The translations under genes were made by a program, and so were the position numbers. The notes under the pieces are model-generated. The model had not been told where the DNA came from. It worked only from the letters and a program-made list of their open reading frames with translations, and did no database searches. From assembly GCF_003947415.1 (NCBI RefSeq), contig NZ_QHKL01000009.1, positions 310,001-374,000 of the forward strand: 64,000 bases of DNA. The letters run 5' to 3'. Below, in pieces: positions 1-64,000 of this stretch. Source of the DNA: Amycolatopsis sp. WAC 01376. Its GTDB lineage: Bacteria > Actinomycetota > Actinomycetes > Mycobacteriales > Pseudonocardiaceae. Position 1 is the stretch's first letter. Every line of letters starts with the position of its first letter.

Positions 1-288
1 CATGCCCGTGCGGGCCTGGCCGATCAGGTCGTCGCCGGCCATGGCCAGCGGCAGCGTCAATGCCTGGATGGCGAAGGTGCGCTCGATCCCGGCCTCGCTC
101 AGCGCCTTCACGATCTCCGGCTTGACGCCGAAGGAAGCGAAGGAGGGGGCTTCGGGTTCCACCGGTGCGCCCGCCTGCAGCGGGTGCGACACGTCGAGCG
201 CCGCCGGGCCTGACTCGCTGTGCTCCAGCGCGACGGCCTCCGGAACGCCGGTGGGGTTGTCTTCGGGCGTGTTTTCGTTCGTGGTCAG
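1..288 (-). CDS. rhlE: DEAD-box RNA helicase (RhlE-type), N-terminal part
   Basis: ATP-dependent RNA helicase, cut by the window edge after 96 residues. After a variable acidic leader, the Q-motif region (SFASFGVKPEIVKAL, then GIERTFAIQ, residues 49-75) and the start of motif I (GDDLIGQARTGM) are visible. No ATG, GTG or TTG lies in frame between the upstream TGA and the leader MTTNENTPED. The only codon with a good ribosome site is CTG at 288-286, with GAGAGG eight bases upstream, so I call a CTG start; GTG at 192 is the fallback. The family is certain. The RhlE name rests on synteny with the mycobacterial rhlE-ferritin-DUF3107 cluster. Confidence 0.85.
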   Translation of the reverse strand, partial: MTTNENTPEDNPTGVPEAVALEHSESGPAALDVSHPLQAGAPVEPEAPSFASFGVKPEIVKALSEAGIERTFAIQALTLPLAMAGDDLIGQARTGM

Positions 289-622
289 GGTGCTCGCCTC
301 TCTCGTGACCAGCGCGCACTGCCCTGGTCACCGATCGACACTCGACCACGAAAATTCGCTCGGGCTCCGCGCTACTGGCGCTGAAGCGGCCCTTCGTGGG
401 AATGCCGCAGGATGGCGTGCACGCACATCATTCTTGCGCTGATCGGGGCCGCACCGGCTGTCCTTCAGCCGCAGCAGCGTCCCGATCCGGGACGGATGAT
501 CCGTCGTATCCGGCCGCCAGTCTACCTGATCTGCGGTTTTTCGATAGACCCCGCCGCGCCGACGAAGGTGGGATCGGTCTCTTCCCGTCCGGCCGGGTGT
601 GTTCGGCGATACCCTTTCCGCC
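289..622. other. Divergent intergenic region, helicase / ferritin-like gene
   Basis: A 334-bp gap between divergent genes, so both promoters should lie here, giving at least one long 5' leader. The only structure I can point to is a small hairpin at 478-494 (7-bp arms CGTCCCG/CGGGACG, loop ATC). No open frame here has convincing codon use, and no member of the repeat families found elsewhere occurs here. Confidence 0.4.
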
Positions 623-1276
623 GTGACGGAGGCAAAGCAGATCAGCGAGGGCGTAGTCGATTTGCTCGGCGTACTCGCCTACGGGGAATTGTCCGCATTC
701 GATCGCCTGGCCGAGGACGCGCGCACCGCGCCGACACTGTCCGGCCGGGCCGCGCTGGCGTCCATGGCGGCCGCCGAGATCGGGCACTACGACCTGCTCA
801 CCAAGCACCTCGCGGGGCACGGCGTCGCGATCGAAGACGCCATGAGGCCCTTCGTCGGGCACATCGACGCCTGGCACGCCTCCACGGCGCCGCGCTCCTG
901 GCTCGAGTCACTGGTGAAGGCCTACGTCGGCGACGGGCTCGCGGCGGACCTCTACCGCGAGATGGCCAGCTGGCTCGACCCCGAAACCAAGGATCTGGTG
1001 CTCACCGTGCTCGCCGACACGGGACATTCCGCGTTCGCCGAACGCGAAGTCGCGGCCGGGATCGAGGCCGACCCGAAGGCGCGGGACAAACTCGCGCTGT
1101 GGGGCCGCCGCCTGCTGGGCGAGGCGTTGACGCAGGCCCAGTACGTCGTCGCCGAGCGGGACGGGCTCGCCGAGCTGATCGTCGAAGGCTCCGGCGACCT
1201 TTCGGGAATCGCCGCCCTGTTCCGCCGGTTGCAGCAGGGGCACACCAAACGCATGCAGGTGCTGGGGCTCGGCTGA
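623..1276 (+). CDS. Ferritin-like fold protein
   Basis: A 217-residue, all-helical ferritin-like protein, usually found next to rhlE and DUF3107 in actinobacteria (Rv3210c-like by position). Carboxylate/His pairs suited to a diiron site appear in helices: [13 protein letters not shown] near the N-terminus, [11 protein letters not shown] around residue 50, and later GHSAFAE. The function is unknown; oxidative-stress or metal handling is only a family-level guess. I chose the GTG at 623 ([11 protein letters not shown]) over the GTG at 599 because the helical core starts directly after it. Confidence 0.8.
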
Positions 1277-1335
1277 CGTCTCTTCGGCTAGCCTTGGCAG
1301 GCCAGTAGTTTCGAACTTTCAAGCGGAGGTCCCAC

Positions 1336-1566
1336 GTGGAGGTCAAGATCGGCATCAAGGACACGCCGCGAGAGCTCGTGGTGTCCAGCAACCAGTCGCC
1401 CGACGAGGTCGAGGAACTGGTCGCGAACGCCTTGAGGGCCGGCGACGGGATCTTCCGCCTCGACGACGAGAAGGGCCGTAAGTACATCGTGCCCACCGAC
1501 CGGATCGCCTACGTCGAGATCGCGCCGTCAGACGTTCGCAAGGTCGGCTTCGCTGTTGGTGGCTAA
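1336..1566 (+). CDS. DUF3107 family small protein (TB9.4-like)
   Basis: A 76-residue protein of the actinobacterial DUF3107 family (MEVKIGIKDTPRELVV...; conserved tail IAYVEI). It corresponds by sequence type and position to the mycobacterial TB9.4 protein. The GTG start follows GGAGGT with 6-base spacing. It lies 60 bp behind the ferritin-like gene and is probably co-transcribed. No catalytic residues are evident and the biochemical role is unknown. Confidence 0.88.
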   Translation: MEVKIGIKDTPRELVVSSNQSPDEVEELVANALRAGDGIFRLDDEKGRKYIVPTDRIAYVEIAPSDVRKVGFAVGG

Positions 1567-1680
1567 CCCGATCGGGTTGTAGTCGGATGTCACAGTGGCG
1601 TCACCGCCGCGTCTCAGCCAGCTCTCAGATTTGATCGTCACGCTAAGGCGGGGACGGCAGGGGGCTAGCCGAGAAATGAG

Positions 1681-2961
1681 GTGGACGGCGTCACTGTGAT
1701 GGACCGCGCGCTGGTCGACGGCGTGCGTACAGTTCCCGAACAAGGCAAGCGGGCCGCTGGGCGGCTGACCGGCATCGACGTCGCCCGCGGCCTGGCCGTC
1801 CTCGGCATGTACGCGGTGCATGTCGGCCCCGATCCCGCCAAAGGCGGCGTCGGGGTGCTGTTCAAACCGTTCGAAGGCCACTCCGCGGCGTTGTTCGCGG
1901 TATTGGCCGGGGTCTCGATCGCGCTGATGTCCGGCGGACGCCGCCCGAAACTGGGCCGCGACCGGACGCGCGTCGCACTCAAGCTGGCGACCCGGGCACC
2001 GCTGCTGGTGGCGCTGGGGCTGTGGCTGACCAGCCTCGAAACCGGCTACATGGTGATCCTGGCCTACTACGGAGCCTGTTTCCTCTTCGCGATCCCGTGG
2101 CTGCGCGCGGGTGCGAAGGCACTGGCGATCGCGGCGGTCGTCGTCGCCGTGGCGGGCCCGCTGCTCTCGCATCTGATCAGAGCGCAACTGCTTCCCCGTG
2201 ACCTGCTGTTCTTCGCGCCGGACCTGACCGCGGACGATGTCACGTCGACCGGGCTGCTGAAGGCCGCGACCGTTCTCGTCCTGACCGGGACCTTCCCCGC
2301 GTTGACGCTGATGGCGTACGTGTTCGCGGGGATGTCGCTCGGGCGGATGGACCTGACCTCGCGCAGCGTGTGCCGTCGGCTGTTCTTCGGCGGATCGGCG
2401 CTCGCGGTGGGCGGTTACCTCGTGTCCTGGCTCGCGACCGGGCCGCTCGGCGGCATGCAGGCCGTCTACCGCTCACTGGAACCGGCCGCCGCGCAGATGG
2501 GGATGACGCCGCCGGAATTCCTCCGGCTCCACCACACCTGGATCCACGGCACGCCGCCGACCACCAGCTGGGCCTGGGAACTGCTGCCGACAGGCACCTC
2601 GTACACGCCGTTCGACCTGCTGATCTCGATCGGGATCGCGGCGGCGGTGATCGGCGGCTGCCAGCTGCTGATGCCGAAGTTCGAGCGCGTGCTGCGGCCG
2701 CTTTCGGATCTGGGCGGGCGGGTGCTGAGCGCGTACGTGCTGCATTTCGTGGCGATCGCGCTGCTGTGGGACGAGAGCGACGGCGACTCGATCTTCAGCG
2801 TGCTGCACTTCGTCGAGTTCTCGGTGGTCGCGCTGACCGCGGCCGTGGTGTGGCGGAGGTTCGTCGGGCGCGGGCCGCTGGAATGGGCGATGAACAAGCT
2901 GTCGAGCTGGCCGAAGTACCTGGTGCCGCGTGCTCGAGTACCCGCTCAACGGCAGGGCTGA
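1681..2961 (+). CDS. Multi-pass acyltransferase-like membrane protein (DUF1624/DUF418 type)
   Basis: An integral membrane protein of about 426 residues with roughly ten hydrophobic segments. The N-terminal signature RLTGIDVARGLAVLGMYAVH is typical of heparan-alpha-glucosaminide acetyltransferase-like (DUF1624) proteins, and the C-terminal part resembles DUF418. These proteins are thought to acylate envelope molecules; no substrate can be named here. The start is uncertain: GTG 1681, GTG 1696 or ATG 1699, none with a strong ribosome site. The signature begins about 27 residues after the first start, so the choice does not affect the domain. Confidence 0.75.
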   Translation: MDGVTVMDRALVDGVRTVPEQGKRAAGRLTGIDVARGLAVLGMYAVHVGPDPAKGGVGVLFKPFEGHSAALFAVLAGVSIALMSGGRRPKLGRDRTRVALKLATRAPLLVALGLWLTSLETGYMVILAYYGACFLFAIPWLRAGAKALAIAAVVVAVAGPLLSHLIRAQLLPRDLLFFAPDLTADDVTSTGLLKAATVLVLTGTFPALTLMAYVFAGMSLGRMDLTSRSVCRRLFFGGSALAVGGYLVSWLATGPLGGMQAVYRSLEPAAAQMGMTPPEFLRLHHTWIHGTPPTTSWAWELLPTGTSYTPFDLLISIGIAAAVIGGCQLLMPKFERVLRPLSDLGGRVLSAYVLHFVAIALLWDESDGDSIFSVLHFVEFSVVALTAAVVWRRFVGRGPLEWAMNKLSSWPKYLVPRARVPAQRQG

Positions 2962-2973
2962 CGTTCTCTTGGA

Positions 2974-3028
2974 GCGCGTGAAGGCCCCCTTCCCTCGGCT
3001 CAGCCGAGGGAAGGGGGCCTTCACGCGC
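2974..3028. repeat. Palindrome, class B (GTGAAGGCC...), probable bidirectional terminator
   Basis: Perfect inverted repeat: 27-bp arms (2974-3000 and 3002-3028) around a single C. The arm carries the class B core GTGAAGGCCCCCTTCCCT. It begins 13 bases after the membrane-protein stop, in a convergent junction. There is no U-tract. Confidence 0.85.
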
Positions 3029-3101
3029 GTTGACGCCCGAATCCTCCCCGCTCGGTTGTGCCTGGGTGACTTGATCAAGCTTCAAGACCGGGCGACCTCG
3101 T

Positions 3102-3148
3102 GACGATGTAGGAATCTGGACACTGAACGTCCCAATTCCCACATCGTC
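3102..3148. repeat. Palindrome, class E
   Basis: A 47-bp imperfect inverted repeat, outer arms GACGATGT/ACATCGTC, inner GGAC/GTCC, with the family loop ACTGAAC. It is the same length as the copy at 63088-63134 and shares its outer arm, its loop and a nearby upstream GATCAAGC. The stem interior differs and has mismatches here. Bases 3182-3194 next to it look like half of a class G element (CCACTCACGACCC). Confidence 0.75.
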
Positions 3149-3226
3149 AGCCTTCGGGCCGGTCCGCTCCAACTCGAATCGCCACTCACGACCCGCGCCG
3201 TTGTCGCCGCTGACCTGCGGAAAGAG

Positions 3227-3276
3227 AGCAAGGGACCTTTGCTGTCACCTGGCGGCGATAGCAAAGGTCCCTTGCT
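3227..3276. repeat. Palindrome, class A pair
   Basis: Two perfect 17-base arms, AGCAAGGGACCTTTGCT (3227-3243) and AGCAAAGGTCCCTTGCT (3260-3276), around a 16-base spacer. Each arm is itself a quasi-palindrome. It is the last of three unrelated palindromes in this convergent junction and ends 26 bases before the DUF4873 stop codon. Confidence 0.88.
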
Positions 3277-3301
3277 CACCCGCGGGCTTCCGCCTCAGCG
3301 G

Positions 3302-3628
3302 TCAGGCGTTGAGTTCGTTCAGTTCTTCCAGCGAGGTCGGCACGTGGAAGGGCGGCGTGCTGGTGCCCATGATGCGGTAGCGGTCCCACGGGTCCGGGTC
3401 GGAGAGTTCGCCCTTCGCGCTGTATTCGCCCGCGCGGATCTCGACGGCGGTCTTCTTGCCGCCGGCGGCCGCGGACACCTGCTCGTTGGTGGCCACGCGG
3501 CCGTACCAGCGGTAGTACCCGTCGATGGGCTGGAAGTAGCCCCGCAGGTCGACCGTCGCGGCGATCTCGGTTCCGTCGATCACGAGGACCGCTTCGCCGG
3601 CGTAGCCGTCTTCGTCGTGCTCGCTCAT
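3302..3628 (-). CDS. DUF4873 domain protein
   Basis: A 108-residue protein matching DUF4873, recognisable from GYAGEAVLVIDG near the N-terminus followed by LRGYFQPIDGYYRWYGRV. The domain also occurs fused to flavin monooxygenases, so an accessory role in an oxidation pathway is possible; its mechanism is unknown. The ATG overlaps the stop of the upstream TetR gene by four bases (ATGA), so the two are translationally coupled. The divergent operon carries a diiron oxygenase, which supports a shared pathway. Confidence 0.72.
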   Translation of the reverse strand: MSEHDEDGYAGEAVLVIDGTEIAATVDLRGYFQPIDGYYRWYGRVATNEQVSAAAGGKKTAVEIRAGEYSAKGELSDPDPWDRYRIMGTSTPPFHVPTSLEELNELNA

Positions 3629-4404
3629 TGCCCCTCCGCCTGCTTTTCCTCGGTCTTCCGCATTTGGACGACCTTGTTCTCTTCGAGCGGCAGATTGGGA
3701 TCGATGACGATGCCCTGCTGCCGGGAGAGGCCGTCGATCGCGGCCCAGATGATCTGTGTCAGGTATTCGACGACGCTGTCGCGGCCCATCGAGCGCCGGT
3801 CCAGCCACCATTCGCCGGTGCTCTGCACCATGCCGACGATGCCGTGCGCCCACGGTTCGGCGGCGCCGGAGTCCATGTTGAACATCCGCATGTAGTCGCC
3901 GAGCAGCGCGGTGAGCGCGGTGGCGATCAGTTCCTTGTCCTCGGCGACGACGTCGGATTTGACGACCACCTTCTCCTGGAGGCCGCCGCGGGCGAGCAGG
4001 CGGTACAGGTTCGGGTGTTCCTCGATGACGCTGAAGAACGCGTCGAGCGCCATCCGGATCCGGGGGATCGGGGCGAGTTCGGAGTTGATGGCCGGGATCA
4101 GCCGCTGGAAGAGGATCTCCGTGCCGCGCTGCCCGAGCGCGACGTACAGATCCGCCTTGTCGTCGAAGTGCCGGTACAGCACGGGTTTCGTGACGCCCGC
4201 TTCGGCGGCGACGTCTTCCATGCCGAGGTCCGGTCCGTGCGTGTCGAGCGCCCGGAGGGCCGCTTCGACGAACTCCGCGCGGCGCGCGATCCGGTGTTTG
4301 CGCCAGCGGTCGCGACGGGCGTCGCCCGTGTCGGCCTCACCCGCGGTGGGGTGCTTGCTCGACTGCTTGCTGTTGCGCTTGACACGTTCGATCACCCCAG
4401 TCAT
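3625..4404 (-). CDS. TetR family transcriptional regulator
   Basis: A 259-residue TetR repressor with an unusually long basic leader of about 38 residues before the helix-turn-helix (MEDVAAEAGVTKPVLYRHFDDKADLYVAL). The C-terminal ligand-binding part is standard (FFSVIEEHPNLYRLLARGG; WWLDRRSMGRD). It is divergent from the diiron oxygenase gene with 50 bp between starts and the palindrome GGTAACTGTTACC in that gap. It probably represses both itself and the oxygenase operon. The ligand is unknown. Confidence 0.9.
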   Translation of the reverse strand: MTGVIERVKRNSKQSSKHPTAGEADTGDARRDRWRKHRIARRAEFVEAALRALDTHGPDLGMEDVAAEAGVTKPVLYRHFDDKADLYVALGQRGTEILFQRLIPAINSELAPIPRIRMALDAFFSVIEEHPNLYRLLARGGLQEKVVVKSDVVAEDKELIATALTALLGDYMRMFNMDSGAAEPWAHGIVGMVQSTGEWWLDRRSMGRDSVVEYLTQIIWAAIDGLSRQQGIVIDPNLPLEENKVVQMRKTEEKQAEGQ

Positions 4405-4413
4405 GCTACCAGA

Positions 4414-4426
4414 GGTAACTGTTACC
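4414..4426. promoter_or_regulatory. Candidate TetR operator GGTAACTGTTACC
   Basis: A perfect 13-bp palindrome (6-bp arms, central T) in the 50-bp gap between the divergent TetR and oxygenase genes. GAGTTAC at 4429-4435 may be a degenerate extra half-site. Bound protein would block both promoters. Confidence 0.65.
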
Positions 4427-4454
4427 GCGAGTTACAGATAGGGGTGTGTCGGCA

Positions 4455-5363
4455 ATGACGCGGGCGCTGAAGGAAACAGACCGGGAGAAGACGGCCGAGC
4501 GGCTGCTCAAGTCCTCCGCAAACAAGTTCTACGACCCCGACGTCGACATCGACTGGAACGCTCCGCTCGTGGACGGGAAGCACTACATCCCGGCACATCG
4601 CTCTTCGCTCTACGGCACCGAGCTGTGGGACTCGCTGTCCGAAGAGCAGCGCATCGAACTCGGCAAGCACGAGGTCGCGAGTGTCGCCACGACAGGACTG
4701 TGGTTCGAGATCCTCCTGATGCAGATGCTGCTCAAGGAGGTCTACGAGGAAGACCCCACCAGCTCGCACGCCCAGTACGCGCTGACCGAGATCGCGGACG
4801 AATGCCGTCACTCGACGATGTTCGCGCGGATGGCTTCGCGGATCGGCTGCCCGAACTACGGGCCGGTGCCTTGGCTGCGGCGGTTGGCGAAACTGATGCC
4901 GACGATCAGCTACGGCCCCGCGCGCTACGGCGCGATCCTCGTCGCCGAAGAGGTCCTCGACCGGCTTCAGCGCGAGCAGATGAACGATCCGGACATCCAG
5001 CCGCTGGTGCGCATGGTCAACCGGATCCACGTGCTCGAGGAAGCCCGTCACGTCACCTTCGCCCGCGAAGAGGTCACTCGCGGAATGGCGAAGCTGTCGA
5101 AGAAGGAAATCATCTATCAGCAGTTCATCATCGCGCTGATTTCGTACTTCGTGACGCGGGCCTTCATCAACCCGCACGTCTACAAGGCCGTCGGCATCCG
5201 GCCGCGTGACGGGGTGGAAGCCGCGATGAACAACCCCAACTGGCAGGAGAGCGTGCGGTGGGCGGGCGAGAAGATCATGCCGTTCCTGCAGGAATCCGGT
5301 CTGGTCGGCAAGCCCGGCATGTACTTCTGGCGCAAGTCCTTCCTGCTGCCGGGGAAGCGATGA
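4455..5363 (+). CDS. AurF-like diiron oxygenase
   Basis: A 302-residue ferritin-fold diiron protein of the p-aminobenzoate N-oxygenase (AurF) family. Iron ligands are visible as EIADECRHS (about residue 112) and EEARH (about residue 195), plus further helix Glu residues such as VAEEVLDRL. AurF proteins oxidise arylamines; related proteins act on other substrates, so the substrate here is open. The ATG at 4455 has AGGGG at a suitable distance, whereas the GTG at 4446 would have none. It shares an ATGA overlap with the hydrolase that follows. Confidence 0.82.
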   Translation: MTRALKETDREKTAERLLKSSANKFYDPDVDIDWNAPLVDGKHYIPAHRSSLYGTELWDSLSEEQRIELGKHEVASVATTGLWFEILLMQMLLKEVYEEDPTSSHAQYALTEIADECRHSTMFARMASRIGCPNYGPVPWLRRLAKLMPTISYGPARYGAILVAEEVLDRLQREQMNDPDIQPLVRMVNRIHVLEEARHVTFAREEVTRGMAKLSKKEIIYQQFIIALISYFVTRAFINPHVYKAVGIRPRDGVEAAMNNPNWQESVRWAGEKIMPFLQESGLVGKPGMYFWRKSFLLPGKR

Positions 5364-6283
5364 AGAGCGTCAAGCAGCGCGATGCCGTCTCGTGGGACCC
5401 CTCGCGGGAACACCGGTTCGTGACCGGCGACGGCACCGCGCTGCACGTCGAGATGAGCGGTCCGGCCGACTCCGAACTCACGCTGGTACTCGTGCACGGC
5501 TGGACCCAGGACCACCGGACCTGGGACGGCGTGGTGTCGCGGCTCGGCGACTCCGTCCGGATCCTTCGCTACGACCTGCGTGGCCACGGCGGCTCCGCGC
5601 CGGCGAAACCGGGGACGGCCACGATCGCGACCCTCGCCGACGACCTCGCCGAACTGATCGAGGACCGCGTCCCGAACGGACCGCTCGTGCTCGCCGGGCA
5701 CTCCATGGGCGGCATGACGATCATGGAACTTTCCCGCAGACATCCCGATCTGGTGGACCGGCGCGTCGCAGGGGTCGCGTTCGTCGCCACATCGTCCGGT
5801 GAGATGGACCGGATCACCCTCGGCCTGCCGGGGATCGCGGGCAGCGGCGCGGCGAGGTTCGAACGGAGGCTCGCGAAGCTGCTCGCGAAGAACCGCCGTG
5901 ACGCCTTGCCGCTGCCGCTGTCGGTGGTGCGGCCCGGCGCGCGACTGCTCGTCTTCGGGCGGCGGCCGCAGCGGGCCGACGTGGACTCGGTCGCCGAACA
6001 GTTGCTGTGCGCGCATCCGGCGAGCGTCGCCGGATTCCAGGACGCGATCTCCCGGCACGACTGCCGGGTCACGCTGGCCGCGCTGCAGGGCAAACCGGTG
6101 ATCGTGCTGGCGGGGGAGCGGGACAGGCTCTGCCCGCCCCCGCACGCCAAGGTCATCGCCGACGCGCTGCCGGAAGCCGAATTCGTGCGCTACCCGGGCG
6201 CCGGGCACATGCTGCCGCAGGAACGAACGCAAGAGGTTTCGGACCGCATCGCGGCACTCGTCCGCCGCGCCGCGAGGGTCTGA
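5360..6283 (+). CDS. Alpha/beta hydrolase
   Basis: A 307-residue alpha/beta hydrolase. It has the oxyanion motif HGWTQDHRTW (about residue 45), nucleophile elbow GHSMGG (about residue 113), acid loop LAGERDRLCPP and catalytic His in GAGHMLPQE. A cap domain lies between residues 150 and 230. The ATG overlaps the oxygenase stop by four bases and is preceded by GGGGAAG, so the two proteins are made from one transcript and probably act on the same compound. No signal peptide. Substrate unknown. Confidence 0.88.
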   Translation: MKSVKQRDAVSWDPSREHRFVTGDGTALHVEMSGPADSELTLVLVHGWTQDHRTWDGVVSRLGDSVRILRYDLRGHGGSAPAKPGTATIATLADDLAELIEDRVPNGPLVLAGHSMGGMTIMELSRRHPDLVDRRVAGVAFVATSSGEMDRITLGLPGIAGSGAARFERRLAKLLAKNRRDALPLPLSVVRPGARLLVFGRRPQRADVDSVAEQLLCAHPASVAGFQDAISRHDCRVTLAALQGKPVIVLAGERDRLCPPPHAKVIADALPEAEFVRYPGAGHMLPQERTQEVSDRIAALVRRAARV

Positions 6284-6334
6284 AAGCGGGAGCAAGGGAC
6301 CTTTGCTCTCTCTCGCGTGCCCGGCCCCTCACCG

Positions 6335-6396
6335 CGCGTGCAATGAAAGGCTCCTTCCTTGCAAATTTGCAAGGAAGGAGCCTTTCATTGCACGCG
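6335..6396. repeat. Palindrome, class C, 62 bp without a loop
   Basis: A perfect 62-bp palindrome: 31-bp arms centred on AAATTT at 6363-6368. The arm includes TGCAATGAAAGGCTCCTTCC. A second copy with shorter arms and a C-to-T change matched on both arms is at 13121-13175. Confidence 0.92.
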
Positions 6397-6400
6397 GCGG

Positions 6401-6451
6401 CCGTGAGGGCCTCCTTCCCTACCCTGAAGGTAGTGAAGGAGGCCCTCACGG
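6401..6451. repeat. Palindrome, class B
   Basis: 23-bp arms (6401-6423 and 6429-6451) with one mismatch and the loop CTGAA. The core is GTGAGGGCCTCCTTCCCTAC. It closely resembles 54033-54089. The truncated copy at 13585-13615 is essentially the right half of this element. Confidence 0.88.
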
Positions 6452-6502
6452 ACAGACACACTGCTGAGGGCCACAAGCGATAGCAAAGGTCCCTTGCTCT
6501 CT

Positions 6503-7039
6503 TCAGAGGCGCGTGTAGCCGTTCTCCAGGAGGCGGACGCCTGCCTCCCGATAGGCGTCCTGGTCGTCGATGGCGATCGTGGCCAGCCCGTCGACGTAGC
6601 GGTTGAACATGCAGAAAGCAGCCGCGATCAGGACGGTGTCGTGGATTTCGACGTCCGTCGCGCCCTCCGCGCGGGCGGCCTTGATCAGCTCTTCGCTCAC
6701 GGACTTCCCGCTTTCGCGGACTGCGAGCGCGACGTGCAGAAGCGACCGCACCTTCGCCGAGACGGGTGCGCCGTCGATGTCCTTCCAAGCCGCTTCGACG
6801 ACCGGCATGCCCCCTTCGAGCGCTTCGGCGGCGACGGCGCCGTGACTGCGTGAGCAGAAAGTGCAGTCGTTGCCGCGCGAGACGACCGCGGCGATCAGTT
6901 CCCGCTCGCCGACGCTGAGGCTGCTCGGGCCGCGAAGCAGGACCTCGGCGAGTTGCCCGAGCGGTGCCGCCGTCTCCGGCCGGTAGGCGAACAGGGCGGT
7001 GATGCCGGGCAGGTTCTCGTCGAGCGCGATGTGGGGCAT
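6503..7039 (-). CDS. AhpD/carboxymuconolactone decarboxylase-like peroxidase-related protein
   Basis: A 178-residue AhpD-fold protein. The redox motif CTFCSRSH (a CxxC followed by His three residues later, near residue 59) is the catalytic signature of alkylhydroperoxidase D-like peroxidases; the length fits the uncharacterised peroxidase-related subfamily. A second region (FCMFNRYVDGLA) is the usual C-terminal conserved block. Probably a cytoplasmic thiol peroxidase; the electron donor is unknown. The ATG has GGAG five bases upstream. Confidence 0.85.
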   Translation of the reverse strand: MPHIALDENLPGITALFAYRPETAAPLGQLAEVLLRGPSSLSVGERELIAAVVSRGNDCTFCSRSHGAVAAEALEGGMPVVEAAWKDIDGAPVSAKVRSLLHVALAVRESGKSVSEELIKAARAEGATDVEIHDTVLIAAAFCMFNRYVDGLATIAIDDQDAYREAGVRLLENGYTRL

Positions 7040-7121
7040 GGAGACTCCTCGCGGATCGGGACGTGGTCGCTTGATTCATAGCCGAATCGCGGCTCTGCCC
7101 GGTGCCGCTGGATGGTCCAAA

Positions 7122-7148
7122 GCGAGAGCAAAGGTCCCTTGCTCTCGC
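7122..7148. repeat. Solitary class A half-element
   Basis: AGCAAAGGTCCCTTGCT (7127-7143) within a 10-bp stem GCGAGAGCAA/TTGCTCTCGC. It lies in a divergent gap, between the AhpD-like start and the amidohydrolase start, so it cannot be a terminator for either gene. Confidence 0.8.
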
Positions 7149-7201
7149 GGGAGGCGCTAGCGTGATCTCGCAACGCTGCTTTCGACTGGGGAGTTGGAAC
7201 G

Positions 7202-8611
7202 ATGAAACAGCGCGGATCCATCCTGTCCGTTTTCACCCTCACCCTCGCCGTGGTCCTCGGCGCCGCCCTGCTCACCGGCATCGGCGGCGAAACCACCGAA
7301 GCCGGGAGCGACGCGGAGTTCACCGGCGCCGGCCGGGTCGTCATCCGTCACGCCTCGATGGTGCTCACGATGGACCCGAGTCTCGGCGAAGGACCGCTCG
7401 GCGCCCTCGCTGACGCCGATGTCGTGCTGGAGGGCACGAAGATCAAAGAGGTCGGCAAAGACCTCGACGCGGGTTCCGCGAAGGTCGTCGACGGCCGCGG
7501 CAAGATCGTGCTGCCCGGGTTCGTCGACCTGCACAACCACCTGTGGCAGTCGCTCATCCGAGGCTGCGCGGCCGACAAGGAACTCATCGGCTGGCTCGGC
7601 AAATGCGTCATCCCGTTGTACCGCGCCCCGGTGACCGACGCGGACGCGTACGCGGGCACGAAACTCGCCGCGGCAGACGTCGTCTCGACCGGCATCACCA
7701 CGGTCACCGACTGGTCGCACGCGTTCAACATCGACTTCGCCAAGGGTGGTCTCCGCGCGCTCGGCGAGTCGAAACTGTGGTTTCTCTACTCTTAGAATCT
7801 TGCGCTGCAGAACGAGATCCGCCGCGTGAAGCGCGAGGTCATCGATCCGAATCCGTTGGCGCGCTTGCAGATCGGCACGCATCCGTCCACCGGGAACTTC
7901 CCGAGCGTCGACGCTTCGGAGAAGCTCGCGCGTGAACTCGGCGTTTCGCTGAACGTGCACCTGCTCGAATCGAAGGCCGACCTGACCGCGGGGCAGATGG
8001 ACGCGCTCCGGCGGGCGAACGCGCTGCACCCCGGGCTGGTGGCGAACCACGTCATCCAGACCACCGACGCCGACCTCGACGAACTCGCGGCCGCGGGGGT
8101 CGGCGTCGCGCACAACCCGCTGTCGAACATGCGGCTCGCGTCGGGGGTGATCCGGCTGCCGGAGATGAAGAAGCGGTCGATGAAGGTCGGGCTCGGCCTC
8201 GACGGCGGCACCAACGACACGAGCGACATGTTCAACGTGATGCGCGCGGCCGTCGGCCTCCAGCGGGCGACCAGGACGGATCCGGCGGTCTACCCGACGA
8301 CGGCGGACGTTCTGCGCATGGCGACGCTCGGCGGCGCGGAAGCGCTGGGGATGGACAAGGAGATCGGGTCGTTGACGCCGGGCAAGCGGGCGGATCTCCA
8401 GCTGGTCGACGCCCAGGCGGTCAACTTCGCGCCGAAGGTGGACTGGGTGAATCAGCTGGTCTTCAACACCCAGCCCGCGAACGTCTCGTGGGTGTTCGTC
8501 GACGGCCGCGCCCTCAAACGCGAAGGACGCGTTGTCGGGATCGACACCGCGAAGGTCGTCGCCGACGCCCAGCTTGCCGCCGACCGCCTGAAGAAGCTCC
8601 TGCCCCAGTGA
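7202..8611 (+). pseudogene. Secreted amidohydrolase interrupted by in-frame TAG
   Basis: One 470-codon frame encoding a metal-dependent amidohydrolase (cytosine deaminase/chlorohydrolase-like), split by TAG at 7793-7795 after KLWFLYS. Both halves are in the same frame and both look functional. The first has a signal peptide (MKQRGSILSVFTLTLAVVLG) and the metal motif LHNH (about residue 110). The second has VNHVIQTTDADLDELA-type His motifs, HNPLSNMRLASG, the catalytic Asp region LDGGTNDTSD, and the family C-terminus LTPGKRADL. A typical family protein has the length of the joined frame. I call a nonsense mutation; readthrough, a sequence error or a small local deletion cannot be excluded. Confidence 0.8.
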
Positions 8612-8620
8612 CCCACGCAA

Positions 8621-8674
8621 TTCGTCCTCTGAATGCGGTAGTTGCACGCGCAAGGACCGCATTCAGAGGACGAA
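8621..8674. repeat. Palindrome, class D (reverse orientation)
   Basis: 19-bp perfect arms (8621-8639 and 8656-8674, word CCTCTGAATGC) around the 16-base loop AGTTGCACGCGCAAGG. That loop is the reverse complement of the loop in the other class D copies, apart from one base in some of them. The loop itself folds (TTGC/GCAA). Weaker pairing extends to 8611-8682. It fills the convergent junction between the amidohydrolase and TetR. Confidence 0.9.
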
Positions 8675-8681
8675 ACGCGGG

Positions 8682-9305
8682 TCAGTGCTGCAGCGGGAAG
8701 CCACCACCGATGCCTCGCCAGGCGAGGTTGGCGGTGAGGGCGACGGCCTCTTCCTTGCTCATCGACTTGTGGTGCGCCAGCCAGAACCGCGCGCTGACCT
8801 GCGAGAGACCCACGAGGCCGACCGCGAGCAGCCGTGCCTTGTCCTCGTCGAGGCCCGCGTCGGCGGTGATGGTCTCGGTGATCGCGTCGACGCTGGCCGA
8901 CGTCGCCCGGTCCACCGCCTCCTGCACGGCGGGCTCGCCGCGAAGGTCGGACTCGAAGACCATCCGGAACGCGCCCGCGTCGTTGTCGACGAAGTCGAAG
9001 AACGCGCCGACGGTCGCCGGCACGCGCTGCTTGTTGTCCGTCGTGGAGTCGAGCGCGTCCTTGACCCGCCGCACCAGTTCGTCGACGTGGCTCTCCAGCA
9101 GCGCGATGTAGAGGTCGAGCTTGCCGGGGAAGTGCTGGTAGAGGACCGGCTTGCTGACTCCGGCCTCTTCGGCGATCTCGTCCATCGCGGCGGCGTGGTA
9201 ACCGTTCGCGGCGAACACCCGCTGAGCGGCGGCCAGCAGCTGGGCGCGGCGTTCCGTTCTGGGCAGGCGGACGCCTCGTGCCTGCAGTCGCGCCATTTCT
9301 GTCAT
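8682..9305 (-). CDS. TetR family transcriptional regulator
   Basis: A 207-residue TetR repressor with HTH MDEIAEEAGVSKPVLYQHFPGKLDLYIAL at about residues 36-64 and a typical C-terminal domain (FFDFVDNDAGAFRMVFESDLRG). The ATG at 9305 has GGAGG five bases upstream, so the longer upstream frame is not used. It lies divergent from an alpha/beta hydrolase gene. By position it corresponds to the TetR gene between DUF3107 and DUF3152 in mycobacteria. Confidence 0.88.
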   Translation of the reverse strand: MTEMARLQARGVRLPRTERRAQLLAAAQRVFAANGYHAAAMDEIAEEAGVSKPVLYQHFPGKLDLYIALLESHVDELVRRVKDALDSTTDNKQRVPATVGAFFDFVDNDAGAFRMVFESDLRGEPAVQEAVDRATSASVDAITETITADAGLDEDKARLLAVGLVGLSQVSARFWLAHHKSMSKEEAVALTANLAWRGIGGGFPLQH

Positions 9306-9432
9306 CGTTCCTCCAGTTCGAGGCACTCGTCTCCGCCGCGAACGCATCCGCCGTGTTCGAGGCAATCCTTACCGCCGAGAACTCATCAGCGCAGTCGAGC
9401 GGGCTCCGCCGGGCGGGGTCACCGCCGCGTGA

Positions 9433-9450
9433 AGTGATCTCGAGATTACT
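9433..9450. promoter_or_regulatory. Candidate operator AGTGATCTCGAGATTACT
   Basis: An 18-bp quasi-palindrome (perfect core ATCTCGAGAT, one mismatched pair) in the 189-bp gap between the divergent TetR and hydrolase genes, 45 bases before the hydrolase GTG. It is the best candidate for the TetR binding site. Confidence 0.5.
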
Positions 9451-9494
9451 CGCCGGTACAGCCGGACCGCCAAGGGTCGGGCATCCTTGGTGCT

Positions 9495-10484
9495 GTGTCT
9501 TCTCCAGTTTCCCGTGCCGCCGGGGGCCGCCCGCCGTTGACCCACGTACCGCTGTCGCGCAGGTCGTTGCCGTCGCTGGACCCCGCGCCGCCGCCGTGGC
9601 CCGGGGAAACAATAGGTGTCGGCGGGGTGAAATTGCACATCCGCCGTACCCCGGGCGGTCCCGAGACGGCCGTCTACGTCCACGGGCTCGGCGGCTCGTC
9701 CACGAATTGGACCGATCTCGCCGCCCTGTTGGCGCCCCAAGCGGCAGGTACTTCGGTCGATCTGCCGGGGTTCGGCTACTCGGAGCCGCCCGACGCTTTC
9801 GACTTCAGCCTCGACGCGCACGCCGAGATCGTCGCGAGCCACATCAAGAGCCTCGACGCCGGGCCGGTGCACCTGTTCGGCAACTCGATGGGGGGAGCGG
9901 TCGCGCTGCTCGTCGCGGCCCGGCATCCGGAACTGGTGAAGACGCTGACGCTGATCTCGCCGGCGATGCCGGATCTCCGGCCCAGCATGAAGCGGCTGTC
10001 CGATCCGCGGATGGCGTTCGCGTATCTGCCGCTGATCGGCCCGCGGGTGCGCCGTCAGCTGGCCGCGCTCGGCCCGCGCGAACGCGCCATGCAGGTCATC
10101 AAGCTGTGCTTCGCCGACCCGGGCCGCTTCGCCGAAAGCAGGCTGGACGAGCTCGAGGAGGAGCACAGCGCTCGCGCCGCCTTCGCCTGGGCCGCCCCCG
10201 CGCTCGCTCGCAGCACGTTCGGCATCTTCCGGACGTGGTCCGCGCGCGGTCCCGCGTCGTTGTGGGCCGTCGCGCCGAACGTCGCCGCGCCGACACTCGT
10301 CGTCTGGGGGCAGCACGACCGGGTGATCTCCGTCCGGCGCGCGGAGCGCACCGCTCGGCTACTTCCGCACGCCCGGTTGCTCGTTCTCCCCCGAACCGGC
10401 CACGTGGCGCAGATGGAACGCCCGAATGTCGTAGCGCGGGCCGTTTTGGGCATGTGGGAATCGGTCGAATCGGGCACCTGGTAG
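9495..10484 (+). CDS. Alpha/beta hydrolase (LipV-like position)
   Basis: A 329-residue alpha/beta hydrolase with oxyanion loop VHGLGGSSTNW, nucleophile elbow GNSMGG (about residue 127), catalytic Asp in VWGQHDRV and His in TGHVAQME. A proline-rich leader of about 35 residues precedes the domain; it is not a signal peptide. Mycobacteria carry the lipase lipV in the same neighbourhood. The elbow Asn-Ser-Met is a common variant. Substrate unknown. Confidence 0.85.
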   Translation: MSSPVSRAAGGRPPLTHVPLSRRSLPSLDPAPPPWPGETIGVGGVKLHIRRTPGGPETAVYVHGLGGSSTNWTDLAALLAPQAAGTSVDLPGFGYSEPPDAFDFSLDAHAEIVASHIKSLDAGPVHLFGNSMGGAVALLVAARHPELVKTLTLISPAMPDLRPSMKRLSDPRMAFAYLPLIGPRVRRQLAALGPRERAMQVIKLCFADPGRFAESRLDELEEEHSARAAFAWAAPALARSTFGIFRTWSARGPASLWAVAPNVAAPTLVVWGQHDRVISVRRAERTARLLPHARLLVLPRTGHVAQMERPNVVARAVLGMWESVESGTW

Positions 10485-10565
10485 CCCATTCGGGTGGGCA
10501 GGACACGCCGCGCGAAGCGCCGGTCGCTCACAACATCACAGTTCGGTTATGGCACCCTGGTTCCC

Positions 10566-11741
10566 GTGGACCGGGTTAAGCAAGGCGCGCAGGGCGAAGG
10601 ACGGCGGTCTCAGTACTCCGCCTCCGGTCGCCGTCCGCCGCGTACCCAGCCTCGGACCTCCGACGCGCCGCCCACCGGCCAGTACCGGCCGACACCGCCG
10701 CCGTCGCAGCGGCTCGACGAGGACCGCTACCGCCCCGGCGGCCGCCGGACCAGCGCCCAGCCGCTCAGCGCGTCGTGGAAGCCGCACGAGCCGGGTGCCG
10801 CCAAGTCCAAGACGCGCAAGCGCAAGGGCGGCGTCGGCCACTTCGCCAAGACCTACGGCTGGCGGGTGTACGCGCTGCCGATCCTCGTGGTCATCACCGC
10901 GCTGGTCGTGTTCAACACCGCCACCGGCCCGCCCGAGCCGATCGCCACGGACGGGACGAGCGTCGCTTCGGGCGATGGAGCCGACGGTTCCGCCGGCAAC
11001 GGCGGCGAGCCGGGCGCGGGTGTCGACGGGGGCGGCGACGTCCTCCCGGAGAACCCGGCCAAACCGGTCGATCTCAAGATCCCGACCGCGGACCTGCCCA
11101 AGGGCGACCCTTTCACCGAGTCCGGCCAGGGCACCTATCACGTGGTGCCTGGCAAGGGGGAGAAGGTCGGGACGGGACAGCTGTTCACGTACACCGTCGA
11201 GGTCGAGGACGGGATCGATCCGGTCAGCTATGGCGGTGACGACAGCTTCGCCGTGATGGTGGAGGGCACGCTGTCCAATGCCAAGAGCTGGACGTGGGAC
11301 GGCAAGAAGGCGCTCCAGCGGGTCGACGCGAGCTACCCGAACCCCAGCTTCCGGGTGAGTCTCACCACACCGAACACGACGCATCGCGCGGACGTCTGCA
11401 TGTTCCAGATCACCTACGAGACCTCGTGCTACCGGTCGAGTTTCGACAAGCGCGTGGTGATCAACCTCGCCCGCTGGGTGCGCGGAGCGATGGCGTTCGA
11501 GAGCGACATGGTCGGGTATCGCCAGTACGCGATCAACCACGAGGTCGGGCATGCCCTTGGCGGAAAGCACGTGGGCTGCAAGGAGAACGGCGGGATCGCG
11601 CCGGTGATGATGCAGCAGACGTTCGGTGTCTCCAACGACTTCGTCGCGCAGCTGAACAATCTTCCCGGCGGTGACCGCGGCAAGGTGCCCGCGGACGGCA
11701 AGGTCTGCAAACCCGGCTCCTGGCCGAACCAGACACCCTAG
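10566..11741 (+). CDS. DUF3152 membrane-anchored metalloprotease-like protein
   Basis: A 391-residue protein: a basic, proline-rich cytoplasmic part (1-95), one membrane segment (YALPILVVITALVVF, about 105-120), a Gly/Asp-rich linker and an extracellular DUF3152 domain. The domain carries the zinc-protease motif NHEVGHALGGKH (about residue 325), an HExxHxxGxxH site of the metzincin type. Its substrate is unknown. I chose the GTG at 10566 (MDRVKQGAQG), because the 24 codons upstream look like noncoding sequence. Next to MoeZ, as in mycobacteria. Confidence 0.85.
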   Translation: MDRVKQGAQGEGRRSQYSASGRRPPRTQPRTSDAPPTGQYRPTPPPSQRLDEDRYRPGGRRTSAQPLSASWKPHEPGAAKSKTRKRKGGVGHFAKTYGWRVYALPILVVITALVVFNTATGPPEPIATDGTSVASGDGADGSAGNGGEPGAGVDGGGDVLPENPAKPVDLKIPTADLPKGDPFTESGQGTYHVVPGKGEKVGTGQLFTYTVEVEDGIDPVSYGGDDSFAVMVEGTLSNAKSWTWDGKKALQRVDASYPNPSFRVSLTTPNTTHRADVCMFQITYETSCYRSSFDKRVVINLARWVRGAMAFESDMVGYRQYAINHEVGHALGGKHVGCKENGGIAPVMMQQTFGVSNDFVAQLNNLPGGDRGKVPADGKVCKPGSWPNQTP

Positions 11742-11785
11742 TCCCGCCATCCCATCTGCTGGAATTTCCCAGGATCTGAAACAGG

Positions 11786-11811
11786 GGAAGTCGTTTCCGC
11801 CTGTCGGTGTT
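11786..11811 (+). promoter_or_regulatory. SigR/SigH-type promoter of moeZ
   Basis: GGAAG (11786-11790), an 18-base spacer, then GTT (11809-11811). This matches the thiol-stress sigma factor consensus GGAAT-N18-GTT with one change. It lies 46 bases before the moeZ start. I recall the mycobacterial moeB1/moeZ gene being assigned to the SigH regulon, which agrees. Confidence 0.6.
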
Positions 11812-11857
11812 GTAGATACTGGGATGCGACCGCGATCCACGCGAGATGGAGGACCCG

Positions 11858-13036
11858 ATGTCAGGCACGCTGCCGCCGCTCGTTGAGCCGGCCGCCGAGC
11901 TCACCAAGGAAGAGGTGGCCCGGTACAGCCGTCACCTGATCATCCCGGACGTCGGGATGACCGGGCAGAAGCGGCTGAAGAACGCCAAGGTGCTGGTCAT
12001 CGGTGCCGGCGGCCTCGGCAGCCCGGCGCTGCTGTACCTGGCCGCGGCCGGGGTCGGCACGCTCGGCATCGTCGACTTCGACGAGGTCGACGAATCGAAT
12101 CTGCACCGCCAGGTCATCCACGGCCAGTCCGACATCGGCAAGCTCAAGGCGGCGTCCGCGCAGGAGTCGATCGCCGAGATCAACCCGTTCGTCAAGGTGC
12201 ACCTGCACACCGACCGGCTCGAGTCGTCCAACGCGCTGGAGCTGTTCGAGCAGTACGACCTGATCCTCGACGGCACCGACAACTTCGCGACGCGCTACCT
12301 GGTCAACGACGCCGCCGTGCTCACCGGCAAGCCCTACGTGTGGGGCTCGATCTACCGGTTCGAGGGGCAGGCGAGCGTGTTCTGGGAGGACGCGCCGAAC
12401 GGCAAGGGCCTCAACTACCGCGACCTCTACCCCGAGCCGCCGCCGCCCGGGATGGTGCCGTCGTGCGCCGAGGGCGGGGTGCTGGGCGTGCTGTGCGCGT
12501 CGATCGGCTCGATCATGGTGAACGAGGCGATCAAGCTGATCACCGGCATCGGTGAGCCGCTGCTGGGCAGGCTCGTCAGCTACGACGCGCTCGAGATGAA
12601 GTACCGCGAGGTCAAGATCCGCAAGGATCCGGAGACTCCGAAGATCACCGAGCTCATCGACTACGAAGCCTTCTGTGGCGTTGTGTCCGACGAAGCAGCT
12701 TCGGCCGCTTCGGGGCACACGATCACTCCGGCGGAGCTCAAGGCCAAGTTCGACAACGGCGACAACTTCGCCCTCATCGACGTCCGCGAGCCGCACGAGT
12801 ACGAGATCGTGAACATCAAGGGCGCGACGCTCATCCCGAAGGACAAGATCCTCTCGGGCGAGGCGCTGTCGGAACTGCCGCAGGACAAGCCGATCGTGCT
12901 GCACTGCAAGTCGGGCGCGCGTTCGGCGGAGGCGCTCGCGGCGCTGCACCAGGCCGGGTTCAAGGACGCGACCCACCTCGGTGGCGGCGTGCTGGCCTGG
13001 GCGCGGCAGATCGACCAGAGCCTGCCGACTTACTGA
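11858..13036 (+). CDS. moeZ: MoeZ: adenylyltransferase/sulfurtransferase
   Basis: A 392-residue two-domain protein. The N-terminal E1-like domain has the ATP loop GAGGLGSPAL (about residue 50) and activates the C-terminus of ThiS/MoaD/CysO-type sulfur carriers by adenylation. The region PSCAEGGVLGVLC replaces the zinc Cys pairs of E. coli MoeB. The C-terminal rhodanese domain (from about 290) has the persulfide Cys in HCKSGARS. Together they make thiocarboxylated carriers for molybdopterin, cysteine or thiamine synthesis. The ATG has GGAGGA six bases upstream. Molybdopterin is needed by the nitrate reductase encoded downstream. Confidence 0.95.
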   Translation: MSGTLPPLVEPAAELTKEEVARYSRHLIIPDVGMTGQKRLKNAKVLVIGAGGLGSPALLYLAAAGVGTLGIVDFDEVDESNLHRQVIHGQSDIGKLKAASAQESIAEINPFVKVHLHTDRLESSNALELFEQYDLILDGTDNFATRYLVNDAAVLTGKPYVWGSIYRFEGQASVFWEDAPNGKGLNYRDLYPEPPPPGMVPSCAEGGVLGVLCASIGSIMVNEAIKLITGIGEPLLGRLVSYDALEMKYREVKIRKDPETPKITELIDYEAFCGVVSDEAASAASGHTITPAELKAKFDNGDNFALIDVREPHEYEIVNIKGATLIPKDKILSGEALSELPQDKPIVLHCKSGARSAEALAALHQAGFKDATHLGGGVLAWARQIDQSLPTY

Positions 13037-13067
13037 GGGTTCTGGCTGGGCCTGGGGTGCGGGTGAT

Positions 13068-13243
13068 AGCAAAGGTCCCTTGCTCTCTTTGGTCCGGCGA
13101 GCGCACCCTCTTGCCGCTCATGCAATGAAAGGCTCTTTCCTTGCAAAATTTGCAAGGAAAGAGCCTTTCATTGCACGGCGGCCTTCAGGGACCGGCGGCC
13201 CCGCGCGCCCCTGGCCGCAAGGCGATAGCAAAGGTCCCTTGCT
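13068..13243. repeat. Composite A-C-A palindrome cluster
   Basis: Two class A units in the same orientation (AGCAAAGGTCCCTTGCT, 13068-13084 and 13227-13243) flank a class C palindrome (27-bp perfect arms 13121-13147 and 13149-13175, one-base loop). It differs from the 6291-6498 cluster in that the A units are direct rather than inverted, and no B element is inside. It lies in the 572-bp gene-free junction between convergent moeZ and a membrane-protein gene. Confidence 0.85.
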
Positions 13244-13315
13244 CTCTTCTTGGCGATGCCGTGAAGGCCCCTCAGGGTCAGGGGCCCGATTTCTGGCCGC
13301 CGGCGGGGCTTCAGT

Positions 13316-13495
13316 GTCCACAAGGGACACCGCCGGGCGATTGAGTGTCTGATTGATGCCACTATGTACGTTTCTGTGCGAGGTCGTGAGTGGCAATGAG
13401 GGTTAGAACAACAAAAATCACTCACGACCCCCTTGTGGAACCGTGCAAGTCGCCCAAATCGGGCACGCTTGTCTTGTAAAGTGTCCCTTGTGGAC
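13316..13495. repeat. Long-range inverted pair around a class G palindrome
   Basis: GTCCACAAGGGACAC (13316-13330) is exactly complementary to GTGTCCCTTGTGGAC (13481-13495). Between them lies a class G element with 11-bp arms GGTCGTGAGTG (13382-13392) and CACTCACGACC (13419-13429). No coding frame is convincing here. The rest of the junction (13496-13584) shows nothing I recognise. Confidence 0.7.
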
Positions 13496-13584
13496 AGTCG
13501 AGCCGGGTGAGGCTCCTGTCGGGTCCACCACGACACGTTCGCCTTGTCCCGCTATGGCGGCGGAGCGACTTTGCCGGGCCCTGA

Positions 13585-13615
13585 CCCTGAAGGTAGTGAA
13601 GGAGGCCTTCACGGA
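13585..13615. repeat. Truncated class B element (right half only)
   Basis: ACCCTGAAGGTAGTGAAGG continuing through GAGGCCTTCACGG repeats the right half of 6401-6451 almost exactly; no left arm exists upstream. It reaches into the 3' end of the following minus-strand gene, and its TTCACGG supplies that gene's TGA stop. Confidence 0.75.
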
Positions 13616-14556
13616 CCGGACCTGCCCGCGACGAAGATCGCCCGCACGAAGGTCGCGAACCCCGCGACGACGTCCTTCCGGTTCCCATGGGGCGACCTCG
13701 GCACGGCGGCGATGATCTCGGCGTCGGTCAGCGGGTGGGTCTTCGCGGCCAGGTCGCGCAGTTCCTCGGGTTTCCAGTTGTGGTTGCCCGCGACGTGCAC
13801 CGAAAGCGCGCCGCGCCGCTGGATGAACTCGATCCGGTCCGCGTTCCGCCGGAGGAACTCGCCGTCGCCGACTTGGGCGCACGTCGCGTTCGAGAGGCGC
13901 CAGCCGGTCTTTGCCGACGTCTCGCAGCTGTCGACGGCGTCGGTCGCGAAGGTCCAGACGGGCGAGATCCACAGTTGGGGCGCGTATTCGACGATCAGCG
14001 CTCCGGAGTCTTCGGTCGTTTTGGTCGGGAGCCGCCGGGGACCGAGGTCGGCCGCGAGGGTGCGATCGCGCGGAACACCGGTCACGGCCAGCCGCCGGGT
14101 GGCGGTGTCTTCGGGCAGGGCCGCGGGAACGGCGATCCCGCCCGCGATCAGCGCGACCAGGAGGATCCCGGCGACGGCCCGGATCCGGAGGTCGTACGCG
14201 AACAGCCCCGCGACGAGCAGCACCGGCAACCCGAGGAACGGCACCGCGAACCAGGGATCGAACGCCTCCGCCACCTCCATCACGAAGATCGCGCCGAAAA
14301 CGCCCGCAATCCCGGTCGCGAAGGCCCACGCCAACCGGGGCCAGGGTTTCGCGACGGCAGGAAAGGCTTCCGGCGCGGCGAACCCGACGAGGTAGACCAC
14401 GCCGATCGACACGAGCGGCACCGGCAACGCGAGCCAGGGAGCGTGCAGGAACGCGGCGAGCGGGAGCAGCAGGCCCACGGTGACCGCGCCCAGGGTGCCG
14501 AGCAGCCACAGTGAGCCGAGTGCGAGGGCGGTGCGCTGCGCCGTTCGGGGGATCAC
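13609..14556 (-). CDS. Conserved hypothetical multi-pass membrane protein
   Basis: 315 residues: about five hydrophobic segments in the first 165 residues, then a soluble region (about 170-315) with two Cys (DSCETS, NATCAQ) that could form an extracytoplasmic disulfide. I do not recognise the family. The GTG start at 14556 opens MIPRTAQRTALALGS. The last codons and stop lie inside a repeat fragment, so the native C-terminus may have been altered. It diverges from the TIGR02569 gene across a palindromic operator candidate. Confidence 0.7.
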   Translation of the reverse strand: MIPRTAQRTALALGSLWLLGTLGAVTVGLLLPLAAFLHAPWLALPVPLVSIGVVYLVGFAAPEAFPAVAKPWPRLAWAFATGIAGVFGAIFVMEVAEAFDPWFAVPFLGLPVLLVAGLFAYDLRIRAVAGILLVALIAGGIAVPAALPEDTATRRLAVTGVPRDRTLAADLGPRRLPTKTTEDSGALIVEYAPQLWISPVWTFATDAVDSCETSAKTGWRLSNATCAQVGDGEFLRRNADRIEFIQRRGALSVHVAGNHNWKPEELRDLAAKTHPLTDAEIIAAVPRSPHGNRKDVVAGFATFVRAIFVAGRSGP

Positions 14557-14590
14557 GGTCGAAGAATGGCAGGTCAGAAGCGATCCTGTC

Positions 14591-14608
14591 TTGAGTATCG
14601 CTACTCAA
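14591..14608. promoter_or_regulatory. Candidate operator TTGAGTA-N4-TACTCAA
   Basis: A perfect 7-bp inverted repeat with a TCGC spacer in the 105-bp gap between divergent genes. It is clearly more AT-rich than its surroundings. No regulator gene is adjacent, so the binding protein would be encoded elsewhere. Confidence 0.5.
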
Positions 14609-14661
14609 TACCAGCGCGTCTTCTCGTTCGTGGCGCGGAAGACGGGGTAACGTCCCGAGCC

Positions 14662-15459
14662 GTGCGTGCCACCCTTGAAAGCCCTCCGGAACACGTCTGT
14701 TCGGCGTTCGGCGGACGTACCGGTGACGCGGAACCGCTGCCCGGCACCACCGCCTGGCGCTACAACGATCTCGTGCTCAAGCCCGTCGTGGACAAGTCGC
14801 GGACGCTGTGGACGGCGCGGGCGCTGGAGGCCATCGACGAGCCGGGGTTGCGGGTCGCGAAGCCCGTTCGGTCCAGCGACGGCCGGTGGGTGGTCGGCGG
14901 CTGGTCGGCGAACCGGTTCGTGTCCGGTACGGCCGAGCACCGCTACGACGAGGTCGTGCACGCGGCGGTCAAACTGCATCGGGCGACGGCCGGGTTGCCG
15001 CGGCCGGATTTCCTGGGGCGGCGCACCGATCTCGAGGCGCTGGCCGACAAACTCGCCTGGGGCGAGGCGGACATGCCGCTCGACGAGAACAAGGGCGGCC
15101 GCTGGTTCGAGGTACTGGCGGGCTCCCGAAGACCGGTCAAACTGCCGGACCAGGTCGTGCACGGGGAGCTTCTCGCGGGCGTGCTGTTCGACGGCGACGC
15201 GGCCCCCGGCATCGTCGATTTCGTGCCGTACTACCGGCCCGGTGAATGGGGTGCCGCGATCGTCGCGGTCGACGCGCTGGCCTGGGGCGGCGCCACCATC
15301 GATCTTCTCGAACGCTGGGCGCATCTGCCCGAATGGCCCCAGCTTCTCTTGCGGGCGATCCTTTTCCGTCTCGCCGCCAACGCCCTCGACCCGCGGTCGA
15401 CGCGAGCGGCGCACGACGGGCTCCGCGCCGCCGCCCGCGACGTCAGCGCCGTGTTGTAG
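14662..15459 (+). CDS. TIGR02569 family kinase/phosphotransferase-like protein
   Basis: A 265-residue actinobacterial protein of the TIGR02569 family, Rv3205c-like by content and position next to moeZ. It looks like a reduced aminoglycoside-phosphotransferase fold: an N-terminal lobe with WRYNDLVLKPVVD, and the catalytic-loop equivalent VHGELLAGVLFDGDAAPGIVDF (about residues 174-195), where HGE replaces the usual HGD. That change casts doubt on kinase activity. I chose the GTG at 14662 because upstream codons are not protein-like. Function unknown. Confidence 0.8.
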   Translation: MRATLESPPEHVCSAFGGRTGDAEPLPGTTAWRYNDLVLKPVVDKSRTLWTARALEAIDEPGLRVAKPVRSSDGRWVVGGWSANRFVSGTAEHRYDEVVHAAVKLHRATAGLPRPDFLGRRTDLEALADKLAWGEADMPLDENKGGRWFEVLAGSRRPVKLPDQVVHGELLAGVLFDGDAAPGIVDFVPYYRPGEWGAAIVAVDALAWGGATIDLLERWAHLPEWPQLLLRAILFRLAANALDPRSTRAAHDGLRAAARDVSAVL

Positions 15460-15494
15460 GTCCGTGAAGGCCCCGGACCAGGGCCTTCACGGAC
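15460..15494. terminator. Class B hairpin between convergent genes
   Basis: 14-bp perfect arms GTCCGTGAAGGCCC (15460-15473) and its complement (15481-15494) with loop CGGACCA. It starts immediately after the TIGR02569 stop and ends 3 bases before the ABC permease stop, filling the 38-bp junction. It is the smallest class B element. Confidence 0.8.
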
Positions 15495-15497
15495 GGA

Positions 15498-17741
15498 TCA
15501 TTCGGTGCGCAGGTTCTCCGCCTTCGCCGCCGAGCGCACGGACGGCACCGTCGACGCCGTCACCAGCAGGACCATCACGACCGCCGCCGCGGCGAGCATT
15601 CCGACCGCGGACCAGTCGACGTACAGCCCTTCCCAGAACAGCCGCCTGCCCAGCGCGGCGACGGCGATCCCGGTCGCCGTGGCGACCACGATGCCCAACA
15701 GCAGCGGAATCCCGTTCTGCCACAACAGGGACCGGACGATCACGCGCACCGGGACACCGGTGGCGGACAGCGCTCCGAGCGCCCGGCGCCGTTCCCGGAC
15801 CTGTTCCTGGGCGAGCACCAGCAGGCTCACCCCGGCCAGCAGCAGGACCAACAGGGCGCCGCCGAACAGGATGTTCCGCGCGTCGTCGAACATCCGGGCC
15901 TCGTCGGAGGCCCGTTGCCCGTTGTAGGACGTCACGGTGACCTGTCCGCTGTACGGCGCCACCGAGTTCCGCACCAGTTCGACGAAGTCCGGATTTCCGG
16001 TCGTCCCGCGCAGGCTCACCGTGACCGGCGCGGCGGCCAGGTCGACGCCGGCCACCGCGGCGGGTGTCGCGAGGAAGCTCACCCCGAGCTGCTCGCCGAG
16101 CCCCCACGGTTTCACCTCGAGTGGCCGCGGCGTGACCGGAACGGTCCAGGGTCGTTCGCGCTTGTCGTTGTCGACGAGTTGCATCGACTGTCCTTTTTGG
16201 ATGGACGTGGTATCGGCGTACACGTCACCGTCGCGGCAACCGGCCGCGGTGGTGGCCGCTTCGATCGTGGCGCAGTCGGCGACGGCGAAGGAGGTGAGCG
16301 CGTAGCCCGCGCTGCTCGCGCCGACGAGCATCGAGCGCATGCTCTGGAAGTCGGCCGCGCCGGGAACCGCGCGGACGGCGGCCACCGCCCGGTCGGCCAC
16401 CGGGCCGTCCGCGTGAACGGTGGCCCGGCCTGCGGTCCTGTCCTCGTAACCGGCCGTCAGCACCGCTTGTCCGGTCAGCAGGCTTTGCAACCCGATCGCC
16501 CCGGCGAGCACCACACAGAGACCCGCGACCACCCGTGAAGGGGTGCCGCTGTCGTTGCGCAGACGGCGGATCGCGAGCTGGAACGACGGCGGTCCGCCCT
16601 TGATCCTGGAGACGACGCGTTCCAGGAGCCACGGCAGCAACGCCGGGATCCCGAGCATCAGCAGGACGGCACCCCCGATCAGCGCGATCCGGCCGAGTTC
16701 GCTGGCGACACCCAGATCCGGGGCTATCAGAGCGATTCCGCCGACGATCGGCAGCAACCGCCACCACAACCGGCGCTGCGGCGGAGTGGTCTCGCGGACC
16801 ACTCCGAGCGGTTCGGCGACCGTGTGCCGTTGGGCCGCCCAAGCCGTCGCGACGGTCAGGGCGGGGACCACCAGCACGATCAACGCCACCAGTGGCCACG
16901 GTGGCGTCAGGTCATTCGGGTACACCCCGAAACGGAACACCTGGAAGTCCGCCACCGCGCCGCGGAAGAGCAGGAACAACGCAGTTCCGGCGACCATCCC
17001 GGCCACGGCGCCCACGAGGGATTCCGCCGCGGTGATCCGGCGCAGCTGGGTGAGGGACGAGCCTGCCAGCCGTAATGCGGCGAGCCTCCGGTCACGGGAC
17101 GCACCGCCGAGCCGGGAGACCGTCCCGATGAAGATGAACACCGGCGTGAGCAGGACGAAAAGGCCGACCAGCAGCAGTGAGAGGACTCCCTGTTCGAACG
17201 GCTTTTCGTAAGCGGGGTCGGAACCGAACGCGTAGGTCGCGATGCCACCGCTCAGTTCGTCCGTGCCGACGTAGGCGACCAGGTCGTTCGGATTGAGCAC
17301 GGCTTCCGCATCGATGATCCCGACGGGTTCGCCGGGCAGACGCGGCCGCAGCAGGCCACTGGTGTCGGACGCGACGAGTTCTTCCAGTTTCGGCGAAAGG
17401 AAGACCTCACCCGGCGCGGGCAACCGGTCCACGCCCGGCGGGATCGGCGAGGTCGGCCCGGTGGGCTGGAGGTGGACGAGCGCGATCGCCTGGCCACGGA
17501 AGTCGGTCTTGGTCGCGCTGTAGTTCAGCGGTGCGACACCCGGGACCGGTTCGTGCCGCGGGGAAGCGGCGTGCACCCGCTGGTCACGGTTCTCCATGAC
17601 GGTGCCCGCGGAGGCGCCGACCAGGAGGATCGCCACCGCGAGCCCGACGCCGACGGCGCTCAGGACGATCCTGACGATCGAGCCCCGGCCGCCCCCGACG
17701 GCCAGCCGGAACCCGAGCAGCAGATCTTCGCGTCCGGTCAT
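15498..17741 (-). CDS. ABC transporter permease, FtsX/MacB type
   Basis: A 747-residue permease. One N-terminal membrane segment is followed by an extracytoplasmic part, a central block of FtsX-type segments (about 190-380), a second large extracytoplasmic domain (about 420-610) and three C-terminal segments. This is the duplicated layout of actinobacterial exporters in which one polypeptide does the work of two permeases. The start overlaps the ATPase stop by four bases (ATGA). With its ATPase it forms an exporter; the cargo (drug, peptide or lipid) is unknown. Confidence 0.88.
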   Translation of the reverse strand: MTGREDLLLGFRLAVGGGRGSIVRIVLSAVGVGLAVAILLVGASAGTVMENRDQRVHAASPRHEPVPGVAPLNYSATKTDFRGQAIALVHLQPTGPTSPIPPGVDRLPAPGEVFLSPKLEELVASDTSGLLRPRLPGEPVGIIDAEAVLNPNDLVAYVGTDELSGGIATYAFGSDPAYEKPFEQGVLSLLLVGLFVLLTPVFIFIGTVSRLGGASRDRRLAALRLAGSSLTQLRRITAAESLVGAVAGMVAGTALFLLFRGAVADFQVFRFGVYPNDLTPPWPLVALIVLVVPALTVATAWAAQRHTVAEPLGVVRETTPPQRRLWWRLLPIVGGIALIAPDLGVASELGRIALIGGAVLLMLGIPALLPWLLERVVSRIKGGPPSFQLAIRRLRNDSGTPSRVVAGLCVVLAGAIGLQSLLTGQAVLTAGYEDRTAGRATVHADGPVADRAVAAVRAVPGAADFQSMRSMLVGASSAGYALTSFAVADCATIEAATTAAGCRDGDVYADTTSIQKGQSMQLVDNDKRERPWTVPVTPRPLEVKPWGLGEQLGVSFLATPAAVAGVDLAAAPVTVSLRGTTGNPDFVELVRNSVAPYSGQVTVTSYNGQRASDEARMFDDARNILFGGALLVLLLAGVSLLVLAQEQVRERRRALGALSATGVPVRVIVRSLLWQNGIPLLLGIVVATATGIAVAALGRRLFWEGLYVDWSAVGMLAAAAVVMVLLVTASTVPSVRSAAKAENLRTE

Positions 17742-18418
17742 CGGGTGACCACCGGTTCGCGGGTCCGGCCGTCTCGCACGATGACCTCCCGGTCGGAGTA
17801 GGCGGCCACCCGCGGTTCGTGGGTGACCAGGACGACGGCGGCGTCGGTCTGTTTCGCCGTCTCGGACAGCAGGCGCATGACGAGCTCACCGCTCAGCGAG
17901 TCCAGCGCGCCGGTCGGTTCGTCGGCGAAGATCACCGACGGTTCGGTGATCAGCGCCCTTGCCATGGCGACTCGCTGGCTCTCCCCGCCCGAAATCCGGC
18001 CTGGCGTGCTGTCGTCCGAGTCGCCGACTTCCAGCCGGTCGAGCCAGTCCCGCGCGATCCGCTCGGCTGGACGGCGTTTCATCCCGCCCAAGCGCAGCGG
18101 CAGCGCGACGTTCTCCAGGCAGGTCAGCTCCGGGACGAGCTGCCCGAACTGGAAGACGAAACCGAATTCGGTGCGGCGCAAGGCGCTGCGTTCGGCGTCG
18201 GGCATGGTCGCGAGATCGCGCCCGCGGAACAGCACCTGGCCCCCGTCTGGCCGCAGGATGCCGGACAGGCAGTGCAGCAGTGTCGACTTCCCGGATCCCG
18301 ATGGGCCCATGATCGCGACGATCTCGCCGGCTTCGAGCGTCAGCCCGGCCCCGGCCAGCGCCTGATTCGGGCCGAAGGCCTTGTGCAGGCCGAGCCCGTG
18401 TAACAACGGTGTTTCCAC
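17738..18418 (-). CDS. ABC transporter ATPase, LolD/MacB type
   Basis: A 226-residue ATPase with all motifs: Walker A GPSGSGKST (about residue 38), Q-loop QFGQ, signature ISGGESQRVA, Walker B VIFADEPTGALDS and H-loop VTHEP. It powers the FtsX-type permease encoded after it. GTG start, 15 bp behind the PadR gene, so regulator, ATPase and permease form one operon. Confidence 0.93.
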   Translation of the reverse strand: METPLLHGLGLHKAFGPNQALAGAGLTLEAGEIVAIMGPSGSGKSTLLHCLSGILRPDGGQVLFRGRDLATMPDAERSALRRTEFGFVFQFGQLVPELTCLENVALPLRLGGMKRRPAERIARDWLDRLEVGDSDDSTPGRISGGESQRVAMARALITEPSVIFADEPTGALDSLSGELVMRLLSETAKQTDAAVVLVTHEPRVAAYSDREVIVRDGRTREPVVTR

Positions 18419-18433
18419 TGTGTGGTCCCCAGA

Positions 18434-18958
18434 TCAGCGCGTCAGCTGGCGCGCGAGGTCGTCGAGGCGGGCGGCGGTGAGTTCCAGCCACCGCAGATCC
18501 GCTTCCAGATGGAACAGCGCGTGGTCGCAGATCAGCTGGTCGGCGAGGTCGCCGTCGGTCTTGCGGGCGGTGAGCTCGCGCATGGCGCGCAGGTGGGAGC
18601 TCCGCTGGGCGTCGAGCAGATCCTGGGCGCCCCGGCCGGACAGGAGTGCGAGCACGACCTTGGTGTAGAGCGTGTTCTGCAGGTAGACCGAGGGATTTTC
18701 CGGGCTCTTCAGCCATTCCTCGACGTTGGTGACGCCCGCTTCGGTGATCGCGTACCGCTTCCGGTCCGGTCCGCCGCCCGCTTCGACGCCGTTCTCCTCG
18801 ACCAGGCCGTTCTTCAAGAGCCGGTTCAGCGTCGAATAGACCTGGCCGTAGTGCAGTTGACGGTCTTGCCGGAACTGCTTGTCGTAGAGCTGTTTGAGGT
18901 CGTAACCGTGCTTGGGGCCCGCTTCGAGCAGGCCGAGCAGCGTGTTCCCGATGGACAT
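18434..18958 (-). CDS. PadR family transcriptional regulator
   Basis: 174 residues. An N-terminal winged helix (GNTLLGLLEAGPKHGYDLKQ, then YGQVYSTLNRLLKNGLVEEN) is followed by the C-terminal dimerisation helices of the longer PadR subfamily. First gene of the exporter operon, so probably a repressor released by the exported compound, as in LmrR and VceR-type systems. The perfect palindrome TATACACAGTGTGTATA ends upstream of its ATG. I chose the ATG at 18958 because the family signature begins there. Confidence 0.88.
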   Translation of the reverse strand: MSIGNTLLGLLEAGPKHGYDLKQLYDKQFRQDRQLHYGQVYSTLNRLLKNGLVEENGVEAGGGPDRKRYAITEAGVTNVEEWLKSPENPSVYLQNTLYTKVVLALLSGRGAQDLLDAQRSSHLRAMRELTARKTDGDLADQLICDHALFHLEADLRWLELTAARLDDLARQLTR

Positions 18959-18967
18959 GAGGGCGAC

Positions 18968-18984
18968 TATACACAGTGTGTATA
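18968..18984. promoter_or_regulatory. PadR operator TATACACAGTGTGTATA
   Basis: A perfect 8-bp inverted repeat with central G, 9 bases before the PadR start, with a partial second site (CTATACAC, 18993-19000). PadR repressors bind ATGT/ACAT-rich dyads of this kind, so autorepression is likely. Confidence 0.75.
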
Positions 18985-19012
18985 CGCACGGTCTATACAC
19001 TTCGTTCATAGT

Positions 19013-19065
19013 CGCAATTCGTCCTCTGCTTGCGGTCGTCGCACGCAAGCAGAGGACGAATCGCG
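19013..19065. repeat. Palindrome, class D variant without the standard loop
   Basis: 22-bp arms (19013-19034 and 19044-19065, one mismatch) using the word CCTCTGCTTGC between the class D outer sequence GCAATTCGTC and its complement. The loop is GTCGTCGCA instead of the conserved 16 bases. It lies between two divergent genes, so it is not a 3'-end terminator. Confidence 0.82.
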
Positions 19066-19111
19066 GGGGTGCGGTGACCTCACGGTGTGACGTCCATCGG
19101 CGGCGGTCAAT

Positions 19112-19127
19112 GTCAAACGCCTGAAAC
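19112..19127 (+). promoter_or_regulatory. GlnR-like box upstream of the nitrate operon
   Basis: GTCAA (19112-19116), six bases, GAAAC (19123-19127). This matches the actinobacterial GlnR a-site/b-site arrangement GTNAC-N6-GAAAC with one change. A further GTAAC lies at 19144. The position, about 70 bases before the nasA start, fits activation by GlnR under nitrogen limitation. Confidence 0.55.
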
Positions 19128-19195
19128 ATTCAGGACTTTCCAGGTAACACGGCCTACCTACCTTCAAGCGCTATCGACGCCTGGAGGAGGTGCCC

Positions 19196-21265
19196 GTGCC
19201 GCTCGCCGCCCCCACCGCGACCGCGGTGGACACGCACTGCCCGTACTGCGCCCTGCAGTGCGGGATGAGCCTCGACGGCGCCCGGGTCGCGCCGCGTGAC
19301 TTCCCGGTCAACGCCGGCGGCCTGTGCCAGAAGGGCTGGACGTCGGGGGAGCTCCTCACCTCGCCTTCCCGCCTGACGACGCCGCTGATCAGGGTCGACG
19401 GCGAACTGCGGCCCGCGTCCTGGCCGCAGGCGCTCGACCTCGTCGCGCGGCGGCTCACCGAGATCCGCGCGGCCAAGGGTGCCGATTCGGTCGCCGTCTT
19501 CGGCGGCGGCGGGCTGACCAACGAGAAGGCGTACCTGCTGGGAAAGTTCGCCCGGGTCGCGCTGGGCACCTCGCAGATCGACTACAACGGCCGGTTCTGC
19601 ATGTCGTCGGCGGCGGCCGCCGGGATCAAGGCGTTCGGCGCCGACCGCGGGATGCCGTTCCCGGTCACGGATCTCGCCGATGCCGACGCGGTCCTGCTCG
19701 TCGGCGCGAACCCGGCCGAGACGATGCCGCCGTTCACCCAGCACCTGAGGGGCGCGGACCTGATCGTCGTCGACCCGCGCCGCACCCCGACCGCCGAACT
19801 GGCCGGATTGCACCTCGCGCCCGCGCCGGGTACCGACCTCGCGCTCGCCCAGGGGATCCTGCACGCCGTCGTCGCCGACGGGCTGCTCGACCAGTCCTAT
19901 GTGGACAAGCGGACGTACGGCTTCGAGCAGCTGTGGCGCTCGGTCGCGGCCTGGTGGCCGGAGCGGGTCGAGCAGGTCACCGGGGTCTCCGCCGCGGACC
20001 AGCGCCGTGTCGCCGCCAAACTCGCCGCGGCCCGCAACGCCTACATCCTCACCGCGCGCGGCACCGAGCAGCACGCCAACGGCACCGCGATGGTCAACTC
20101 CTGGATCAACCTCGCGCTCGCGCTCGGCCTGCCGGGGCGTCAGGGTTCCGGCTTCGGCTGCCTGACCGGGCAGGGCAACGGCCAAGGCGGGCGTGAGCAC
20201 GGGCAGAAGGCCGACCAGCTGCCCGGCTACCGCAAGATCGACGACCCCGCGGCCCGCGAGTACGTCGCCGGGGTGTGGGGGGTTCCGCCGGAATCCCTGC
20301 CGGGGCCGGGACGTTCGGCCGTCGAGTTGCTGGAGGCGCTCGGCACCGAAGACGGACCGAGCGCGTTGATGGTGTTCGGCAGCAACCTGGTCGTTTCCGC
20401 GCCCGGTGCGGGGAAGATCCAGGACAAAGTGTCCTCTTTGGACTTCCTGGTGGTCTCGGACCTCGTCCTGTCGGAGACCGCGGCGATGGCCGACGTCGTC
20501 CTGCCGGTCACCCAGTGGGCCGAGGAGGACGGCACGATGACCAACCTCGAAGGCCGGATCCTGCTGCGGCGCAAGGCCATCGATCCGCCGTCCGGTGCGA
20601 AGACCGATCTCTACGTGCTTTCCGAACTCGCCCGCCGGTTCGGGCAGCCGGACGGACGGTTCCCGGCGGACGCCGAGACCGTCTTCACCGAGCTCCGCCA
20701 GGCGTCCAAGGGCGGCGTCGCCGACTACTCGGGCATCACCTACGACCGGCTCCGGGGCGGCGAGGCCCTCTACTGGCCCGTCCCGGCGGAATCGCATCCC
20801 GGCACACCGCGGATGTTCCTCGACTCCTTCGCCCATCCGGACGGCCGCGCGCGGTTCGTCCCGGTGGACCACGTCGGCCCGGCCGAGCTGCCCGACGCCG
20901 AATTCCCCTTGCAGGCCACCACGGGCCGGGTCCTGCAGCACTACCAGTCCGGGGCACAGACCCGGCTGGTCAAGGAGCTGAACGACGTCGTAGCGGAGGC
21001 CTTCGTGGAAGTTCATCCCGACACCGCCGCGAGGGCGGGGCTGGCCGAGGGCGACCTCGCCGTCGTGCGCTCCCGGCGCGGCGAGACCGTCGCGCGGGTC
21101 CGTTGCGTGGCGTCGCTGCGCCCCGACCTCGTGTTCCTGCCGTTCCACTTCCCCGGTGCGGGAAGGGCGAACCTGCTGACCAACCCGGCGCTCGACCCGA
21201 CGAGCCGGATGCCCGAGTTCAAGGTGTGCGCGGTCGCGCTCGCCCCGGCCGAGGCCGTCGCGTGA
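19196..21265 (+). CDS. nasA: Assimilatory nitrate reductase catalytic subunit
   Basis: A 689-residue molybdopterin oxidoreductase that reduces nitrate to nitrite in the cytoplasm. The N-terminal CPYCALQCGM with a Cys 50 residues later (GGLCQKGW) binds a [4Fe-4S] cluster; no Tat signal is present, as expected for an assimilatory enzyme. NGRFCMSSA carries the likely Mo-ligand Cys. Conserved GQGNGQGGREHGQKADQLPGY-type residues and the C-terminal molydopterin-dinucleotide domain follow. I chose the GTG at 19196 because GGAGG is correctly spaced from it and not from the GTG at 19190. GTGA overlap with the next gene. Confidence 0.92.
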   Translation: MPLAAPTATAVDTHCPYCALQCGMSLDGARVAPRDFPVNAGGLCQKGWTSGELLTSPSRLTTPLIRVDGELRPASWPQALDLVARRLTEIRAAKGADSVAVFGGGGLTNEKAYLLGKFARVALGTSQIDYNGRFCMSSAAAAGIKAFGADRGMPFPVTDLADADAVLLVGANPAETMPPFTQHLRGADLIVVDPRRTPTAELAGLHLAPAPGTDLALAQGILHAVVADGLLDQSYVDKRTYGFEQLWRSVAAWWPERVEQVTGVSAADQRRVAAKLAAARNAYILTARGTEQHANGTAMVNSWINLALALGLPGRQGSGFGCLTGQGNGQGGREHGQKADQLPGYRKIDDPAAREYVAGVWGVPPESLPGPGRSAVELLEALGTEDGPSALMVFGSNLVVSAPGAGKIQDKVSSLDFLVVSDLVLSETAAMADVVLPVTQWAEEDGTMTNLEGRILLRRKAIDPPSGAKTDLYVLSELARRFGQPDGRFPADAETVFTELRQASKGGVADYSGITYDRLRGGEALYWPVPAESHPGTPRMFLDSFAHPDGRARFVPVDHVGPAELPDAEFPLQATTGRVLQHYQSGAQTRLVKELNDVVAEAFVEVHPDTAARAGLAEGDLAVVRSRRGETVARVRCVASLRPDLVFLPFHFPGAGRANLLTNPALDPTSRMPEFKVCAVALAPAEAVA

Positions 21266-22689
21266 GCCCCCGGTCGGTGGTCATCGCCGGATACGGGATG
21301 GCGGGCGCGCGGCTCGCGGACGAGATCCAGCGCCGCGACCCCGAAGGCGAACGCGTGCGGATCACCGTCGTCGGCGCGGAGGAGCACACCGCCTACAACC
21401 GGGTGCTGCTCTCGTCGGTGGTCGCCGGGACCATGCGGCCCGAGGCCGTCCGGCTGCACGACGACGAATGGTCGACCCGCACCCGTGCCGACCTGCGGCG
21501 GGGCGTCACCGCGACGTCGATCGACCGCGCGGCCAGGCGGCTGCATCTCGACGACGGGTCCACAGTGGACTACGACGCGCTCGTGCTCGCCACCGGCGCG
21601 AACCCGTGGATGCCGCCGGTCGAAGGGCTCGAACCCGGTCCGGACGTCGTCGCTTTCCGCACCCTCGACGACTGCGCCCGCATCCTAGACGCCGCCAAAC
21701 TGGGCGCGCCGGTCGCGGTGCTCGGCGGCGGGCTACTCGGCCTGGAAGCCGCGCGAGGCCTCGCCGGACGCGGAAACCTCGTCACCGTCGTACATCCGAT
21801 GCCGCACATCATGGAACGCCAGCTCGACGCGGAATCCGCGCGGGTGCTGACCAGGAAGCTCGAAGAACTCGGCGTCGGCTTCCGGCTCGGCGTCGGGGCC
21901 GCGCGCTATGTCAGCGGCGACGGGCTCAAACTCGACGACGGCACGCACGTACCCGCCGATCTCATCGTCGTCTCCACCGGCGTCCGGCCCGAGACGAAAC
22001 TGGCCGTGGACGCCGGGCTGACCGTCGAGGGCGGCATCGTCGTCGACGATCTGCTGCGCACCAGCGACGGCCGGATCCACGCGATCGGTGACTGCGCGAA
22101 GCATCCGGGCGCGTTCGGCGGTCTCGTGCAACCCGCGTGGGAACAGGCCGCCGTCGTCGCGGATCTGGTCACCGGCACGAAATCCGCGGCACGGTATCGC
22201 GGCACGCAGGCGGTGACGCGGCTCAAGGCGCGCGGCATCGACCTCACCGCGCTCGGCGAGACGACGACCGGCGCGGACGACCCGGCCGCCGAAGTACTCA
22301 CCTTCAGCGACCCGGTGGGCTGCCGTTACGGCAAGCTCGTCATCCGTGAAAACCGGGTGGCCGGCGCGATCCTGCTCGGCCTGCCCGACGCGGCCGCCAC
22401 GATCACGCAACTCTACGACCGGGGCACTCCGGTGCCCGAAGACCGGCTGGCAGTCCTTTTAGGACGCTCCCTTCCGCCCGGTGCGCCGTCCGCGGCGAGC
22501 CCGGCCGATCTGCCCGCGTCGGCGGTCATCTGCCGCTGCAACGCGGTGACCAAGGGACGGCTCGTCGAGGCCTGGCGCGCCGGTGCCACCGACGTCCCGG
22601 CCCTCGCCGGAGCGACCAGGGCGACCACCGGCTGCGGCGGCTGCAAGGACGCCGTCGGCGGGGTCGCGAAATGGCTGGCCGCCCAGTGA
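21262..22689 (+). CDS. nasC: FAD/NAD(P)H electron-transfer subunit for nitrate reductase, with [2Fe-2S] BFD domain
   Basis: A 475-residue NirB-like N-terminus: FAD-binding VIAGYGMAGARLAD, NAD-binding VLGGGLLGLEAARGL, and a C-terminal BFD-type [2Fe-2S] domain (CRCNAVTKG ... TTGCGGCKDAV). No sulfite-reductase domain follows, so it is not the nitrite reductase. Position and domains fit NasC of Klebsiella nomenclature, which passes electrons from NAD(P)H to the nitrate reductase. Its GTG overlaps the nasA stop by four bases. Confidence 0.87.
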   Translation: MSPRSVVIAGYGMAGARLADEIQRRDPEGERVRITVVGAEEHTAYNRVLLSSVVAGTMRPEAVRLHDDEWSTRTRADLRRGVTATSIDRAARRLHLDDGSTVDYDALVLATGANPWMPPVEGLEPGPDVVAFRTLDDCARILDAAKLGAPVAVLGGGLLGLEAARGLAGRGNLVTVVHPMPHIMERQLDAESARVLTRKLEELGVGFRLGVGAARYVSGDGLKLDDGTHVPADLIVVSTGVRPETKLAVDAGLTVEGGIVVDDLLRTSDGRIHAIGDCAKHPGAFGGLVQPAWEQAAVVADLVTGTKSAARYRGTQAVTRLKARGIDLTALGETTTGADDPAAEVLTFSDPVGCRYGKLVIRENRVAGAILLGLPDAAATITQLYDRGTPVPEDRLAVLLGRSLPPGAPSAASPADLPASAVICRCNAVTKGRLVEAWRAGATDVPALAGATRATTGCGGCKDAVGGVAKWLAAQ

Positions 22690-22718
22690 ACCCGAACGCA
22701 TCCACCAAGGAGGACCTC

Positions 22719-24077
22719 ATGCACGCTCGTGGCAAGCGCTGGATCGAGCACTGGGATCCGGAGAACGAGCAGTTCTGGGAGGAGACCGGGAAGAAGATCG
22801 CCCGGCGGAACCTCTGGTTCTCCATCCTCGCCGAGCACATCGGCTTCTCCGTCTGGACACTGTGGTCGGTCATGGTCCTGTTCATGGGACCGCAGTACGG
22901 CTTCTCGGCCGCGGACAAGTTCCTGCTGGTCTCGACGCCGACGTTGATCGGCGCGTTGATGCGGCCGCTGTACACCTTCGCGGTGGCACGGTTCGGTGGC
23001 CGGAACTGGACGATCGTCAGCGCGCTGCTGTTGCTGGCGCCGACGATCCTGGCGGCGATCGCGATGCAACCGGGCACCTCGCTCGGCACCTTCCTGCTGA
23101 TCGCCGCGCTCGGCGGGGTCGGCGGCGGGAACTTCGCGTCGTCGATGACCAACATCAACGCCTTCTACCCGGAGAAGCACAAGGGCTGGGCGCTCGGGCT
23201 CAACGCGGGCGGCGGGAACCTCGGCGTGGCGGCGATCCAGCTGATCGGGCTGCTGGTGATCGGCACCGTCGGCGCGACCGCACCCAGGGTGGTGCTGGCG
23301 ATCTACATCCCGCTGATCGTGGTCGCGGCGGTCTGCGCGTACTTCTACATGGACAACCTCGCCTCGATGAAGGGCGACACCAAGGCGATGCGCGAGGTCG
23401 TCAAGGATCCGCACACCTGGGTGATGTCGTTCCTCTACGTCGGCACGTTCGGTTCGTTCATCGGCTACAGCTTCGCCTTCGGCCTGGTGCTGCAGAACCA
23501 GTTCGGCCGCACTCCACTGCAGGCGGCCGCGGTGACGTTCCTCGGCCCGCTGCTCGGCTCGTTCTCGCGTCCGACCGGCGGCTGGCTGGCCGACCGGATC
23601 GGCGGCGGCAAGATCACCTTCGTGACGTTCGTCGGCATGGCCGCGGCGACCGTGGTGCTGATCCTGGCGTCGACGTCGAACTCACTGGCGTTGTTCACCG
23701 TCGCGTTCATCGTGTTGTTCGTGCTCACCGGCATCGGCAACGGCTCGACGTACAAGATGATCCCGGCGATCTTCCGCGCCAAGGCGAAGGTCGCGATCAG
23801 CGAGGGCGCGGACGAGACGCTGGAGATGCTCAAGGCACGCAAGCTTTCCGGGGCGTTGATCGGGTTGGCCGGGGCGATCGGCGCGCTCGGCGGGCTGTTC
23901 ATCAACCTGGCGTTCCGGCAGTCGTTCGCGGACACGAAGAGCGGGGTGCCGGCGTTCGTCGCCTTCCTGGTCTTCTACGGGTTGTGCTTCGCCGTCACGT
24001 GGGCGGTGTACCTGCGCAAACAGCAGTCGGAGGTGACGAGCGTCCGGGGTCTGGCGCTCGCCGGAGCGGAGGTCTGA
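22719..24077 (+). CDS. narK: NarK-type nitrate/nitrite transporter (MFS)
   Basis: A 452-residue, 12-segment major facilitator protein. The nitrate signatures are present: GGVGGGNFASSMTNINAFYP (about residues 126-145) and, in the second half, TGIGNGSTYKMIP. The start is fixed by AAGGAGG six bases before ATG 22719. It should import nitrate, and possibly export nitrite, for the flanking reductases. The next gene starts at TGATG, overlapping by one base. Confidence 0.92.
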   Translation: MHARGKRWIEHWDPENEQFWEETGKKIARRNLWFSILAEHIGFSVWTLWSVMVLFMGPQYGFSAADKFLLVSTPTLIGALMRPLYTFAVARFGGRNWTIVSALLLLAPTILAAIAMQPGTSLGTFLLIAALGGVGGGNFASSMTNINAFYPEKHKGWALGLNAGGGNLGVAAIQLIGLLVIGTVGATAPRVVLAIYIPLIVVAAVCAYFYMDNLASMKGDTKAMREVVKDPHTWVMSFLYVGTFGSFIGYSFAFGLVLQNQFGRTPLQAAAVTFLGPLLGSFSRPTGGWLADRIGGGKITFVTFVGMAAATVVLILASTSNSLALFTVAFIVLFVLTGIGNGSTYKMIPAIFRAKAKVAISEGADETLEMLKARKLSGALIGLAGAIGALGGLFINLAFRQSFADTKSGVPAFVAFLVFYGLCFAVTWAVYLRKQQSEVTSVRGLALAGAEV

Positions 24078-26581
24078 TGCGGAAACTCGTCGTCGCGGGA
24101 CACGGCATGGTCGCGCACCGGCTCGTGGAAGCGGTGCGCGCGGAGGACAAGACCGGCGAGTGGCAGATCGTCGTCCTCGCCGAGGAGGCGCGGCCCGCAT
24201 ACGACCGTGTCGCCCTGACGTCCTATGTGGACACTTGGGATCCGGCTTCCCTCGCTCTGGACGGAGCGGACTACGCGGAAGACCCGCTGGTCGAGCTGCG
24301 GCTCGGTGACGCGGTGGTCTCGGTGGACCGGGACCGCAAGGTCGTCGTCACCGAAGCCGGCTACGAGCAGCCGTACGACGCTCTCGTCCTGGCGACCGGT
24401 TCACGGCCGTTCGTCCCGCCGGTGCCGGGACACGATCTTCCGGGCTGCTTCGTCTACCGGACGATCGAGGACCTCGACGCGATCCGGGAAGCCGCTCAGC
24501 GGCCCGGGCGCGGACGTCGTTCGGCGGTCGTCATCGGTGGCGGACTCCTGGGGCTGGAAGCCGCGAAGGCGTTGCGGGACATGGGCCTCTCGCCGCACGT
24601 CGTCGAGATGGCGCCGCGCCTGATGCCGCTGCAGGTCGACGAGGGCGGCGGCGGCCTGCTCCGGCGGCTGATCACCGACCTCGACGTGACCGTCCACACG
24701 GGAACGTCGACCGACGCCATCGAGCCGGACGGCGAGCGCTACATCGCGAAGCTCGGCAACGGTACGGAACTCGACGTCGATCTCGTGGTGTTCTCCGCCG
24801 GTATCCGGCCGCGTGACGATCTGGCGCGTTCGTCCGGGCTGGAGGTCGGTGCGCGGGGCGGCATCCTGGTCGACGACACCTGCCGGACGTCGGATCCGGC
24901 GGTGTACGCGATCGGCGAATGCGCGGCCGTGGACGGCAAGGTGTACGGCATCGTGGCGCCGGGGTACGCGATGGCGGAGATCGTCGCGGCGCGGTTGACC
25001 GGCGGCGAGGGCACGTTCCCCGAGCCGGACATGTCGACGAAGCTCAAGCTCATGGGCGTCGACGTCGCGAGCTTCGGCGACGCGCACGCGGCGACCGAGG
25101 GTGCGCTGGAGGTGGCGTTCAACGACGCCGTCGCCGGGACGTACAAGAAGCTCGTCATCTCGGACGACTCGAAGACGTTGCTCGGCGGGGTGCTCGTCGG
25201 CGACGCGAGCGAGTTCAACACCCTGCGCGCGATGGTCGGCAGGCCGCTGCCCGCCGAGCCCGGCGCGATCCTCGCCCCCGCCGGTGGCGGGGCGGCGGTC
25301 GGTGTCGACGCGCTGCCCGACGCCGCGCAGATCTGTTCCTGCAACGCGGTTTCCAAGGGCGCGATCACGCACGCGATCACCGAAGAGGGCTGCGATTCGG
25401 TCGCCAAGATCAAGGGCTGCACCCGCGCCGGGACGGCCTGTGGATCGTGTGTCCCGCTGCTGGGCAAGCTGCTGACGGCTTGCGGTGTCGAGCAGTCGAA
25501 GGCGCTGTGCGAGCACTTCCCGCAGTCGCGCGCGGAGCTGTTCCAGATCCTCCAGGCCACGCGGATCACCACGTTCAGCGAGATGATCGACCGCTACGGC
25601 ACCGGAACCGGCTGCGCCATCTGCAAACCGGCGATCGCGTCCATCCTGGCCACGCTGGGCAACGGGCACATCCTCGCCGGCGAGCAGGCGACGTTGCAGG
25701 ACACCAACGACAAGTTCCTCGCGAACCTGCAGCGCAACGGGACCTACTCGGTCGTCCCGCGGATCCCCGGCGGCGAGGTCACGCCGGAGAAGCTCATGGT
25801 GATCGCGCAGGTGGCGATGGATTTCGGGCTGTACACCAAGATCACCGGCGGACAGCGGATCGACCTGTTCGGTGCCACCGTCGACCAGTTGCCGCTGATC
25901 TGGCGGCGGCTCGTCGACGCCGGATTCGAGTCGGGACACGCGTACGGGAAGTCGTTGCGCACGGTGAAGTCGTGCGTCGGTTCGACGTGGTGCCGCTACG
26001 GCGTGCAGGACAGTGTGGGGCTGGCGATCGAGCTGGAGCTGCGCTACCGCGGCTTGCGGTCACCGCACAAGCTGAAGTCCGCGGTTTCGGGCTGCGCGCG
26101 GGAATGCGCCGAGGCGCGGAGCAAGGACTTCGGCGTCATCGCGACCGACAAGGGCTGGAACCTCTACGTCGGCGGCAACGGCGGCGCGACCCCGCGGCAC
26201 GCGGATCTGCTCGTGTCCGAAGTGGACACCGAGACACTGATCCGCACGATCGACCGGTTCCTGATGTTCTACGTCCGCACGGCCGACCGCCTGCAGCGCA
26301 CCGCGCCGTGGGTCGAGGAGATGGAAGGCGGGCTCGACCACCTGCGCGCGGTGATCGTCGACGACAAGCTCGGCATCTGCGAGGACCTCGACGCGGCGAT
26401 GGCCAAACACGTCGGCGACTACGCCGACGAGTGGCGCGGTGTGCTCGAAGACCCGGAGAAGCTGGCGAAGTTCAGCTCGTTCGTCAACGCGCCGGGCACG
26501 CCGGATCCGACGATCTCGTTCCGCACCGAACGCGACCAGAAGGTGCCCGTGCTGCTGGGCATCCCGGAGGTGAAGCAGTGA
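24077..26581 (+). CDS. nirB: Nitrite reductase [NAD(P)H] large subunit
   Basis: An 834-residue cytoplasmic siroheme nitrite reductase making ammonium. Order: FAD domain (VVAGHGMVAHRLVEA), NAD domain (VIGGGLLGLEAAKAL), BFD [2Fe-2S] domain (CSCNAVSKG ... CTRAGTACGSC), a second Cys-containing BFD-like stretch (GTGCAICKP), then the sulfite-reductase domains. The siroheme/[4Fe-4S] ligands are visible as C-x5-C (SCVGSTWC) and C-x3-C (GCARECAEA) near residues 634 and 673. Full length for the family. Confidence 0.95.
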   Translation: MRKLVVAGHGMVAHRLVEAVRAEDKTGEWQIVVLAEEARPAYDRVALTSYVDTWDPASLALDGADYAEDPLVELRLGDAVVSVDRDRKVVVTEAGYEQPYDALVLATGSRPFVPPVPGHDLPGCFVYRTIEDLDAIREAAQRPGRGRRSAVVIGGGLLGLEAAKALRDMGLSPHVVEMAPRLMPLQVDEGGGGLLRRLITDLDVTVHTGTSTDAIEPDGERYIAKLGNGTELDVDLVVFSAGIRPRDDLARSSGLEVGARGGILVDDTCRTSDPAVYAIGECAAVDGKVYGIVAPGYAMAEIVAARLTGGEGTFPEPDMSTKLKLMGVDVASFGDAHAATEGALEVAFNDAVAGTYKKLVISDDSKTLLGGVLVGDASEFNTLRAMVGRPLPAEPGAILAPAGGGAAVGVDALPDAAQICSCNAVSKGAITHAITEEGCDSVAKIKGCTRAGTACGSCVPLLGKLLTACGVEQSKALCEHFPQSRAELFQILQATRITTFSEMIDRYGTGTGCAICKPAIASILATLGNGHILAGEQATLQDTNDKFLANLQRNGTYSVVPRIPGGEVTPEKLMVIAQVAMDFGLYTKITGGQRIDLFGATVDQLPLIWRRLVDAGFESGHAYGKSLRTVKSCVGSTWCRYGVQDSVGLAIELELRYRGLRSPHKLKSAVSGCARECAEARSKDFGVIATDKGWNLYVGGNGGATPRHADLLVSEVDTETLIRTIDRFLMFYVRTADRLQRTAPWVEEMEGGLDHLRAVIVDDKLGICEDLDAAMAKHVGDYADEWRGVLEDPEKLAKFSSFVNAPGTPDPTISFRTERDQKVPVLLGIPEVKQ

Positions 26582-26925
26582 CGACCTCGATCGAGCGCAC
26601 CTGGACCGCCGTCTGCGCGGCGGGCGCGGTCCCCGAATGGTCCGGTGTCGCCGCCCTGCTCGACGGCGGCGTGCAGGTGGCGATCTTCCGGCTGCCCGGC
26701 GACCGGTGGTACGCACTGTCCAATATGGACCCGATCAGCGGCGCGGCGGTGCTTTCGCGGGGGATCGTCGGCGACGCGGGCGGAGTCCCCGTGGTGGCGT
26801 CGCCGGTGTACAAGGAACGCTTCGACCTGCGGACCGGCGCATGCCTCGACGCCGAGGGTGTCTCGGTCGAGGCGTACCGGGTGCGGGTCTCCGGGGGAGT
26901 GGTGGAGGTGGAATTCTCACCGTGA
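26578..26925 (+). CDS. nirD: Nitrite reductase small subunit
   Basis: A 115-residue Rieske-fold subunit. The usual Rieske CxH and CxxH cluster ligands are absent (NMDPISGAAVLSRG stands where the first pair would be). This is normal for NirD, which is structural rather than redox-active. Four-base overlaps (GTGA) with nirB before and the regulator after show tight coupling. Confidence 0.9.
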   Translation: MTTSIERTWTAVCAAGAVPEWSGVAALLDGGVQVAIFRLPGDRWYALSNMDPISGAAVLSRGIVGDAGGVPVVASPVYKERFDLRTGACLDAEGVSVEAYRVRVSGGVVEVEFSP

Positions 26926-28025
26926 CAGAAGTCCTTCCCCTGGCGGGATTCGTCATCGGGATCACGGCGGCGCGACGGGCTGACGAGCTCGGCGCGCTGT
27001 TCGTGCGTAAGGGTGCGACCGTGCGCTACGGTCCGGCCATCCGGATCGTGCCGCTCGCCGACGACACCGAACTGCGGTCGGCGACCATGCGGTTGCTGGA
27101 AGACCGCGTCGACGTCGTCGTCGCGACGACCGGGATCGGCTTCCGCGGCTGGGTCGAGGCGGCCGAAGGCTGGGGGCTGGGGGAGGAGTTGCTGGACAGC
27201 CTGGGGAATTCGGCGCTGCTCGCACGCGGTCCGAAGGCCAAAGGAGCGATCCGCGCGGCCGGGCTTTCGGAGGACTACTCGCCCAGTTCGGAGAGCAACG
27301 CCGAGGTGCTGCGGCACCTGCTCGATTCCGGTGTGGACGGTCAGCGGATCGCGGTGCAGCTGCACGGCGAGCCGCTTCCGTACTTTGTGGACAGTCTACG
27401 CGCGGCGGGTGCCGAGGTGATCGAGGTCCCGGTGTATCGCTGGGTCGGCCCGGCCGACCGCGGGCCGCTGGACCGGTTGCTGGACGCCGTCCTCGACGGC
27501 TCAGTGGACGCGTTGCCGTTCACCAGCGCGCCCGCCGCCGCGTCACTGCTGGCGGTGGCGAAGCGGACCGGGAAACTGCCGGGAGTCGTGCGGGCACTGG
27601 AAAAACGCGTCGTGGTCGCCTGTGTCGGACCGATCACCGCGGCGCCGCTGGCCGCCCTCGGGATCCCGACGGTCCAGCCCGCGCGGTCGCGGATCGGGGC
27701 GTTGGCGCGGACGGTGTCCGACGCGCTCGAAGCCCGTTCACCGCGGTTGCGTGCGGGCGGGCGGAGTATCGAACTGCGCGGTCAGGCGGCACTCGTCGAC
27801 GGGCAGTGGTGCGACATCGCGCCCGCGCCGATGGCGATGCTGCGGGCGCTGGCGGAGTCACCGGGGCGGGTGTTCTCCCGGCGGGAGCTGGTCGCCGCGT
27901 TGCCCGACGGCGGCGAGGAGCACGCCGTCGAGACCGCCATCGGCCGCCTGCGGAGCTCTCTGGGGTCACCGAAACTCGTCCAGACGGTGGTGAAACGGGG
28001 CTACCGCCTGGCCGTCGACACGTGA
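26922..28025 (+). CDS. nnaR: HemD-like/winged-helix regulator of nitrate assimilation (NnaR type)
   Basis: 367 residues: a uroporphyrinogen-III synthase (HemD) domain (about 1-265; VVVATTGIGFRGWVEAAEGWGL, FTSAPAAASLL) fused to an OmpR-type DNA-binding winged helix (about 275-367; MLRALAESPGRVFSRRELVAAL, VETAIGRLRSSLG, VVKRGYRL). Streptomyces NnaR has this architecture and works with GlnR on nitrate genes. Here it is the last gene of the nitrate operon, so feedback by a tetrapyrrole or siroheme precursor is an attractive inference. Whether the HemD domain keeps enzyme activity is unclear. Confidence 0.82.
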   Translation: MTEVLPLAGFVIGITAARRADELGALFVRKGATVRYGPAIRIVPLADDTELRSATMRLLEDRVDVVVATTGIGFRGWVEAAEGWGLGEELLDSLGNSALLARGPKAKGAIRAAGLSEDYSPSSESNAEVLRHLLDSGVDGQRIAVQLHGEPLPYFVDSLRAAGAEVIEVPVYRWVGPADRGPLDRLLDAVLDGSVDALPFTSAPAAASLLAVAKRTGKLPGVVRALEKRVVVACVGPITAAPLAALGIPTVQPARSRIGALARTVSDALEARSPRLRAGGRSIELRGQAALVDGQWCDIAPAPMAMLRALAESPGRVFSRRELVAALPDGGEEHAVETAIGRLRSSLGSPKLVQTVVKRGYRLAVDT

Positions 28026-28027
28026 GA

Positions 28028-28095
28028 CCCGCGTTTCGTCCTCTGAATGCGGTCCTTGCGCGCGCAACTACCGCATTCAGAGGACGAAACGCGGG
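28028..28095. repeat. Palindrome, class D
   Basis: The best class D copy: 26-bp perfect arms (28028-28053 and 28070-28095, word CCTCTGAATGC) and the 16-base loop CCTTGCGCGCGCAACT. It fills the convergent junction, starting 2 bases after the regulator stop and ending 7 bases before the next stop. Confidence 0.93.
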
Positions 28096-28102
28096 AGGTC
28101 GG

Positions 28103-29221
28103 TCAGGCGAAGGTGACGCGGAAGTCGGGGAACTCCCGGGCGGCGGCGACGCGGGCCGCCTCCTCCTCGGCGGCCTTCCGCACGGCCGGACGGAGGGCGT
28201 CGAACGGGGTGACGGTGAAGTCGAGCCGTTTCTTGCCGCTCGCCTTGGCCCGCCATACGCCGGCGATCTCGCCGTCGGCCAGCAGCGCGCCGGGACTGCC
28301 GAGGATCTTCCAGACTTCTTTCTGCCGCGCCTTGTCCGGCACCAGCACGGCACGGTCGCGCGCCTGGACGAACGGGTCCAGCGGCGGCAGCAGGCGCACC
28401 ACGTCCGGCTCCGGCGGCTTTTCCAGCAGCGGCACACAGTCTTCCGGCAGGAACGCTTTCTTGCCGCCGACTCGGACCTCGACGAGACCGTCCGGCCACA
28501 TCGCGTCGACGCCGGTGCGGGTCGTTCCGACGTAGGCGGCGGCGTCACCGGGGGCGGCGGGACCGTTGATCCGCAGATAGCCCTCGACCACGCGTTTGGC
28601 CGCCTCGACGTCCGGCGACGTCTTGAGCCGACCCCGCTTTTCCAGTGGTGCCAACGTCGCCGGGGTCGCGCCCGCCTCCAGCCGGACTCCGGCGTGGATC
28701 GACGCGACCCGCATCAACTGCTCGTAGATGTGCACGACACCGCAGCCGCGGCAGGCGTACGAAAGGCCTTCGGGGATCAGTTTCGTGACAGCGCCGCTCA
28801 CCGTGCCCTTGGTCTGCGTACCGGTGACGACCTCGCGGATCGCTTTCGCGGCGGTGAACAGCGCGTCCGTCGCGGACATGGCCGCGTCCTCGACCTGCTT
28901 GCGCTGCCAGAGGATCCGCGCCATCGCGTCCTTCTCGTCGAGTGGCACGAGCGCGGCCCGGATCGCGTCGAGCTCCGCGCGACGGTGGAAATGCGGCGCG
29001 CCGCGATGCGTCCACGCGAGCACGAAGCGCTCGTCGTCCCAGACCGCGGGCGTGATGTCGCCGTCGATCCGGGCGGCAAGGCCCAGCAGAGCGGTGTCCC
29101 GCACGGAATCCTGCAGCCCGAGGTCGAACACGGCCGCCGCGGCCGGATCCCTCTCGTCACGGTGCAGTCCGTGCGCCGCGATCCGGTACGCCAGCACCTG
29201 CTCGCGATCGACCTCGAGCAC
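28103..29221 (-). CDS. Winged-helix DNA-binding protein, AlkZ/YcaQ-like (PF06224)
   Basis: A 372-residue protein of the HTH_42 (PF06224) superfamily, which includes the DNA glycosylases AlkZ and YcaQ that excise bulky adducts or open crosslinks. Visible blocks: AWTHRGAPHFHRR near residue 70, the tandem winged-helix region with VEGYLRINGPAAPGDAAAYVG, and the C-terminal LPPLDPFVQARDRA ... GEIAGVWR. I cannot confirm the AlkZ catalytic Gln motif, so the protein may bind rather than cut. GTG start with GGGAGG seven bases upstream. Confidence 0.78.
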   Translation of the reverse strand: MLEVDREQVLAYRIAAHGLHRDERDPAAAAVFDLGLQDSVRDTALLGLAARIDGDITPAVWDDERFVLAWTHRGAPHFHRRAELDAIRAALVPLDEKDAMARILWQRKQVEDAAMSATDALFTAAKAIREVVTGTQTKGTVSGAVTKLIPEGLSYACRGCGVVHIYEQLMRVASIHAGVRLEAGATPATLAPLEKRGRLKTSPDVEAAKRVVEGYLRINGPAAPGDAAAYVGTTRTGVDAMWPDGLVEVRVGGKKAFLPEDCVPLLEKPPEPDVVRLLPPLDPFVQARDRAVLVPDKARQKEVWKILGSPGALLADGEIAGVWRAKASGKKRLDFTVTPFDALRPAVRKAAEEEAARVAAAREFPDFRVTFA

Positions 29222-29230
29222 TGGTCCTCC

Positions 29231-29626
29231 CTAGAGCGCGTATTCGAACGTGTACGACATCGTCGGCTCACCGAGTGCGCCGGTCGTGGTGCCGGTGCCG
29301 GTGATCCCGGCGAGTTCACCCGTTCCGGAGCCTTCGACGACCGTGAACGCCGACGAGATGCCCTTCGCGTCGAACCCGGTGTCGTGCTTGATCACGAAGC
29401 TTCCCTTGCGCCCGTCCACACTGCCTTCGATCCTTTCGAGACCGGGGGACGTCGTTCCGCCGCCGTCGAAGCCCTCGCCCGCGTAGTACAGCAGGTAGTC
29501 GATGACCGCCTCGCCTTCGATCAGCCCGCTGTAGGCGAAGGTGGCGTGCGCGTGTGCCACGCGCGGCCCGCCCTCCGTGCCGCTGACGAGGGCTTCTTCC
29601 CAGTTCTTCATGGCGAACGTGTTCAT
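29231..29626 (-). CDS. DUF3224 family protein
   Basis: A 131-residue DUF3224 protein, a small beta-barrel family of unknown function (SGLIEGEAVIDYLLYYAGE, FVIKHDTGFDAKG, GELAGITGTG). No signal peptide. It lies 9 bp upstream of the winged-helix gene, so the two probably form an operon. It is divergent from a WYL regulator across a CCTGTCA/TGTCAGG site, and regulation by that protein is likely. Confidence 0.85.
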   Translation of the reverse strand: MNTFAMKNWEEALVSGTEGGPRVAHAHATFAYSGLIEGEAVIDYLLYYAGEGFDGGGTTSPGLERIEGSVDGRKGSFVIKHDTGFDAKGISSAFTVVEGSGTGELAGITGTGTTTGALGEPTMSYTFEYAL

Positions 29627-29647
29627 GGGTTCACCCTGTCAGCCATA

Positions 29648-29666
29648 CCTGTCAGATCATGTCAGG
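29648..29666. promoter_or_regulatory. Candidate operator CCTGTCA-N5-TGTCAGG
   Basis: Near-symmetrical site in the 60-bp gap between divergent DUF3224 and WYL-regulator genes; a further direct copy CCTGTCAG is at 29635-29642. DeoR-like YafY regulators often bind such spaced repeats at their own promoter. Confidence 0.55.
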
Positions 29667-29686
29667 TTTTCGGGGATACTGGGGTC

Positions 29687-30655
29687 ATGCGCGCGAGCAG
29701 ACTCCTGTCGGTCCTCCTCCTGCTGCAGAACCGCGGCCGGATGACGGCCGAGGAGCTGGCGACCGAGCTGGAGGTCTCGGTCCGGACGGTCTACCGCGAT
29801 GTCGAGGCGCTGTCCGCGGCCGGCGTGCCGGTGTACGCCGATCGCGGGCGCACCGGCGGATATCAGCTCATCGACGGCTATCGCACGCGGCTGACCGGAC
29901 TGACCGAAGAGGAGGCGCAATCGCTTTCGCTGGCGGGCCTGCCGGGCGCGGCCGCCGAACTGGGGCTGGGCACGGTCCTCGCCGCCGCGCAGCTCAAACT
30001 GCACGCGGCCATGCCCGCGGAACTGCGCGCCGGGGCGAGCAAGGTCTCCGACCGGTTCTACCTGGACGTTCCCGGCTGGCATCGCGGGATCGAGAGCCTG
30101 CCGCGACTGTCCGAACTGGCCGACGCGGTCTGGCACGCGCGGCGGATCAAGGTCCGGTACGAACGCTGGGGGCAGCGGAAGGTCGATCGCGTCCTCGACC
30201 CGCTCGGCCTGATCCTCAAGGCGGGCAACTGGTATCTCGCGGCGCGATGCGACGGGACCGACCGGACCTATCGGGTCTCCCGCATCGAAGAGCTCGACGA
30301 TCTCGGTGAGACCTTCGAGCGGCCGTCCGACTTCGACCTCGCGCGCTACTGGCAGGAGTGGTCGGAGCAGTTCGAAAAGCGGATGTACTCGCGAGTGGCG
30401 GTGGTCCGGCTGAACGAGTTCGCCCGCATACTGGTGCCGTTCTATCTCGGAGCCGTCGGCGCGCGGGCGTTGCGGGAAGCGGACGCCGAGCCGGACGAAA
30501 ACGGCTGGCTCACGATGGAACTGCCCGTGGAGCCGGGAGAACCGGCCGTCGGTGAACTGCTGCGGTTCGGCGGGAACCTCGAAGTGCTCGAACCGCCGGA
30601 GCTGCGCGAGCGGCTGGCGGAGGAGATCAGGAAGATGGGCGCGCGTTATGGCTGA
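29687..30655 (+). CDS. WYL-domain (YafY-like) transcriptional regulator
   Basis: 322 residues: an N-terminal HTH_11 (LLSVLLLLQNRGRMTAEELA, SVRTVYRDVEALSAAGVPVY), a central WYL domain (GNWYLAARCDGTDRTYRVSRI, about 180-200) and a WCX C-terminal extension (MELPVEPGEPAVGELLRFGGN). WYL proteins sense ligands, including nucleic acids in the PafBC case; here the signal is unknown. The start ATG is the first residue of the fold. It overlaps the second HemD-like gene by eight bases, so the two are co-translated. Confidence 0.9.
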   Translation: MRASRLLSVLLLLQNRGRMTAEELATELEVSVRTVYRDVEALSAAGVPVYADRGRTGGYQLIDGYRTRLTGLTEEEAQSLSLAGLPGAAAELGLGTVLAAAQLKLHAAMPAELRAGASKVSDRFYLDVPGWHRGIESLPRLSELADAVWHARRIKVRYERWGQRKVDRVLDPLGLILKAGNWYLAARCDGTDRTYRVSRIEELDDLGETFERPSDFDLARYWQEWSEQFEKRMYSRVAVVRLNEFARILVPFYLGAVGARALREADAEPDENGWLTMELPVEPGEPAVGELLRFGGNLEVLEPPELRERLAEEIRKMGARYG

Positions 30656-31457
30656 CCTGGACGGAATCACGATCGGGATCACCGCCGAGCGGCGGGCCGA
30701 CGACTTCATCGGCGCGTTGGTGCGGCACGGCGCGACCGTCCTGCACGCGCCCACCATCCGCATCGTCCCGCTGCCCGACGACACCGAACTCCGGGCGGCG
30801 ACGGACGCCGTGCTGGCCGGACCGGTCGGGTTCACCGCGGTCACCACCGGCGCCGGGTTCCGCGGCTGGCTTTCGGCGGCCGAAGGCTGGGGGCTGCGCG
30901 AACCGTTGCTGGAGCGGCTGGCGGCGTCACGGATCTTCGTGCGCGGACCGAAAGCGGCAGGCGCCGTGCGCGGCGAGGGGCTGCGCGAGGAATTCTCCGC
31001 GCCAGAGGAGAGCAACGCGGAACTGTTCGAAGGCTTGCGCGACGCCGGGGTCGGCGGCGCACGGGTCGCCGTCCAGCTGCACGGAACCCTGCTGCCCGAA
31101 CTCACCGGTTCACTGCGGGACGCGGGCGCGGACGTCGTCCAGGCGCAGCCGTACCGCTGGCTTTCGCCCGCCGACGTCGGACCTGTGCACGAACTCGTCG
31201 AAAGTGTGCTGTCCGGACGCGTGCACGCGTTGGCCTTCACCTCCGCTCCGGCGGCCACGAACCTGCTCACGCTGGCGGGTTCGCGTCGCGAGGAACTCCT
31301 TGCTGCACTGCGAGGTCCGGTGTTGTGCGCATGCGTCGGACCGGTGACCGCGGCGCCGCTGGAAGCCGCCGGGGTGCCGACCGTCCAGCCCGAACGTCAG
31401 CGACTCGGCGCGCTCGTCAAACTTCTCGTCGCGGAACTGCGCATTCGGCCGTCTTGA
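30648..31457 (+). CDS. Second HemD-like (uroporphyrinogen-III synthase fold) protein
   Basis: A 269-residue stand-alone HemD-fold protein, clearly a paralogue of the HemD half of the nitrate-operon regulator: it shares TIRIVPLPDDTELRAAT, FRGWLSAAEGWGL, ESNAELFEGL and FTSAPAAAT, but has no DNA-binding tail. Its start lies inside the end of the WYL regulator gene. Housekeeping HemD normally sits in the hem cluster, so a ligand-sensing partner for the WYL protein is possible. This is an inference; it may also be a spare synthase. Confidence 0.8.
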   Translation: MADLDGITIGITAERRADDFIGALVRHGATVLHAPTIRIVPLPDDTELRAATDAVLAGPVGFTAVTTGAGFRGWLSAAEGWGLREPLLERLAASRIFVRGPKAAGAVRGEGLREEFSAPEESNAELFEGLRDAGVGGARVAVQLHGTLLPELTGSLRDAGADVVQAQPYRWLSPADVGPVHELVESVLSGRVHALAFTSAPAATNLLTLAGSRREELLAALRGPVLCACVGPVTAAPLEAAGVPTVQPERQRLGALVKLLVAELRIRPS

Positions 31458-31511
31458 CGCGGCTAGCCCGCTTTGCCAGGCTCGACACATCGGACGCGGG
31501 GAGGGCGGCGG

Positions 31512-32801
31512 ATGTCCGAGTCTCAATCGGTCACGTTCGTGCGCGCGATGTTGCGAAAGGGCTCCTCGGTCTTGGGCGCGAGCCCCGCCGACGAAGCACC
31601 CGACCCCGATTCCGTTCCCGACTGGCGCTACCGGGAAGACTCCGCGGACTCGCTGCTGATGCGCGCCATGCGCTACTCCGCCCTCGGCCCGATCTTCTAC
31701 CGTGTGGCCGCGTTTCCCAAGGTATACATCGGTTTCCTGGTCGCGAACGGTTCGGCGGGGATCGTCCCGGTGTTGAGCACGACGCTACTGGCGGTGCTGC
31801 TCAACGTCTTCGCGGTCTGGTGGGTCGTGAAGGGCCGCGGGATCCGGGCGAAGACGTCCGGACGGCTGATGTACGCGGATCTCGCCGTGGGCGTGGTGCT
31901 CACGACGATCGTGGCCGTGGCCGCGCCCACCGAGATCCAGCCGTTCGCCATCGACGTCGCGTGGACGTGGATGGTCGGGACGGTGGCGTTGTGGACGCTG
32001 TCGTTCGGGCTGCCCGCCGCTTGCCTGCTGCTGATCGGGGCCCTGCCGTTCCGCGCGTTCCTGACCTGGATCGGCGGACTCCCGATCGACCATCCGCTCG
32101 CGGTGAGCCGATCGGTCGGCTGCATGGTCGCGCTCGTCGTGGCGATGGTGACCACGGCCGGGATCCTGATCCTGCTCGGCGTCGGCACCCGGTTCGCGCT
32201 GGGCATCGGGATGCGCCGCGGGCAGCGCGCCGAACGCCTGCGGACCCAGCGGGTCATGCACGACTCCGTGCTCCAAACGCTGGAAGCGATGGGCATGGAG
32301 GCGCCCGACGACGACTCCGCCGCCGCGCAACGGCTCGCCGAGATGCGTGCCGCGGCCCGGGCGCAGGCCGCCGAACTGCGCCGCGAACTGGCCGGTCCCG
32401 ACGCGCCGTCGGCACGCGGCCTCGCCGCGGACCTCGCCGAGGTCGCCACCGAAATGGCGCGCGACGGCCTCCGCACCCAACTCGTCGCCGCCGAGACCGA
32501 AGAGAACTACCGCCTCTCGCACGCCCGCCGGACCGCCATCCGCGACGCCGTCCGCGAAGCGCTTCGAAACACCGTGAAGCACGCCGGAACGAACCAGGTC
32601 GTGCTTCGCGTCGAGGAGTCCGAAGGCGGCGTCGCGGTCATCGCGCGGGATCAGGGGACCGGCTTCAGCATGCTGGACCGGCCGCCGGGGTTCGGGATCA
32701 GCCAGTCGATCATGGCGCGGCTGGCGGAGGTCGGCGGGCGGGGGACGATCGATTCGCATCCGGGGCGGGGGACGCGGGTGACACTCTGGGTGCCGCACTG
32801 A
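31512..32801 (+). CDS. Orphan sensor histidine kinase (NarL-partner type)
   Basis: 429 residues. About six membrane segments (residues 70-230) without a large extracellular loop, then a coiled region with MHDSVLQTLEAMG (about residue 249), the phosphoacceptor-His motif of HisKA_3 kinases, and a HATPase_c domain (EALRNTVKHAG N-box, DQGTGF G1, GFGISQSI, GRGTRVTLWV). No response regulator gene is next to it. The ATG at 31512 follows GGGCGG. The signal is unknown. Confidence 0.85.
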   Translation: MSESQSVTFVRAMLRKGSSVLGASPADEAPDPDSVPDWRYREDSADSLLMRAMRYSALGPIFYRVAAFPKVYIGFLVANGSAGIVPVLSTTLLAVLLNVFAVWWVVKGRGIRAKTSGRLMYADLAVGVVLTTIVAVAAPTEIQPFAIDVAWTWMVGTVALWTLSFGLPAACLLLIGALPFRAFLTWIGGLPIDHPLAVSRSVGCMVALVVAMVTTAGILILLGVGTRFALGIGMRRGQRAERLRTQRVMHDSVLQTLEAMGMEAPDDDSAAAQRLAEMRAAARAQAAELRRELAGPDAPSARGLAADLAEVATEMARDGLRTQLVAAETEENYRLSHARRTAIRDAVREALRNTVKHAGTNQVVLRVEESEGGVAVIARDQGTGFSMLDRPPGFGISQSIMARLAEVGGRGTIDSHPGRGTRVTLWVPH

Positions 32802-32840
32802 GCTGTGGCTTGGGCGTGGGGTGCCTGGGGTGACCGGGCC

Positions 32841-32924
32841 GGTCCGTGAAGGACTCCTTGAGGGACCCAGAGTCCGTGAGGGCCTCCTTCACTACCTTCA
32901 GGGTAGGCAAGGAGGCCCTCGCGG
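32841..32924. repeat. Class B elements: one left half and one degraded full copy
   Basis: 32842-32867 (GTCCGTGAAGGACTCCTTGA plus GGGACC) copies the left half of 54240-54294 and is closed by a short GGACTC/GAGTCC stem. A full class B element follows: arms 32874-32896 and 32902-32924 with three mismatches and loop TTCAG, the complement of CTGAA in 6401-6451, so it lies in the opposite orientation. Confidence 0.75.
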
Positions 32925-32954
32925 CACGTTTCCAGCGACACTGAGGTGGGCCAA

Positions 32955-33025
32955 AGTGATAGCAAGGGACCCTTGCTATCACTTACGTAGGCAGGCTAAG
33001 CAAGCGGTAGCAAAGGTCCCTTGCT
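32955..33025. repeat. Class A pair
   Basis: AGCAAGGGACCCTTGCT (32961-32977, inside a 13-bp stem AGTGATAGCAAGG/complement at 32955-32983) and AGCAAAGGTCCCTTGCT (33009-33025). The two units are complementary with one mismatch. Confidence 0.82.
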
Positions 33026-33043
33026 CTCTTTCCGCAGGTCAGC

Positions 33044-33104
33044 GGGTGCGCCCAAGGTGGCATTGGGGACATCCAACGTCCCCAATGCCACATTGGGCGC
33101 ACCC
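33044..33104. repeat. Palindrome, class E, extended
   Basis: Inner 14-bp stem (33057-33070/33078-33091) ending GGGGAC/GTCCCC around loop ATCCAAC. An outer 12-bp stem GGGTGCGCCCAA/TTGGGCGCACCC (33044-33055/33093-33104) continues it after one unpaired base on each side. It ends 21 bases before the siderophore-interacting protein stop. Confidence 0.87.
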
Positions 33105-33125
33105 CCGCCCCGCACTCGAGAGCGC

Positions 33126-33956
33126 TTAGTCCTCTTCGGTGGCTGGAGTCTCCCCGGCTTCCGCCTGCCGCATCGCTTCCCGCCCGGCGGCCTCTTCGCT
33201 CACGCCCTGCCGCCAGTATCCCGTGAAGCAGATCGCCCGCTTGTCCATTCCGCGCTCCCGCACGAGGTGCCGCCGCGTCAGCTTCACCATGTTCGCTTCG
33301 CCCGAGATCCACGCGTAAGGCGTCCCGCCCGGCAGTTCGGCCTTCCGCACGGCTTCGAGCACCGCGTCGCCGACAGGGCCGGAGCCCCGCACCACCCAGT
33401 GCAGCTCCACCGCCCCCTGCGTTTCGAAGACCTGCCGATCCTCGCGATCACCGATCTCGACGTAGACCACTGCTCGCGTCCCGGCGGGCAGCGCTTCGAC
33501 GATCGCGCCGATCGCCGGGATCGCGGTCTCGTCGCCGATCAGTAGCTGCCAGGTCGTGTCCGGGGGCACGTCGTAGAGCCCGTGCGGCCCCAGGAAGGCG
33601 ACTCGGTCACCCTCTGAAGCACGCGACGCCCAAGCCGAGGCGGGGCCTTCGTCGCCGTGCAGCACGAAGTCGATGTCGACCTCCTGCACCGACGGTCGCA
33701 GCGCGCGCACGGTGTAGGTGCGCATCGACGGCCGGACGTCGTCGGGCATCGCGAGGTAGGTCCGGTACCAGGACAGCACTTCGTCGCCGCTCAGCGGAGC
33801 GGGCAGCACGGGTTCCGCCTGGCCGGGCTGCGGGAAGAACACCTTCAGGTACTGGTCGGGAGCGTGGTCCACCAGCGACGCCCCCGAAAAGGTCACCCTG
33901 CTCATATGCGGGGTCAGCCTCCGGACTCCGGTCACCTTCGCCTCGATGTAACTCAC
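33126..33956 (-). CDS. Siderophore-interacting protein (ferric-siderophore reductase)
   Basis: A 276-residue SIP-family flavoprotein. The FAD-binding motif MRTYTVRALRP (about residue 77) and the C-terminal NAD(P)H-binding SIP domain (WQLLIGDETAIPAIGAIVE; WISGEANMVKLTRRHL; GYWRQGVSEE) are complete. It reduces ferric siderophores in the cytoplasm to release iron. The GTG start overlaps an iron-box sequence, so expression should rise when iron is scarce. It lies 14 bp downstream of the alkyltransferase-like gene but probably has its own promoter. Confidence 0.92.
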   Translation of the reverse strand: MSYIEAKVTGVRRLTPHMSRVTFSGASLVDHAPDQYLKVFFPQPGQAEPVLPAPLSGDEVLSWYRTYLAMPDDVRPSMRTYTVRALRPSVQEVDIDFVLHGDEGPASAWASRASEGDRVAFLGPHGLYDVPPDTTWQLLIGDETAIPAIGAIVEALPAGTRAVVYVEIGDREDRQVFETQGAVELHWVVRGSGPVGDAVLEAVRKAELPGGTPYAWISGEANMVKLTRRHLVRERGMDKRAICFTGYWRQGVSEEAAGREAMRQAEAGETPATEED

Positions 33957-33974
33957 TAGGCGAGGCTAACCTAA
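33956..33974 (-). promoter_or_regulatory. Iron box (IdeR/DmdR type)
   Basis: Plus-strand CTAGGCGAGGCTAACCTAA agrees at 16 of 19 positions with the IdeR/DtxR consensus TTAGGTTAGGCTAACCTAA. It begins on the first base of the SIP start codon and reaches into the stop codon of the upstream gene. Bound repressor would cover the translation start. Confidence 0.75.
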
Positions 33975-34294
33975 AAGAGAGCGCCGGGACCAGCGTCGTC
34001 GCCGGGATCACGCTGCCACCGGTATTTTCGCAGGTCGACGCGCTGTCCGTCGGCCAGCACGCCCTCCGCGCGCAGCTTCTCCAGCTGCTCGTGGACCAGA
34101 TGCGGGGCAGGCGTCCCGTCGGCGCGCAGAATGCGGTGCCAAGGCAGGTCCTGGCCGTCCTCGCCGAGGATCCGCCCGACCAGCCGTGGGGACGGGGCCC
34201 CCGAAACCGACGCTATATCCCCATAAGTCGCAACCGAGCCGGCGGGCACGCTCGCGATGACCTCGCGCACCCGCTCGTGCAGTTCGTCATCCAT
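33971..34294 (-). CDS. Alkyltransferase-like DNA-binding protein (MGMT family)
   Basis: A 107-residue protein with only the DNA-binding domain of O6-alkylguanine transferases: VPAGSVATYGDIASVSGAPSPRLVGRILG, then LPWHRILRADGT. The position equivalent to the PCHR active-site Cys reads PWHR, so Cys is replaced by Trp and the protein cannot accept alkyl groups. Such ATL proteins flag damaged bases for nucleotide excision repair. Mycobacteria have the same gene near adnA. It is divergent from adnA across a 60-bp gap. Confidence 0.88.
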   Translation of the reverse strand: MDDELHERVREVIASVPAGSVATYGDIASVSGAPSPRLVGRILGEDGQDLPWHRILRADGTPAPHLVHEQLEKLRAEGVLADGQRVDLRKYRWQRDPGDDAGPGALF

Positions 34295-34354
34295 GGGACC
34301 ACTTTGCCGTGCCGCTGCGAGGTTGTGTCGGCGGGGCGTGGTTCCATCGTGGGC

Positions 34355-37300
34355 GTGAACGGGCGGCGAACAGCGGTAGGAACCGACGCGCGGCTGGTCC
34401 GCACGCCGGTCACCGGCACGCCCTCGTTCCAGTGGGATTCCGGCGCCCGGCGCCTGCTGGCCGCCCCGGACGGCTTCCGCCGGGTCCTCGGCGGCCCTGG
34501 CACGGGCAAGACGGCCCTGCTGGCGTCGGCGGCTTCGCGGCGTATCGCGGAGGGCGCGGACCCGGAGAGCGTGCTCATCCTGACCACTTCTCGCAAGGCG
34601 GCCGAGGTCCTGCGCGCCGACATCACCCATCGGCTCACCACCGATCCGGAAGAGGATCCGCTGCCGCGCACGATCCGTGAGCCGCTCGTGCGCACGGTGC
34701 ACTCGTACGCGTACGCGCTGTTGCGGATGGAGGCGCAGGCCGACGAACTCCCGCCGCCTCGCCTGCTGGCCGGAGCGGAGCAGGACGTCGTCGTCCGCGA
34801 TCTGCTCGCCGGCGACATCGAGGCGGGCGCGCTCGACTGGCCAGAGCAGCTGCGGCCCGCGCTGAACGTGCCCGGTTTCGCCGAGGAACTGCGAGACCTC
34901 CTGCTCCGCGCCGCCGAACGCGGGCTCGGCCCGGAGGACCTGGTCGAACTCGGCAGGCGGCGCGGCCGCGACGAGTGGATCGCGGCCGGGCGCTTCTGGA
35001 GCCAATACGAAGAGGTCACGCTGCTGCAGGGCGCGGGCGGCAACGCACTCGGCGTCGCGAGCGCGCCCGCGCTGGACGCGGCGGAGCTCGTCACTTCCGC
35101 GCTGCTCGCGCTGGAGGACGACCCCGAACTGCGCGAACGCGAGCAGCGCCGCGTCCGGCACCTGTTCGTCGACGACGCCCAGCATCTCGACCCGTTGCAG
35201 ACCCAGCTCATCCGGCTCATCGGGCACGCGGCCGACGAATTCGTCGTCGCGGGTGACCCCGATCAGTCCGTGTTCTCCTTCCGCGGCGCGGATCCCCGGC
35301 TGTTCGCCGACGCGGATGAGGACGGCGAACGCACCGTCCTGCTGACCACGGCGCACCGGCTCGCCCCGGTGATCCGCACGGCCGTCACGAAACTCGGTTC
35401 CGTGCTGCCCGGCTCGTCGCCGCAGCGCAAACTCGTCGACGCGCCGGACGCCGAGGGTGGCGCGGTCCGCGTCCGGCTGATGCCGACCCCGGCCGCCGAG
35501 GCGAGCTGGATCGCCGATCAGCTCCGCCGCGCGCATCTCGTGGACGGCGTGCCGTGGTCGGAGATGGCGGTGCTCGTCCGGTCGCCCGCCCGTACTTTCC
35601 TTGTCCTGCAACGCGCTTTGCGGGCGGCCGGGGTGCCGATCGGTTCGGCCACCGAGGAACTGCCGCTCGCGAAACAGCCCGCGGTCCGTCCTCTGCTGGC
35701 GATGCTGCGGCTCGCCGCGGATCCGGACCTGCTCGACGTCGACCTCGCCGAGATGCTGTTGTCGTCGCCGCTGGGCGGCGCGGATCCGCTCGCCCTGCGG
35801 CGGCTGCGTCGAGGCTTGCGCAGGCTGGAACTCGCCGGCGGCGGGCAACGATCGAGCGACGAGCTGCTGGTGGAAGCCTTACGTACCAACGATGTCCTCA
35901 CCGGTCTCGCCGATGCCGAGTCGCTGCCGATGCGCCGGGTCGGCGGTTTGCTGCACGCCGCACACCAGGCCGTGGTGCGCGGCGACGGTGTCGAGCAGGT
36001 GCTGTGGGATCTGTGGCAGGCCGCCGGTTTGGAGCAGCGCTTACTGCGCTTGGTCGATCGCGGTGGTTCTCTCGGCTCGCAGGCGGATCGGGATCTCGAC
36101 GCGATCGTCGCCCTCTTCGACGCGGCCGGTCGCTATGTCGACAGATTGCCGAAGGCGAGTGTCGCTTCGTTCGCGGATTATCTGTCCTCGCAGAACATCG
36201 CGGGTGACACGCTGGCGCCCGCGGCCATGAAGAGCGACGGCGTCTCGCTGCTGACGGCGCACGCGGCCGCCGGTCGCGAGTGGACGGTCGTGTCCGTCGC
36301 CGGTGTGCAGGAGGGCAGCTGGCCGGATCTGCGGCTGCGCGGTTCCGTGCTCGGCGTGGAACGGCTGGTCGACCTCATGTCCGGCGTCGACGACGAAAAG
36401 GTGTCCGCCACCGCGCCGATCCTCGCCGAAGAGCGGCGGCTGTTCTACCTCGCCGCGAGCCGCGCGAAGAAGACGTTGCTGGTCAGCGCGGTCGCGGGGG
36501 AGGACGAGCAGCCCTCGCGGTTCATCGACGACCTCGAAGAGAACGGCGCGGACGACGGCGGCCTCGATTCGCGGATGAAGCCTGCCGGACGTTCGCTGGT
36601 GCTCGCCGAACTCGTCGGTGATCTGCGCGAGGTGGTCTGCGACGAATCGAGCGAGCCCGAAAGGCGGCAGCGGGCGGCGCGTCAGCTCGCCAAATTGGCC
36701 GCCGCCGGGGTGCCGGGCGCACATCCGGGCACCTGGTACGGCCTGCTGGAACCCTCCACCGGCGAACCCGTGCACGGGCCGGGCGACCTCATCCGCATCT
36801 CACCGTCCACTGTGGAGGTTCTGGTCAAATGCCCGCTGCGGTGGCTGATCGAACGCCACGGCGGTAGCGACCCGGCGCAACTCGCGGCCGTCACGGGAAC
36901 CCTGGTGCACGGCCTCGCGCAGGCGGTCGCGGGCGGCAGCAGCGACGAGCAGATCCGCGCCGCCCTCGACGAAGCGTGGGTGCGGGTCGACGCGGGAGCG
37001 CCGTGGTTCTCGCGCCGCGAGCGGTCGCGGGTCGAGCAGATGCTGCGGAACTTCATCTCCTGGCTGGAATCCAGCCGCAGGGAGCTGATCGAAGCCGGGG
37101 TCGAGCAGGACATCGAGGTCGAGCTTCCGGTCGGAGATGACGATGTCCGCGTGCTCCTGCGCGGCCGCGTCGACCGCGTCGAGATGGACAAGGACGGCCG
37201 TCCGGTCGTCATCGACATCAAGACCGGCAAGGTCCCGATCTCCGCCGCCGACGCCGAACAGCATCCGCAGCTCGCCGCGTACCAGCTCGCCGTGCTGCTC

Positions 37301-37564
37301 GGCGCGGTCGAAGGCGGTTCGAAACCCGGTGGCGCGCGGCTGGTCTATGTCGCGAAGTCCAACAACAAGACCGGCTCCACCCAGCGCGAGCAGGCGCCGC
37401 TGGATGAGGACGGCGGCAAGCAGTGGCTTGAACTGGTGCGTTCGGCCGCCGGATCCGCTGCGGGCCCGGAGTACGGGGTCACCGAAAACCCGGACTGTGA
37501 TCGTTGCCCGGCAAGGGGTTGCTGTCCGCTGCGGCCCGAGGGCAGGCAGGTGACCGGGCCATGA
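34355..37564 (+). CDS. adnA: AdnA: helicase-nuclease subunit
   Basis: A 1069-residue subunit of the actinobacterial AdnAB complex, which unwinds and resects DNA double-strand ends. N-terminal UvrD-like motor: Walker A GGPGTGKT (46-53), motif II FVDDAQHLD (about 270; DDAQ replaces the usual DExQ), GDPDQSVFSFRG. The motif VI region reads AASRAKKTL, so this motor looks weaker than that of AdnB. C-terminal RecB-like nuclease: VIDIKTGK (about 953). One Cys (KCPLRW, about 825) and three more in DCDRCPARGCCP (about 1047-1056) resemble the Fe-S staple of AddB/Cas4 nucleases. Start: GTG 34355 or GTG 34349. ATGA overlap with adnB. Confidence 0.92.
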   Translation: MNGRRTAVGTDARLVRTPVTGTPSFQWDSGARRLLAAPDGFRRVLGGPGTGKTALLASAASRRIAEGADPESVLILTTSRKAAEVLRADITHRLTTDPEEDPLPRTIREPLVRTVHSYAYALLRMEAQADELPPPRLLAGAEQDVVVRDLLAGDIEAGALDWPEQLRPALNVPGFAEELRDLLLRAAERGLGPEDLVELGRRRGRDEWIAAGRFWSQYEEVTLLQGAGGNALGVASAPALDAAELVTSALLALEDDPELREREQRRVRHLFVDDAQHLDPLQTQLIRLIGHAADEFVVAGDPDQSVFSFRGADPRLFADADEDGERTVLLTTAHRLAPVIRTAVTKLGSVLPGSSPQRKLVDAPDAEGGAVRVRLMPTPAAEASWIADQLRRAHLVDGVPWSEMAVLVRSPARTFLVLQRALRAAGVPIGSATEELPLAKQPAVRPLLAMLRLAADPDLLDVDLAEMLLSSPLGGADPLALRRLRRGLRRLELAGGGQRSSDELLVEALRTNDVLTGLADAESLPMRRVGGLLHAAHQAVVRGDGVEQVLWDLWQAAGLEQRLLRLVDRGGSLGSQADRDLDAIVALFDAAGRYVDRLPKASVASFADYLSSQNIAGDTLAPAAMKSDGVSLLTAHAAAGREWTVVSVAGVQEGSWPDLRLRGSVLGVERLVDLMSGVDDEKVSATAPILAEERRLFYLAASRAKKTLLVSAVAGEDEQPSRFIDDLEENGADDGGLDSRMKPAGRSLVLAELVGDLREVVCDESSEPERRQRAARQLAKLAAAGVPGAHPGTWYGLLEPSTGEPVHGPGDLIRISPSTVEVLVKCPLRWLIERHGGSDPAQLAAVTGTLVHGLAQAVAGGSSDEQIRAALDEAWVRVDAGAPWFSRRERSRVEQMLRNFISWLESSRRELIEAGVEQDIEVELPVGDDDVRVLLRGRVDRVEMDKDGRPVVIDIKTGKVPISAADAEQHPQLAAYQLAVLLGAVEGGSKPGGARLVYVAKSNNKTGSTQREQAPLDEDGGKQWLELVRSAAGSAAGPEYGVTENPDCDRCPARGCCPLRPEGRQVTGP

Positions 37565-40500
37565 TCTCCGCACTCCAGCGCCGTCAGGTCGAACCGGGCG
37601 AGATCGCTCGCGCGCTCGGCCTGCACAGTCCGACCGACGAGCAGGCCGAGGTCATCGCCGCGCCCATCGAGCCGTCGCTGGTGGTCGCTGGCGCGGGTGC
37701 GGGCAAGACCGAGACGATGGCCGCGCGCGTGGTGTGGCTGGTGGCCAACAGCATCGTGCCGCCGGAACGCGTCCTCGGCCTGACCTTCACCCGCAAGGCC
37801 GCCCGCCAGCTCGGCGAACGCGTCCGCACCCGGCTGCGCCGCCTCGTCGGATCGGGGCTGCTCGACCGGATCGACCCGACCGGCGACCTGCGCATGACGG
37901 TGACGGCAGGCGAGCCGACGGTGCTCACCTATCACGCGTACGCCGGGCGGCTGCTGTCCGAACACGGCCTGCGGCTGCCCGTCCAGCCCGGGGTCCGGCT
38001 GCTTTCGGAGACGTCTTCGTGGCAGTTCTCGCATCGCGTGGTGTCCACTTGGGACAATGACCTCGACACCGATCGCGTGCCCGCCACGGTGACGGCGCAG
38101 TTGCTGGCACTGGCCGGGGAACTCGGCGAGCATCTGGTCGAGCCCGAACGGCTGGCGCAGTACACGTCCTGGCTGTGCGAGGTCATCGAGAACGCGCCGC
38201 GGGCAAAGGGGCAGCGTGCGGCGCTGCCACAGAAACTGGCCGAAGTCATGACTGCGCAACGGTTCCGGCTCGCGCTGCTGCCGCTGGTCGAGGCGTATCA
38301 CGCGCGGAAGCGAGCCGAGGGCGCGCTCGACTTCGCCGACCAGATGTCCTTGGCCGCGCAGCTCGCCAGCAGCTATCCGGCGGTGGTCGCGGGGGAGCGG
38401 GAGCGCTACGGCGCCGTCCTGCTCGACGAGTACCAGGACACCGGGCACGCCCAGCGGATCCTGCTGCGGTCGTTGTTCGGCGGCGTCGAGCATCCCCCGA
38501 TGCCGGTGACCGCGGTGGGCGACCCGGCGCAGGCCATCTACGGCTGGCGCGGGGCGAGCGCGGCGAACCTGCCCCGGTTCACCACGGACTTCCCGCGCGA
38601 CAACGGCGAACGGCTCGTCCCGGCGCTGGATTTCGGGCTGCTGACCAGTTTCCGCAACCCACCCGAGGTGCTCGAACTCGCGAACGCGATCTCGGAACCG
38701 TTGCGAGAGCGCGGGCTCGGTGTCGCACGGCTGCGTGCGCTGGAGGGCGCGGGGACGGCCGACATCGCCACCGCGCTGCTGCCGGACGTCCGCGCCGAAC
38801 GCGAGTGGGTGGCCGACGCGGTGGCGAAACGCTGGTTCGAAACCGTGGAGGAGACCGGAAAGCCGCCGACCGCGGCGGTTCTGGTGCGCCGCCGCGCCGA
38901 CATGGCGCCGATCGCGGCGGAGATGCGGGCACGCGGGCTTCCGGTGGAGGTCGTCGGCCTCGGCGGCCTCCTCGACGAACCCGAGGTCGCGGACCTGGTC
39001 AGCACGTTGCGGGTGCTCGCCGATCCGCTCGCGGGCAGTGCCGCCGCCCGGTTGCTGACCGGGGCGCGCTGGCGGATCGCGGCGGCCGACCTCGCGGCGT
39101 TGTGGCGCCGCGCGGGCGAACTGTCGTCTCCGGTGCCGCCTTCGGGAAAGTCCGATGTGGACGAACCGGTACTGGTGACCGAACGGGTCGAGCAGGCGGG
39201 CCTCGCCGACGCGATCGACGATCCCGGGACGCCGGACCGGTATTCGTCCGAGGGTTACCGGCGGATCCGGAAGATCGGCGCCGAGCTTTCGGCGTTGCGG
39301 CGACGGCTCGACCAGTCGCTGCCGGAACTGGTCGCCGACGTGGAACGCACCATGCTGCTCGACGTCGAATCACTGGCCCGCCCGGGGCCGGCCGGACGCG
39401 CGCATCTGGACGCTTTCGCCGACGTCGTCACGGATTTCGCCGAGACGTCGCCGACGGCCACTCTTTTGTCCTTTGTGGACTATCTGAACACGGCCGCGCA
39501 CGCGGAGGACGGGCTCACCCCCGGTGAGGTGGAGGTCGTTCCGGATCGGGTCCAGGTGCTGACCGTGCATTCGGCCAAGGGGCTGGAATGGCGCATCGTC
39601 GCGATCCCGCATCTGGTCAAGGAGGTCTTCCCTGGACGGCGGCGTTCGTCGTCGTGGCTGCGGACGTCGACTTCGCTGCCCGCCGCGCTGCGTGGGGACT
39701 CGGAGGACCTGCCGGAGCTGCGGATCCCCGAGGGCTCGGACCGCAAGGAAGTGCAGGAAGCGCTGGAGCTGCACGAAGAAGGCTTCATCGCGCGGGAAGC
39801 GGACGAGGAGCGGCGGCTCTGCTACGTCGCGCTGACCCGCTCCGAACACACGATGCTGATCTCCGGCCATTGGTGGAACGAGAGCAGCGCGCGGCCGAAG
39901 GGGCCTTCGGAGTTCCTGCTCGAAATCGGCGAGGTGATGCGCGGGAGCTCGGTCGGCCGGATCGAGCACTGGGCCGACGAGCCGGAAGCCGACGGGGAGA
40001 ACCCGCTGGTCGCCGACTCCCGCCGGTCGCGGTGGCCGGTCGACCCGCTGTGGCCGCGGCGCGAAGGCGTCACCAACGGCGTCGATCTGGTCGTCGGCGC
40101 GATGGAAGACGCGGAAGAGGAAGAGGAAGAGGACGATCCGGACGGCTGGATCTCCGACACCAAGGTGCTGCTGGAGGAGCGCGCGCGGGCGCAGAACCGC
40201 GTTCAGCAGGTCGTCCTGCCGGCGCATCTCTCGGTGAGTCAGCTGGTCGAGCTGTCGGCCGACCCCGCCGCGCTGGCGAAACGGCTGCGGCGACCGCTTC
40301 CCGTGCGCCCCAACACTTACGCGCGCCGAGGGACGGCGTTCCACGGCTGGCTGGAGCAGCGGTTCGGCGGCGAGCAACTGCTGGAGATCGACGACCTGCC
40401 GGGCGCGGCGGACGTCGACGAAGCGCCAGACTCCGAGCTGGAGGCGTTGCAGACGGCGTTCGAGAAGAGCGAGTGGTCGCACCGGGTGCCGCACGCCGTC

Positions 40501-40812
40501 GAGGTCCCGTTTTCGGCGGACGTCGTGGGCGTGACACTGCGCGGGCGGATGGACGCCGTATTCGCCGACGCCGACGGCGGATGGACCGTCGTCGACTGGA
40601 AGACCGGCGCCGTGCCGGAGAAAGACCGGCTCGCGCCGCTGGCCGTGCAGCTGGCGGCGTACCGGCTGGCGTGGGCGGCACTCAAGAAGGTGCCGGTCGA
40701 GAAGGTGCGAGCGGCGTTCCACTACGTGAAACACGACAAGACCGTCCGTCCGGCGGACCTGCTGGACGCCGAAGGCCTGCGGCAACTACTGCGGAGCGTC
40801 CCGACGATCTAG
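37561..40812 (+). CDS. adnB: AdnB: helicase-nuclease subunit
   Basis: 1083 residues. Complete UvrD-type motor: Walker A GAGAGKTE (44-51), TFTRKAARQL, motif II LLDEYQDT (about 288), GDPAQAIYGWRGA, TVHSAKGLEW, and motif VI CYVALTRSEH with the arginine finger. This is the principal motor in mycobacterial AdnAB. An acidic run (DAEEEEEEDDPD) links to the C-terminal nuclease, whose catalytic signature VVDWKTGAVP is at about 1012, followed by QLAAYRLAW. No Cys staple is visible, unlike AdnA. Directly followed by a class D palindrome. Confidence 0.94.
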   Translation: MISALQRRQVEPGEIARALGLHSPTDEQAEVIAAPIEPSLVVAGAGAGKTETMAARVVWLVANSIVPPERVLGLTFTRKAARQLGERVRTRLRRLVGSGLLDRIDPTGDLRMTVTAGEPTVLTYHAYAGRLLSEHGLRLPVQPGVRLLSETSSWQFSHRVVSTWDNDLDTDRVPATVTAQLLALAGELGEHLVEPERLAQYTSWLCEVIENAPRAKGQRAALPQKLAEVMTAQRFRLALLPLVEAYHARKRAEGALDFADQMSLAAQLASSYPAVVAGERERYGAVLLDEYQDTGHAQRILLRSLFGGVEHPPMPVTAVGDPAQAIYGWRGASAANLPRFTTDFPRDNGERLVPALDFGLLTSFRNPPEVLELANAISEPLRERGLGVARLRALEGAGTADIATALLPDVRAEREWVADAVAKRWFETVEETGKPPTAAVLVRRRADMAPIAAEMRARGLPVEVVGLGGLLDEPEVADLVSTLRVLADPLAGSAAARLLTGARWRIAAADLAALWRRAGELSSPVPPSGKSDVDEPVLVTERVEQAGLADAIDDPGTPDRYSSEGYRRIRKIGAELSALRRRLDQSLPELVADVERTMLLDVESLARPGPAGRAHLDAFADVVTDFAETSPTATLLSFVDYLNTAAHAEDGLTPGEVEVVPDRVQVLTVHSAKGLEWRIVAIPHLVKEVFPGRRRSSSWLRTSTSLPAALRGDSEDLPELRIPEGSDRKEVQEALELHEEGFIAREADEERRLCYVALTRSEHTMLISGHWWNESSARPKGPSEFLLEIGEVMRGSSVGRIEHWADEPEADGENPLVADSRRSRWPVDPLWPRREGVTNGVDLVVGAMEDAEEEEEEDDPDGWISDTKVLLEERARAQNRVQQVVLPAHLSVSQLVELSADPAALAKRLRRPLPVRPNTYARRGTAFHGWLEQRFGGEQLLEIDDLPGAADVDEAPDSELEALQTAFEKSEWSHRVPHAVEVPFSADVVGVTLRGRMDAVFADADGGWTVVDWKTGAVPEKDRLAPLAVQLAAYRLAWAALKKVPVEKVRAAFHYVKHDKTVRPADLLDAEGLRQLLRSVPTI

Positions 40813-40814
40813 CG

Positions 40815-40870
40815 ATTCGTCACCTACTTGCGGTCCTTGCGCGCGCAACTACCGCAAGTAGGTGACGAAT
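40815..40870. repeat. Palindrome, class D, alternative stem word
   Basis: 20-bp perfect arms (40815-40834 and 40851-40870) with the word ACCTACTTGC replacing CCTCTGAATGC on both sides, and the unchanged loop CCTTGCGCGCGCAACT (40835-40850). It starts 2 bases after the adnB stop. Confidence 0.92.
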
Positions 40871-40930
40871 TGCGGGGGTCACACGGTGCCCGCACCACCG
40901 GCCCGGTCACGACCGAGAGGTGACCGACGT

Positions 40931-40979
40931 GAGGGGTGTGGATATAGGGACACTCAACGTCCCTATATCCACACACCTC
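40931..40979. repeat. Palindrome, class E
   Basis: 21-bp arms with one mismatch (inner part TGTGGATATAGGGAC/complement) and loop ACTCAAC, one base different from the loop at 63088-63134, with an unrelated outer stem. Confidence 0.88.
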
Positions 40980-40990
40980 ACCTGCAAGCC

Positions 40991-41015
40991 GCGCATTCAG
41001 AGGACGAAATGCGGG
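40991..41015. repeat. Truncated class D element (right half)
   Basis: GCATTCAGAGGACGAAATGC, flanked by GC and GGG, matches the right arm of the CCTCTGAATGC-word elements at 28070-28095 but has no left arm or loop. It is a relic or a partial insertion between two class E elements. Confidence 0.75.
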
Positions 41016-41056
41016 ACATCGAGCGTCGGCCCGCCGCCGTGACCGTGACTGTGACT

Positions 41057-41095
41057 GTGTGGATTTCTGGTCATCTAACGCACCAAAATCCACAC
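41057..41095. repeat. Degraded class E palindrome
   Basis: GTGTGGATTT (41057-41066) pairs with AAATCCACAC (41086-41095). The inner TGGT/ACCA and a loop containing ATCTAAC are recognisable but mismatched. It is preceded by a short GTGACT tandem repeat. Confidence 0.65.
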
Positions 41096-41119
41096 GGTGC
41101 CCGCATCATCGGCCCGCCG

Positions 41120-41183
41120 CGCAATTCGTCACCTACTTGCGGTCCTTGCGCGTGCAACTACCGCAAGTAGGTGACGAATTGCG
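41120..41183. repeat. Palindrome, class D, alternative stem word, second copy
   Basis: 24-bp perfect arms (41120-41143 and 41160-41183, word ACCTACTTGC) and loop CCTTGCGCGTGCAACT. It ends 8 bases before the DoxX-like stop. With 40815-40870 it brackets the junction, one copy next to each gene end, in the same orientation. Confidence 0.92.
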
Positions 41184-41191
41184 GGAGGGGG

Positions 41192-41578
41192 TCAGGCGCG
41201 GTCGCGCACCTTCAGCGCCCAAGTCACCAGCGGGATCTGGAGCGGGACGCGGGCCCAGAACGCCGCCCGCCAGTGCTTCGGCGCCTTTCGGCGGTCGGCG
41301 TCGACGGCCATCTTCACGTTCCCCGGCAGGACCACGACGAACAGCAGCGCGGCCGCGAGCCCGCCGAGCCGCCGGGTCTTCGGCGCGGCGATCGCGGCGG
41401 CGACGCCCAGCTCGGCCACGCCGGAGCCGTAGGTCCATGCCCGGGGGGAGCCGGGAAGCTGCTTCGGGATGATGGCGTCGAAGGGCTTCGGCTGGGCGAA
41501 GTGCAGCACACCGGCCGCGCCGAGCAGGCCGGCGAGGAAATACGCGGGCCGCTGAGACGGCTTGGAATCCGAAGACAT
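41192..41578 (-). CDS. DoxX-like membrane protein
   Basis: A 128-residue protein with four hydrophobic segments and DoxX-family features (AYFLAGLLGAAGVLHFAQPKPFD, YGSGVAELGVAAAI, FVVVLPGNVKMAVDADRR). DoxX-like proteins are small membrane proteins linked to thiol or quinone redox in some bacteria; the role here is unknown. ATG at 41578 chosen because the hydrophobic core follows. Divergent from the K+ channel gene. Confidence 0.8.
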   Translation of the reverse strand: MSSDSKPSQRPAYFLAGLLGAAGVLHFAQPKPFDAIIPKQLPGSPRAWTYGSGVAELGVAAAIAAPKTRRLGGLAAALLFVVVLPGNVKMAVDADRRKAPKHWRAAFWARVPLQIPLVTWALKVRDRA

Positions 41579-41666
41579 GCCCTGAGCTTCGCATACCGCG
41601 CTCAACGTGAGGATCTTCGGCTATCCTCCCGACCGTGAGTGACGCGGACCAGGCCGGAGCCTGTGC

Positions 41667-42743
41667 ATGAAGGTTCTCAAGCGCTTCCCGGTCCGGCTGA
41701 GCGACCGTCCGGACCACGAGCTCGTCGGCGTGATCCGCATGCCGGAACTGACGGTCAGCCCGCTGCGGTCGATCCTCAAACGGATCATCGGCGCGATGCT
41801 CGCCCTGCTCGCGACCGTCCTGATCGTCTACTTCGACCGGGACGGCTACCGCGACGCCAACGGCGACGGGCTCAGCCTGCTCGACAGCCTCTATTACGCG
41901 ACAGTGTCGCTGTCGACCACGGGGTACGGTGACATCGCGCCCGCGACGTCGTCCGCGCGGCTGGTGAACGTCCTGGTGATCACCCCGCTGCGGGTGCTCT
42001 TCCTCATCGTCCTGGTCGGTACCACTCTCGAAGTGCTCACCGAGCGCTCCCGTCAGGCTTTCAAGATCCAAAAGTGGAGGACGAAGGTGCGTGACCACAC
42101 GGTCGTCGTCGGATTCGGCACGAAGGGCCGGTCGGCGGTCAACGCGCTGCTCGGGGACGAGAACGTCGAACCCGACCACATCGTCGTCGTCGACACCGAC
42201 CAGCAAGCCCTCGAAGCGGCCACCGCGCTCGGCCTGGTGGTCGTGCACGGTTCGGCCACCCGCGCCGACGTGCTGCGCGTCGCCGGGGTGCAGCGGGCCA
42301 AGGCCGTGGTCGTCGCCCCGAACCGGGACGACACCGCGGTGCTGGTCACGCTGACCGCGCGCGAGCTGGCACCGAAGGCGCACATCGTGGCTTCGGTGCG
42401 TGAAACGGAGAACGTCCACCTGCTCAAGCAGTCGGGCGCGAACCAGGTCGTGGTGTCGAGCGAGACCGCCGGGCGACTGCTCGGCATGGCGACGTCGACG
42501 CCGCTGGTGGTCGACATGGTCGAGGACCTCCTCACCCCCGAGTCCGGTCTCGCGATCGCCGAACGCCCGGTGGAGCCGTCCGAAGAGGGCGGTTCGCCGC
42601 GGCATCTGTCGGACATCGTGCTGGGTCTCGTCCGCGACGGCGTCCTCTACCGCGTGGACGCTCCGCAGGCCGACGCCATCGAGCCGGGCGACAAGCTGCT
42701 CTACGTCCGGAAGGTGACCTCCGCGGAGACGATCGAGCGGTAG
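41667..42743 (+). CDS. Potassium channel with TrkA-N (RCK) domain
   Basis: A 358-residue single-pore K+ channel. Two membrane segments flank the selectivity filter TTGYGD (about residues 85-90), followed by an RCK/TrkA-N domain (HTVVVGFGTKGRSAVNALL, VVVDTDQQALEAA, VHGSATRADVL) and a TrkA-C-like tail. Each subunit supplies one pore helix set; four assemble. The Rossmann motif GFGTKG suggests nucleotide or ion gating. Rv3200c-like by content and by its place after adnB. Confidence 0.92.
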   Translation: MKVLKRFPVRLSDRPDHELVGVIRMPELTVSPLRSILKRIIGAMLALLATVLIVYFDRDGYRDANGDGLSLLDSLYYATVSLSTTGYGDIAPATSSARLVNVLVITPLRVLFLIVLVGTTLEVLTERSRQAFKIQKWRTKVRDHTVVVGFGTKGRSAVNALLGDENVEPDHIVVVDTDQQALEAATALGLVVVHGSATRADVLRVAGVQRAKAVVVAPNRDDTAVLVTLTARELAPKAHIVASVRETENVHLLKQSGANQVVVSSETAGRLLGMATSTPLVVDMVEDLLTPESGLAIAERPVEPSEEGGSPRHLSDIVLGLVRDGVLYRVDAPQADAIEPGDKLLYVRKVTSAETIER

Positions 42744-42758
42744 CGGGGGACCTTTGCT
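42742..42758. repeat. Degraded class A half
   Basis: AGCGGGGGACCTTTGCT differs from the class A unit at two positions and has no clear partner; GGACAAAG at 42771-42778 may be a remnant. It overlaps the channel stop codon. Confidence 0.6.
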
Positions 42759-42848
42759 ATCACGCTGTCAGGACAAAGAGGGCTCCTCCGTCCTACCGCT
42801 GGTATCGCGTCCCCCGGCTCCTGTGTTTTGCCGCCGGGTTCTGGAAGC

Positions 42849-43322
42849 ATGGCGTTCGTGCGCAAGCGATCGGACCCCGCCAGAGGGCTCACCCCGGGGT
42901 GGAACTCCCTGGCCGTGGCGGCCGGTGCCGGCCTGCTGGTGATCTTTCTGGCCTGGTTCGCCGGGCCGGGGCTGTTCGGCATCACGAACGAGCCCCGGGG
43001 GACGACCGTGCGGGCGGAGGTCGTCGAGCCCGCGCCCTGCACGGGCGGCGGCGCGACCGAGAAGGTCAAGTTCGAATTCGGCGGCAAGCCGATGGAGGGT
43101 TCGCTCAACGGCTGCGGGCACGGCAAGGGCGAGCGCCTCGAGGTCGTCGTCCCGGACGGGGCTTCGGGCGACGGCGTCTCGGTGCACGCGGCCGACGCGA
43201 CAGCGGGAGCCAGCGACGCGCGGCGGCCGCTCGGGATGGCGCTGCTGGTGTTCAGCTGCTTCGCCGGCGGGATGTACGTCTACCTGGTGCTACGCGGGCC
43301 GCGGAGGCTCGCGACGGCCTGA
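42849..43322 (+). CDS. Hypothetical membrane protein (two TM segments)
   Basis: 157 residues. Two membrane segments (about 20-40 and 128-148) flank an extracytoplasmic loop of about 85 residues with two Cys (PAPCTGGG, LNGCGHGKG), probably disulfide-linked. The layout resembles DUF3592-type proteins, but I cannot assign it. The start ATG 42849 has weak ribosome pairing. It may be co-transcribed with the channel gene, 105 bp upstream. Confidence 0.65.
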   Translation: MAFVRKRSDPARGLTPGWNSLAVAAGAGLLVIFLAWFAGPGLFGITNEPRGTTVRAEVVEPAPCTGGGATEKVKFEFGGKPMEGSLNGCGHGKGERLEVVVPDGASGDGVSVHAADATAGASDARRPLGMALLVFSCFAGGMYVYLVLRGPRRLATA

Positions 43323-43327
43323 TCCCG

Positions 43328-43369
43328 CGATCACGCGTGATTGAAGGGCGATCACGCGTGATTGAAGGC
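43328..43369. repeat. Two 21-bp tandem repeats (class H)
   Basis: CGATCACGCGTGATTGAAGG occurs twice with a 21-bp period (43328-43348 and 43349-43369). Each unit contains the palindrome ATCACGCGTGAT. It lies in a convergent junction. Related to the three-copy array at 63191-63253, which contains ATCACGCG with the same period. Confidence 0.75.
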
Positions 43370-43384
43370 GGAACTCACGTGAAG

Positions 43385-44473
43385 TCAGGAAACGGCGCTT
43401 CCCGGGGCCGAGAAGGTGTTGCAGTCGGCGATCCGGTTGTTGCTCGCGCCCGCCCGCCACCAGGACGCGTAATGCGCGTTCGTCCCGTGGTCCTGGCTGC
43501 GCGAGGTGTTGTCGCCCCGGGTCTCCTGGTCGTTCCATGCCTTGTTGTACATGTCCCGGCTGACCGTGCCGCCCTGGTCGACGTGCGCGCCGAGGAACAT
43601 CCCGGAGAAGCACTGCGCCTGGAGTTCCTTGCGCCGTGACATCTCCAGCCCGGCGGGGCTGTTCTGGCCCGCGTCGTAGATCTTCTGCCAGGCGGCGTCC
43701 ATCAGCCCGGCGACCTCCTGCACGTGATGCCCGTACTCGTGCGCGAAAAGGGCGAGGTAGACGCCGGGGTTGTTGCCGTACTGGTCGGTCTGGAGACCAC
43801 GGAACGGCACGTAGAGGTTGTTCTCGCAGTAGTACGCCGCCGTCGCGATGCCCACCTGGATCGTGCCGCATTCGGTTTCGAAGCTGGCCCCGGTCGGGAA
43901 GTGCAGCGCGGGCGGGGTGAACGGCAGGTCGTAGGCGTCGAGGAACGGTCCCCACGCGTTGTCGAGGCATTTGCCCGCCGCGGTGAAGAACGCCTCGGCG
44001 GCCTGCTGGCTGCTCTGCCACTGCGGCAGCGTGCAGACCCGGTTCTGCAGGCCCGCGTTGGGGTCCTGGAGGATCGGGTGGTCGCCGAGTTTGAGGATCT
44101 TCTGCGGCCCGCTCGACGACGACGGCGCCCTGGACGGCGACGACGGGAACGGGTTCGTCGAGGACGACGGCGAGGAAGACCCGCTCGGCGGCAACGCGGC
44201 CGGGGAAGTCGGGTTCGGCAGGGTCGAATAGCCCGCGTTCGCTACGTGATCGGTGCCGTCACGATTGAGTGAAATGATCGCGACGAGGCCGAGGACCAGT
44301 ACGGCGACCGCGCCCAGGCAGATGCCGACGATCGCGCCCACGGACCGCCGTCGTGGTGGCGGCGGTGGAAACTGGTGCGGCGCGCCGTGCCACTGGGCAG
44401 GAGGCTGGCCGTGCACCGGCGGTGGCTGGACGGCGCCGCGTGGCGGCCACTGGCCGTGGGGCGGTTGCGTCAT
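43385..44473 (-). CDS. Membrane-anchored neutral zinc metallopeptidase (YpfJ-like)
   Basis: 362 residues: a proline-rich cytoplasmic leader, one membrane segment (VGAIVGICLGAVAVLVLGLVAI, about 46-67), a Ser/Pro linker (SSSPSSSTNPFPSSPSR) and an extracellular neutral zinc metallopeptidase domain. The zinc motif HEYGHH is at about 245 and a downstream Glu-containing block reads GLEMSRRKELQAQCFSG. Four or more Cys probably form disulfides. ATG 44473 preferred over TTG 44476. A longer paralogue is encoded at 54319-55779. Substrate unknown. Confidence 0.88.
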   Translation of the reverse strand: MTQPPHGQWPPRGAVQPPPVHGQPPAQWHGAPHQFPPPPPRRRSVGAIVGICLGAVAVLVLGLVAIISLNRDGTDHVANAGYSTLPNPTSPAALPPSGSSSPSSSTNPFPSSPSRAPSSSSGPQKILKLGDHPILQDPNAGLQNRVCTLPQWQSSQQAAEAFFTAAGKCLDNAWGPFLDAYDLPFTPPALHFPTGASFETECGTIQVGIATAAYYCENNLYVPFRGLQTDQYGNNPGVYLALFAHEYGHHVQEVAGLMDAAWQKIYDAGQNSPAGLEMSRRKELQAQCFSGMFLGAHVDQGGTVSRDMYNKAWNDQETRGDNTSRSQDHGTNAHYASWWRAGASNNRIADCNTFSAPGSAVS

Positions 44474-44689
44474 CAAGTCGGTCCCGGTGGTTCTAGGGGC
44501 GAACCGGGGGTACCCGGCCCGATGTTCAGCATAACGAGCTAACGGTGTCCCTTCCCACAGCTCGGCTGCAGAGGGTATCCAGCATGAGGCGAGTGGTCAC
44601 CCATCAGTGTCGTCACCCCAGCTCTGGCCGGGTGTCGGACCCTCTGGAAGAGTGGGCGTAAGCAACGTGAACGGGTAAGGGGCTGTCGC
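44474..44689. other. Divergent intergenic region, metallopeptidase / envelope operon
   Basis: 216 bp between divergent starts, expected to hold both promoters. I see no member of the palindrome families, no convincing operator and no small gene. Confidence 0.4.
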
Positions 44690-45853
44690 ATGACGGAGAC
44701 CGGCGGACCGTCCGGGCCGGAAGGTACCGAAACTCCGGGCGAACCGGCACAGCCGAAGGCGGTCGAACCAGCACAGCCGAAGGCGGGCGAACCGGCACAG
44801 TCGCAGGCGGACCTGCCGACACCGCCGCGGGGGGAAGTGCCGCCGTCGGCGCCTGAGCAGCAGCAGTGGCAGTCCCCGTCCGGGGCCACGCCGCCGCCGC
44901 TGCCGTCCTACCAGGCGCCGCAGCAACAGCAGCAGTATCCGAACTGGAAGGTCGGTCTCGGCAGGCCAGGGGTCATCCCGCTGCGCCCGCTGAACCTCAC
45001 CGACATCCTCGACGGCGCGGTCACGACCATGCGCCGGTACTGGCGGATGGTCTTCGGCGCCGCCGCCGTGACCGCCGTGCTGACCGCGGCCATCGATCTG
45101 ATCGGGTACTTCCTGGTCGACACGACCGAGGACCTCGAGCGGCTCCGCGACCTCGGTCCGGCGGCCACCGATCAGGAACTGCTGAACCAGACGCTGGACA
45201 TGCTCGGCGGATCGTTGGCGGCGAGCTTCGTCAGCCTGATCGCCACGATGATCGGGACCACGCTGCTCACCGGGTTCCTGACCGTCTTGATGGGCAAGGC
45301 CGCACTGGGCAAACCGATCGTCTTCAAGGAGGCGGTGAAGGAGGCGGCGGGACGGCTGCTGCCGCTGCTCGGGCTGACCGTGCTCTACACGCTGGCGATC
45401 ATGGTCGCGGCGATCTTCTGTTTCGTGCCCGCGATCATCCCCTTCACCTTCTGGGCGCTGGCCAGCCCGGCGCTGCTACTGGAACGCGGCACCGTGCGGG
45501 AGGCGTTCCGCCGGTCGGCGAAGCTGGTCTCGGGGATGTTCTGGCGGATCTTCGGGATCTTGCTGCTGGCCGCCGTGATCTCGGCGTTCCTGGCGATGAT
45601 CATCACGATGCCGTTCAGCTTCGGTGCGTTCATGACCCTGTTCACCGATCCCGAGCAGGTGTACATCCCCTCGACCGGTGACCTGATCCTGCAGTCGGTG
45701 GGCACGGTGATCGCGCAGACGATCGTCGGCCCGTTCTCCGCGCTGGTGACCGTGATCCTCTACATCGATCAGCGGATGCGCCGTGAGGGCATGGACATCG
45801 AACTGGCCCGCGCGGCCGGGATCGCGACGCCGCCTCCGCCGCAGGCATGGTGA
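44690..45853 (+). CDS. Multi-pass membrane protein with proline-rich leader
   Basis: 387 residues. A disordered leader of about 95 residues carries a degenerate PAQPKAVE-type repeat and poly-Gln, followed by a membrane domain of about six segments beginning RPLNLTDILDGAVTTMRRYWRM. This start is typical of the domain annotated as glycerophosphoryl diester phosphodiesterase membrane domain/DUF7847. It has no catalytic domain. First gene of a five-gene operon with DUF4129, DUF4350, MoxR and DUF58 proteins, to which it probably contributes a membrane scaffold. Confidence 0.75.
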   Translation: MTETGGPSGPEGTETPGEPAQPKAVEPAQPKAGEPAQSQADLPTPPRGEVPPSAPEQQQWQSPSGATPPPLPSYQAPQQQQQYPNWKVGLGRPGVIPLRPLNLTDILDGAVTTMRRYWRMVFGAAAVTAVLTAAIDLIGYFLVDTTEDLERLRDLGPAATDQELLNQTLDMLGGSLAASFVSLIATMIGTTLLTGFLTVLMGKAALGKPIVFKEAVKEAAGRLLPLLGLTVLYTLAIMVAAIFCFVPAIIPFTFWALASPALLLERGTVREAFRRSAKLVSGMFWRIFGILLLAAVISAFLAMIITMPFSFGAFMTLFTDPEQVYIPSTGDLILQSVGTVIAQTIVGPFSALVTVILYIDQRMRREGMDIELARAAGIATPPPPQAW

Positions 45854-46488
45854 CGCGTTTCCTCTCCGAGGTCCCGGTCGACATCGACCGGGACACCGCC
45901 CGGCTGCGTGCCGCCGAGGAGCTCGCGGGTCAGCCTTATCAGGCCGCGAAGCCGAGCTGGCTGTCCCAGGCGTTCAGCTGGGTGCTCGAAAAGCTGTTCG
46001 GCGTCCTCGAAACCGTCGACAGCGCCGTGCCAGGCGGGATCTTCGCCGTGGTGCTGCTGGTCGTCGTGCTGATCGTGGTGGTCGTGGTGATCCGGCTGAA
46101 ATCCGGTCCCTTGGCGGCGTCGGCCAAGAGCGGCCGTGCCGTGTTCGCCGGGCAGCGCAAGGCTTCCGGCGAACATCGCAAGGCGGCCGAGGAGGCCGCG
46201 TCGCGGGGTGACTTCGACGACGCCGTCCGTGAGCTCTTCCGTGCCGTGGTGCGGTCTTTGGAGGAACGGGCGTTGCTGGACGAGAAGTCCGGCCGGACCG
46301 CCGACGAGGCCGCCATCGAAGCCGGACGGCTGCTCCCCGACGTCGCCGTGGCCCTGCGCGCCGGCGCCCGGCTGTTCGACGACGTCCACTACGGCGACAT
46401 CCCGGCCACCGAGGCCGGCTACCGGTCACTGTCCGAATTGGACGAACGTTGCCGTCGCGCGAGGCCCGTCGCCTTGGCGGCCGGATGA
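45850..46488 (+). CDS. DUF4129 membrane protein
   Basis: 212 residues with one central membrane segment (GGIFAVVLLVVVLIVVVVVIRLK) and a C-terminal DUF4129 domain (DFDDAVRELFRAVVRSLEERALLDEKSGRTADEAA). DUF4129 often occurs with MoxR, DUF58 and transglutaminase-like proteins in envelope loci. I take the GTG at 45850 (GTGA overlap with the previous stop), as in its neighbours; ATG 45847 is equally possible. Confidence 0.82.
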   Translation: MTRFLSEVPVDIDRDTARLRAAEELAGQPYQAAKPSWLSQAFSWVLEKLFGVLETVDSAVPGGIFAVVLLVVVLIVVVVVIRLKSGPLAASAKSGRAVFAGQRKASGEHRKAAEEAASRGDFDDAVRELFRAVVRSLEERALLDEKSGRTADEAAIEAGRLLPDVAVALRAGARLFDDVHYGDIPATEAGYRSLSELDERCRRARPVALAAG

Positions 46489-47609
46489 CCTCGGTTTCGC
46501 CCGACGCCCGCCGGATCTGGCGCGGGGTGCGGTTGCCGCTCGCGGTCGTCCTCATGCTCGTGCTGACCGGGACGCTGCTCGTCCTCGTCCAGGGTGAGCA
46601 GACCACCGGCGCGCTCGAACCGGGGTCCTACGAGCCCGGTGGCAGCCGTGCGCTGGCGACCTTGCTGGAACGGGAAGGTGTCAAGATCCCGGTCGTGCGC
46701 ACCGCCGCCGCGGCCAAGGGTGTCGCGCGGGAAGCGACCGTCTTGATCACCCAGCCCGCGTACCTGCCCAAGAACACCTTCGCCGAAATCCGGCGGAGCG
46801 CCAAGCATGTCGTGCTGGTGCAGCCGAGTCCTGCCACGGTCGAGGAAATCCTCCCCGGCGTGCGGTCGACCGGTCGGCTCGAAACCGAGACCCGTTCCCC
46901 GGACTGCCAGGCCGCGGATCCCGTCGCGGCGGGCAGCGCGACGATGGGCGGCTTGAAGTACACGGCCACGCAGCCGCGAGCGCAGGAATGCTACGGCGGC
47001 TCGTATCTCGAAGTGCCCGGTCCGGAAGGGACGGTCACCGTACTCGGCACCCCCGAGCCGCTGACCAACGAATGGCTCGCGAACGAGGGCAACGCGGCGC
47101 TCGCGATGCGGTTGCTCGGGAAGCACGAACGGCTGGTCTGGTACCTGCCGACACCGGCGGATCCGTCGCTCGAAGCGGAGAAGAAGCCGCTGTCCGAACT
47201 GATCCCGGCGGGCTGGTCGTACGCGGCGTTGCAGGCTGGCATCGCGGTGGTGCTGCTGGCGTTGTGGCGCTCGCGGCGGCTGGGCCAGGTGGTGACCGAA
47301 CCGATCCCCGTCGTGGTGCGCGCGGCCGAGGCCACCGAGGGACGGGCGAGGTTGTATCGCAAGGCGAAGGCCGCCGCGCACGCCGGGGAGACCCTGCGTG
47401 AGGCGGCCCGCGCGCGGCTCCGGCCGTTGCTGGGGCTCACCCGTGACGCGGAACCCGCGGCGCTGGTGGAGTCCGTCGCCGTGCGGACCGGCCGCGCGCC
47501 GGCCGAGATCGGCGCGCTGTTGTACGGGGACCCGCCCGCGGATGACGCCGCCCTGGTGCGGCTGGCGGACGGACTCGATGTCGTGGAACGAGAGGTGGAG
47601 CGGTCTTGA
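46485..47609 (+). CDS. DUF4350 membrane protein
   Basis: 374 residues: an N-terminal membrane segment (LPLAVVLMLVLTGTLLVLV), an extracytoplasmic DUF4350 domain (GSYEPGGSRALATLLEREGVKI ... ATVLITQPAYL), a second segment near residue 245 and a cytoplasmic tail. The domain resembles the GATase-like fold of ABC-2-associated proteins. Four-base overlaps on both sides. Probably presents an extracytoplasmic sensor or ligand-binding face to the MoxR/DUF58 pair. Confidence 0.8.
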   Translation: MTSVSPDARRIWRGVRLPLAVVLMLVLTGTLLVLVQGEQTTGALEPGSYEPGGSRALATLLEREGVKIPVVRTAAAAKGVAREATVLITQPAYLPKNTFAEIRRSAKHVVLVQPSPATVEEILPGVRSTGRLETETRSPDCQAADPVAAGSATMGGLKYTATQPRAQECYGGSYLEVPGPEGTVTVLGTPEPLTNEWLANEGNAALAMRLLGKHERLVWYLPTPADPSLEAEKKPLSELIPAGWSYAALQAGIAVVLLALWRSRRLGQVVTEPIPVVVRAAEATEGRARLYRKAKAAAHAGETLREAARARLRPLLGLTRDAEPAALVESVAVRTGRAPAEIGALLYGDPPADDAALVRLADGLDVVEREVERS

Positions 47610-48595
47610 GTACCGAACAGTCCGAGCAGGGCACTGTGGATGGTGCGGCCGAAGCACGGGCGGCGCTGATCGCCCTGCGGGCCGAGGTCGGGAAGGCCGT
47701 GGTGGGCAACGACGCGGCCGTCACCGGGCTCATCATCGCGTTGCTGTGCCGGGGACATGTGCTGCTCGAAGGCGTTCCCGGCGTGGCCAAGACGTTGCTG
47801 GTGCGGGCTTTGGCCGCGGCGCTGGAGCTGGAGATGACCCGGGTGCAGTTCACGCCGGACCTCATGCCGGGCGACATCACCGGCTCGATCGTCTACGACG
47901 CGCACAGCGGCGAGTTCTCGTTCCGCGAGGGCCCGGTGTTCACGAACCTGTTGCTGGCCGACGAAATCAACCGCACCCCGCCGAAAACGCAGTCTTCGCT
48001 GCTGGAGGCGATGGAGGAACGTCAGGTCTCCAGCGACGGCAAGACGCGGCCGCTGCCCGATCCGTTCATCGTCATCGCGACGCAGAACCCGGTCGAATAC
48101 GAAGGCACGTACCCGTTGCCCGAGGCGCAACTCGACCGCTTCCTCTTGAAGCTGACCATGCCGATGCCGTCCCGTGAGGACGAATTCGGCATCCTTTCCC
48201 GGCACGCGCAGGGTTTCGACCCGCGAAACCTCGGCGCGGCGGGGATCACCCCGGTCGCCGGGGTCGCCCAGCTCGACGCCGCCCGCCGCGCGGTCGCCGG
48301 GGTCACCGTGCGCCCCGAGGTGCTCGCCTACATCGTGGACGTCTGCCGGGCGACGCGGTCGCTGCCGTCCGTGCGGCTCGGCGTTTCGCCGCGTGGCGCG
48401 ACCGCGCTGCTCGCCGCGACCAAGGCGTGGGCGTGGCTCGCCGGCCGCGACTACGCCACCCCGGACGACGTCAAAGCCTTGGCACGGCCGTCTTTGCGGC
48501 ACCGGCTCGATCTGCGGCCGGAGGCCGAACTCGAAGGTGCGACCGCCGACGGTGTGCTGGACCGCGTCCTCGCGTCCGTGCCCGTTCCGCGCTGA
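47606..48595 (+). CDS. moxR: MoxR family AAA+ ATPase
   Basis: A 329-residue MoxR ATPase: Walker A GVPGVAKT (about 53-60), Walker B LLADEINR (about 117), sensor-1 ATQNP, arginine-finger region LPEAQLDRF and sensor-2 RGATAL. MoxR proteins are chaperones that assemble or activate partners containing a von Willebrand A-like domain, here the DUF58 protein encoded next. The start codon is TTG, giving a TTGA overlap with the previous stop. Confidence 0.93.
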   Translation: MSTEQSEQGTVDGAAEARAALIALRAEVGKAVVGNDAAVTGLIIALLCRGHVLLEGVPGVAKTLLVRALAAALELEMTRVQFTPDLMPGDITGSIVYDAHSGEFSFREGPVFTNLLLADEINRTPPKTQSSLLEAMEERQVSSDGKTRPLPDPFIVIATQNPVEYEGTYPLPEAQLDRFLLKLTMPMPSREDEFGILSRHAQGFDPRNLGAAGITPVAGVAQLDAARRAVAGVTVRPEVLAYIVDVCRATRSLPSVRLGVSPRGATALLAATKAWAWLAGRDYATPDDVKALARPSLRHRLDLRPEAELEGATADGVLDRVLASVPVPR

Positions 48596-49881
48596 TGGCC
48601 GTCACCGGGCGGCTCGGGCTGCTGGCGCTCCTCGCGGCGCCGGTGGTCGGTTTCCTGCTGCCCTCCTGGGCTGGGATCGGGCTGGCCGCGGCGGTGCTGT
48701 TCCTGGTGGTGGCGCTGGATCTCGTGCTCGCCGGAAGTGTGCGGCGGCTGGAATTCGCGCGGTCCGGGGCGACGTCCGTGCGGCTGGGGGAGGCGTGCGA
48801 GGTCACGCTGACCGTGGCCAATCCCGGCGGCCGTCCGGTGCGCGCTTGGCTCCGGGACGCCTGGCCGCCCAGCGCCGGCGCGGAAGACAGGCACCGTTTG
48901 ACTCTGCCGGCGGGCGAACGCCGCGTCGTGACCACCCAGCTCCTGCCCACCAGGCGCGGCGACCGGACGGCGGCCAGGGTCACCGTCCGATCGACAGGCC
49001 CGCTGGGGCTCGCCGCACGGCAGGGTTCGCACGACGTGCCGTGGACCGTGCGGGTGCTGCCGCCGTTCCACAGCCGCAAGCATCTGCCGTCGAGGCTGGC
49101 GCGGCTGCAACAGCTCGACGGCCGCAACGCGGTGCTGATCCGGGGCCAGGGCACGGAATTCGACTCCCTGCGCGAGTACGTGATCGGCGACGACGTCCGG
49201 TCGATCGACTGGCGGGCTTCGGCGCGCGCGTCCGACGTCATGGTGCGGACCTGGCGCCCCGAACGCGACCGGCACGTGGTGCTGGTGCTCGACACCGGCC
49301 GCGTTTCGGCGGGCCGGGTCGGGGACGCGCCGCGGCTGGACGCGGCGATGGACGCGGCCCTGCTGCTGGCCGTGCTCGCCGCGCGGGCGGGTGACCGCGT
49401 CGACCTCCTCGCCTACGACCGGCAGGTCCACGCCGCGGTCCAGGGTTCGAGCGACTTGTTGCCCGCCTTGGTGAACGCGATGGCCCCGCTCGAATCGTCG
49501 CTCGTCGAGACCGACGCGCGCGGGATGATCGCGGAGGTCCTGCGGCGGACGCGGCGGCGCGCGCTGGTCGTCCTGCTGACCGGGCTCGACGCGGCGCCGC
49601 TGGAAGAAGGCCTGTTCCCGGTGCTGTCCAAACTGACCTCGCGACACCAGCTGATGATCGCTTCGGTGGCGGATCCGCGGGTCGCCGAGATGGCGGCGGG
49701 CCGCGGCGACGCGGAAGCCGTCTACGACGCGGCCGCGGCCGAGCGGGTGCTGGCCGAACGCCGCCAGGTCACCGCGCGGCTGGCACGGCACGGTGTCGAG
49801 GTCGTCGACGCCGTCCCGGAGGACCTGCCGCCGCGGCTGGCCGACCGCTATCTCGCGCTGAAGGCGGCCGGACGGCTCTGA
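48595..49881 (+). CDS. DUF58 protein (VWA-like MoxR partner)
   Basis: 428 residues. Two N-terminal membrane segments (about 5-45), a beta-rich extracytoplasmic-type region, then the DUF58 core EFDSLREYVIGDDVRSIDWRASARASD (about 182-208) and a VWA-like fold (VVLVLDTGRVSAG with a partial MIDAS, DRVDLLAYDRQV). It starts at TGATG, overlapping moxR by one base. MoxR-DUF58 pairs act in envelope assembly or stress pathways; the target here is unknown. Confidence 0.9.
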   Translation: MAVTGRLGLLALLAAPVVGFLLPSWAGIGLAAAVLFLVVALDLVLAGSVRRLEFARSGATSVRLGEACEVTLTVANPGGRPVRAWLRDAWPPSAGAEDRHRLTLPAGERRVVTTQLLPTRRGDRTAARVTVRSTGPLGLAARQGSHDVPWTVRVLPPFHSRKHLPSRLARLQQLDGRNAVLIRGQGTEFDSLREYVIGDDVRSIDWRASARASDVMVRTWRPERDRHVVLVLDTGRVSAGRVGDAPRLDAAMDAALLLAVLAARAGDRVDLLAYDRQVHAAVQGSSDLLPALVNAMAPLESSLVETDARGMIAEVLRRTRRRALVVLLTGLDAAPLEEGLFPVLSKLTSRHQLMIASVADPRVAEMAAGRGDAEAVYDAAAAERVLAERRQVTARLARHGVEVVDAVPEDLPPRLADRYLALKAAGRL

Positions 49882-50034
49882 TGCCGTCCAGGTGCGGTCC
49901 GCGACATGAGCACCCGGGGCCGGCCTGAGAAGAGGGCGTCGGGCTGAACCCGATGGAGTGGTGCCGGTTGGCGACGGGTGTCCCGGGCGGTTAGCTCGGA
50001 GGGAGATCCGGATCGACACGATTGGGGCACAGGC

Positions 50035-50817
50035 TTGCGCAGGTTCGTGCTGTTCTTCGCGGTGGTTTCGGTGCTGCTGTCCGGGGTGCCCGCTTCCGCA
50101 CAACCCGCCGGGACACCGGTCCACCTCGCCGACGGAGGCGGGAACCTCTCCCTGGCCGCGGCCGACGGCAAGCTCGCCCTCGCCGACGCGAAGGACGCCA
50201 ACGCGCAATGGGTGTACGACAAGGCGGCGCTCTCGTACAAGCATGTCGCGAGTGGACAGTGCCTGGCGGCGATCAGTCCCGTCGACGGCGTCGGCGTCAA
50301 ACTCGTGGCGTGCGACGGCAAGGACCGTCACCAGCAGTGGCGCCGCAACGCCGGGCTGCCCGGATTGGTGCTCCTGGCGAACGTGGCGACCGCGCGCTGC
50401 CTCACCGCGGAGGCGCCGATCGCCGGATCGCGGCTGTATCAGGAAGTCTGTTCACTGCCAGGACTGTCCAACACTTGGGCGGCCGGGGTGCGGACCCTCG
50501 CGATCCTGTCGGGGAACGGGCAACGACTGTCCACGAAGACACCCGGTCAGCCGTTCGTGGTGCGCGTGATCGGGGAGAGCGGGCAGCCCGCGGCCGACGT
50601 GCCGGTGAACTTCTTCGTCCGCGCCGCGCGGGCGAAGAACGTGCTGGTCTTCGAAGGCGGCGCCGAGACGGCGACGGCGAAGACCGGCGCCGACGGGTCG
50701 GCCGCGAGCCCGAAGATCGTCCTGACCGAACCGGGCGAATTCGAGATCCGGTTCGCGGGCAGCGCGAGCCTGGAGGACGGGAACAGCATCACCTTCGAGG
50801 GCAGCTGCACCTGCTGA
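50035..50817 (+). CDS. Secreted ricin-type lectin-like and Ig-like domain protein
   Basis: 260 residues. The TTG at 50035 gives a clean signal peptide MRRFVLFFAVVSVLLSG with cleavage after PASA. Residues 25-150 form a beta-trefoil-like region (QWVYDKAALSYKHVASGQCL ... DRHQQWRRN, QxW motif). Residues 170-258 resemble a bacterial Ig-like domain (PGQPFVVRVIGESGQPAADVPVNFFV ... ADGSAASPKIVL). The protein ends SCTC. Carbohydrate or wall binding is likely; no catalytic domain. The GTG/ATG starts farther upstream would spoil the signal peptide. Confidence 0.75.
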   Translation: MRRFVLFFAVVSVLLSGVPASAQPAGTPVHLADGGGNLSLAAADGKLALADAKDANAQWVYDKAALSYKHVASGQCLAAISPVDGVGVKLVACDGKDRHQQWRRNAGLPGLVLLANVATARCLTAEAPIAGSRLYQEVCSLPGLSNTWAAGVRTLAILSGNGQRLSTKTPGQPFVVRVIGESGQPAADVPVNFFVRAARAKNVLVFEGGAETATAKTGADGSAASPKIVLTEPGEFEIRFAGSASLEDGNSITFEGSCTC

Positions 50818-50879
50818 GCGTGGCGCGACGGCCCCTCTTCGCTACCGAACCCTGCTCCCGACGTTGCGACGGGCAGGAA

Positions 50880-50927
50880 GGTCGTGAGTGGTAAGTGTCG
50901 TTCTAACGGCACTTACCACTCACGACC
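50880..50927. repeat. Palindrome, class G
   Basis: 18-bp perfect arms GGTCGTGAGTGGTAAGTG (50880-50897) and complement (50910-50927), loop TCGTTCTAACGG. The outer 11 bases equal the class G element at 13382-13429. It lies in a convergent junction, 63 bases after one stop and 41 before the other. Confidence 0.88.
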
Positions 50928-50968
50928 CGGATCCTTCGGCACCACGCCGAACTGCCCCCTTTGCCTTA

Positions 50969-52042
50969 CTAGGCCACCAGAGCGAAACTCGAGTAGTACT
51001 CGCCAGACGGATCCCGCGAACCACTCCGGTCGGGGCTGACCTCGGCACCGACCCAGCCCTGGAACGCCCCCGCGTCGTCGATCACCTGCAGCAGCGGGCG
51101 AACGTGACTGTTGCCGAGGTAGCAACCGTTGTAGGACAGGCATTCGCACCAGAACTCGTAACTGTTGCGCCGTCCGCCGAAGGCATCGCTCAGGTAGTAG
51201 AACCGCCTGTCGCCGGTGTCGATGATCTTCTGCGCGCATGCCTCGTATCCGGCGCCTGGGAGGCAGCAGGAGGTCGGGGCGCAACCGGAGTCGTACTGCA
51301 CGAAGCCGAGGCACGAGCCGTCGTCGCATTTGTTCCAGCCAGGACCGACACCGAGGGCGCCACTACCGCCTCTGGTCCAGTTGGTGATCGCACGGCGGTT
51401 CACCCCTTGCCCTTCGAGCAGGTACGACCGCTGGGTCGCGCGGACCGAACTCATCGGGGCCTTGCTCGTCTGCGCGAGGGAGGCGTTGCTGCCGTAGGCG
51501 ATGCCGCTGGTGATGGAGTAGTCGTCACTCACCAGTTGCATGCGGCCGAGACCCGGCCGGGGTTCCGAAACCGACCACGTCTCCGCGAGGTTCACGGTCG
51601 TCGTGGTGCCGTTGACGGTGCTCTTCGTCCAGGTGATGGCCACCTGCCCGGAGTTCTCGGCATAGGTGCCGGTGAAGTGGCCGTTCGGTTCACCGGTGAA
51701 GCCCGGCGCGGTCTTGATCGGGCAGTTGTTGCGGGGATTGGACCCCGGCGCCCAGTCGCCGCAGTAGTAGACGTCGCCGCTGTTGACCGGGGCGGGGAAA
51801 TCCGCCTGGTTCCAGGTCCAGAAGTTGTGCGCGACGGTGTTGTCGGCCGGGTTGAACACGAGGTAGCCGAGGCGGATGTAGTTGCGGTCGGCGTCGGTGC
51901 GGAATCCGCCGACGCTCACCACCCAGTTCTGTTTGCCCGACGGCGCGGATCCGGTCCGGGCCTGGGACGCGCCGACGAGGAGCGTCGAGGCGAGCACGGA
52001 CAAAACGACGATCGCCAGAACGCGTAACCGTTTTCTCGCCAT
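50969..52042 (-). CDS. Secreted Cys-rich protein of unknown family
   Basis: A 357-residue exported protein with signal peptide (MARKRLRVLAIVVLSVLASTLL, cleavage after SQA). It is rich in aromatic residues and has about 12 Cys, many clustered (CDDGSCLGF, CAPTSCCLPG, CECLSYNGCYLG), so it is probably disulfide-stabilised. WVVSVGGFRTDADRNYIRLGYL and HFTGTYAENSGQVAITWTKS suggest a beta-sandwich or barrel. I do not recognise the family or an active site. It lies 17 bp downstream of the SpoIIM gene on the same strand and could be co-transcribed. Confidence 0.7.
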   Translation of the reverse strand: MARKRLRVLAIVVLSVLASTLLVGASQARTGSAPSGKQNWVVSVGGFRTDADRNYIRLGYLVFNPADNTVAHNFWTWNQADFPAPVNSGDVYYCGDWAPGSNPRNNCPIKTAPGFTGEPNGHFTGTYAENSGQVAITWTKSTVNGTTTTVNLAETWSVSEPRPGLGRMQLVSDDYSITSGIAYGSNASLAQTSKAPMSSVRATQRSYLLEGQGVNRRAITNWTRGGSGALGVGPGWNKCDDGSCLGFVQYDSGCAPTSCCLPGAGYEACAQKIIDTGDRRFYYLSDAFGGRRNSYEFWCECLSYNGCYLGNSHVRPLLQVIDDAGAFQGWVGAEVSPDRSGSRDPSGEYYSSFALVA

Positions 52043-52059
52043 GGGAGAAGCTAACCAGT

Positions 52060-53067
52060 TCAGCCGGCTTCAGGTCGAGAATCTCCAGCGTATCGCCAGT
52101 CGACGTCACCCACTTCGCCCGCTTTCGCGGCCCGGCGCCCGACCACGAACACGTACAGTAAGAACGCGACCTCGGCGACCACTCCGATGCCGATGCGGGC
52201 CCAGGTCGGCAGGCCCGACGGCGTCACGAAACCCTCGATCACGCCGGAGATCAGCAGGACCACGGTCAGCCCCAGCGCCATCACCACGACCGACCGCCCC
52301 TGCTCGCCGAGCGCCGCCGTCCGGGACCGGCGCCCCGGGTCGATGACCGTCCAGCCGAGCTTCAGCCCCGTCCCTGCCGCGACGAACACCGCGGTCAGCT
52401 CCAGCAGGCCGTGCGGCAGGATCAGGCCGAAGAACACGTCGAGCCGTCCGGCCGAGGACATCAGCGCCGCGCCGATCGCGAGGTTCAGCGAGTTCGCCCA
52501 GAGCGCGTAGATCACCGGGAGCCCCAGCACCACGCCGAGGAACAGGCAGGTCGCGGCCACCCACGCGTTGTTCGTCCAGACGCGCGCGGCGAAGGAACCC
52601 GCGGGGTCGGACGAGTAATACGTCTCGTACTTCCCGCCCGGCGCCGTCAGGTCCTTGAACTCCTCGGGCGAGGCCAGCGACGCGAGCACCTGCGGATCGC
52701 CCGCGATCCATACCGCCGCGATCGCCATCACCGCGATCGACGCCGCCGCCGACGCCAGCCACCAACGCCTGCTCAGGTACAGCGCCGCCGGGAACCGCTG
52801 GGTGAAGAACAGCCCGACCTCACGCCAGGCGGGACTGTGCGAGCCGGTGACGGCCGAACGGGCCTTCGCGACCAGACCGGACAGGTGCGCGACGAGCACC
52901 GGATCGGGCGCGACCGAGCGGATGATCGAAAGATGCGTCGCGACGCGCTGGTACAGCGTCACCAGCTCGTCGGCGTCCGGGCCGCTGAGTTTCCCGGCGC
53001 GGCCGACGAGGTCACGCAGCCGGTTCCATTCGGCCTCATGCGCGGCGACGAACACGTCCACGTCCAA
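52060..53067 (-). CDS. SpoIIM-family membrane protein
   Basis: A 335-residue stage II sporulation protein M-like protein: a soluble helical leader (about 1-95), then five or six membrane segments with conserved NNAWVAATCLFLGVVLGLP and FFGLILPHGLLELTAVFVAAG (about 215-235), the SpoIIM signature. In actinobacteria this gene sits beside RDD, MoxR and DUF58 genes, not in a sporulation engulfment locus. Divergent from the RDD gene across 61 bp. Confidence 0.88.
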   Translation of the reverse strand: MDVDVFVAAHEAEWNRLRDLVGRAGKLSGPDADELVTLYQRVATHLSIIRSVAPDPVLVAHLSGLVAKARSAVTGSHSPAWREVGLFFTQRFPAALYLSRRWWLASAAASIAVMAIAAVWIAGDPQVLASLASPEEFKDLTAPGGKYETYYSSDPAGSFAARVWTNNAWVAATCLFLGVVLGLPVIYALWANSLNLAIGAALMSSAGRLDVFFGLILPHGLLELTAVFVAAGTGLKLGWTVIDPGRRSRTAALGEQGRSVVVMALGLTVVLLISGVIEGFVTPSGLPTWARIGIGVVAEVAFLLYVFVVGRRAAKAGEVGDVDWRYAGDSRPEAG

Positions 53068-53128
53068 CTCGGAGCCCTCCCGGCGATCGTCCTTGGTCGC
53101 CCAGCCTATTCGTCACTACGCTTGCCAG

Positions 53129-54022
53129 GTGGAACAAGAGTCCGAACTCGTCACCGGCGAGGCCGTCGTCCTGGACGTGCGCGCGGCGAAACTGGCCAGC
53201 CGCGGGCTCGCCATGATGCTCGACGTCGCCGTCCAGCTGATCGCGCTGGTCGTCGCGATGCTGGTCCTGAGCCAGGTCGCCGCGTTCGGGGACGAGGCGC
53301 TGGCACTGACCCTGTTCCTGGTGACCCTCGTGCTGATCATGGTCGGCTACCCGGTGATCTCCGAGACACTGACCCGCGGCCGCACCCTCGGGAAGATGGC
53401 GCTCGGCCTGCGGGTGGTCCGCACCGACGGCGGCCCGGTCCGGTTCCGGCACGCGCTGGTCCGCGGGCTCGCCGGCTTCTTCGTCGACTTCTGGGCGCTG
53501 GGCATGCTCGGCGTCGTGGCCGTGGTCACGTCGCTGCTGTCACCCAACGGCCGCCGCGTCGGCGACTACCTCGCCGGCACCCTCGTGATCCGGGAACGCA
53601 TGCCCGCCTCCCGCACGCCGTACGTCGGGATGCCGCCGCAGCTGGCGCACTGGGCTTCGCAGCTGGACCTGACCCGGCTGCCGAACGACCTCGCGCTGGC
53701 CGTCCGGCAGTACTTGAGCCGCACGAGCGAGCTTCGCCCCGAAGCGGTCGAAGCCCTCGGGTACGGGCTCGCGCAGCAGGTCGCTTCGGTGATCGGAGCG
53801 CCGGTGCCGCCGGGGGTGCCGTCGTGGGCGTACCTGTCGGCGGTGCTGGCGGAGCGGCGGCAGCGGGATCAGGCGAAGCTGCAACCGGCGGTTCAGTACG
53901 GGCCGCCGGTGGCGCAGCCCTTCGCGGCGGGACAGTCCTTCGCGCCTGTTGCGCAGCCGGTCGCCCAACCGCAGCCTCCCTCGGAGCCGGTACCGGAGAA
54001 CCCCTTCACGCCGCCCAGCTGA
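53129..54022 (+). CDS. RDD-family membrane protein
   Basis: 297 residues. The RDD domain (about 1-150) shows the family Arg and Asp residues in LASRGLAMMLDVAVQ, TRGRTLGKMALGLRV and RRVGDYLAGTLVI. A cytoplasmic tail follows, ending in a Pro/Gln-rich stretch (FAPVAQPVAQPQPPSEPVP). RDD proteins are implicated in small-molecule or ion transport in some bacteria; here it pairs with SpoIIM and the MoxR locus. The GTG at 53129 is the only start near the domain edge. Confidence 0.87.
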   Translation: MEQESELVTGEAVVLDVRAAKLASRGLAMMLDVAVQLIALVVAMLVLSQVAAFGDEALALTLFLVTLVLIMVGYPVISETLTRGRTLGKMALGLRVVRTDGGPVRFRHALVRGLAGFFVDFWALGMLGVVAVVTSLLSPNGRRVGDYLAGTLVIRERMPASRTPYVGMPPQLAHWASQLDLTRLPNDLALAVRQYLSRTSELRPEAVEALGYGLAQQVASVIGAPVPPGVPSWAYLSAVLAERRQRDQAKLQPAVQYGPPVAQPFAAGQSFAPVAQPVAQPQPPSEPVPENPFTPPS

Positions 54023-54032
54023 CCTACGCCGA

Positions 54033-54089
54033 AGTCCGTGAGGGCCTCCTTCCCTACCCTGAGAGTAGGGAAGGAGGCCCTCACGGACT
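54033..54089. repeat. Palindrome, class B, first of three
   Basis: 25-bp perfect arms (54033-54057 and 54065-54089; AGTCCGTGAGGGCCTCCTTC leading), loop CCTGAGA. It starts 10 bases after the RDD stop. Confidence 0.93.
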
Positions 54090-54125
54090 TGCGCCGACTT
54101 ACCCTGCCGGGCCCCTGCGCCCCCA

Positions 54126-54182
54126 AGTACATGAAGGCCCCCTTCCTTGCGCTAGACGCAAGGAAGGGGGCCTTCATGTACT
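54126..54182. repeat. Palindrome, class B, second of three
   Basis: 26-bp perfect arms (54126-54151 and 54157-54182; AGTACATGAAGGCCCCCTTC leading), loop CTAGA. The inner part, CCTTCCTTGCG, recalls class C; the outer part begins GTACATGAAGG instead of GTCCGTGAAGG. Confidence 0.93.
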
Positions 54183-54239
54183 ACGAAGCCTTTACACGCT
54201 GCCGACGGTGCCACAGCGCCAAAAGGTCGCGTTGCAGAA

Positions 54240-54294
54240 GTCCGTGAAGGCCTCCTTGAGGGACTCTGGGTCCCTCAAGGAGGCCTTCACGGAC
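54240..54294. repeat. Palindrome, class B, third of three
   Basis: 25-bp perfect arms (54240-54264 and 54270-54294; GTCCGTGAAGGCCTCCTTGA leading), loop TCTGG. The inner word CTCCTTGAGGGAC is repeated as a half-copy at 32842-32867. It ends 24 bases before the metallopeptidase stop. Confidence 0.93.
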
Positions 54295-54318
54295 CGAGCC
54301 GGGCGAAACCCGAGCGGG

Positions 54319-55779
54319 TCAGGAGACGTCGGCCGGCTTGGCAGACCACGTGTTGCACTGGAACAGCCGGTTCTTCTGCGCGCCGTGCTGCCACCACGAG
54401 ACGGCGTGCGCGTCGGAGCCGTGATCGCGCGGGCCGCCGTTGTGGTCGCCGCGGTCCTGGGTCTGCCAGGCGTCGCGGTACATCGCCTGGTCGACCGAGC
54501 CGCCGCGGCCGACGGTCGAGCCCAGGAACGTCCCGGACAGACACTGCGCCGAAAGCTCGTTGCGCCGCGACATCTCCAGGCCCGCCGCCGAGTCGGTGCC
54601 CGCTTCGTACCGCGCGTCCCAATAGGCTTTCGAGATACCGGAGAGCGCCTGGATGTGGTGCGCGTACTCGTGGGCGTAGAGGGCCAGATAGACCCCGGGC
54701 CGGTTGCCGTACTGAGGGACCTGAAGGCCTTCGTACGGCATGTAAAGCGTCTCGTTCTGCGAGCAGTAGAACGCCGCCACCGAGCCGTTGCTGGCGTCGC
54801 CGCAGGGGCTCGACCAGTTCTTGCCGGACGGGTACTTCACGGTCGGGACGCGGAACGGCAGTTTCGTGTAGTTCATGACCTGCTGCCAGACGCTGTCCAG
54901 GCAGGGCCGCGCGCTTTCGAAGAACGCCGCGGCCGCTTCCGGGTTGTTCGCCCAGCGCGAGAGGTTGCACGGCTGGTTCGGGAGACCGACTTGGGAATCG
55001 AGCCACAGCGGGTTGTCCGCCAGCTTGTAGTGCGGTTGCGGGCCGGACGGGGCACGGCTGGCCGAGGTCTCCCGGGTCGAGCCCGCCGACGTTTCGCGCG
55101 AGGCGGTCGAATCGCGGGAACGGGTGCTCGTCGTCGACGTGTCGCTGGACGTGGTCGTCGTGTAGTCCGAAGAGGACGTCGTCGAATAACTGGAGTATCC
55201 GACATCCGCGGTGTGCCGCGAGTCGCCGTTCGCGATGGTGACGACCATCAGCAGCCCGCCCATGACCGCCATCACGGCGACGATCGCGACCGCCGCGATC
55301 ACCCCGCCGTTGGACTTCTTGGCGTGATATCCGCCGTACGGGGTGAACGCGGGCTGAGCGAAACGCGGGCCGTACGGAAGCTGCGGCGGGCCGGCCGCGC
55401 CGGGCCGGAACGGGACCGGTGCGCCGATCCGCGGCGGCGGCAGCGGGGCCGCGCCCGGCGGGGGCAGCGGCATCCCGCCGCTCGGCGGACCTTGCCGGAA
55501 CGGCGGCGGGACCGGAGTCGGCCGGGAGACCGGCGGTTGCCCGGGGCGGCCGGGCGGGACGGGGCCCGGACCACCGCGCGGCGGCAGTGGCCGCGCTCCG
55601 GGTGGCGGGAGCGGGCGACCACCTTGCGGTGGCAGCGGACGCGCGCCCGGCGGCGGGAGCGGGCGGCCACCTTGCGGCGGAAGCGGACGCGCTCCGGGTG
55701 GTGGCAGCGGGCGGCCACCGTGCGGTGGCGGAGTCGGCCGGCGCCGCGGATCAGGCGCGCCGGGCGGCTGCTGGTTCAT
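54319..55779 (-). CDS. Membrane-anchored neutral zinc metallopeptidase with proline-repeat leader
   Basis: 486 residues, paralogue of the protein at 43385-44473. The cytoplasmic leader (about 1-155) holds three tandem copies of a 16-residue unit, PLPPPGARPLPPQGGR, and further PPG-rich sequence. A membrane segment (GGVIAAVAIVAVMAVMGGLLMVV, about 158-180), a Ser/Thr linker and the extracellular peptidase domain follow, with zinc motif HEYAHH at about 369 and GLEMSRRNELSAQCLSG. The shared tail NRLFQCNTWSAKPADVS is close to that of the paralogue. Substrate unknown. Confidence 0.88.
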   Translation of the reverse strand: MNQQPPGAPDPRRRPTPPPHGGRPLPPPGARPLPPQGGRPLPPPGARPLPPQGGRPLPPPGARPLPPRGGPGPVPPGRPGQPPVSRPTPVPPPFRQGPPSGGMPLPPPGAAPLPPPRIGAPVPFRPGAAGPPQLPYGPRFAQPAFTPYGGYHAKKSNGGVIAAVAIVAVMAVMGGLLMVVTIANGDSRHTADVGYSSYSTTSSSDYTTTTSSDTSTTSTRSRDSTASRETSAGSTRETSASRAPSGPQPHYKLADNPLWLDSQVGLPNQPCNLSRWANNPEAAAAFFESARPCLDSVWQQVMNYTKLPFRVPTVKYPSGKNWSSPCGDASNGSVAAFYCSQNETLYMPYEGLQVPQYGNRPGVYLALYAHEYAHHIQALSGISKAYWDARYEAGTDSAAGLEMSRRNELSAQCLSGTFLGSTVGRGGSVDQAMYRDAWQTQDRGDHNGGPRDHGSDAHAVSWWQHGAQKNRLFQCNTWSAKPADVS

Positions 55780-55879
55780 CGAGTGGATCCCCCATGCGGT
55801 TCGGCAACGCCGTTCGCCCAGGTGGCGGATTCGGCGTTTCGGCGGTCAGCATAGATCGGCTGCCCTAAGGTGTGTGGCT

Positions 55880-57649
55880 GTGTTGACGAAATGGGGGACG
55901 GCGGTCGTGGCCGTCGCGGCGAGCTCGGCCTTGATGGCCCCGCCGTCGGATACGAACGTTCCGGAGGCGCCCGAAGCGGGCCCTTCGCTGACGAACGCGC
56001 CGCAGTTGCCGAAGCCGCCGCCGATCGGCGCACGCGGCCAGCTCGGGCTGCTCCAGCCGCCGAGCGGCACGGCCGCGAACGTCTCGGTGAAGGTGGAACG
56101 CGACGGTTCGGTGTCGATCACCGAGCAGGTGACCGTCCCGGGTGGACAGCATCTGGTACGCCGGATTCCGTTGAAGGTTCCCGCCGGTGAGGATCAGGAC
56201 CGCGTCTACGGCGTCCGTGACGTCTCGGTGGAGGGCGCGGGGAAGGCCGAGTCGAACGGCGAGCAGCTGGTCGCCACCTTCGACGGCGGCGCGGCCACCC
56301 TCAAGTACAAAGTGGACGGAGCGGTCGCGGACGTCAACGGTGCGCAGCAGGTGCGCTGGCAGGTGGCGAGCGGCTGGGACGGCGAACTGTCCCGCGTGTC
56401 CGCGTCGTTCAGCGCGCCGACGCGCGAAACGCCCACAGTGGACTGTTTCGCCGGGCCGCTCGGTTCGGACAGGCAGTGTTCGCTCGCGGAGATCGACCAC
56501 AGCGGCGTCGTCCGCGTCGAGCAGGACAAACTCGCGGCAGGCGAACGGGTCGACCTCGCCGTCGGACTCCCGGCGGGCACGGTGCCCGCGAACGCGCGGT
56601 TCGAACAGATCGCCTCGGTCGGCGGAGCGTTCGCCCTCACCACCGTCGCCGGTCTCGGTTTCGGGGCCCTGGCGCTGTTGCTGATCCTCGGCGCGCTCGC
56701 CGTCTGGTTGCTGCGCCGTCGCGACAAGGGCGCGCACACCGCGGGTACCGGTCCGGTCGACGTCCTCATGCGAGACGGTGATCGGGTCTCCTTCGCCTCG
56801 CCCGACGGTGTCCTGCCCGGCCAGGTCGGCACGGTCGTCGACGAGACGGTCGACGTCGTGGACGTCAGCGGAACGGTGGTCGACCTCGCGGTCCGCAACT
56901 ACCTGTGGATCGCCGAGGTGCGCGGCGCGGGCACGGTCGACTGGCAGCTCACCCGCCGCAACGCGCCCGACGAGCACCTCGTCGCCTTCGAACGCGAGAT
57001 CTACACCGCGCTCCTTCCCGAGGGCACCGATTCCGTGCTGCTGTCGGAACTCCGCGGCCGCGGCACCGTCGACCTCCGCGTCGCCGGCGAGGCGATGTAC
57101 GCCGACGTCGTGCGCAAGGGCTGGTTCTCCCGCCGTCCGGACAAGGGCAGGAGCAAGCTCACTTGGGCGGGTATCGGCCTGGTCGCGCTCGGTCTCGTGG
57201 GCACCGTCGTCCTGACCTTCACGGCGGGGCACGCGCTGCTCGGCGTGGCGGTCTTGCTCGCCGGGATCGCCGCGTTGCTGGGTGCCTCGTGGGTCCCGCC
57301 GCGGACCTCGCGCGGCAGGCGGCTGGTCGGCCAGGTGCGCGGCCTGCTCGAGTACCTGCACACCGTCAAGGTCGCCGATATCCCCGTGGCGGACAGGGAA
57401 TTGGTGTTCTCCCGGTCGCTGCCGTACGCGATCGTGCTCGGCGACACCGAGCACTGGCTCCGCACGTTCGAGGGGCTCGACCCGTCGGCGGACGGTTCGG
57501 CCGGGCTGTACTGGTTCGGTGGCCTCGAAGGCGATCGGGATCTGCGCCGGTTCGCCGCGCACCTTCCGTCGTTCCTGTCCGCTTTGGACGGTCTGCTCGC
57601 CGAATCCGGGCACCTGCGCTCGCTTCGCCCGGAACCGGTCCCCGCCTGA
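55880..57649 (+). CDS. DUF2207 membrane protein (first of two)
   Basis: 589 residues: signal or anchor segment, proline-rich spacer, an extracytoplasmic DUF2207 domain (VSVKVERDGSVSITEQVTVPGGQHLVRRIPL, about 65-250), a membrane segment (about 253-275), a cytoplasmic part (MRDGDRVSFASPDGVLPGQVGTV) and two further segments near residues 430-470. Members are annotated as predicted membrane proteins and their function is unknown. The GTG at 55880 has TAAGG about ten bases upstream; GTG 55874 is too close to it. Paralogue follows in tandem. Confidence 0.82.
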   Translation: MLTKWGTAVVAVAASSALMAPPSDTNVPEAPEAGPSLTNAPQLPKPPPIGARGQLGLLQPPSGTAANVSVKVERDGSVSITEQVTVPGGQHLVRRIPLKVPAGEDQDRVYGVRDVSVEGAGKAESNGEQLVATFDGGAATLKYKVDGAVADVNGAQQVRWQVASGWDGELSRVSASFSAPTRETPTVDCFAGPLGSDRQCSLAEIDHSGVVRVEQDKLAAGERVDLAVGLPAGTVPANARFEQIASVGGAFALTTVAGLGFGALALLLILGALAVWLLRRRDKGAHTAGTGPVDVLMRDGDRVSFASPDGVLPGQVGTVVDETVDVVDVSGTVVDLAVRNYLWIAEVRGAGTVDWQLTRRNAPDEHLVAFEREIYTALLPEGTDSVLLSELRGRGTVDLRVAGEAMYADVVRKGWFSRRPDKGRSKLTWAGIGLVALGLVGTVVLTFTAGHALLGVAVLLAGIAALLGASWVPPRTSRGRRLVGQVRGLLEYLHTVKVADIPVADRELVFSRSLPYAIVLGDTEHWLRTFEGLDPSADGSAGLYWFGGLEGDRDLRRFAAHLPSFLSALDGLLAESGHLRSLRPEPVPA

Positions 57650-57667
57650 CGTGAAGACTCGCGATTC

Positions 57668-57715
57668 GTCCTCTGAATGCGGTCCTTGCGCGCGCAACTA
57701 CCGCATTCAGAGGAC
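57668..57715. repeat. Palindrome, class D, inside a gene leader
   Basis: 16-bp perfect arms (57668-57683 and 57700-57715, word CCTCTGAATGC), loop CCTTGCGCGCGCAACT. The outer right arm has drifted (GACTAAATGCG instead of GACGAAATGCG). Its AGAGGA (57710-57715) is the probable ribosome binding site of the next gene. It lies between two codirectional paralogues. Confidence 0.9.
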
Positions 57716-57722
57716 TAAATGC

Positions 57723-59321
57723 GTGGTGTTGGCGCTCGTTCTGCTGGTGCTGAGCGCGGCACCGGCGGGAGCGCAAGGCGAACCGCAGCTGCCTTCGCTG
57801 CCCAACAGCGCGGAGATCTCGCTCAAGGTGGAACGCGACGGCGCCCTCTCGGTCGTGGAGGCGGTGTCCGTGCCGAGCGAGGCGACGATGACCCGCCGGA
57901 TCCCGCTCCGCACGGCGGCCCCGCACAACCGCGACCGGATCATCGGCATCCGCGACGTCGTCATCGAGGGCGCGGGCAACTCCGAGCTGACCGAGGACGA
58001 GTTCACCGTCAAGCTCAGGGGCGGCACCTCGATCGTCCGGTACACAGTGGACGGTGCGGTCACCGAAGCGGACGGTCTGGTGCGCGTCGGCTGGCAGGTC
58101 GCGGGCGGCTGGGACGCCCGGCTCGAACTCGTGCGGGCGAGCTTCGCCGCGCCGTCCATCCCGAACGCGGTCACCTGCTACGCCGGGCCCGAGGGTTCGC
58201 GCGCGCACTGCGGGACCGCCCAGATCGCGCATTCCGGGCTGACCCGGTTCAACCAGCAGAATCTCGCGGCCGGACAGCGGATGGAGATCTCGGTCGAGTT
58301 GCCCGGCGGCACCGTCCCGGCGAACGCGCGGCTGGAGCCGTCGAAGACCTTCGCCGGAGCGTTCGTGCTCACCTCTCCGGTCGGCTGGGCTTGGGGCGGC
58401 TTCGCGCTCGCGCTGGTCGTGGCCGCCGTGGCGCTGGGCCTGCTGCGAAGGCGCGACAAGCACCCGGGCGACGCGCTCCCGGTCCGGCTGCTCACCGGGA
58501 AGGATGACCAGGCCGCGTTCTCGTCACCCGACGGCGTGCTGCCCGGACAGGTCGGGACCGTGCTCACGGGGCGTGCCGACGCCGTCGACCTGGCCGCGAC
58601 GGTCGTCGACCTCGCGGTCCGGAACTACCTCTGGGTGACCGAGGAGCCCGGCGAGCTGACCGGCTGGCGACTCGTCCGCCGCAATCCGCCGGACGAGCAG
58701 CTGACCGCTTACGAACGCGCGGTGTTCGACGTCCTGCTGCCGGACGGACGGGAGTCGGTGTTGCTGTCGGAGCTCCAGTCCGCGCGGGTCGGGATCGAAA
58801 CGGTGCGGGACTCGTTGGACGACAGCGTCGTCGAACGCCGCTGGTACTCCCGGCTGCCCGGCAGGCTCACCGGCGTCGGCCTGCGCGTCTGCTTCTACGG
58901 GCTGTTCCTCACCGTCCTGCCGGCCTTGACCGTCGGCTACGCCCAGCTCGGACTGATCGTCATCGCCGCGGGCGCGGTCCTCGCCGTCGCCGCCCGGTGG
59001 CTCCCGGCTCGCACCGGGGCCGGCGTTACACTGCACCGGCGGCTGCTCGGCGTCCGTGACGCGCTGCTGGAGACCAAGGCGGCCGCCGTCCCGAAGCTCG
59101 AACGCGAGGTGCTCCTCTCGCGGGCGCTGCCGTACGCGCTCGCTCTCGGCGAACAAGAAAACTGGGTCGCCGGATTCGCCGCACTGAAGGGTCCGCCCAA
59201 GATCTACTGGTGTGGCAGGGAAGGCGACGGCGAGACGGACGTCGCGCGGGTGAGCGACTTCACCGCCGCACTCGTGGGAACCTTCGCCGCGACCCGCCAG
59301 GGTCGTCGCCTGGAGGCCTGA
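57723..59321 (+). CDS. DUF2207 membrane protein (second of two)
   Basis: 532 residues, a paralogue of the preceding gene along its whole length: signal peptide (MVLALVLLVLSAAPAGA), DUF2207 domain (LKVERDGALSVVEAVSVPSEATMTRRIPL), membrane segment, FSSPDGVLPGQVGTV, two C-terminal segments. Possible starts are GTG 57723, GTG 57726 and TTG 57729. GTG 57723 lies seven bases after AGAGGA of the class D repeat, so the repeat seems to have become the translation signal. Tandem duplication of the locus is likely. Confidence 0.8.
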   Translation: MVLALVLLVLSAAPAGAQGEPQLPSLPNSAEISLKVERDGALSVVEAVSVPSEATMTRRIPLRTAAPHNRDRIIGIRDVVIEGAGNSELTEDEFTVKLRGGTSIVRYTVDGAVTEADGLVRVGWQVAGGWDARLELVRASFAAPSIPNAVTCYAGPEGSRAHCGTAQIAHSGLTRFNQQNLAAGQRMEISVELPGGTVPANARLEPSKTFAGAFVLTSPVGWAWGGFALALVVAAVALGLLRRRDKHPGDALPVRLLTGKDDQAAFSSPDGVLPGQVGTVLTGRADAVDLAATVVDLAVRNYLWVTEEPGELTGWRLVRRNPPDEQLTAYERAVFDVLLPDGRESVLLSELQSARVGIETVRDSLDDSVVERRWYSRLPGRLTGVGLRVCFYGLFLTVLPALTVGYAQLGLIVIAAGAVLAVAARWLPARTGAGVTLHRRLLGVRDALLETKAAAVPKLEREVLLSRALPYALALGEQENWVAGFAALKGPPKIYWCGREGDGETDVARVSDFTAALVGTFAATRQGRRLEA

Positions 59322-59342
59322 GTAGCCCGTAGGGTGGTGCGC

Positions 59343-60647
59343 ATGGCCGATCCCGAGCTTGTCCGATTCACCCTCGACAACGGTCTGCGCGTGGTGCTCG
59401 CGCCCGACGAGACCGCTCCGGTGGTGGGTGTCAGCGTCCACTACGACGTGGGCTTCCGTTCCGAGCCCGAAGGGCGCACCGGTTTCGCGCACCTCTTCGA
59501 GCATTTGATGTTCCAGGGGAGCGAGAGCCTGGAGAAGCTCGCGCATTTCCGGCACGTCCAGTCGAGTGGTGGCAGCTTCAACGGCTCCACCCATCCGGAC
59601 TACACGGACTACTTCGAGGTCCTCCCCGCCGCGGCTCTCGAGCGCGCCCTGTTCCTCGAAGCGGACAGGATGCGGGCGCCGAAGCTGACGCAGGAGAACC
59701 TGGCCAACCAGATCGACGTGGTCAAGGAGGAGATCCGCCTCAACGTGCTGAACCGGCCGTACGGCGGGTTCCCGTGGATCACCCTCCCGCCGGTGCTGTA
59801 CTCCACGTTCCCCAACGCGCACAACGGTTACGGCGGTTTCGAGGATCTCGAACAGGCCACCCTGGACGACTGCGCGGCGTTCTTCGACACCTACTACTCG
59901 CCCGCGAACGCAGTGCTGACCGTCGCCGGTGACTTCACCGTCGAGCAGGCCCGCGAGCTGATCGAGAAGCACTTCGGCGACGTGCCGCACCGGCCCGCGC
60001 CCGAGCGTCCCTCGTTCGCCGAGCCCGCCCCCGAGGGCGAGCTGCGCGGCGAGCAGGTGGACCCGCACGCCCCGCTGCCCGCGGTCGGCGTCGGCTACCG
60101 CATGCCGGATCCGATCAACGACCTCGACGGCTACCTGGCGAACCTCGTGCTCGCCGGCGTGCTGACCGACGGCGACGGTTCCCGGCTCCAGCAGCGCCTG
60201 GTGCACCGCGAGCCGCTGGTCGTCGACATCGGCGCGGGCGCCGGGCTGTTCGGCCCGTTCGAAGCCCGTGACCCGGACACCTTCACCATCACCGCGATCC
60301 ACCCGCCGGACGTGAGCACCGACCAGGTCCTCACCGCGCTGGACGAGGAACTGGAGAAGCTGGCGGCCACGCCGCCGGGAGACCAGGAGATCAAGAAGGT
60401 CACCGCGCGCTGGGCCGCGAGCCTGCACTCCGAGCACGACAAGCTGGTGTCCCGGACGCTCGCGCTCGGCTCTTTCGAGCTGCTGTACGGCGACGCGTCG
60501 CTGGTGTACCGGCTCGCCGAGAAGATCTCGGCGGTCACCGGGGAGGCCGTTTCGGCGGCGGCGAAGGCGCTGCGGCCGGACTCGCGCGCCGTGCTCGTCG
60601 TCCGCCCGGGTAGTGGATCTTCAAACCAGGAAGGTACCGAGCAGTGA
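59343..60647 (+). CDS. M16 family zinc protease, catalytic subunit
   Basis: A 434-residue pitrilysin-family protease with the inverted zinc motif HLFEH (about residues 49-53) and the distal Glu about 76 residues later (NQIDVVKEEIRLNV). Both M16 domains are present (second domain with PAVGVGYRMPDP and the usual LxxxLEKL region). No signal peptide, so probably cytoplasmic. GTGA overlap with the second subunit gene: together they match bacterial two-subunit M16B proteases, which degrade peptides within a closed chamber. Confidence 0.92.
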   Translation: MADPELVRFTLDNGLRVVLAPDETAPVVGVSVHYDVGFRSEPEGRTGFAHLFEHLMFQGSESLEKLAHFRHVQSSGGSFNGSTHPDYTDYFEVLPAAALERALFLEADRMRAPKLTQENLANQIDVVKEEIRLNVLNRPYGGFPWITLPPVLYSTFPNAHNGYGGFEDLEQATLDDCAAFFDTYYSPANAVLTVAGDFTVEQARELIEKHFGDVPHRPAPERPSFAEPAPEGELRGEQVDPHAPLPAVGVGYRMPDPINDLDGYLANLVLAGVLTDGDGSRLQQRLVHREPLVVDIGAGAGLFGPFEARDPDTFTITAIHPPDVSTDQVLTALDEELEKLAATPPGDQEIKKVTARWAASLHSEHDKLVSRTLALGSFELLYGDASLVYRLAEKISAVTGEAVSAAAKALRPDSRAVLVVRPGSGSSNQEGTEQ

Positions 60648-62020
60648 GCGCACCGCACCGCACCGCCGAGGAGATCGGCCGCACGGCCGCCGGGCCGCGG
60701 CCGGTCCCGCCGCTGGGGACGCAGCGCGCCGCCGCCGATCTGTCCCATGTGGACACCACGCTGAGCAACGGGCTGCGGGTGCTCGCCGTCCGCAAGCCCA
60801 CCGTGCCGCTGGTCGAACTGCGGGTGTGGATCCCGTTCGCCGGTGAGGACAAACTGCACCCGGCCACCGCCGAAGTGCTGGCCGAGACCCTGCTGACCGG
60901 CACCGCCCGTCGCGACCGCATCGAGATCGACGCCGATCTGGCGCTGATCGGCGGTGACCTGTCCGCAGGTGTCGACCCGGAGCGCTTGGTCCTCATGGGT
61001 ACCTCGCTGGCCGACGGCCTGCCGACGATGCTCGACGTCCTCGCCGACGCGCTCACCGGTGCCTCGTACGCCGACGCCGAGGTCGAGCGGGAACGCGAGC
61101 GGCTCATCGAGCGGATCGCCGTCTCCCGCACGCAGCCCAGGACGATCGCCCGCGAGGCGCTGCAGAAGCACCGCTACGGCGACCACCCCGCGGTGCGGGA
61201 GGTCCCGCAGGCCGAAGATGTCGCTGTCGTGACGCCGGAACAGGTTCGCGCGCTGCACCGGGCTTCGGTGCTGCCGCGGGGATCCGTGCTGGTGATCGTC
61301 GGCGACATCGACCCCGAGACCGTCATCGGCGACCTGGAGAAGGCGTTCGGCGGCTGGGCCTCGGACCGCTCCGCCGTCCGCCTGCCGCCGCTGCCCGAGC
61401 TCACCGGGGGCAACGTCCTGCTGGTGCCGCGGGCCGGTGCCGTGCAGTCGCAGATCCGGCTGTCGGCGCAGACCGTGTCGCGCACGGACCCGCGGTATCC
61501 GGCACTGCAGCTGGCGAACCTCGTGTACGGCGGGTACTTCTCGTCGCGGCTGGTCGAGAACATCCGTGAGGACAAGGGTTACACCTACAGCGCGCATTCC
61601 GGATTCGAGTTCACGGACCAGACCGCCGTGGTGAACATCGACGCGGACACCGCGACCGACGCCACCGCGGCCGCGCTCATGGAGACCCGGTACGAGCTGG
61701 CCAGGCTCGGTCTCGTGCCGCCGACCGCCGACGAGGTCGAGTCGGTGCGGCAGTACGCGATCGGCTCGCTGGTCACCTCCGCGTCGTCGCAGGGCGGGCT
61801 CGCCGCACAGCTGGCCGCGCTCGCCGCGACCGGACTGGGCGTCGAGTGGCTCGGCGAGCACCCGGCACGGCTCGCCGCGGTCACCGCCGAAGACGTCGCG
61901 AACGCCGCTCTGGAGTTCTTCGCACCCAAGCGGTTCACCGGGGTCGTCGTCGGTGACGCCGACGTCCTCGCGCCGAAGCTGGAGGCGTTGGGCGACGTGA
62001 CGGTCGGGGAGCCCTCCTGA
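60644..62020 (+). CDS. M16 family protein, non-catalytic subunit
   Basis: A 458-residue M16-fold protein lacking HxxEH; the equivalent region reads FAGEDKLHPATAEVLAETLL. It keeps the C-terminal Arg/Tyr pair region (ENIREDKGYTYSAHSGFEF), which the inactive partner contributes to substrate binding in M16B heterodimers. GTG start inside the stop of the catalytic gene; a one-base overlap (TGATG) leads into nudC. Confidence 0.92.
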   Translation: MSAPHRTAEEIGRTAAGPRPVPPLGTQRAAADLSHVDTTLSNGLRVLAVRKPTVPLVELRVWIPFAGEDKLHPATAEVLAETLLTGTARRDRIEIDADLALIGGDLSAGVDPERLVLMGTSLADGLPTMLDVLADALTGASYADAEVERERERLIERIAVSRTQPRTIAREALQKHRYGDHPAVREVPQAEDVAVVTPEQVRALHRASVLPRGSVLVIVGDIDPETVIGDLEKAFGGWASDRSAVRLPPLPELTGGNVLLVPRAGAVQSQIRLSAQTVSRTDPRYPALQLANLVYGGYFSSRLVENIREDKGYTYSAHSGFEFTDQTAVVNIDADTATDATAAALMETRYELARLGLVPPTADEVESVRQYAIGSLVTSASSQGGLAAQLAALAATGLGVEWLGEHPARLAAVTAEDVANAALEFFAPKRFTGVVVGDADVLAPKLEALGDVTVGEPS

Positions 62021-63033
62021 TGGAGACACCGTTCGAGTTGGGTGCGCTCCCGACGCTTTCGCGCTCCACGGCGGACCGTCAGGAATCCTTGCGCACCAAC
62101 CCGGACAGGCTCGCCGAGCGCTGGCCGAACGCCCGGGTCGTGCTGCTCGACGAGCACGCGCGCACGCCGGTGATCGAGGCTTCCGGCACGCTCGCGACCC
62201 GCAAGACGCAGGACGTCGGCACCGAGCCGCCCGTCGACGCGGTGTTCCTCGGGGAGTGGCAGGGCACCGACTACTGGTCGCTGCCCGGCCGCCCCGCCGG
62301 GGAGACCGACACCGTCGAAATGGCGGGCAGCTGGGGTGTCGTCGAAGAAGTCCCGCGGCACGAGGGCGAGATCTGGGTCGACCTACGCGGTTACGGCGAC
62401 CTGCTCGACGACGCGTCGGCAGGGCTGTTCACCACCGCGCAGGCGTTGCAGGCCTGGCGACGGCAGGCGAAGTTCTGCACGCGCTGCGGGAGCCCGACCG
62501 AGATCGTCCAGCTGGGCTGGGCGAGCAAGTGCACCGGCTGCGGCCGCGAGGAGTACCCGCGCACCGACCCGGCGGTGATCTGCCTCGTGCACGACGACGC
62601 CGGCGTCAACGGCGAGCACGTCCTCCTGGCACGGCAGCCGATCTGGCCGCCGGACCGCTACTCGATCCTCGCCGGTTTCGTCGAGGCGGGAGAGTCGCTC
62701 GAAGGCTGTGTCGAGCGGGAGATCCGCGAAGAGGTCGGCGTCGACGTGCGCGATGTGCGTTACCTCGGCAGCCAGCCGTGGCCGTTCCCACGGTCGATCA
62801 TGCTCGGCTTCACCGCACGGGCCGACATCTCCGCTCCGCTGGTGCCCGCGGAGGACGAGATCGAAGAGGCGTTCTGGGTTTCGCGCGCGGAGGTGCGGGC
62901 CGCCTTCGCGAACAGCCAACTGCGGAACGCCGGTGCCGTGCCGACCCCGATCGCCGGTGGTACGCGGCAGCTCGTGCTGCCGGGGAACTCGTCGATCGCG
63001 CGCGTGATGCTGGCGGCCTGGGCCGGCGTCTGA
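62020..63033 (+). CDS. nudC: NudC: NAD+/NADH pyrophosphatase, RNA decapping
   Basis: A 337-residue Nudix hydrolase that cleaves NADH to NMNH and AMP and can remove NAD caps from RNA. The zinc ribbon has its four Cys (FCTRCGSP ... KCTGCGRE, about 153-176). The Nudix box GFVEAGESLEGCVEREIREE continues VG (about residues 219-240). The SQPWPFPRS motif (about 250) is diagnostic of the NADH subfamily. It starts at TGATG. Rv3199c-like by position downstream of the adnAB/channel block. Confidence 0.95.
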   Translation: METPFELGALPTLSRSTADRQESLRTNPDRLAERWPNARVVLLDEHARTPVIEASGTLATRKTQDVGTEPPVDAVFLGEWQGTDYWSLPGRPAGETDTVEMAGSWGVVEEVPRHEGEIWVDLRGYGDLLDDASAGLFTTAQALQAWRRQAKFCTRCGSPTEIVQLGWASKCTGCGREEYPRTDPAVICLVHDDAGVNGEHVLLARQPIWPPDRYSILAGFVEAGESLEGCVEREIREEVGVDVRDVRYLGSQPWPFPRSIMLGFTARADISAPLVPAEDEIEEAFWVSRAEVRAAFANSQLRNAGAVPTPIAGGTRQLVLPGNSSIARVMLAAWAGV

Positions 63034-63087
63034 CCCTGGCGCACGCCGCTCGGCTGGCTTGAGCTCGATCAAGCGGTGGGCCTTCGC

Positions 63088-63134
63088 GACGATGGAGGAT
63101 TTGGGACACTGAACGTCCCAAATCCTCCATCGTC
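63088..63134. repeat. Palindrome, class E
   Basis: 20-bp perfect arms (63088-63107 and 63115-63134; GACGATGGAGGATTTGGGAC) around loop ACTGAAC. The same outer arm start (GACGATG), loop and total length as 3102-3148. It lies 54 bases after the nudC stop. Confidence 0.9.
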
Positions 63135-63190
63135 AGCCCGCCGGGGCGTCGTGAGCGGCGCCTTCACGTGTCTGGATGGACGACTCCCGC

Positions 63191-63253
63191 GTGCCGTCCA
63201 CCTGGTCACGAGTGTCGTCCGTCGGATCACGCGTGTCGTCCACCTGATCACGC
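63191..63253. repeat. Three degenerate 21-bp tandem repeats (class H-related)
   Basis: Units 63191-63211, 63212-63232 and 63233-63253 follow GTGTCGTCCACCTGATCACG with up to five changes each. They share the 21-bp period and TCACGCG core with 43328-43369. The rest of the gap to 63490 holds only a class G half (TTACCACTCACGA, 63298-63310) and the promoter region of the ROK gene. Confidence 0.7.
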
Positions 63254-63490
63254 GAAACCGCCCGTTGAGGCGTCGCGAGCGGCCATCCGTAGGGCATTAC
63301 CACTCACGAAGCAGGTCCACCCGCCTGTCCCGAATCGGACACCCTCCGCACCGGTGCGTATACCCGCTGTGCGGAACACCCCAAGCGTTACCTCCCCGTT
63401 TCATCGCGCCGTTGACGGCTGTGGTTCGGCTCACTACAGTCCCCGGAAACCGTCTGTAAAGTTTCCTAACGAAGTCGGGAGCGAGCCCAA

Positions 63491-64000
63491 GTGCGAGCCG
63501 GCAGTCCGCGAATGCTGCGCGAGATCAACGATCGCGCGGCCATCGAGGTCCTCCTGAGGGACGGCCCGCTGACGCGCTCGGAGCTCGAAGTCGCGATCGG
63601 CCTGTCGAAACCCGCGACGGCGCAGCTGCTCACGCGCCTCGAGCAGGACGACGTCGTCGCCAAGGCGGGCGTGCGCGGTGGGGGCCGCGGGCCGAGGGCG
63701 CAGCTCTGGCAGGTCAACGGTGGCGTCGCCTACGTCGCGGCCGTGGACCTGACGCCGCAGCAGGCCGATTTCGTGGTCGCCGACGTCACGGGCGCGGTGC
63801 TCGCCGAGTACCAGGTCCCGCTGCCGGTCCACGAGGGCGCGGACGTCGTCGGCACCTTCGGCGCGGCGCTCACCAGCGTCGCGAACAGTGCCGGTCTCGC
63901 CGCCACCGATCTCCGCCACGTCGTCATCGGCGCGCAGGGCGCGTTCGACCCGCGCACCGGCCTGCTCTCCTCGGCGCCGCACATCCCCGGCTGGCTCGGT
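63491..64000 (+). CDS. ROK-family transcriptional regulator, N-terminal part
   Basis: Cut by the window edge after 170 codons. The N-terminal winged helix (MLREINDRAAIEVLLRDG, LTRSELEVAIGLSKPATAQLLTRLEQ) is typical of ROK repressors such as NagC/XylR, followed by the start of the ROK sugar-kinase-like domain (VAYVAAVDLTPQQADFVVADVTG). Sugar-responsive repression is the family role; the sugar cannot be named. Starts: GTG 63491 (MRAGSPRMLRE, usual family N-terminus) or ATG 63512. GTAAAGTTTCCTAAC at 63456-63470 could be part of its own operator. Confidence 0.9.
   Translation, partial: MRAGSPRMLREINDRAAIEVLLRDGPLTRSELEVAIGLSKPATAQLLTRLEQDDVVAKAGVRGGGRGPRAQLWQVNGGVAYVAAVDLTPQQADFVVADVTGAVLAEYQVPLPVHEGADVVGTFGAALTSVANSAGLAATDLRHVVIGAQGAFDPRTGLLSSAPHIPGWLG

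Follow-up and report, generated by a model that had tools for sequence, protein, structure and literature searches.

We have studied three different perfect palindromes that stand in a row in the 296 bp between two convergent genes of Amycolatopsis sp. WAC 01376, a member of a genus of antibiotic producers. The palindromes belong to families of REP-like dispersed hairpins. The explanation that we favor, with a probability of about 0.58, is that they provide structures at the RNA 3′ ends for the transcripts of both genes, acting in two directions either as terminators that lack a U-tract or by protecting the RNA end, and that the three elements would be redundant. The DNA that was analyzed, termed the window below, is a stretch of 64,000 nucleotides of this genome (G000).

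The features are collected in Table 1. The flanking genes had been read as encoding an RDD protein and a metallopeptidase, and Pfam matches agree (RDD PF06271, E = 3.7e-14; Zn_peptidase PF04228, E = 2.6e-11). The same sequence-only reading described three elements with perfect arms of 25-26 bp, standing 36 to 57 bp apart; the arms are as described, and the intervals were measured as 35 and 57 bp. The RDD stop (54022) lies 9 bp ahead of the start of element 1, and 24 bp separate the end of element 3 from the peptidase stop (54319). The loop given for element 1 is that of the + strand, and its arms reach 29 nt each if one mismatch is allowed. The further claim that the elements are not copies of one another holds in part: their clusters differ (F1, F3 and F6), but all three have the outer word GTNCRTGARGGCC in common, and elements 1 and 3 are identical at 17 of 18 outer bases.

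Table 1. Coordinates in the window of the elements, their spacers and neighboring genes, and of a composite element elsewhere in the window
Feature	Position	Strand	Description
RDD-family membrane protein gene	53129..54022	+	convergent neighbor; start taken from a home-made gene caller
Palindromic element 1	54032..54090	.	cluster F1; outer word GTCCGTGAGGGCCTCCTT; 26-bp perfect stem, loop 7
Spacer 1	54091..54125	.	between elements 1 and 2
Palindromic element 2	54126..54182	.	cluster F3; outer word GTACATGAAGGCCCCC; 26-bp perfect stem, loop 5
Spacer 2	54183..54239	.	between elements 2 and 3
Palindromic element 3	54240..54294	.	cluster F6; GTCCGTGAAGGCCTCCTTGAGGGAC; 25-bp perfect stem, loop 5
Putative neutral zinc metallopeptidase gene	54319..55779	-	convergent neighbor; 486-aa ORF; 54319-55473 by the gene caller
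Composite	32842..32924	.	left half of element-3 type fused to a palindrome of element-1 type

When folded as RNA from either strand, each element gives one hairpin of 25-28 pairs with a free energy of −52.9 to −58.5 kcal/mol; compared with shuffled sequences, the z scores are −10 to −14 on both strands. Palindromes with arms of at least 14 (one mismatch allowed) number 17 in the window, 13 of them with arms of at least 18, against 1, 0 and 1 in three first-order Markov versions of the window, where none was longer than 14. Probes from the spacers (28 bases of spacer 1 and 27 bases of spacer 2, at most 4 mismatches) had no second match in the six stretches of DNA examined. A 21-base probe of spacer 2 matched the same junction of the relative G022 with 2 mismatches, together with three weak places with 3-4 mismatches.

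The elements are members of repeat families. Palindromes with arms of at least 16 and at most 2 mismatches were collected from four stretches of this genome (1.49 Mb) and from 0.4 Mb of each of the relatives G022 and G019, and were clustered at 80% identity over the central 50 bases. The 486 palindromes of these six stretches fall into 24 clusters of at least three members (17 of at least five), 11 pairs and 208 singletons; F1 has 44 members over all six stretches, F3 has 19 and F6 has 15. The 18-base outer word of element 3 has 124 exact matches on the two strands of the 9.07 Mb genome, and its reversed control has none. Among 80 genomes of the genus, 31 carry the arm pattern GTGAAGGCCTCCTT..AAGGAGGCCTTCAC, in 1 to 159 copies each. 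A sample of 200 genomes of the family contains it in 10, made up of 9 of the 11 genomes in the sample that belong to the same genus and one single copy in another genus. REP-like dispersed palindrome families have multiplied in Amycolatopsis, mostly behind genes. A search of open-licence papers yielded no account of these hairpin families in Amycolatopsis, and the window has no Rfam match at the gathering score.

Some local features of the repeats were also seen. The stretch G000:C11:1-400000 (L031-L050) is poor in palindromes, with 28 having arms of at least 18, compared with 67 and 53 in two other 400-kb stretches. Cluster F16 (GCGTTTAGCCCGCTAAA) is confined to this stretch and absent from the other five. 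A further repeated short palindrome, built around AGCAAGGGACC(TTT)GCT, lies beside long elements at 3226-3277 and 32954-32984 of the window; it is also present in other gaps, sometimes several times in one gap.

The position of the elements relative to genes was analyzed for the 181 elements of this genome that belong to clusters of at least five, using gene calls from a simple home-made caller. Convergent gaps hold 97 of them, tandem gaps 77 and divergent gaps 6, and 1 is genic. The sample contains 35.5 kb of convergent, 104.4 kb of tandem and 54.9 kb of divergent gap DNA, giving densities of approximately 2.7, 0.74 and 0.11 elements per kb, respectively. Convergent elements lie a median of 19 bp from the nearest stop. 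In tandem gaps 68 of the 77 are closer to the 3′ end of the upstream gene, at a median of 25 bp from its stop, and this is also true for 28 of the 32 in tandem gaps longer than 300 bp, where the median distance is 76 bp. Unique and paired palindromes (n = 158) have the same but a weaker lean (43 convergent, 67 tandem, 12 divergent and 36 genic); clusters of three or four members (F18-F24) are in neither of the two groups compared. The portions available of two earlier studies describe a lean toward 3′ ends as general for bacterial stem-loops and REPs (PMC1590033, PMC3733652), and selection against insertion elsewhere could therefore produce this placement.

Is there a special reason for the presence of three elements, as had been hinted from the sequence? 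The numbers of palindromes in 128 convergent gaps of at least 60 bp were counted, taking family members together with unique palindromes with arms of at least 18. Gaps with 0, 1, 2, 3 and 4 palindromes number 43, 64, 10, 9 and 2, where a Poisson distribution predicts 50.5, 47.0, 21.8, 6.8 and 1.6. Singles are thus too many and doubles too few, and three or more are found in 11 of the 128 gaps against approximately 8.7 expected. Neighbors do not significantly avoid members of their own family (1 of 27 adjacent pairs against 2.5 expected, P = 0.27, in 21 runs). Since the multiplicity is close to Poisson and same-family pairs are not significantly rare, three different elements in a row need no special cause, and a particular meaning of the number three was rejected. 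In a genome so densely populated by these elements, the triple is unremarkable. Nor is any element obligatory, because 40 of the 128 gaps have no palindrome (43 under the other counting).

If the triple were instead a designed unit providing three distinct regulatory inputs, a recurrent arrangement might be sought in the adjoining of F3 and F6 in 4 of the 21 runs. However, F1 and F2 adjoin equally often (4 of 21), and the spacers of the F3-F6 runs appear unrelated by eye, on which ground a repeated F3-F6 module was discarded. Taken with the near-Poisson multiplicity, and with the single large element of most other close relatives, this makes a designed unit extremely improbable.

We compared the same junction in relatives. 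Those with names, with their values for the junction gene, are A. keratiniphila (94% over 271 residues), A. coloradensis (93% over 256), A. decaplanina (90%), A. roodepoortensis (87%) and A. orientalis (84%). Close relatives were defined by an RDD identity of at least 78%; 15 were readable apart from G022, with each species counted once, the comparison leaving out G019 (locus L129, where the end of the RDD gene is unreadable) and L110. A junction palindrome with arms of at least 24 (at most 2 mismatches) is present in 11 of these 15, a count in which L092, L094 and L130 were included without a demonstrated peptidase neighbor. L095 and L134 have shorter palindromes, with arms of 19 and 14, and the junctions of L094 and L099 contain no palindrome with an arm of 12 or more. 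Labeled by eye, the elements of the 11 belong to five families: F3 (L091, L127, L128), F6 (L093, L131, L132), F1 and CGCGTGAAGG relatives (L096, L098), the GTCGTGAGTG group F8 (L092, L097) and the GTCGCGAAAGCC group F18 (L130). Most of these other close relatives have a single large element at the junction, and in L097 it is flanked on each side by one half of a broken F3-like element. The family at the RDD junction turns over between species, and this replacement of one family by another is an unusual feature. The 40 more distant loci (23 + 17) are mostly devoid of such elements, the exceptions being L142, with an F1-like element (arm 26), and L123, L144, L146 and L153, with palindromes of arm 19-22. 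In L092 (A. orientalis) RDD is followed by a gene that, judged by eye, corresponds to the window gene 49978-50817, as though an inversion between elements of two convergent junctions had turned the 51-54 kb segment around.

The wide junction is shared by G022, which has a median gene identity of 94.7% in the region. Here only 9 bases of the right arm of element 1 are left after the RDD stop, and element 2 is the sole intact one of the three. Element 3 is split by approximately 1.25 kb (L176:1470-2722) with a transposase containing rve and HTH_38 domains, an insertion that we take to be IS30-like. These remnants suggest that the common ancestor with G022 probably had all three elements, two of which have since been lost as intact palindromes. 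Loss of intact elements 1 and 3 speaks for redundancy, and since one large element is the usual number in the other close relatives, three are not required. Insertion sequences that target REPs have been described (PMC1525189). Across the genome, 14 of 42 convergent slots are filled in both G000 and G022, read as the same family in 6 and as different families in 8. The eight are not clearly above chance, so turnover is claimed for the RDD junction and not as a general retention of slots; genome-wide slot retention was dropped as a candidate.

Co-variation of the arms was counted by starting from one arm and then seeking a partner that differed by no more than 5 mismatches, which existed for 426 of 556 arms and was lacking for the other 130. 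The words used read the palindrome from both strands and also catch sister subfamilies. For eight outer words, changes on both sides were paired in 141, 55, 72, 74, 54, 14, 35 and 19 cases, and unpaired in 6, 6, 1, 11, 4, 0, 0 and 1, respectively. Changes on one side numbered 115, 112, 61, 44, 16, 6, 49 and 13 for the same words in order. Pairs of elements at the same site in different species also have changes in both arms (for example at junctions 38, 49, 64 and 195), and at junction 191 a block of both arms has been exchanged while the center and ends remain alike. The co-variation would fit selection that favors pairing, repair that restores one arm from its partner, or the two together. 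In convergent gaps where this genome has an element and the relative lacks it, the share that still has a strong hairpin (at most −28 kcal/mol) is 0.71 (n = 7) and 0.62 (n = 8), albeit in small numbers; empty divergent gaps give 0.40 (n = 40) and 0.21 (n = 43).

The position behind genes, the symmetry in two directions and the strong pairing argue for a role at the RNA 3′ end. On transcription from either side each element would fold into its hairpin of 25-28 pairs, and the outer two, lying just past the two stops, would set the 3′ termini of the transcripts of both genes, RDD and peptidase. They may do so as U-less (‘I-shaped’) terminators, or as barriers to 3′-5′ exonucleases after release by Rho. 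The three would have come to be present through independent arrival and loss, and would be redundant.

A terminator-type role had been suggested by the sequence-only reading. The positions behind genes fit this, but the hairpins have no U-tract. The 10 nt that follow family hairpins contain 15.2% T (a mean of 1.5 T), compared with 17.9% in intergenic DNA, and only 1.4% of the flanks of family hairpins have at least 5 T in 10 nt; for unique palindromes the corresponding value is 19.8% T, with a mean of 2.0. The GC-rich hairpin after the stop that is typical of a canonical Rho-independent terminator is present, whereas the U-rich tract is missing, which argues against such a terminator. The accessible text on Streptomyces gives terminators with 3-4 U, having weak U-tracts with long stable hairpins (PMC12207403). 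For mycobacteria, U-less terminators within 50 bp of stops have been claimed and disputed, and Rho-dependent ends are common, according to the available part of that source (PMC12288462). The definition of an I-shaped terminator, having no U-tail and lying within 50 bp of the stop, is matched by the medians of 19 and 25 bp, though not by every element.

The hairpins might act post-transcriptionally only. Termination, by Rho or otherwise, would then occur downstream, and the hairpins would block exonucleases and stabilize both mRNAs. This forms half of the explanation that we favor, and its weight is contained in the figure given above; taken alone we regard it as possible but tentative. It draws support from the missing U-tract, the great stability of the stems and the common Rho-dependent ends of mycobacteria (in the part available of PMC12288462), yet all of the positional evidence fits termination equally well. 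Somewhat unlikely, in our judgment, is that the elements are neutral or selfish, landing widely and surviving behind genes where they are harmless, with no function in the ending of RNA. The near-Poisson numbers per junction, the turnover of families between species, the loss in G022 of elements 1 and 3 as intact palindromes and the absent U-tract are all consistent with neutrality, as is the same placement of REPs in other bacteria seen in the available text of PMC3733652. Against it, the lean toward the 3′ end persists in the longer tandem gaps, although at the larger median distance. The arms co-vary, though biased palindrome repair could also yield this, and strong hairpins often persist where the family element is missing, in the small numbers given above. 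A role at the level of DNA, with the elements as recognition sequences for a nucleoid, gyrase-like or regulator protein, would account for perfect symmetry on DNA. But many arm sequences occupy the same kind of place (the 17 clusters of at least five) and divergent, promoter-bearing gaps are strongly depleted, making this very unlikely.

How do the elements spread? No match to a RAYT-type Y1 transposase (Y1_Tnp PF01797) was found in G000 at E ≤ 0.001, while 5 of 14 control genomes had matches. For 173 elements, with ends taken as the palindrome ends, flanking direct repeats of 2-6 bp were not above permutation as evidence of target-site duplication; a CGCCGA repeat noticed by eye near both ends of element 1 was rejected as such a duplication, having no general counterpart. 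A regular GTAG/CGTC tag was not found, each (or its complement) lying near either end in 1 to 13 of the 173 elements, numbers that have no random control. Among those listed of 16 junctions aligned there were no clean empty insertion sites, because the DNA around the elements is rearranged.

The inner word of element 3 had been said to recur as a half element at 32842. This recurrence is real, with 1 mismatch in 18, and the half element is the composite of Table 1. The two parts are joined at a shared GTCC word, and the join is found at 6 places in the genome (5 exact and 1 with 2 mismatches). The stretch of G019 contains three like fusions. Longer repeats between genes also exist, the longest among the best 40 measuring 371 bp. 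Repeats of 130-370 bp that are 85-90% alike contain or adjoin GTCGTGAGTGG palindromes, at C21:61584-62595, C21:169306-169939, C22:197043-197973 and C26:134370-135052 in joined-stretch coordinates; these are possibly larger mobile units. Given the sixfold composite join and the longer intergenic repeats, exchange between elements appears likely. A broader idea, which we consider unlikely, is of a spreading, self-renewing population of interchangeable 3′-end hairpins with no dedicated transposase. Hairpin-templated copying and exchange between elements would keep the arms perfect, composites such as that at 32842 would found new families, and families would swap at a filled slot. If this were true, RNA 3′-end signals would turn over within the genus while the slot remains filled.

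The families may be compared with known systems, for which the likenesses and differences below refer to the available portions of the sources. REPs, with their GTAG and CGTC super-families, are likewise short palindromes dispersed outside genes, with several families and many copies, located between convergent or unidirectional genes near 3′ ends and often paired (PMC3733652). The present elements are dispersed, of high copy number, extragenic and rare in divergent gaps, as are REPs. In contrast, REPs are of 20-40 bp (PMC3733652), whereas the three here are 55-59 bp with perfect stems of 25-26 bp; there are many families in one actinobacterium, with neither a regular terminal tag nor the Y1 transposase associated with the GTAG type. 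REPs of the CGTC type are also without associated transposase genes (PMC3733652). The family system is thus REP-like in behavior but lacks two REP markers, the terminal tag and RAYT. The target-site duplication of a MITE or of transposon-mobilized elements was not seen either. The I-shaped terminators of mycobacteria (PMC12288462) share the GC-rich hairpin with no U-tail within 50 bp of a stop; unlike them, the hairpins here are putative terminators, and form dispersed repeat families with interchangeable members. The uptake-signal hairpins of Neisseria and Pasteurellaceae (PMC1852404) resemble them as a word repeated genome-wide, with inverted pairs forming hairpins after genes, but have words of approximately 9-11 nt and T-rich tails, in place of long arms, many families and no U-tract. 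Families of stem-loop sequences (PMC2267715, PMC1590033) are similarly repeated, intergenic and biased to 3′ ends; the high-GC Gram-positives in the table available from those surveys are Corynebacterium and Mycobacterium, with no Amycolatopsis. Lacking a detected Y1 transposase, target duplication, U-tract and regular GTAG/CGTC tag, the elements are neither classical REPs nor classical terminators.

If the elements end or protect transcripts, Amycolatopsis would be a natural experiment, in which unrelated hairpins stand at one gene end in sister species. It would also provide a case of REP-like spread in which no Y1 transposase is detected, and it would allow a test of the ending of RNA at U-less hairpins in high-GC actinobacteria, a disputed point.
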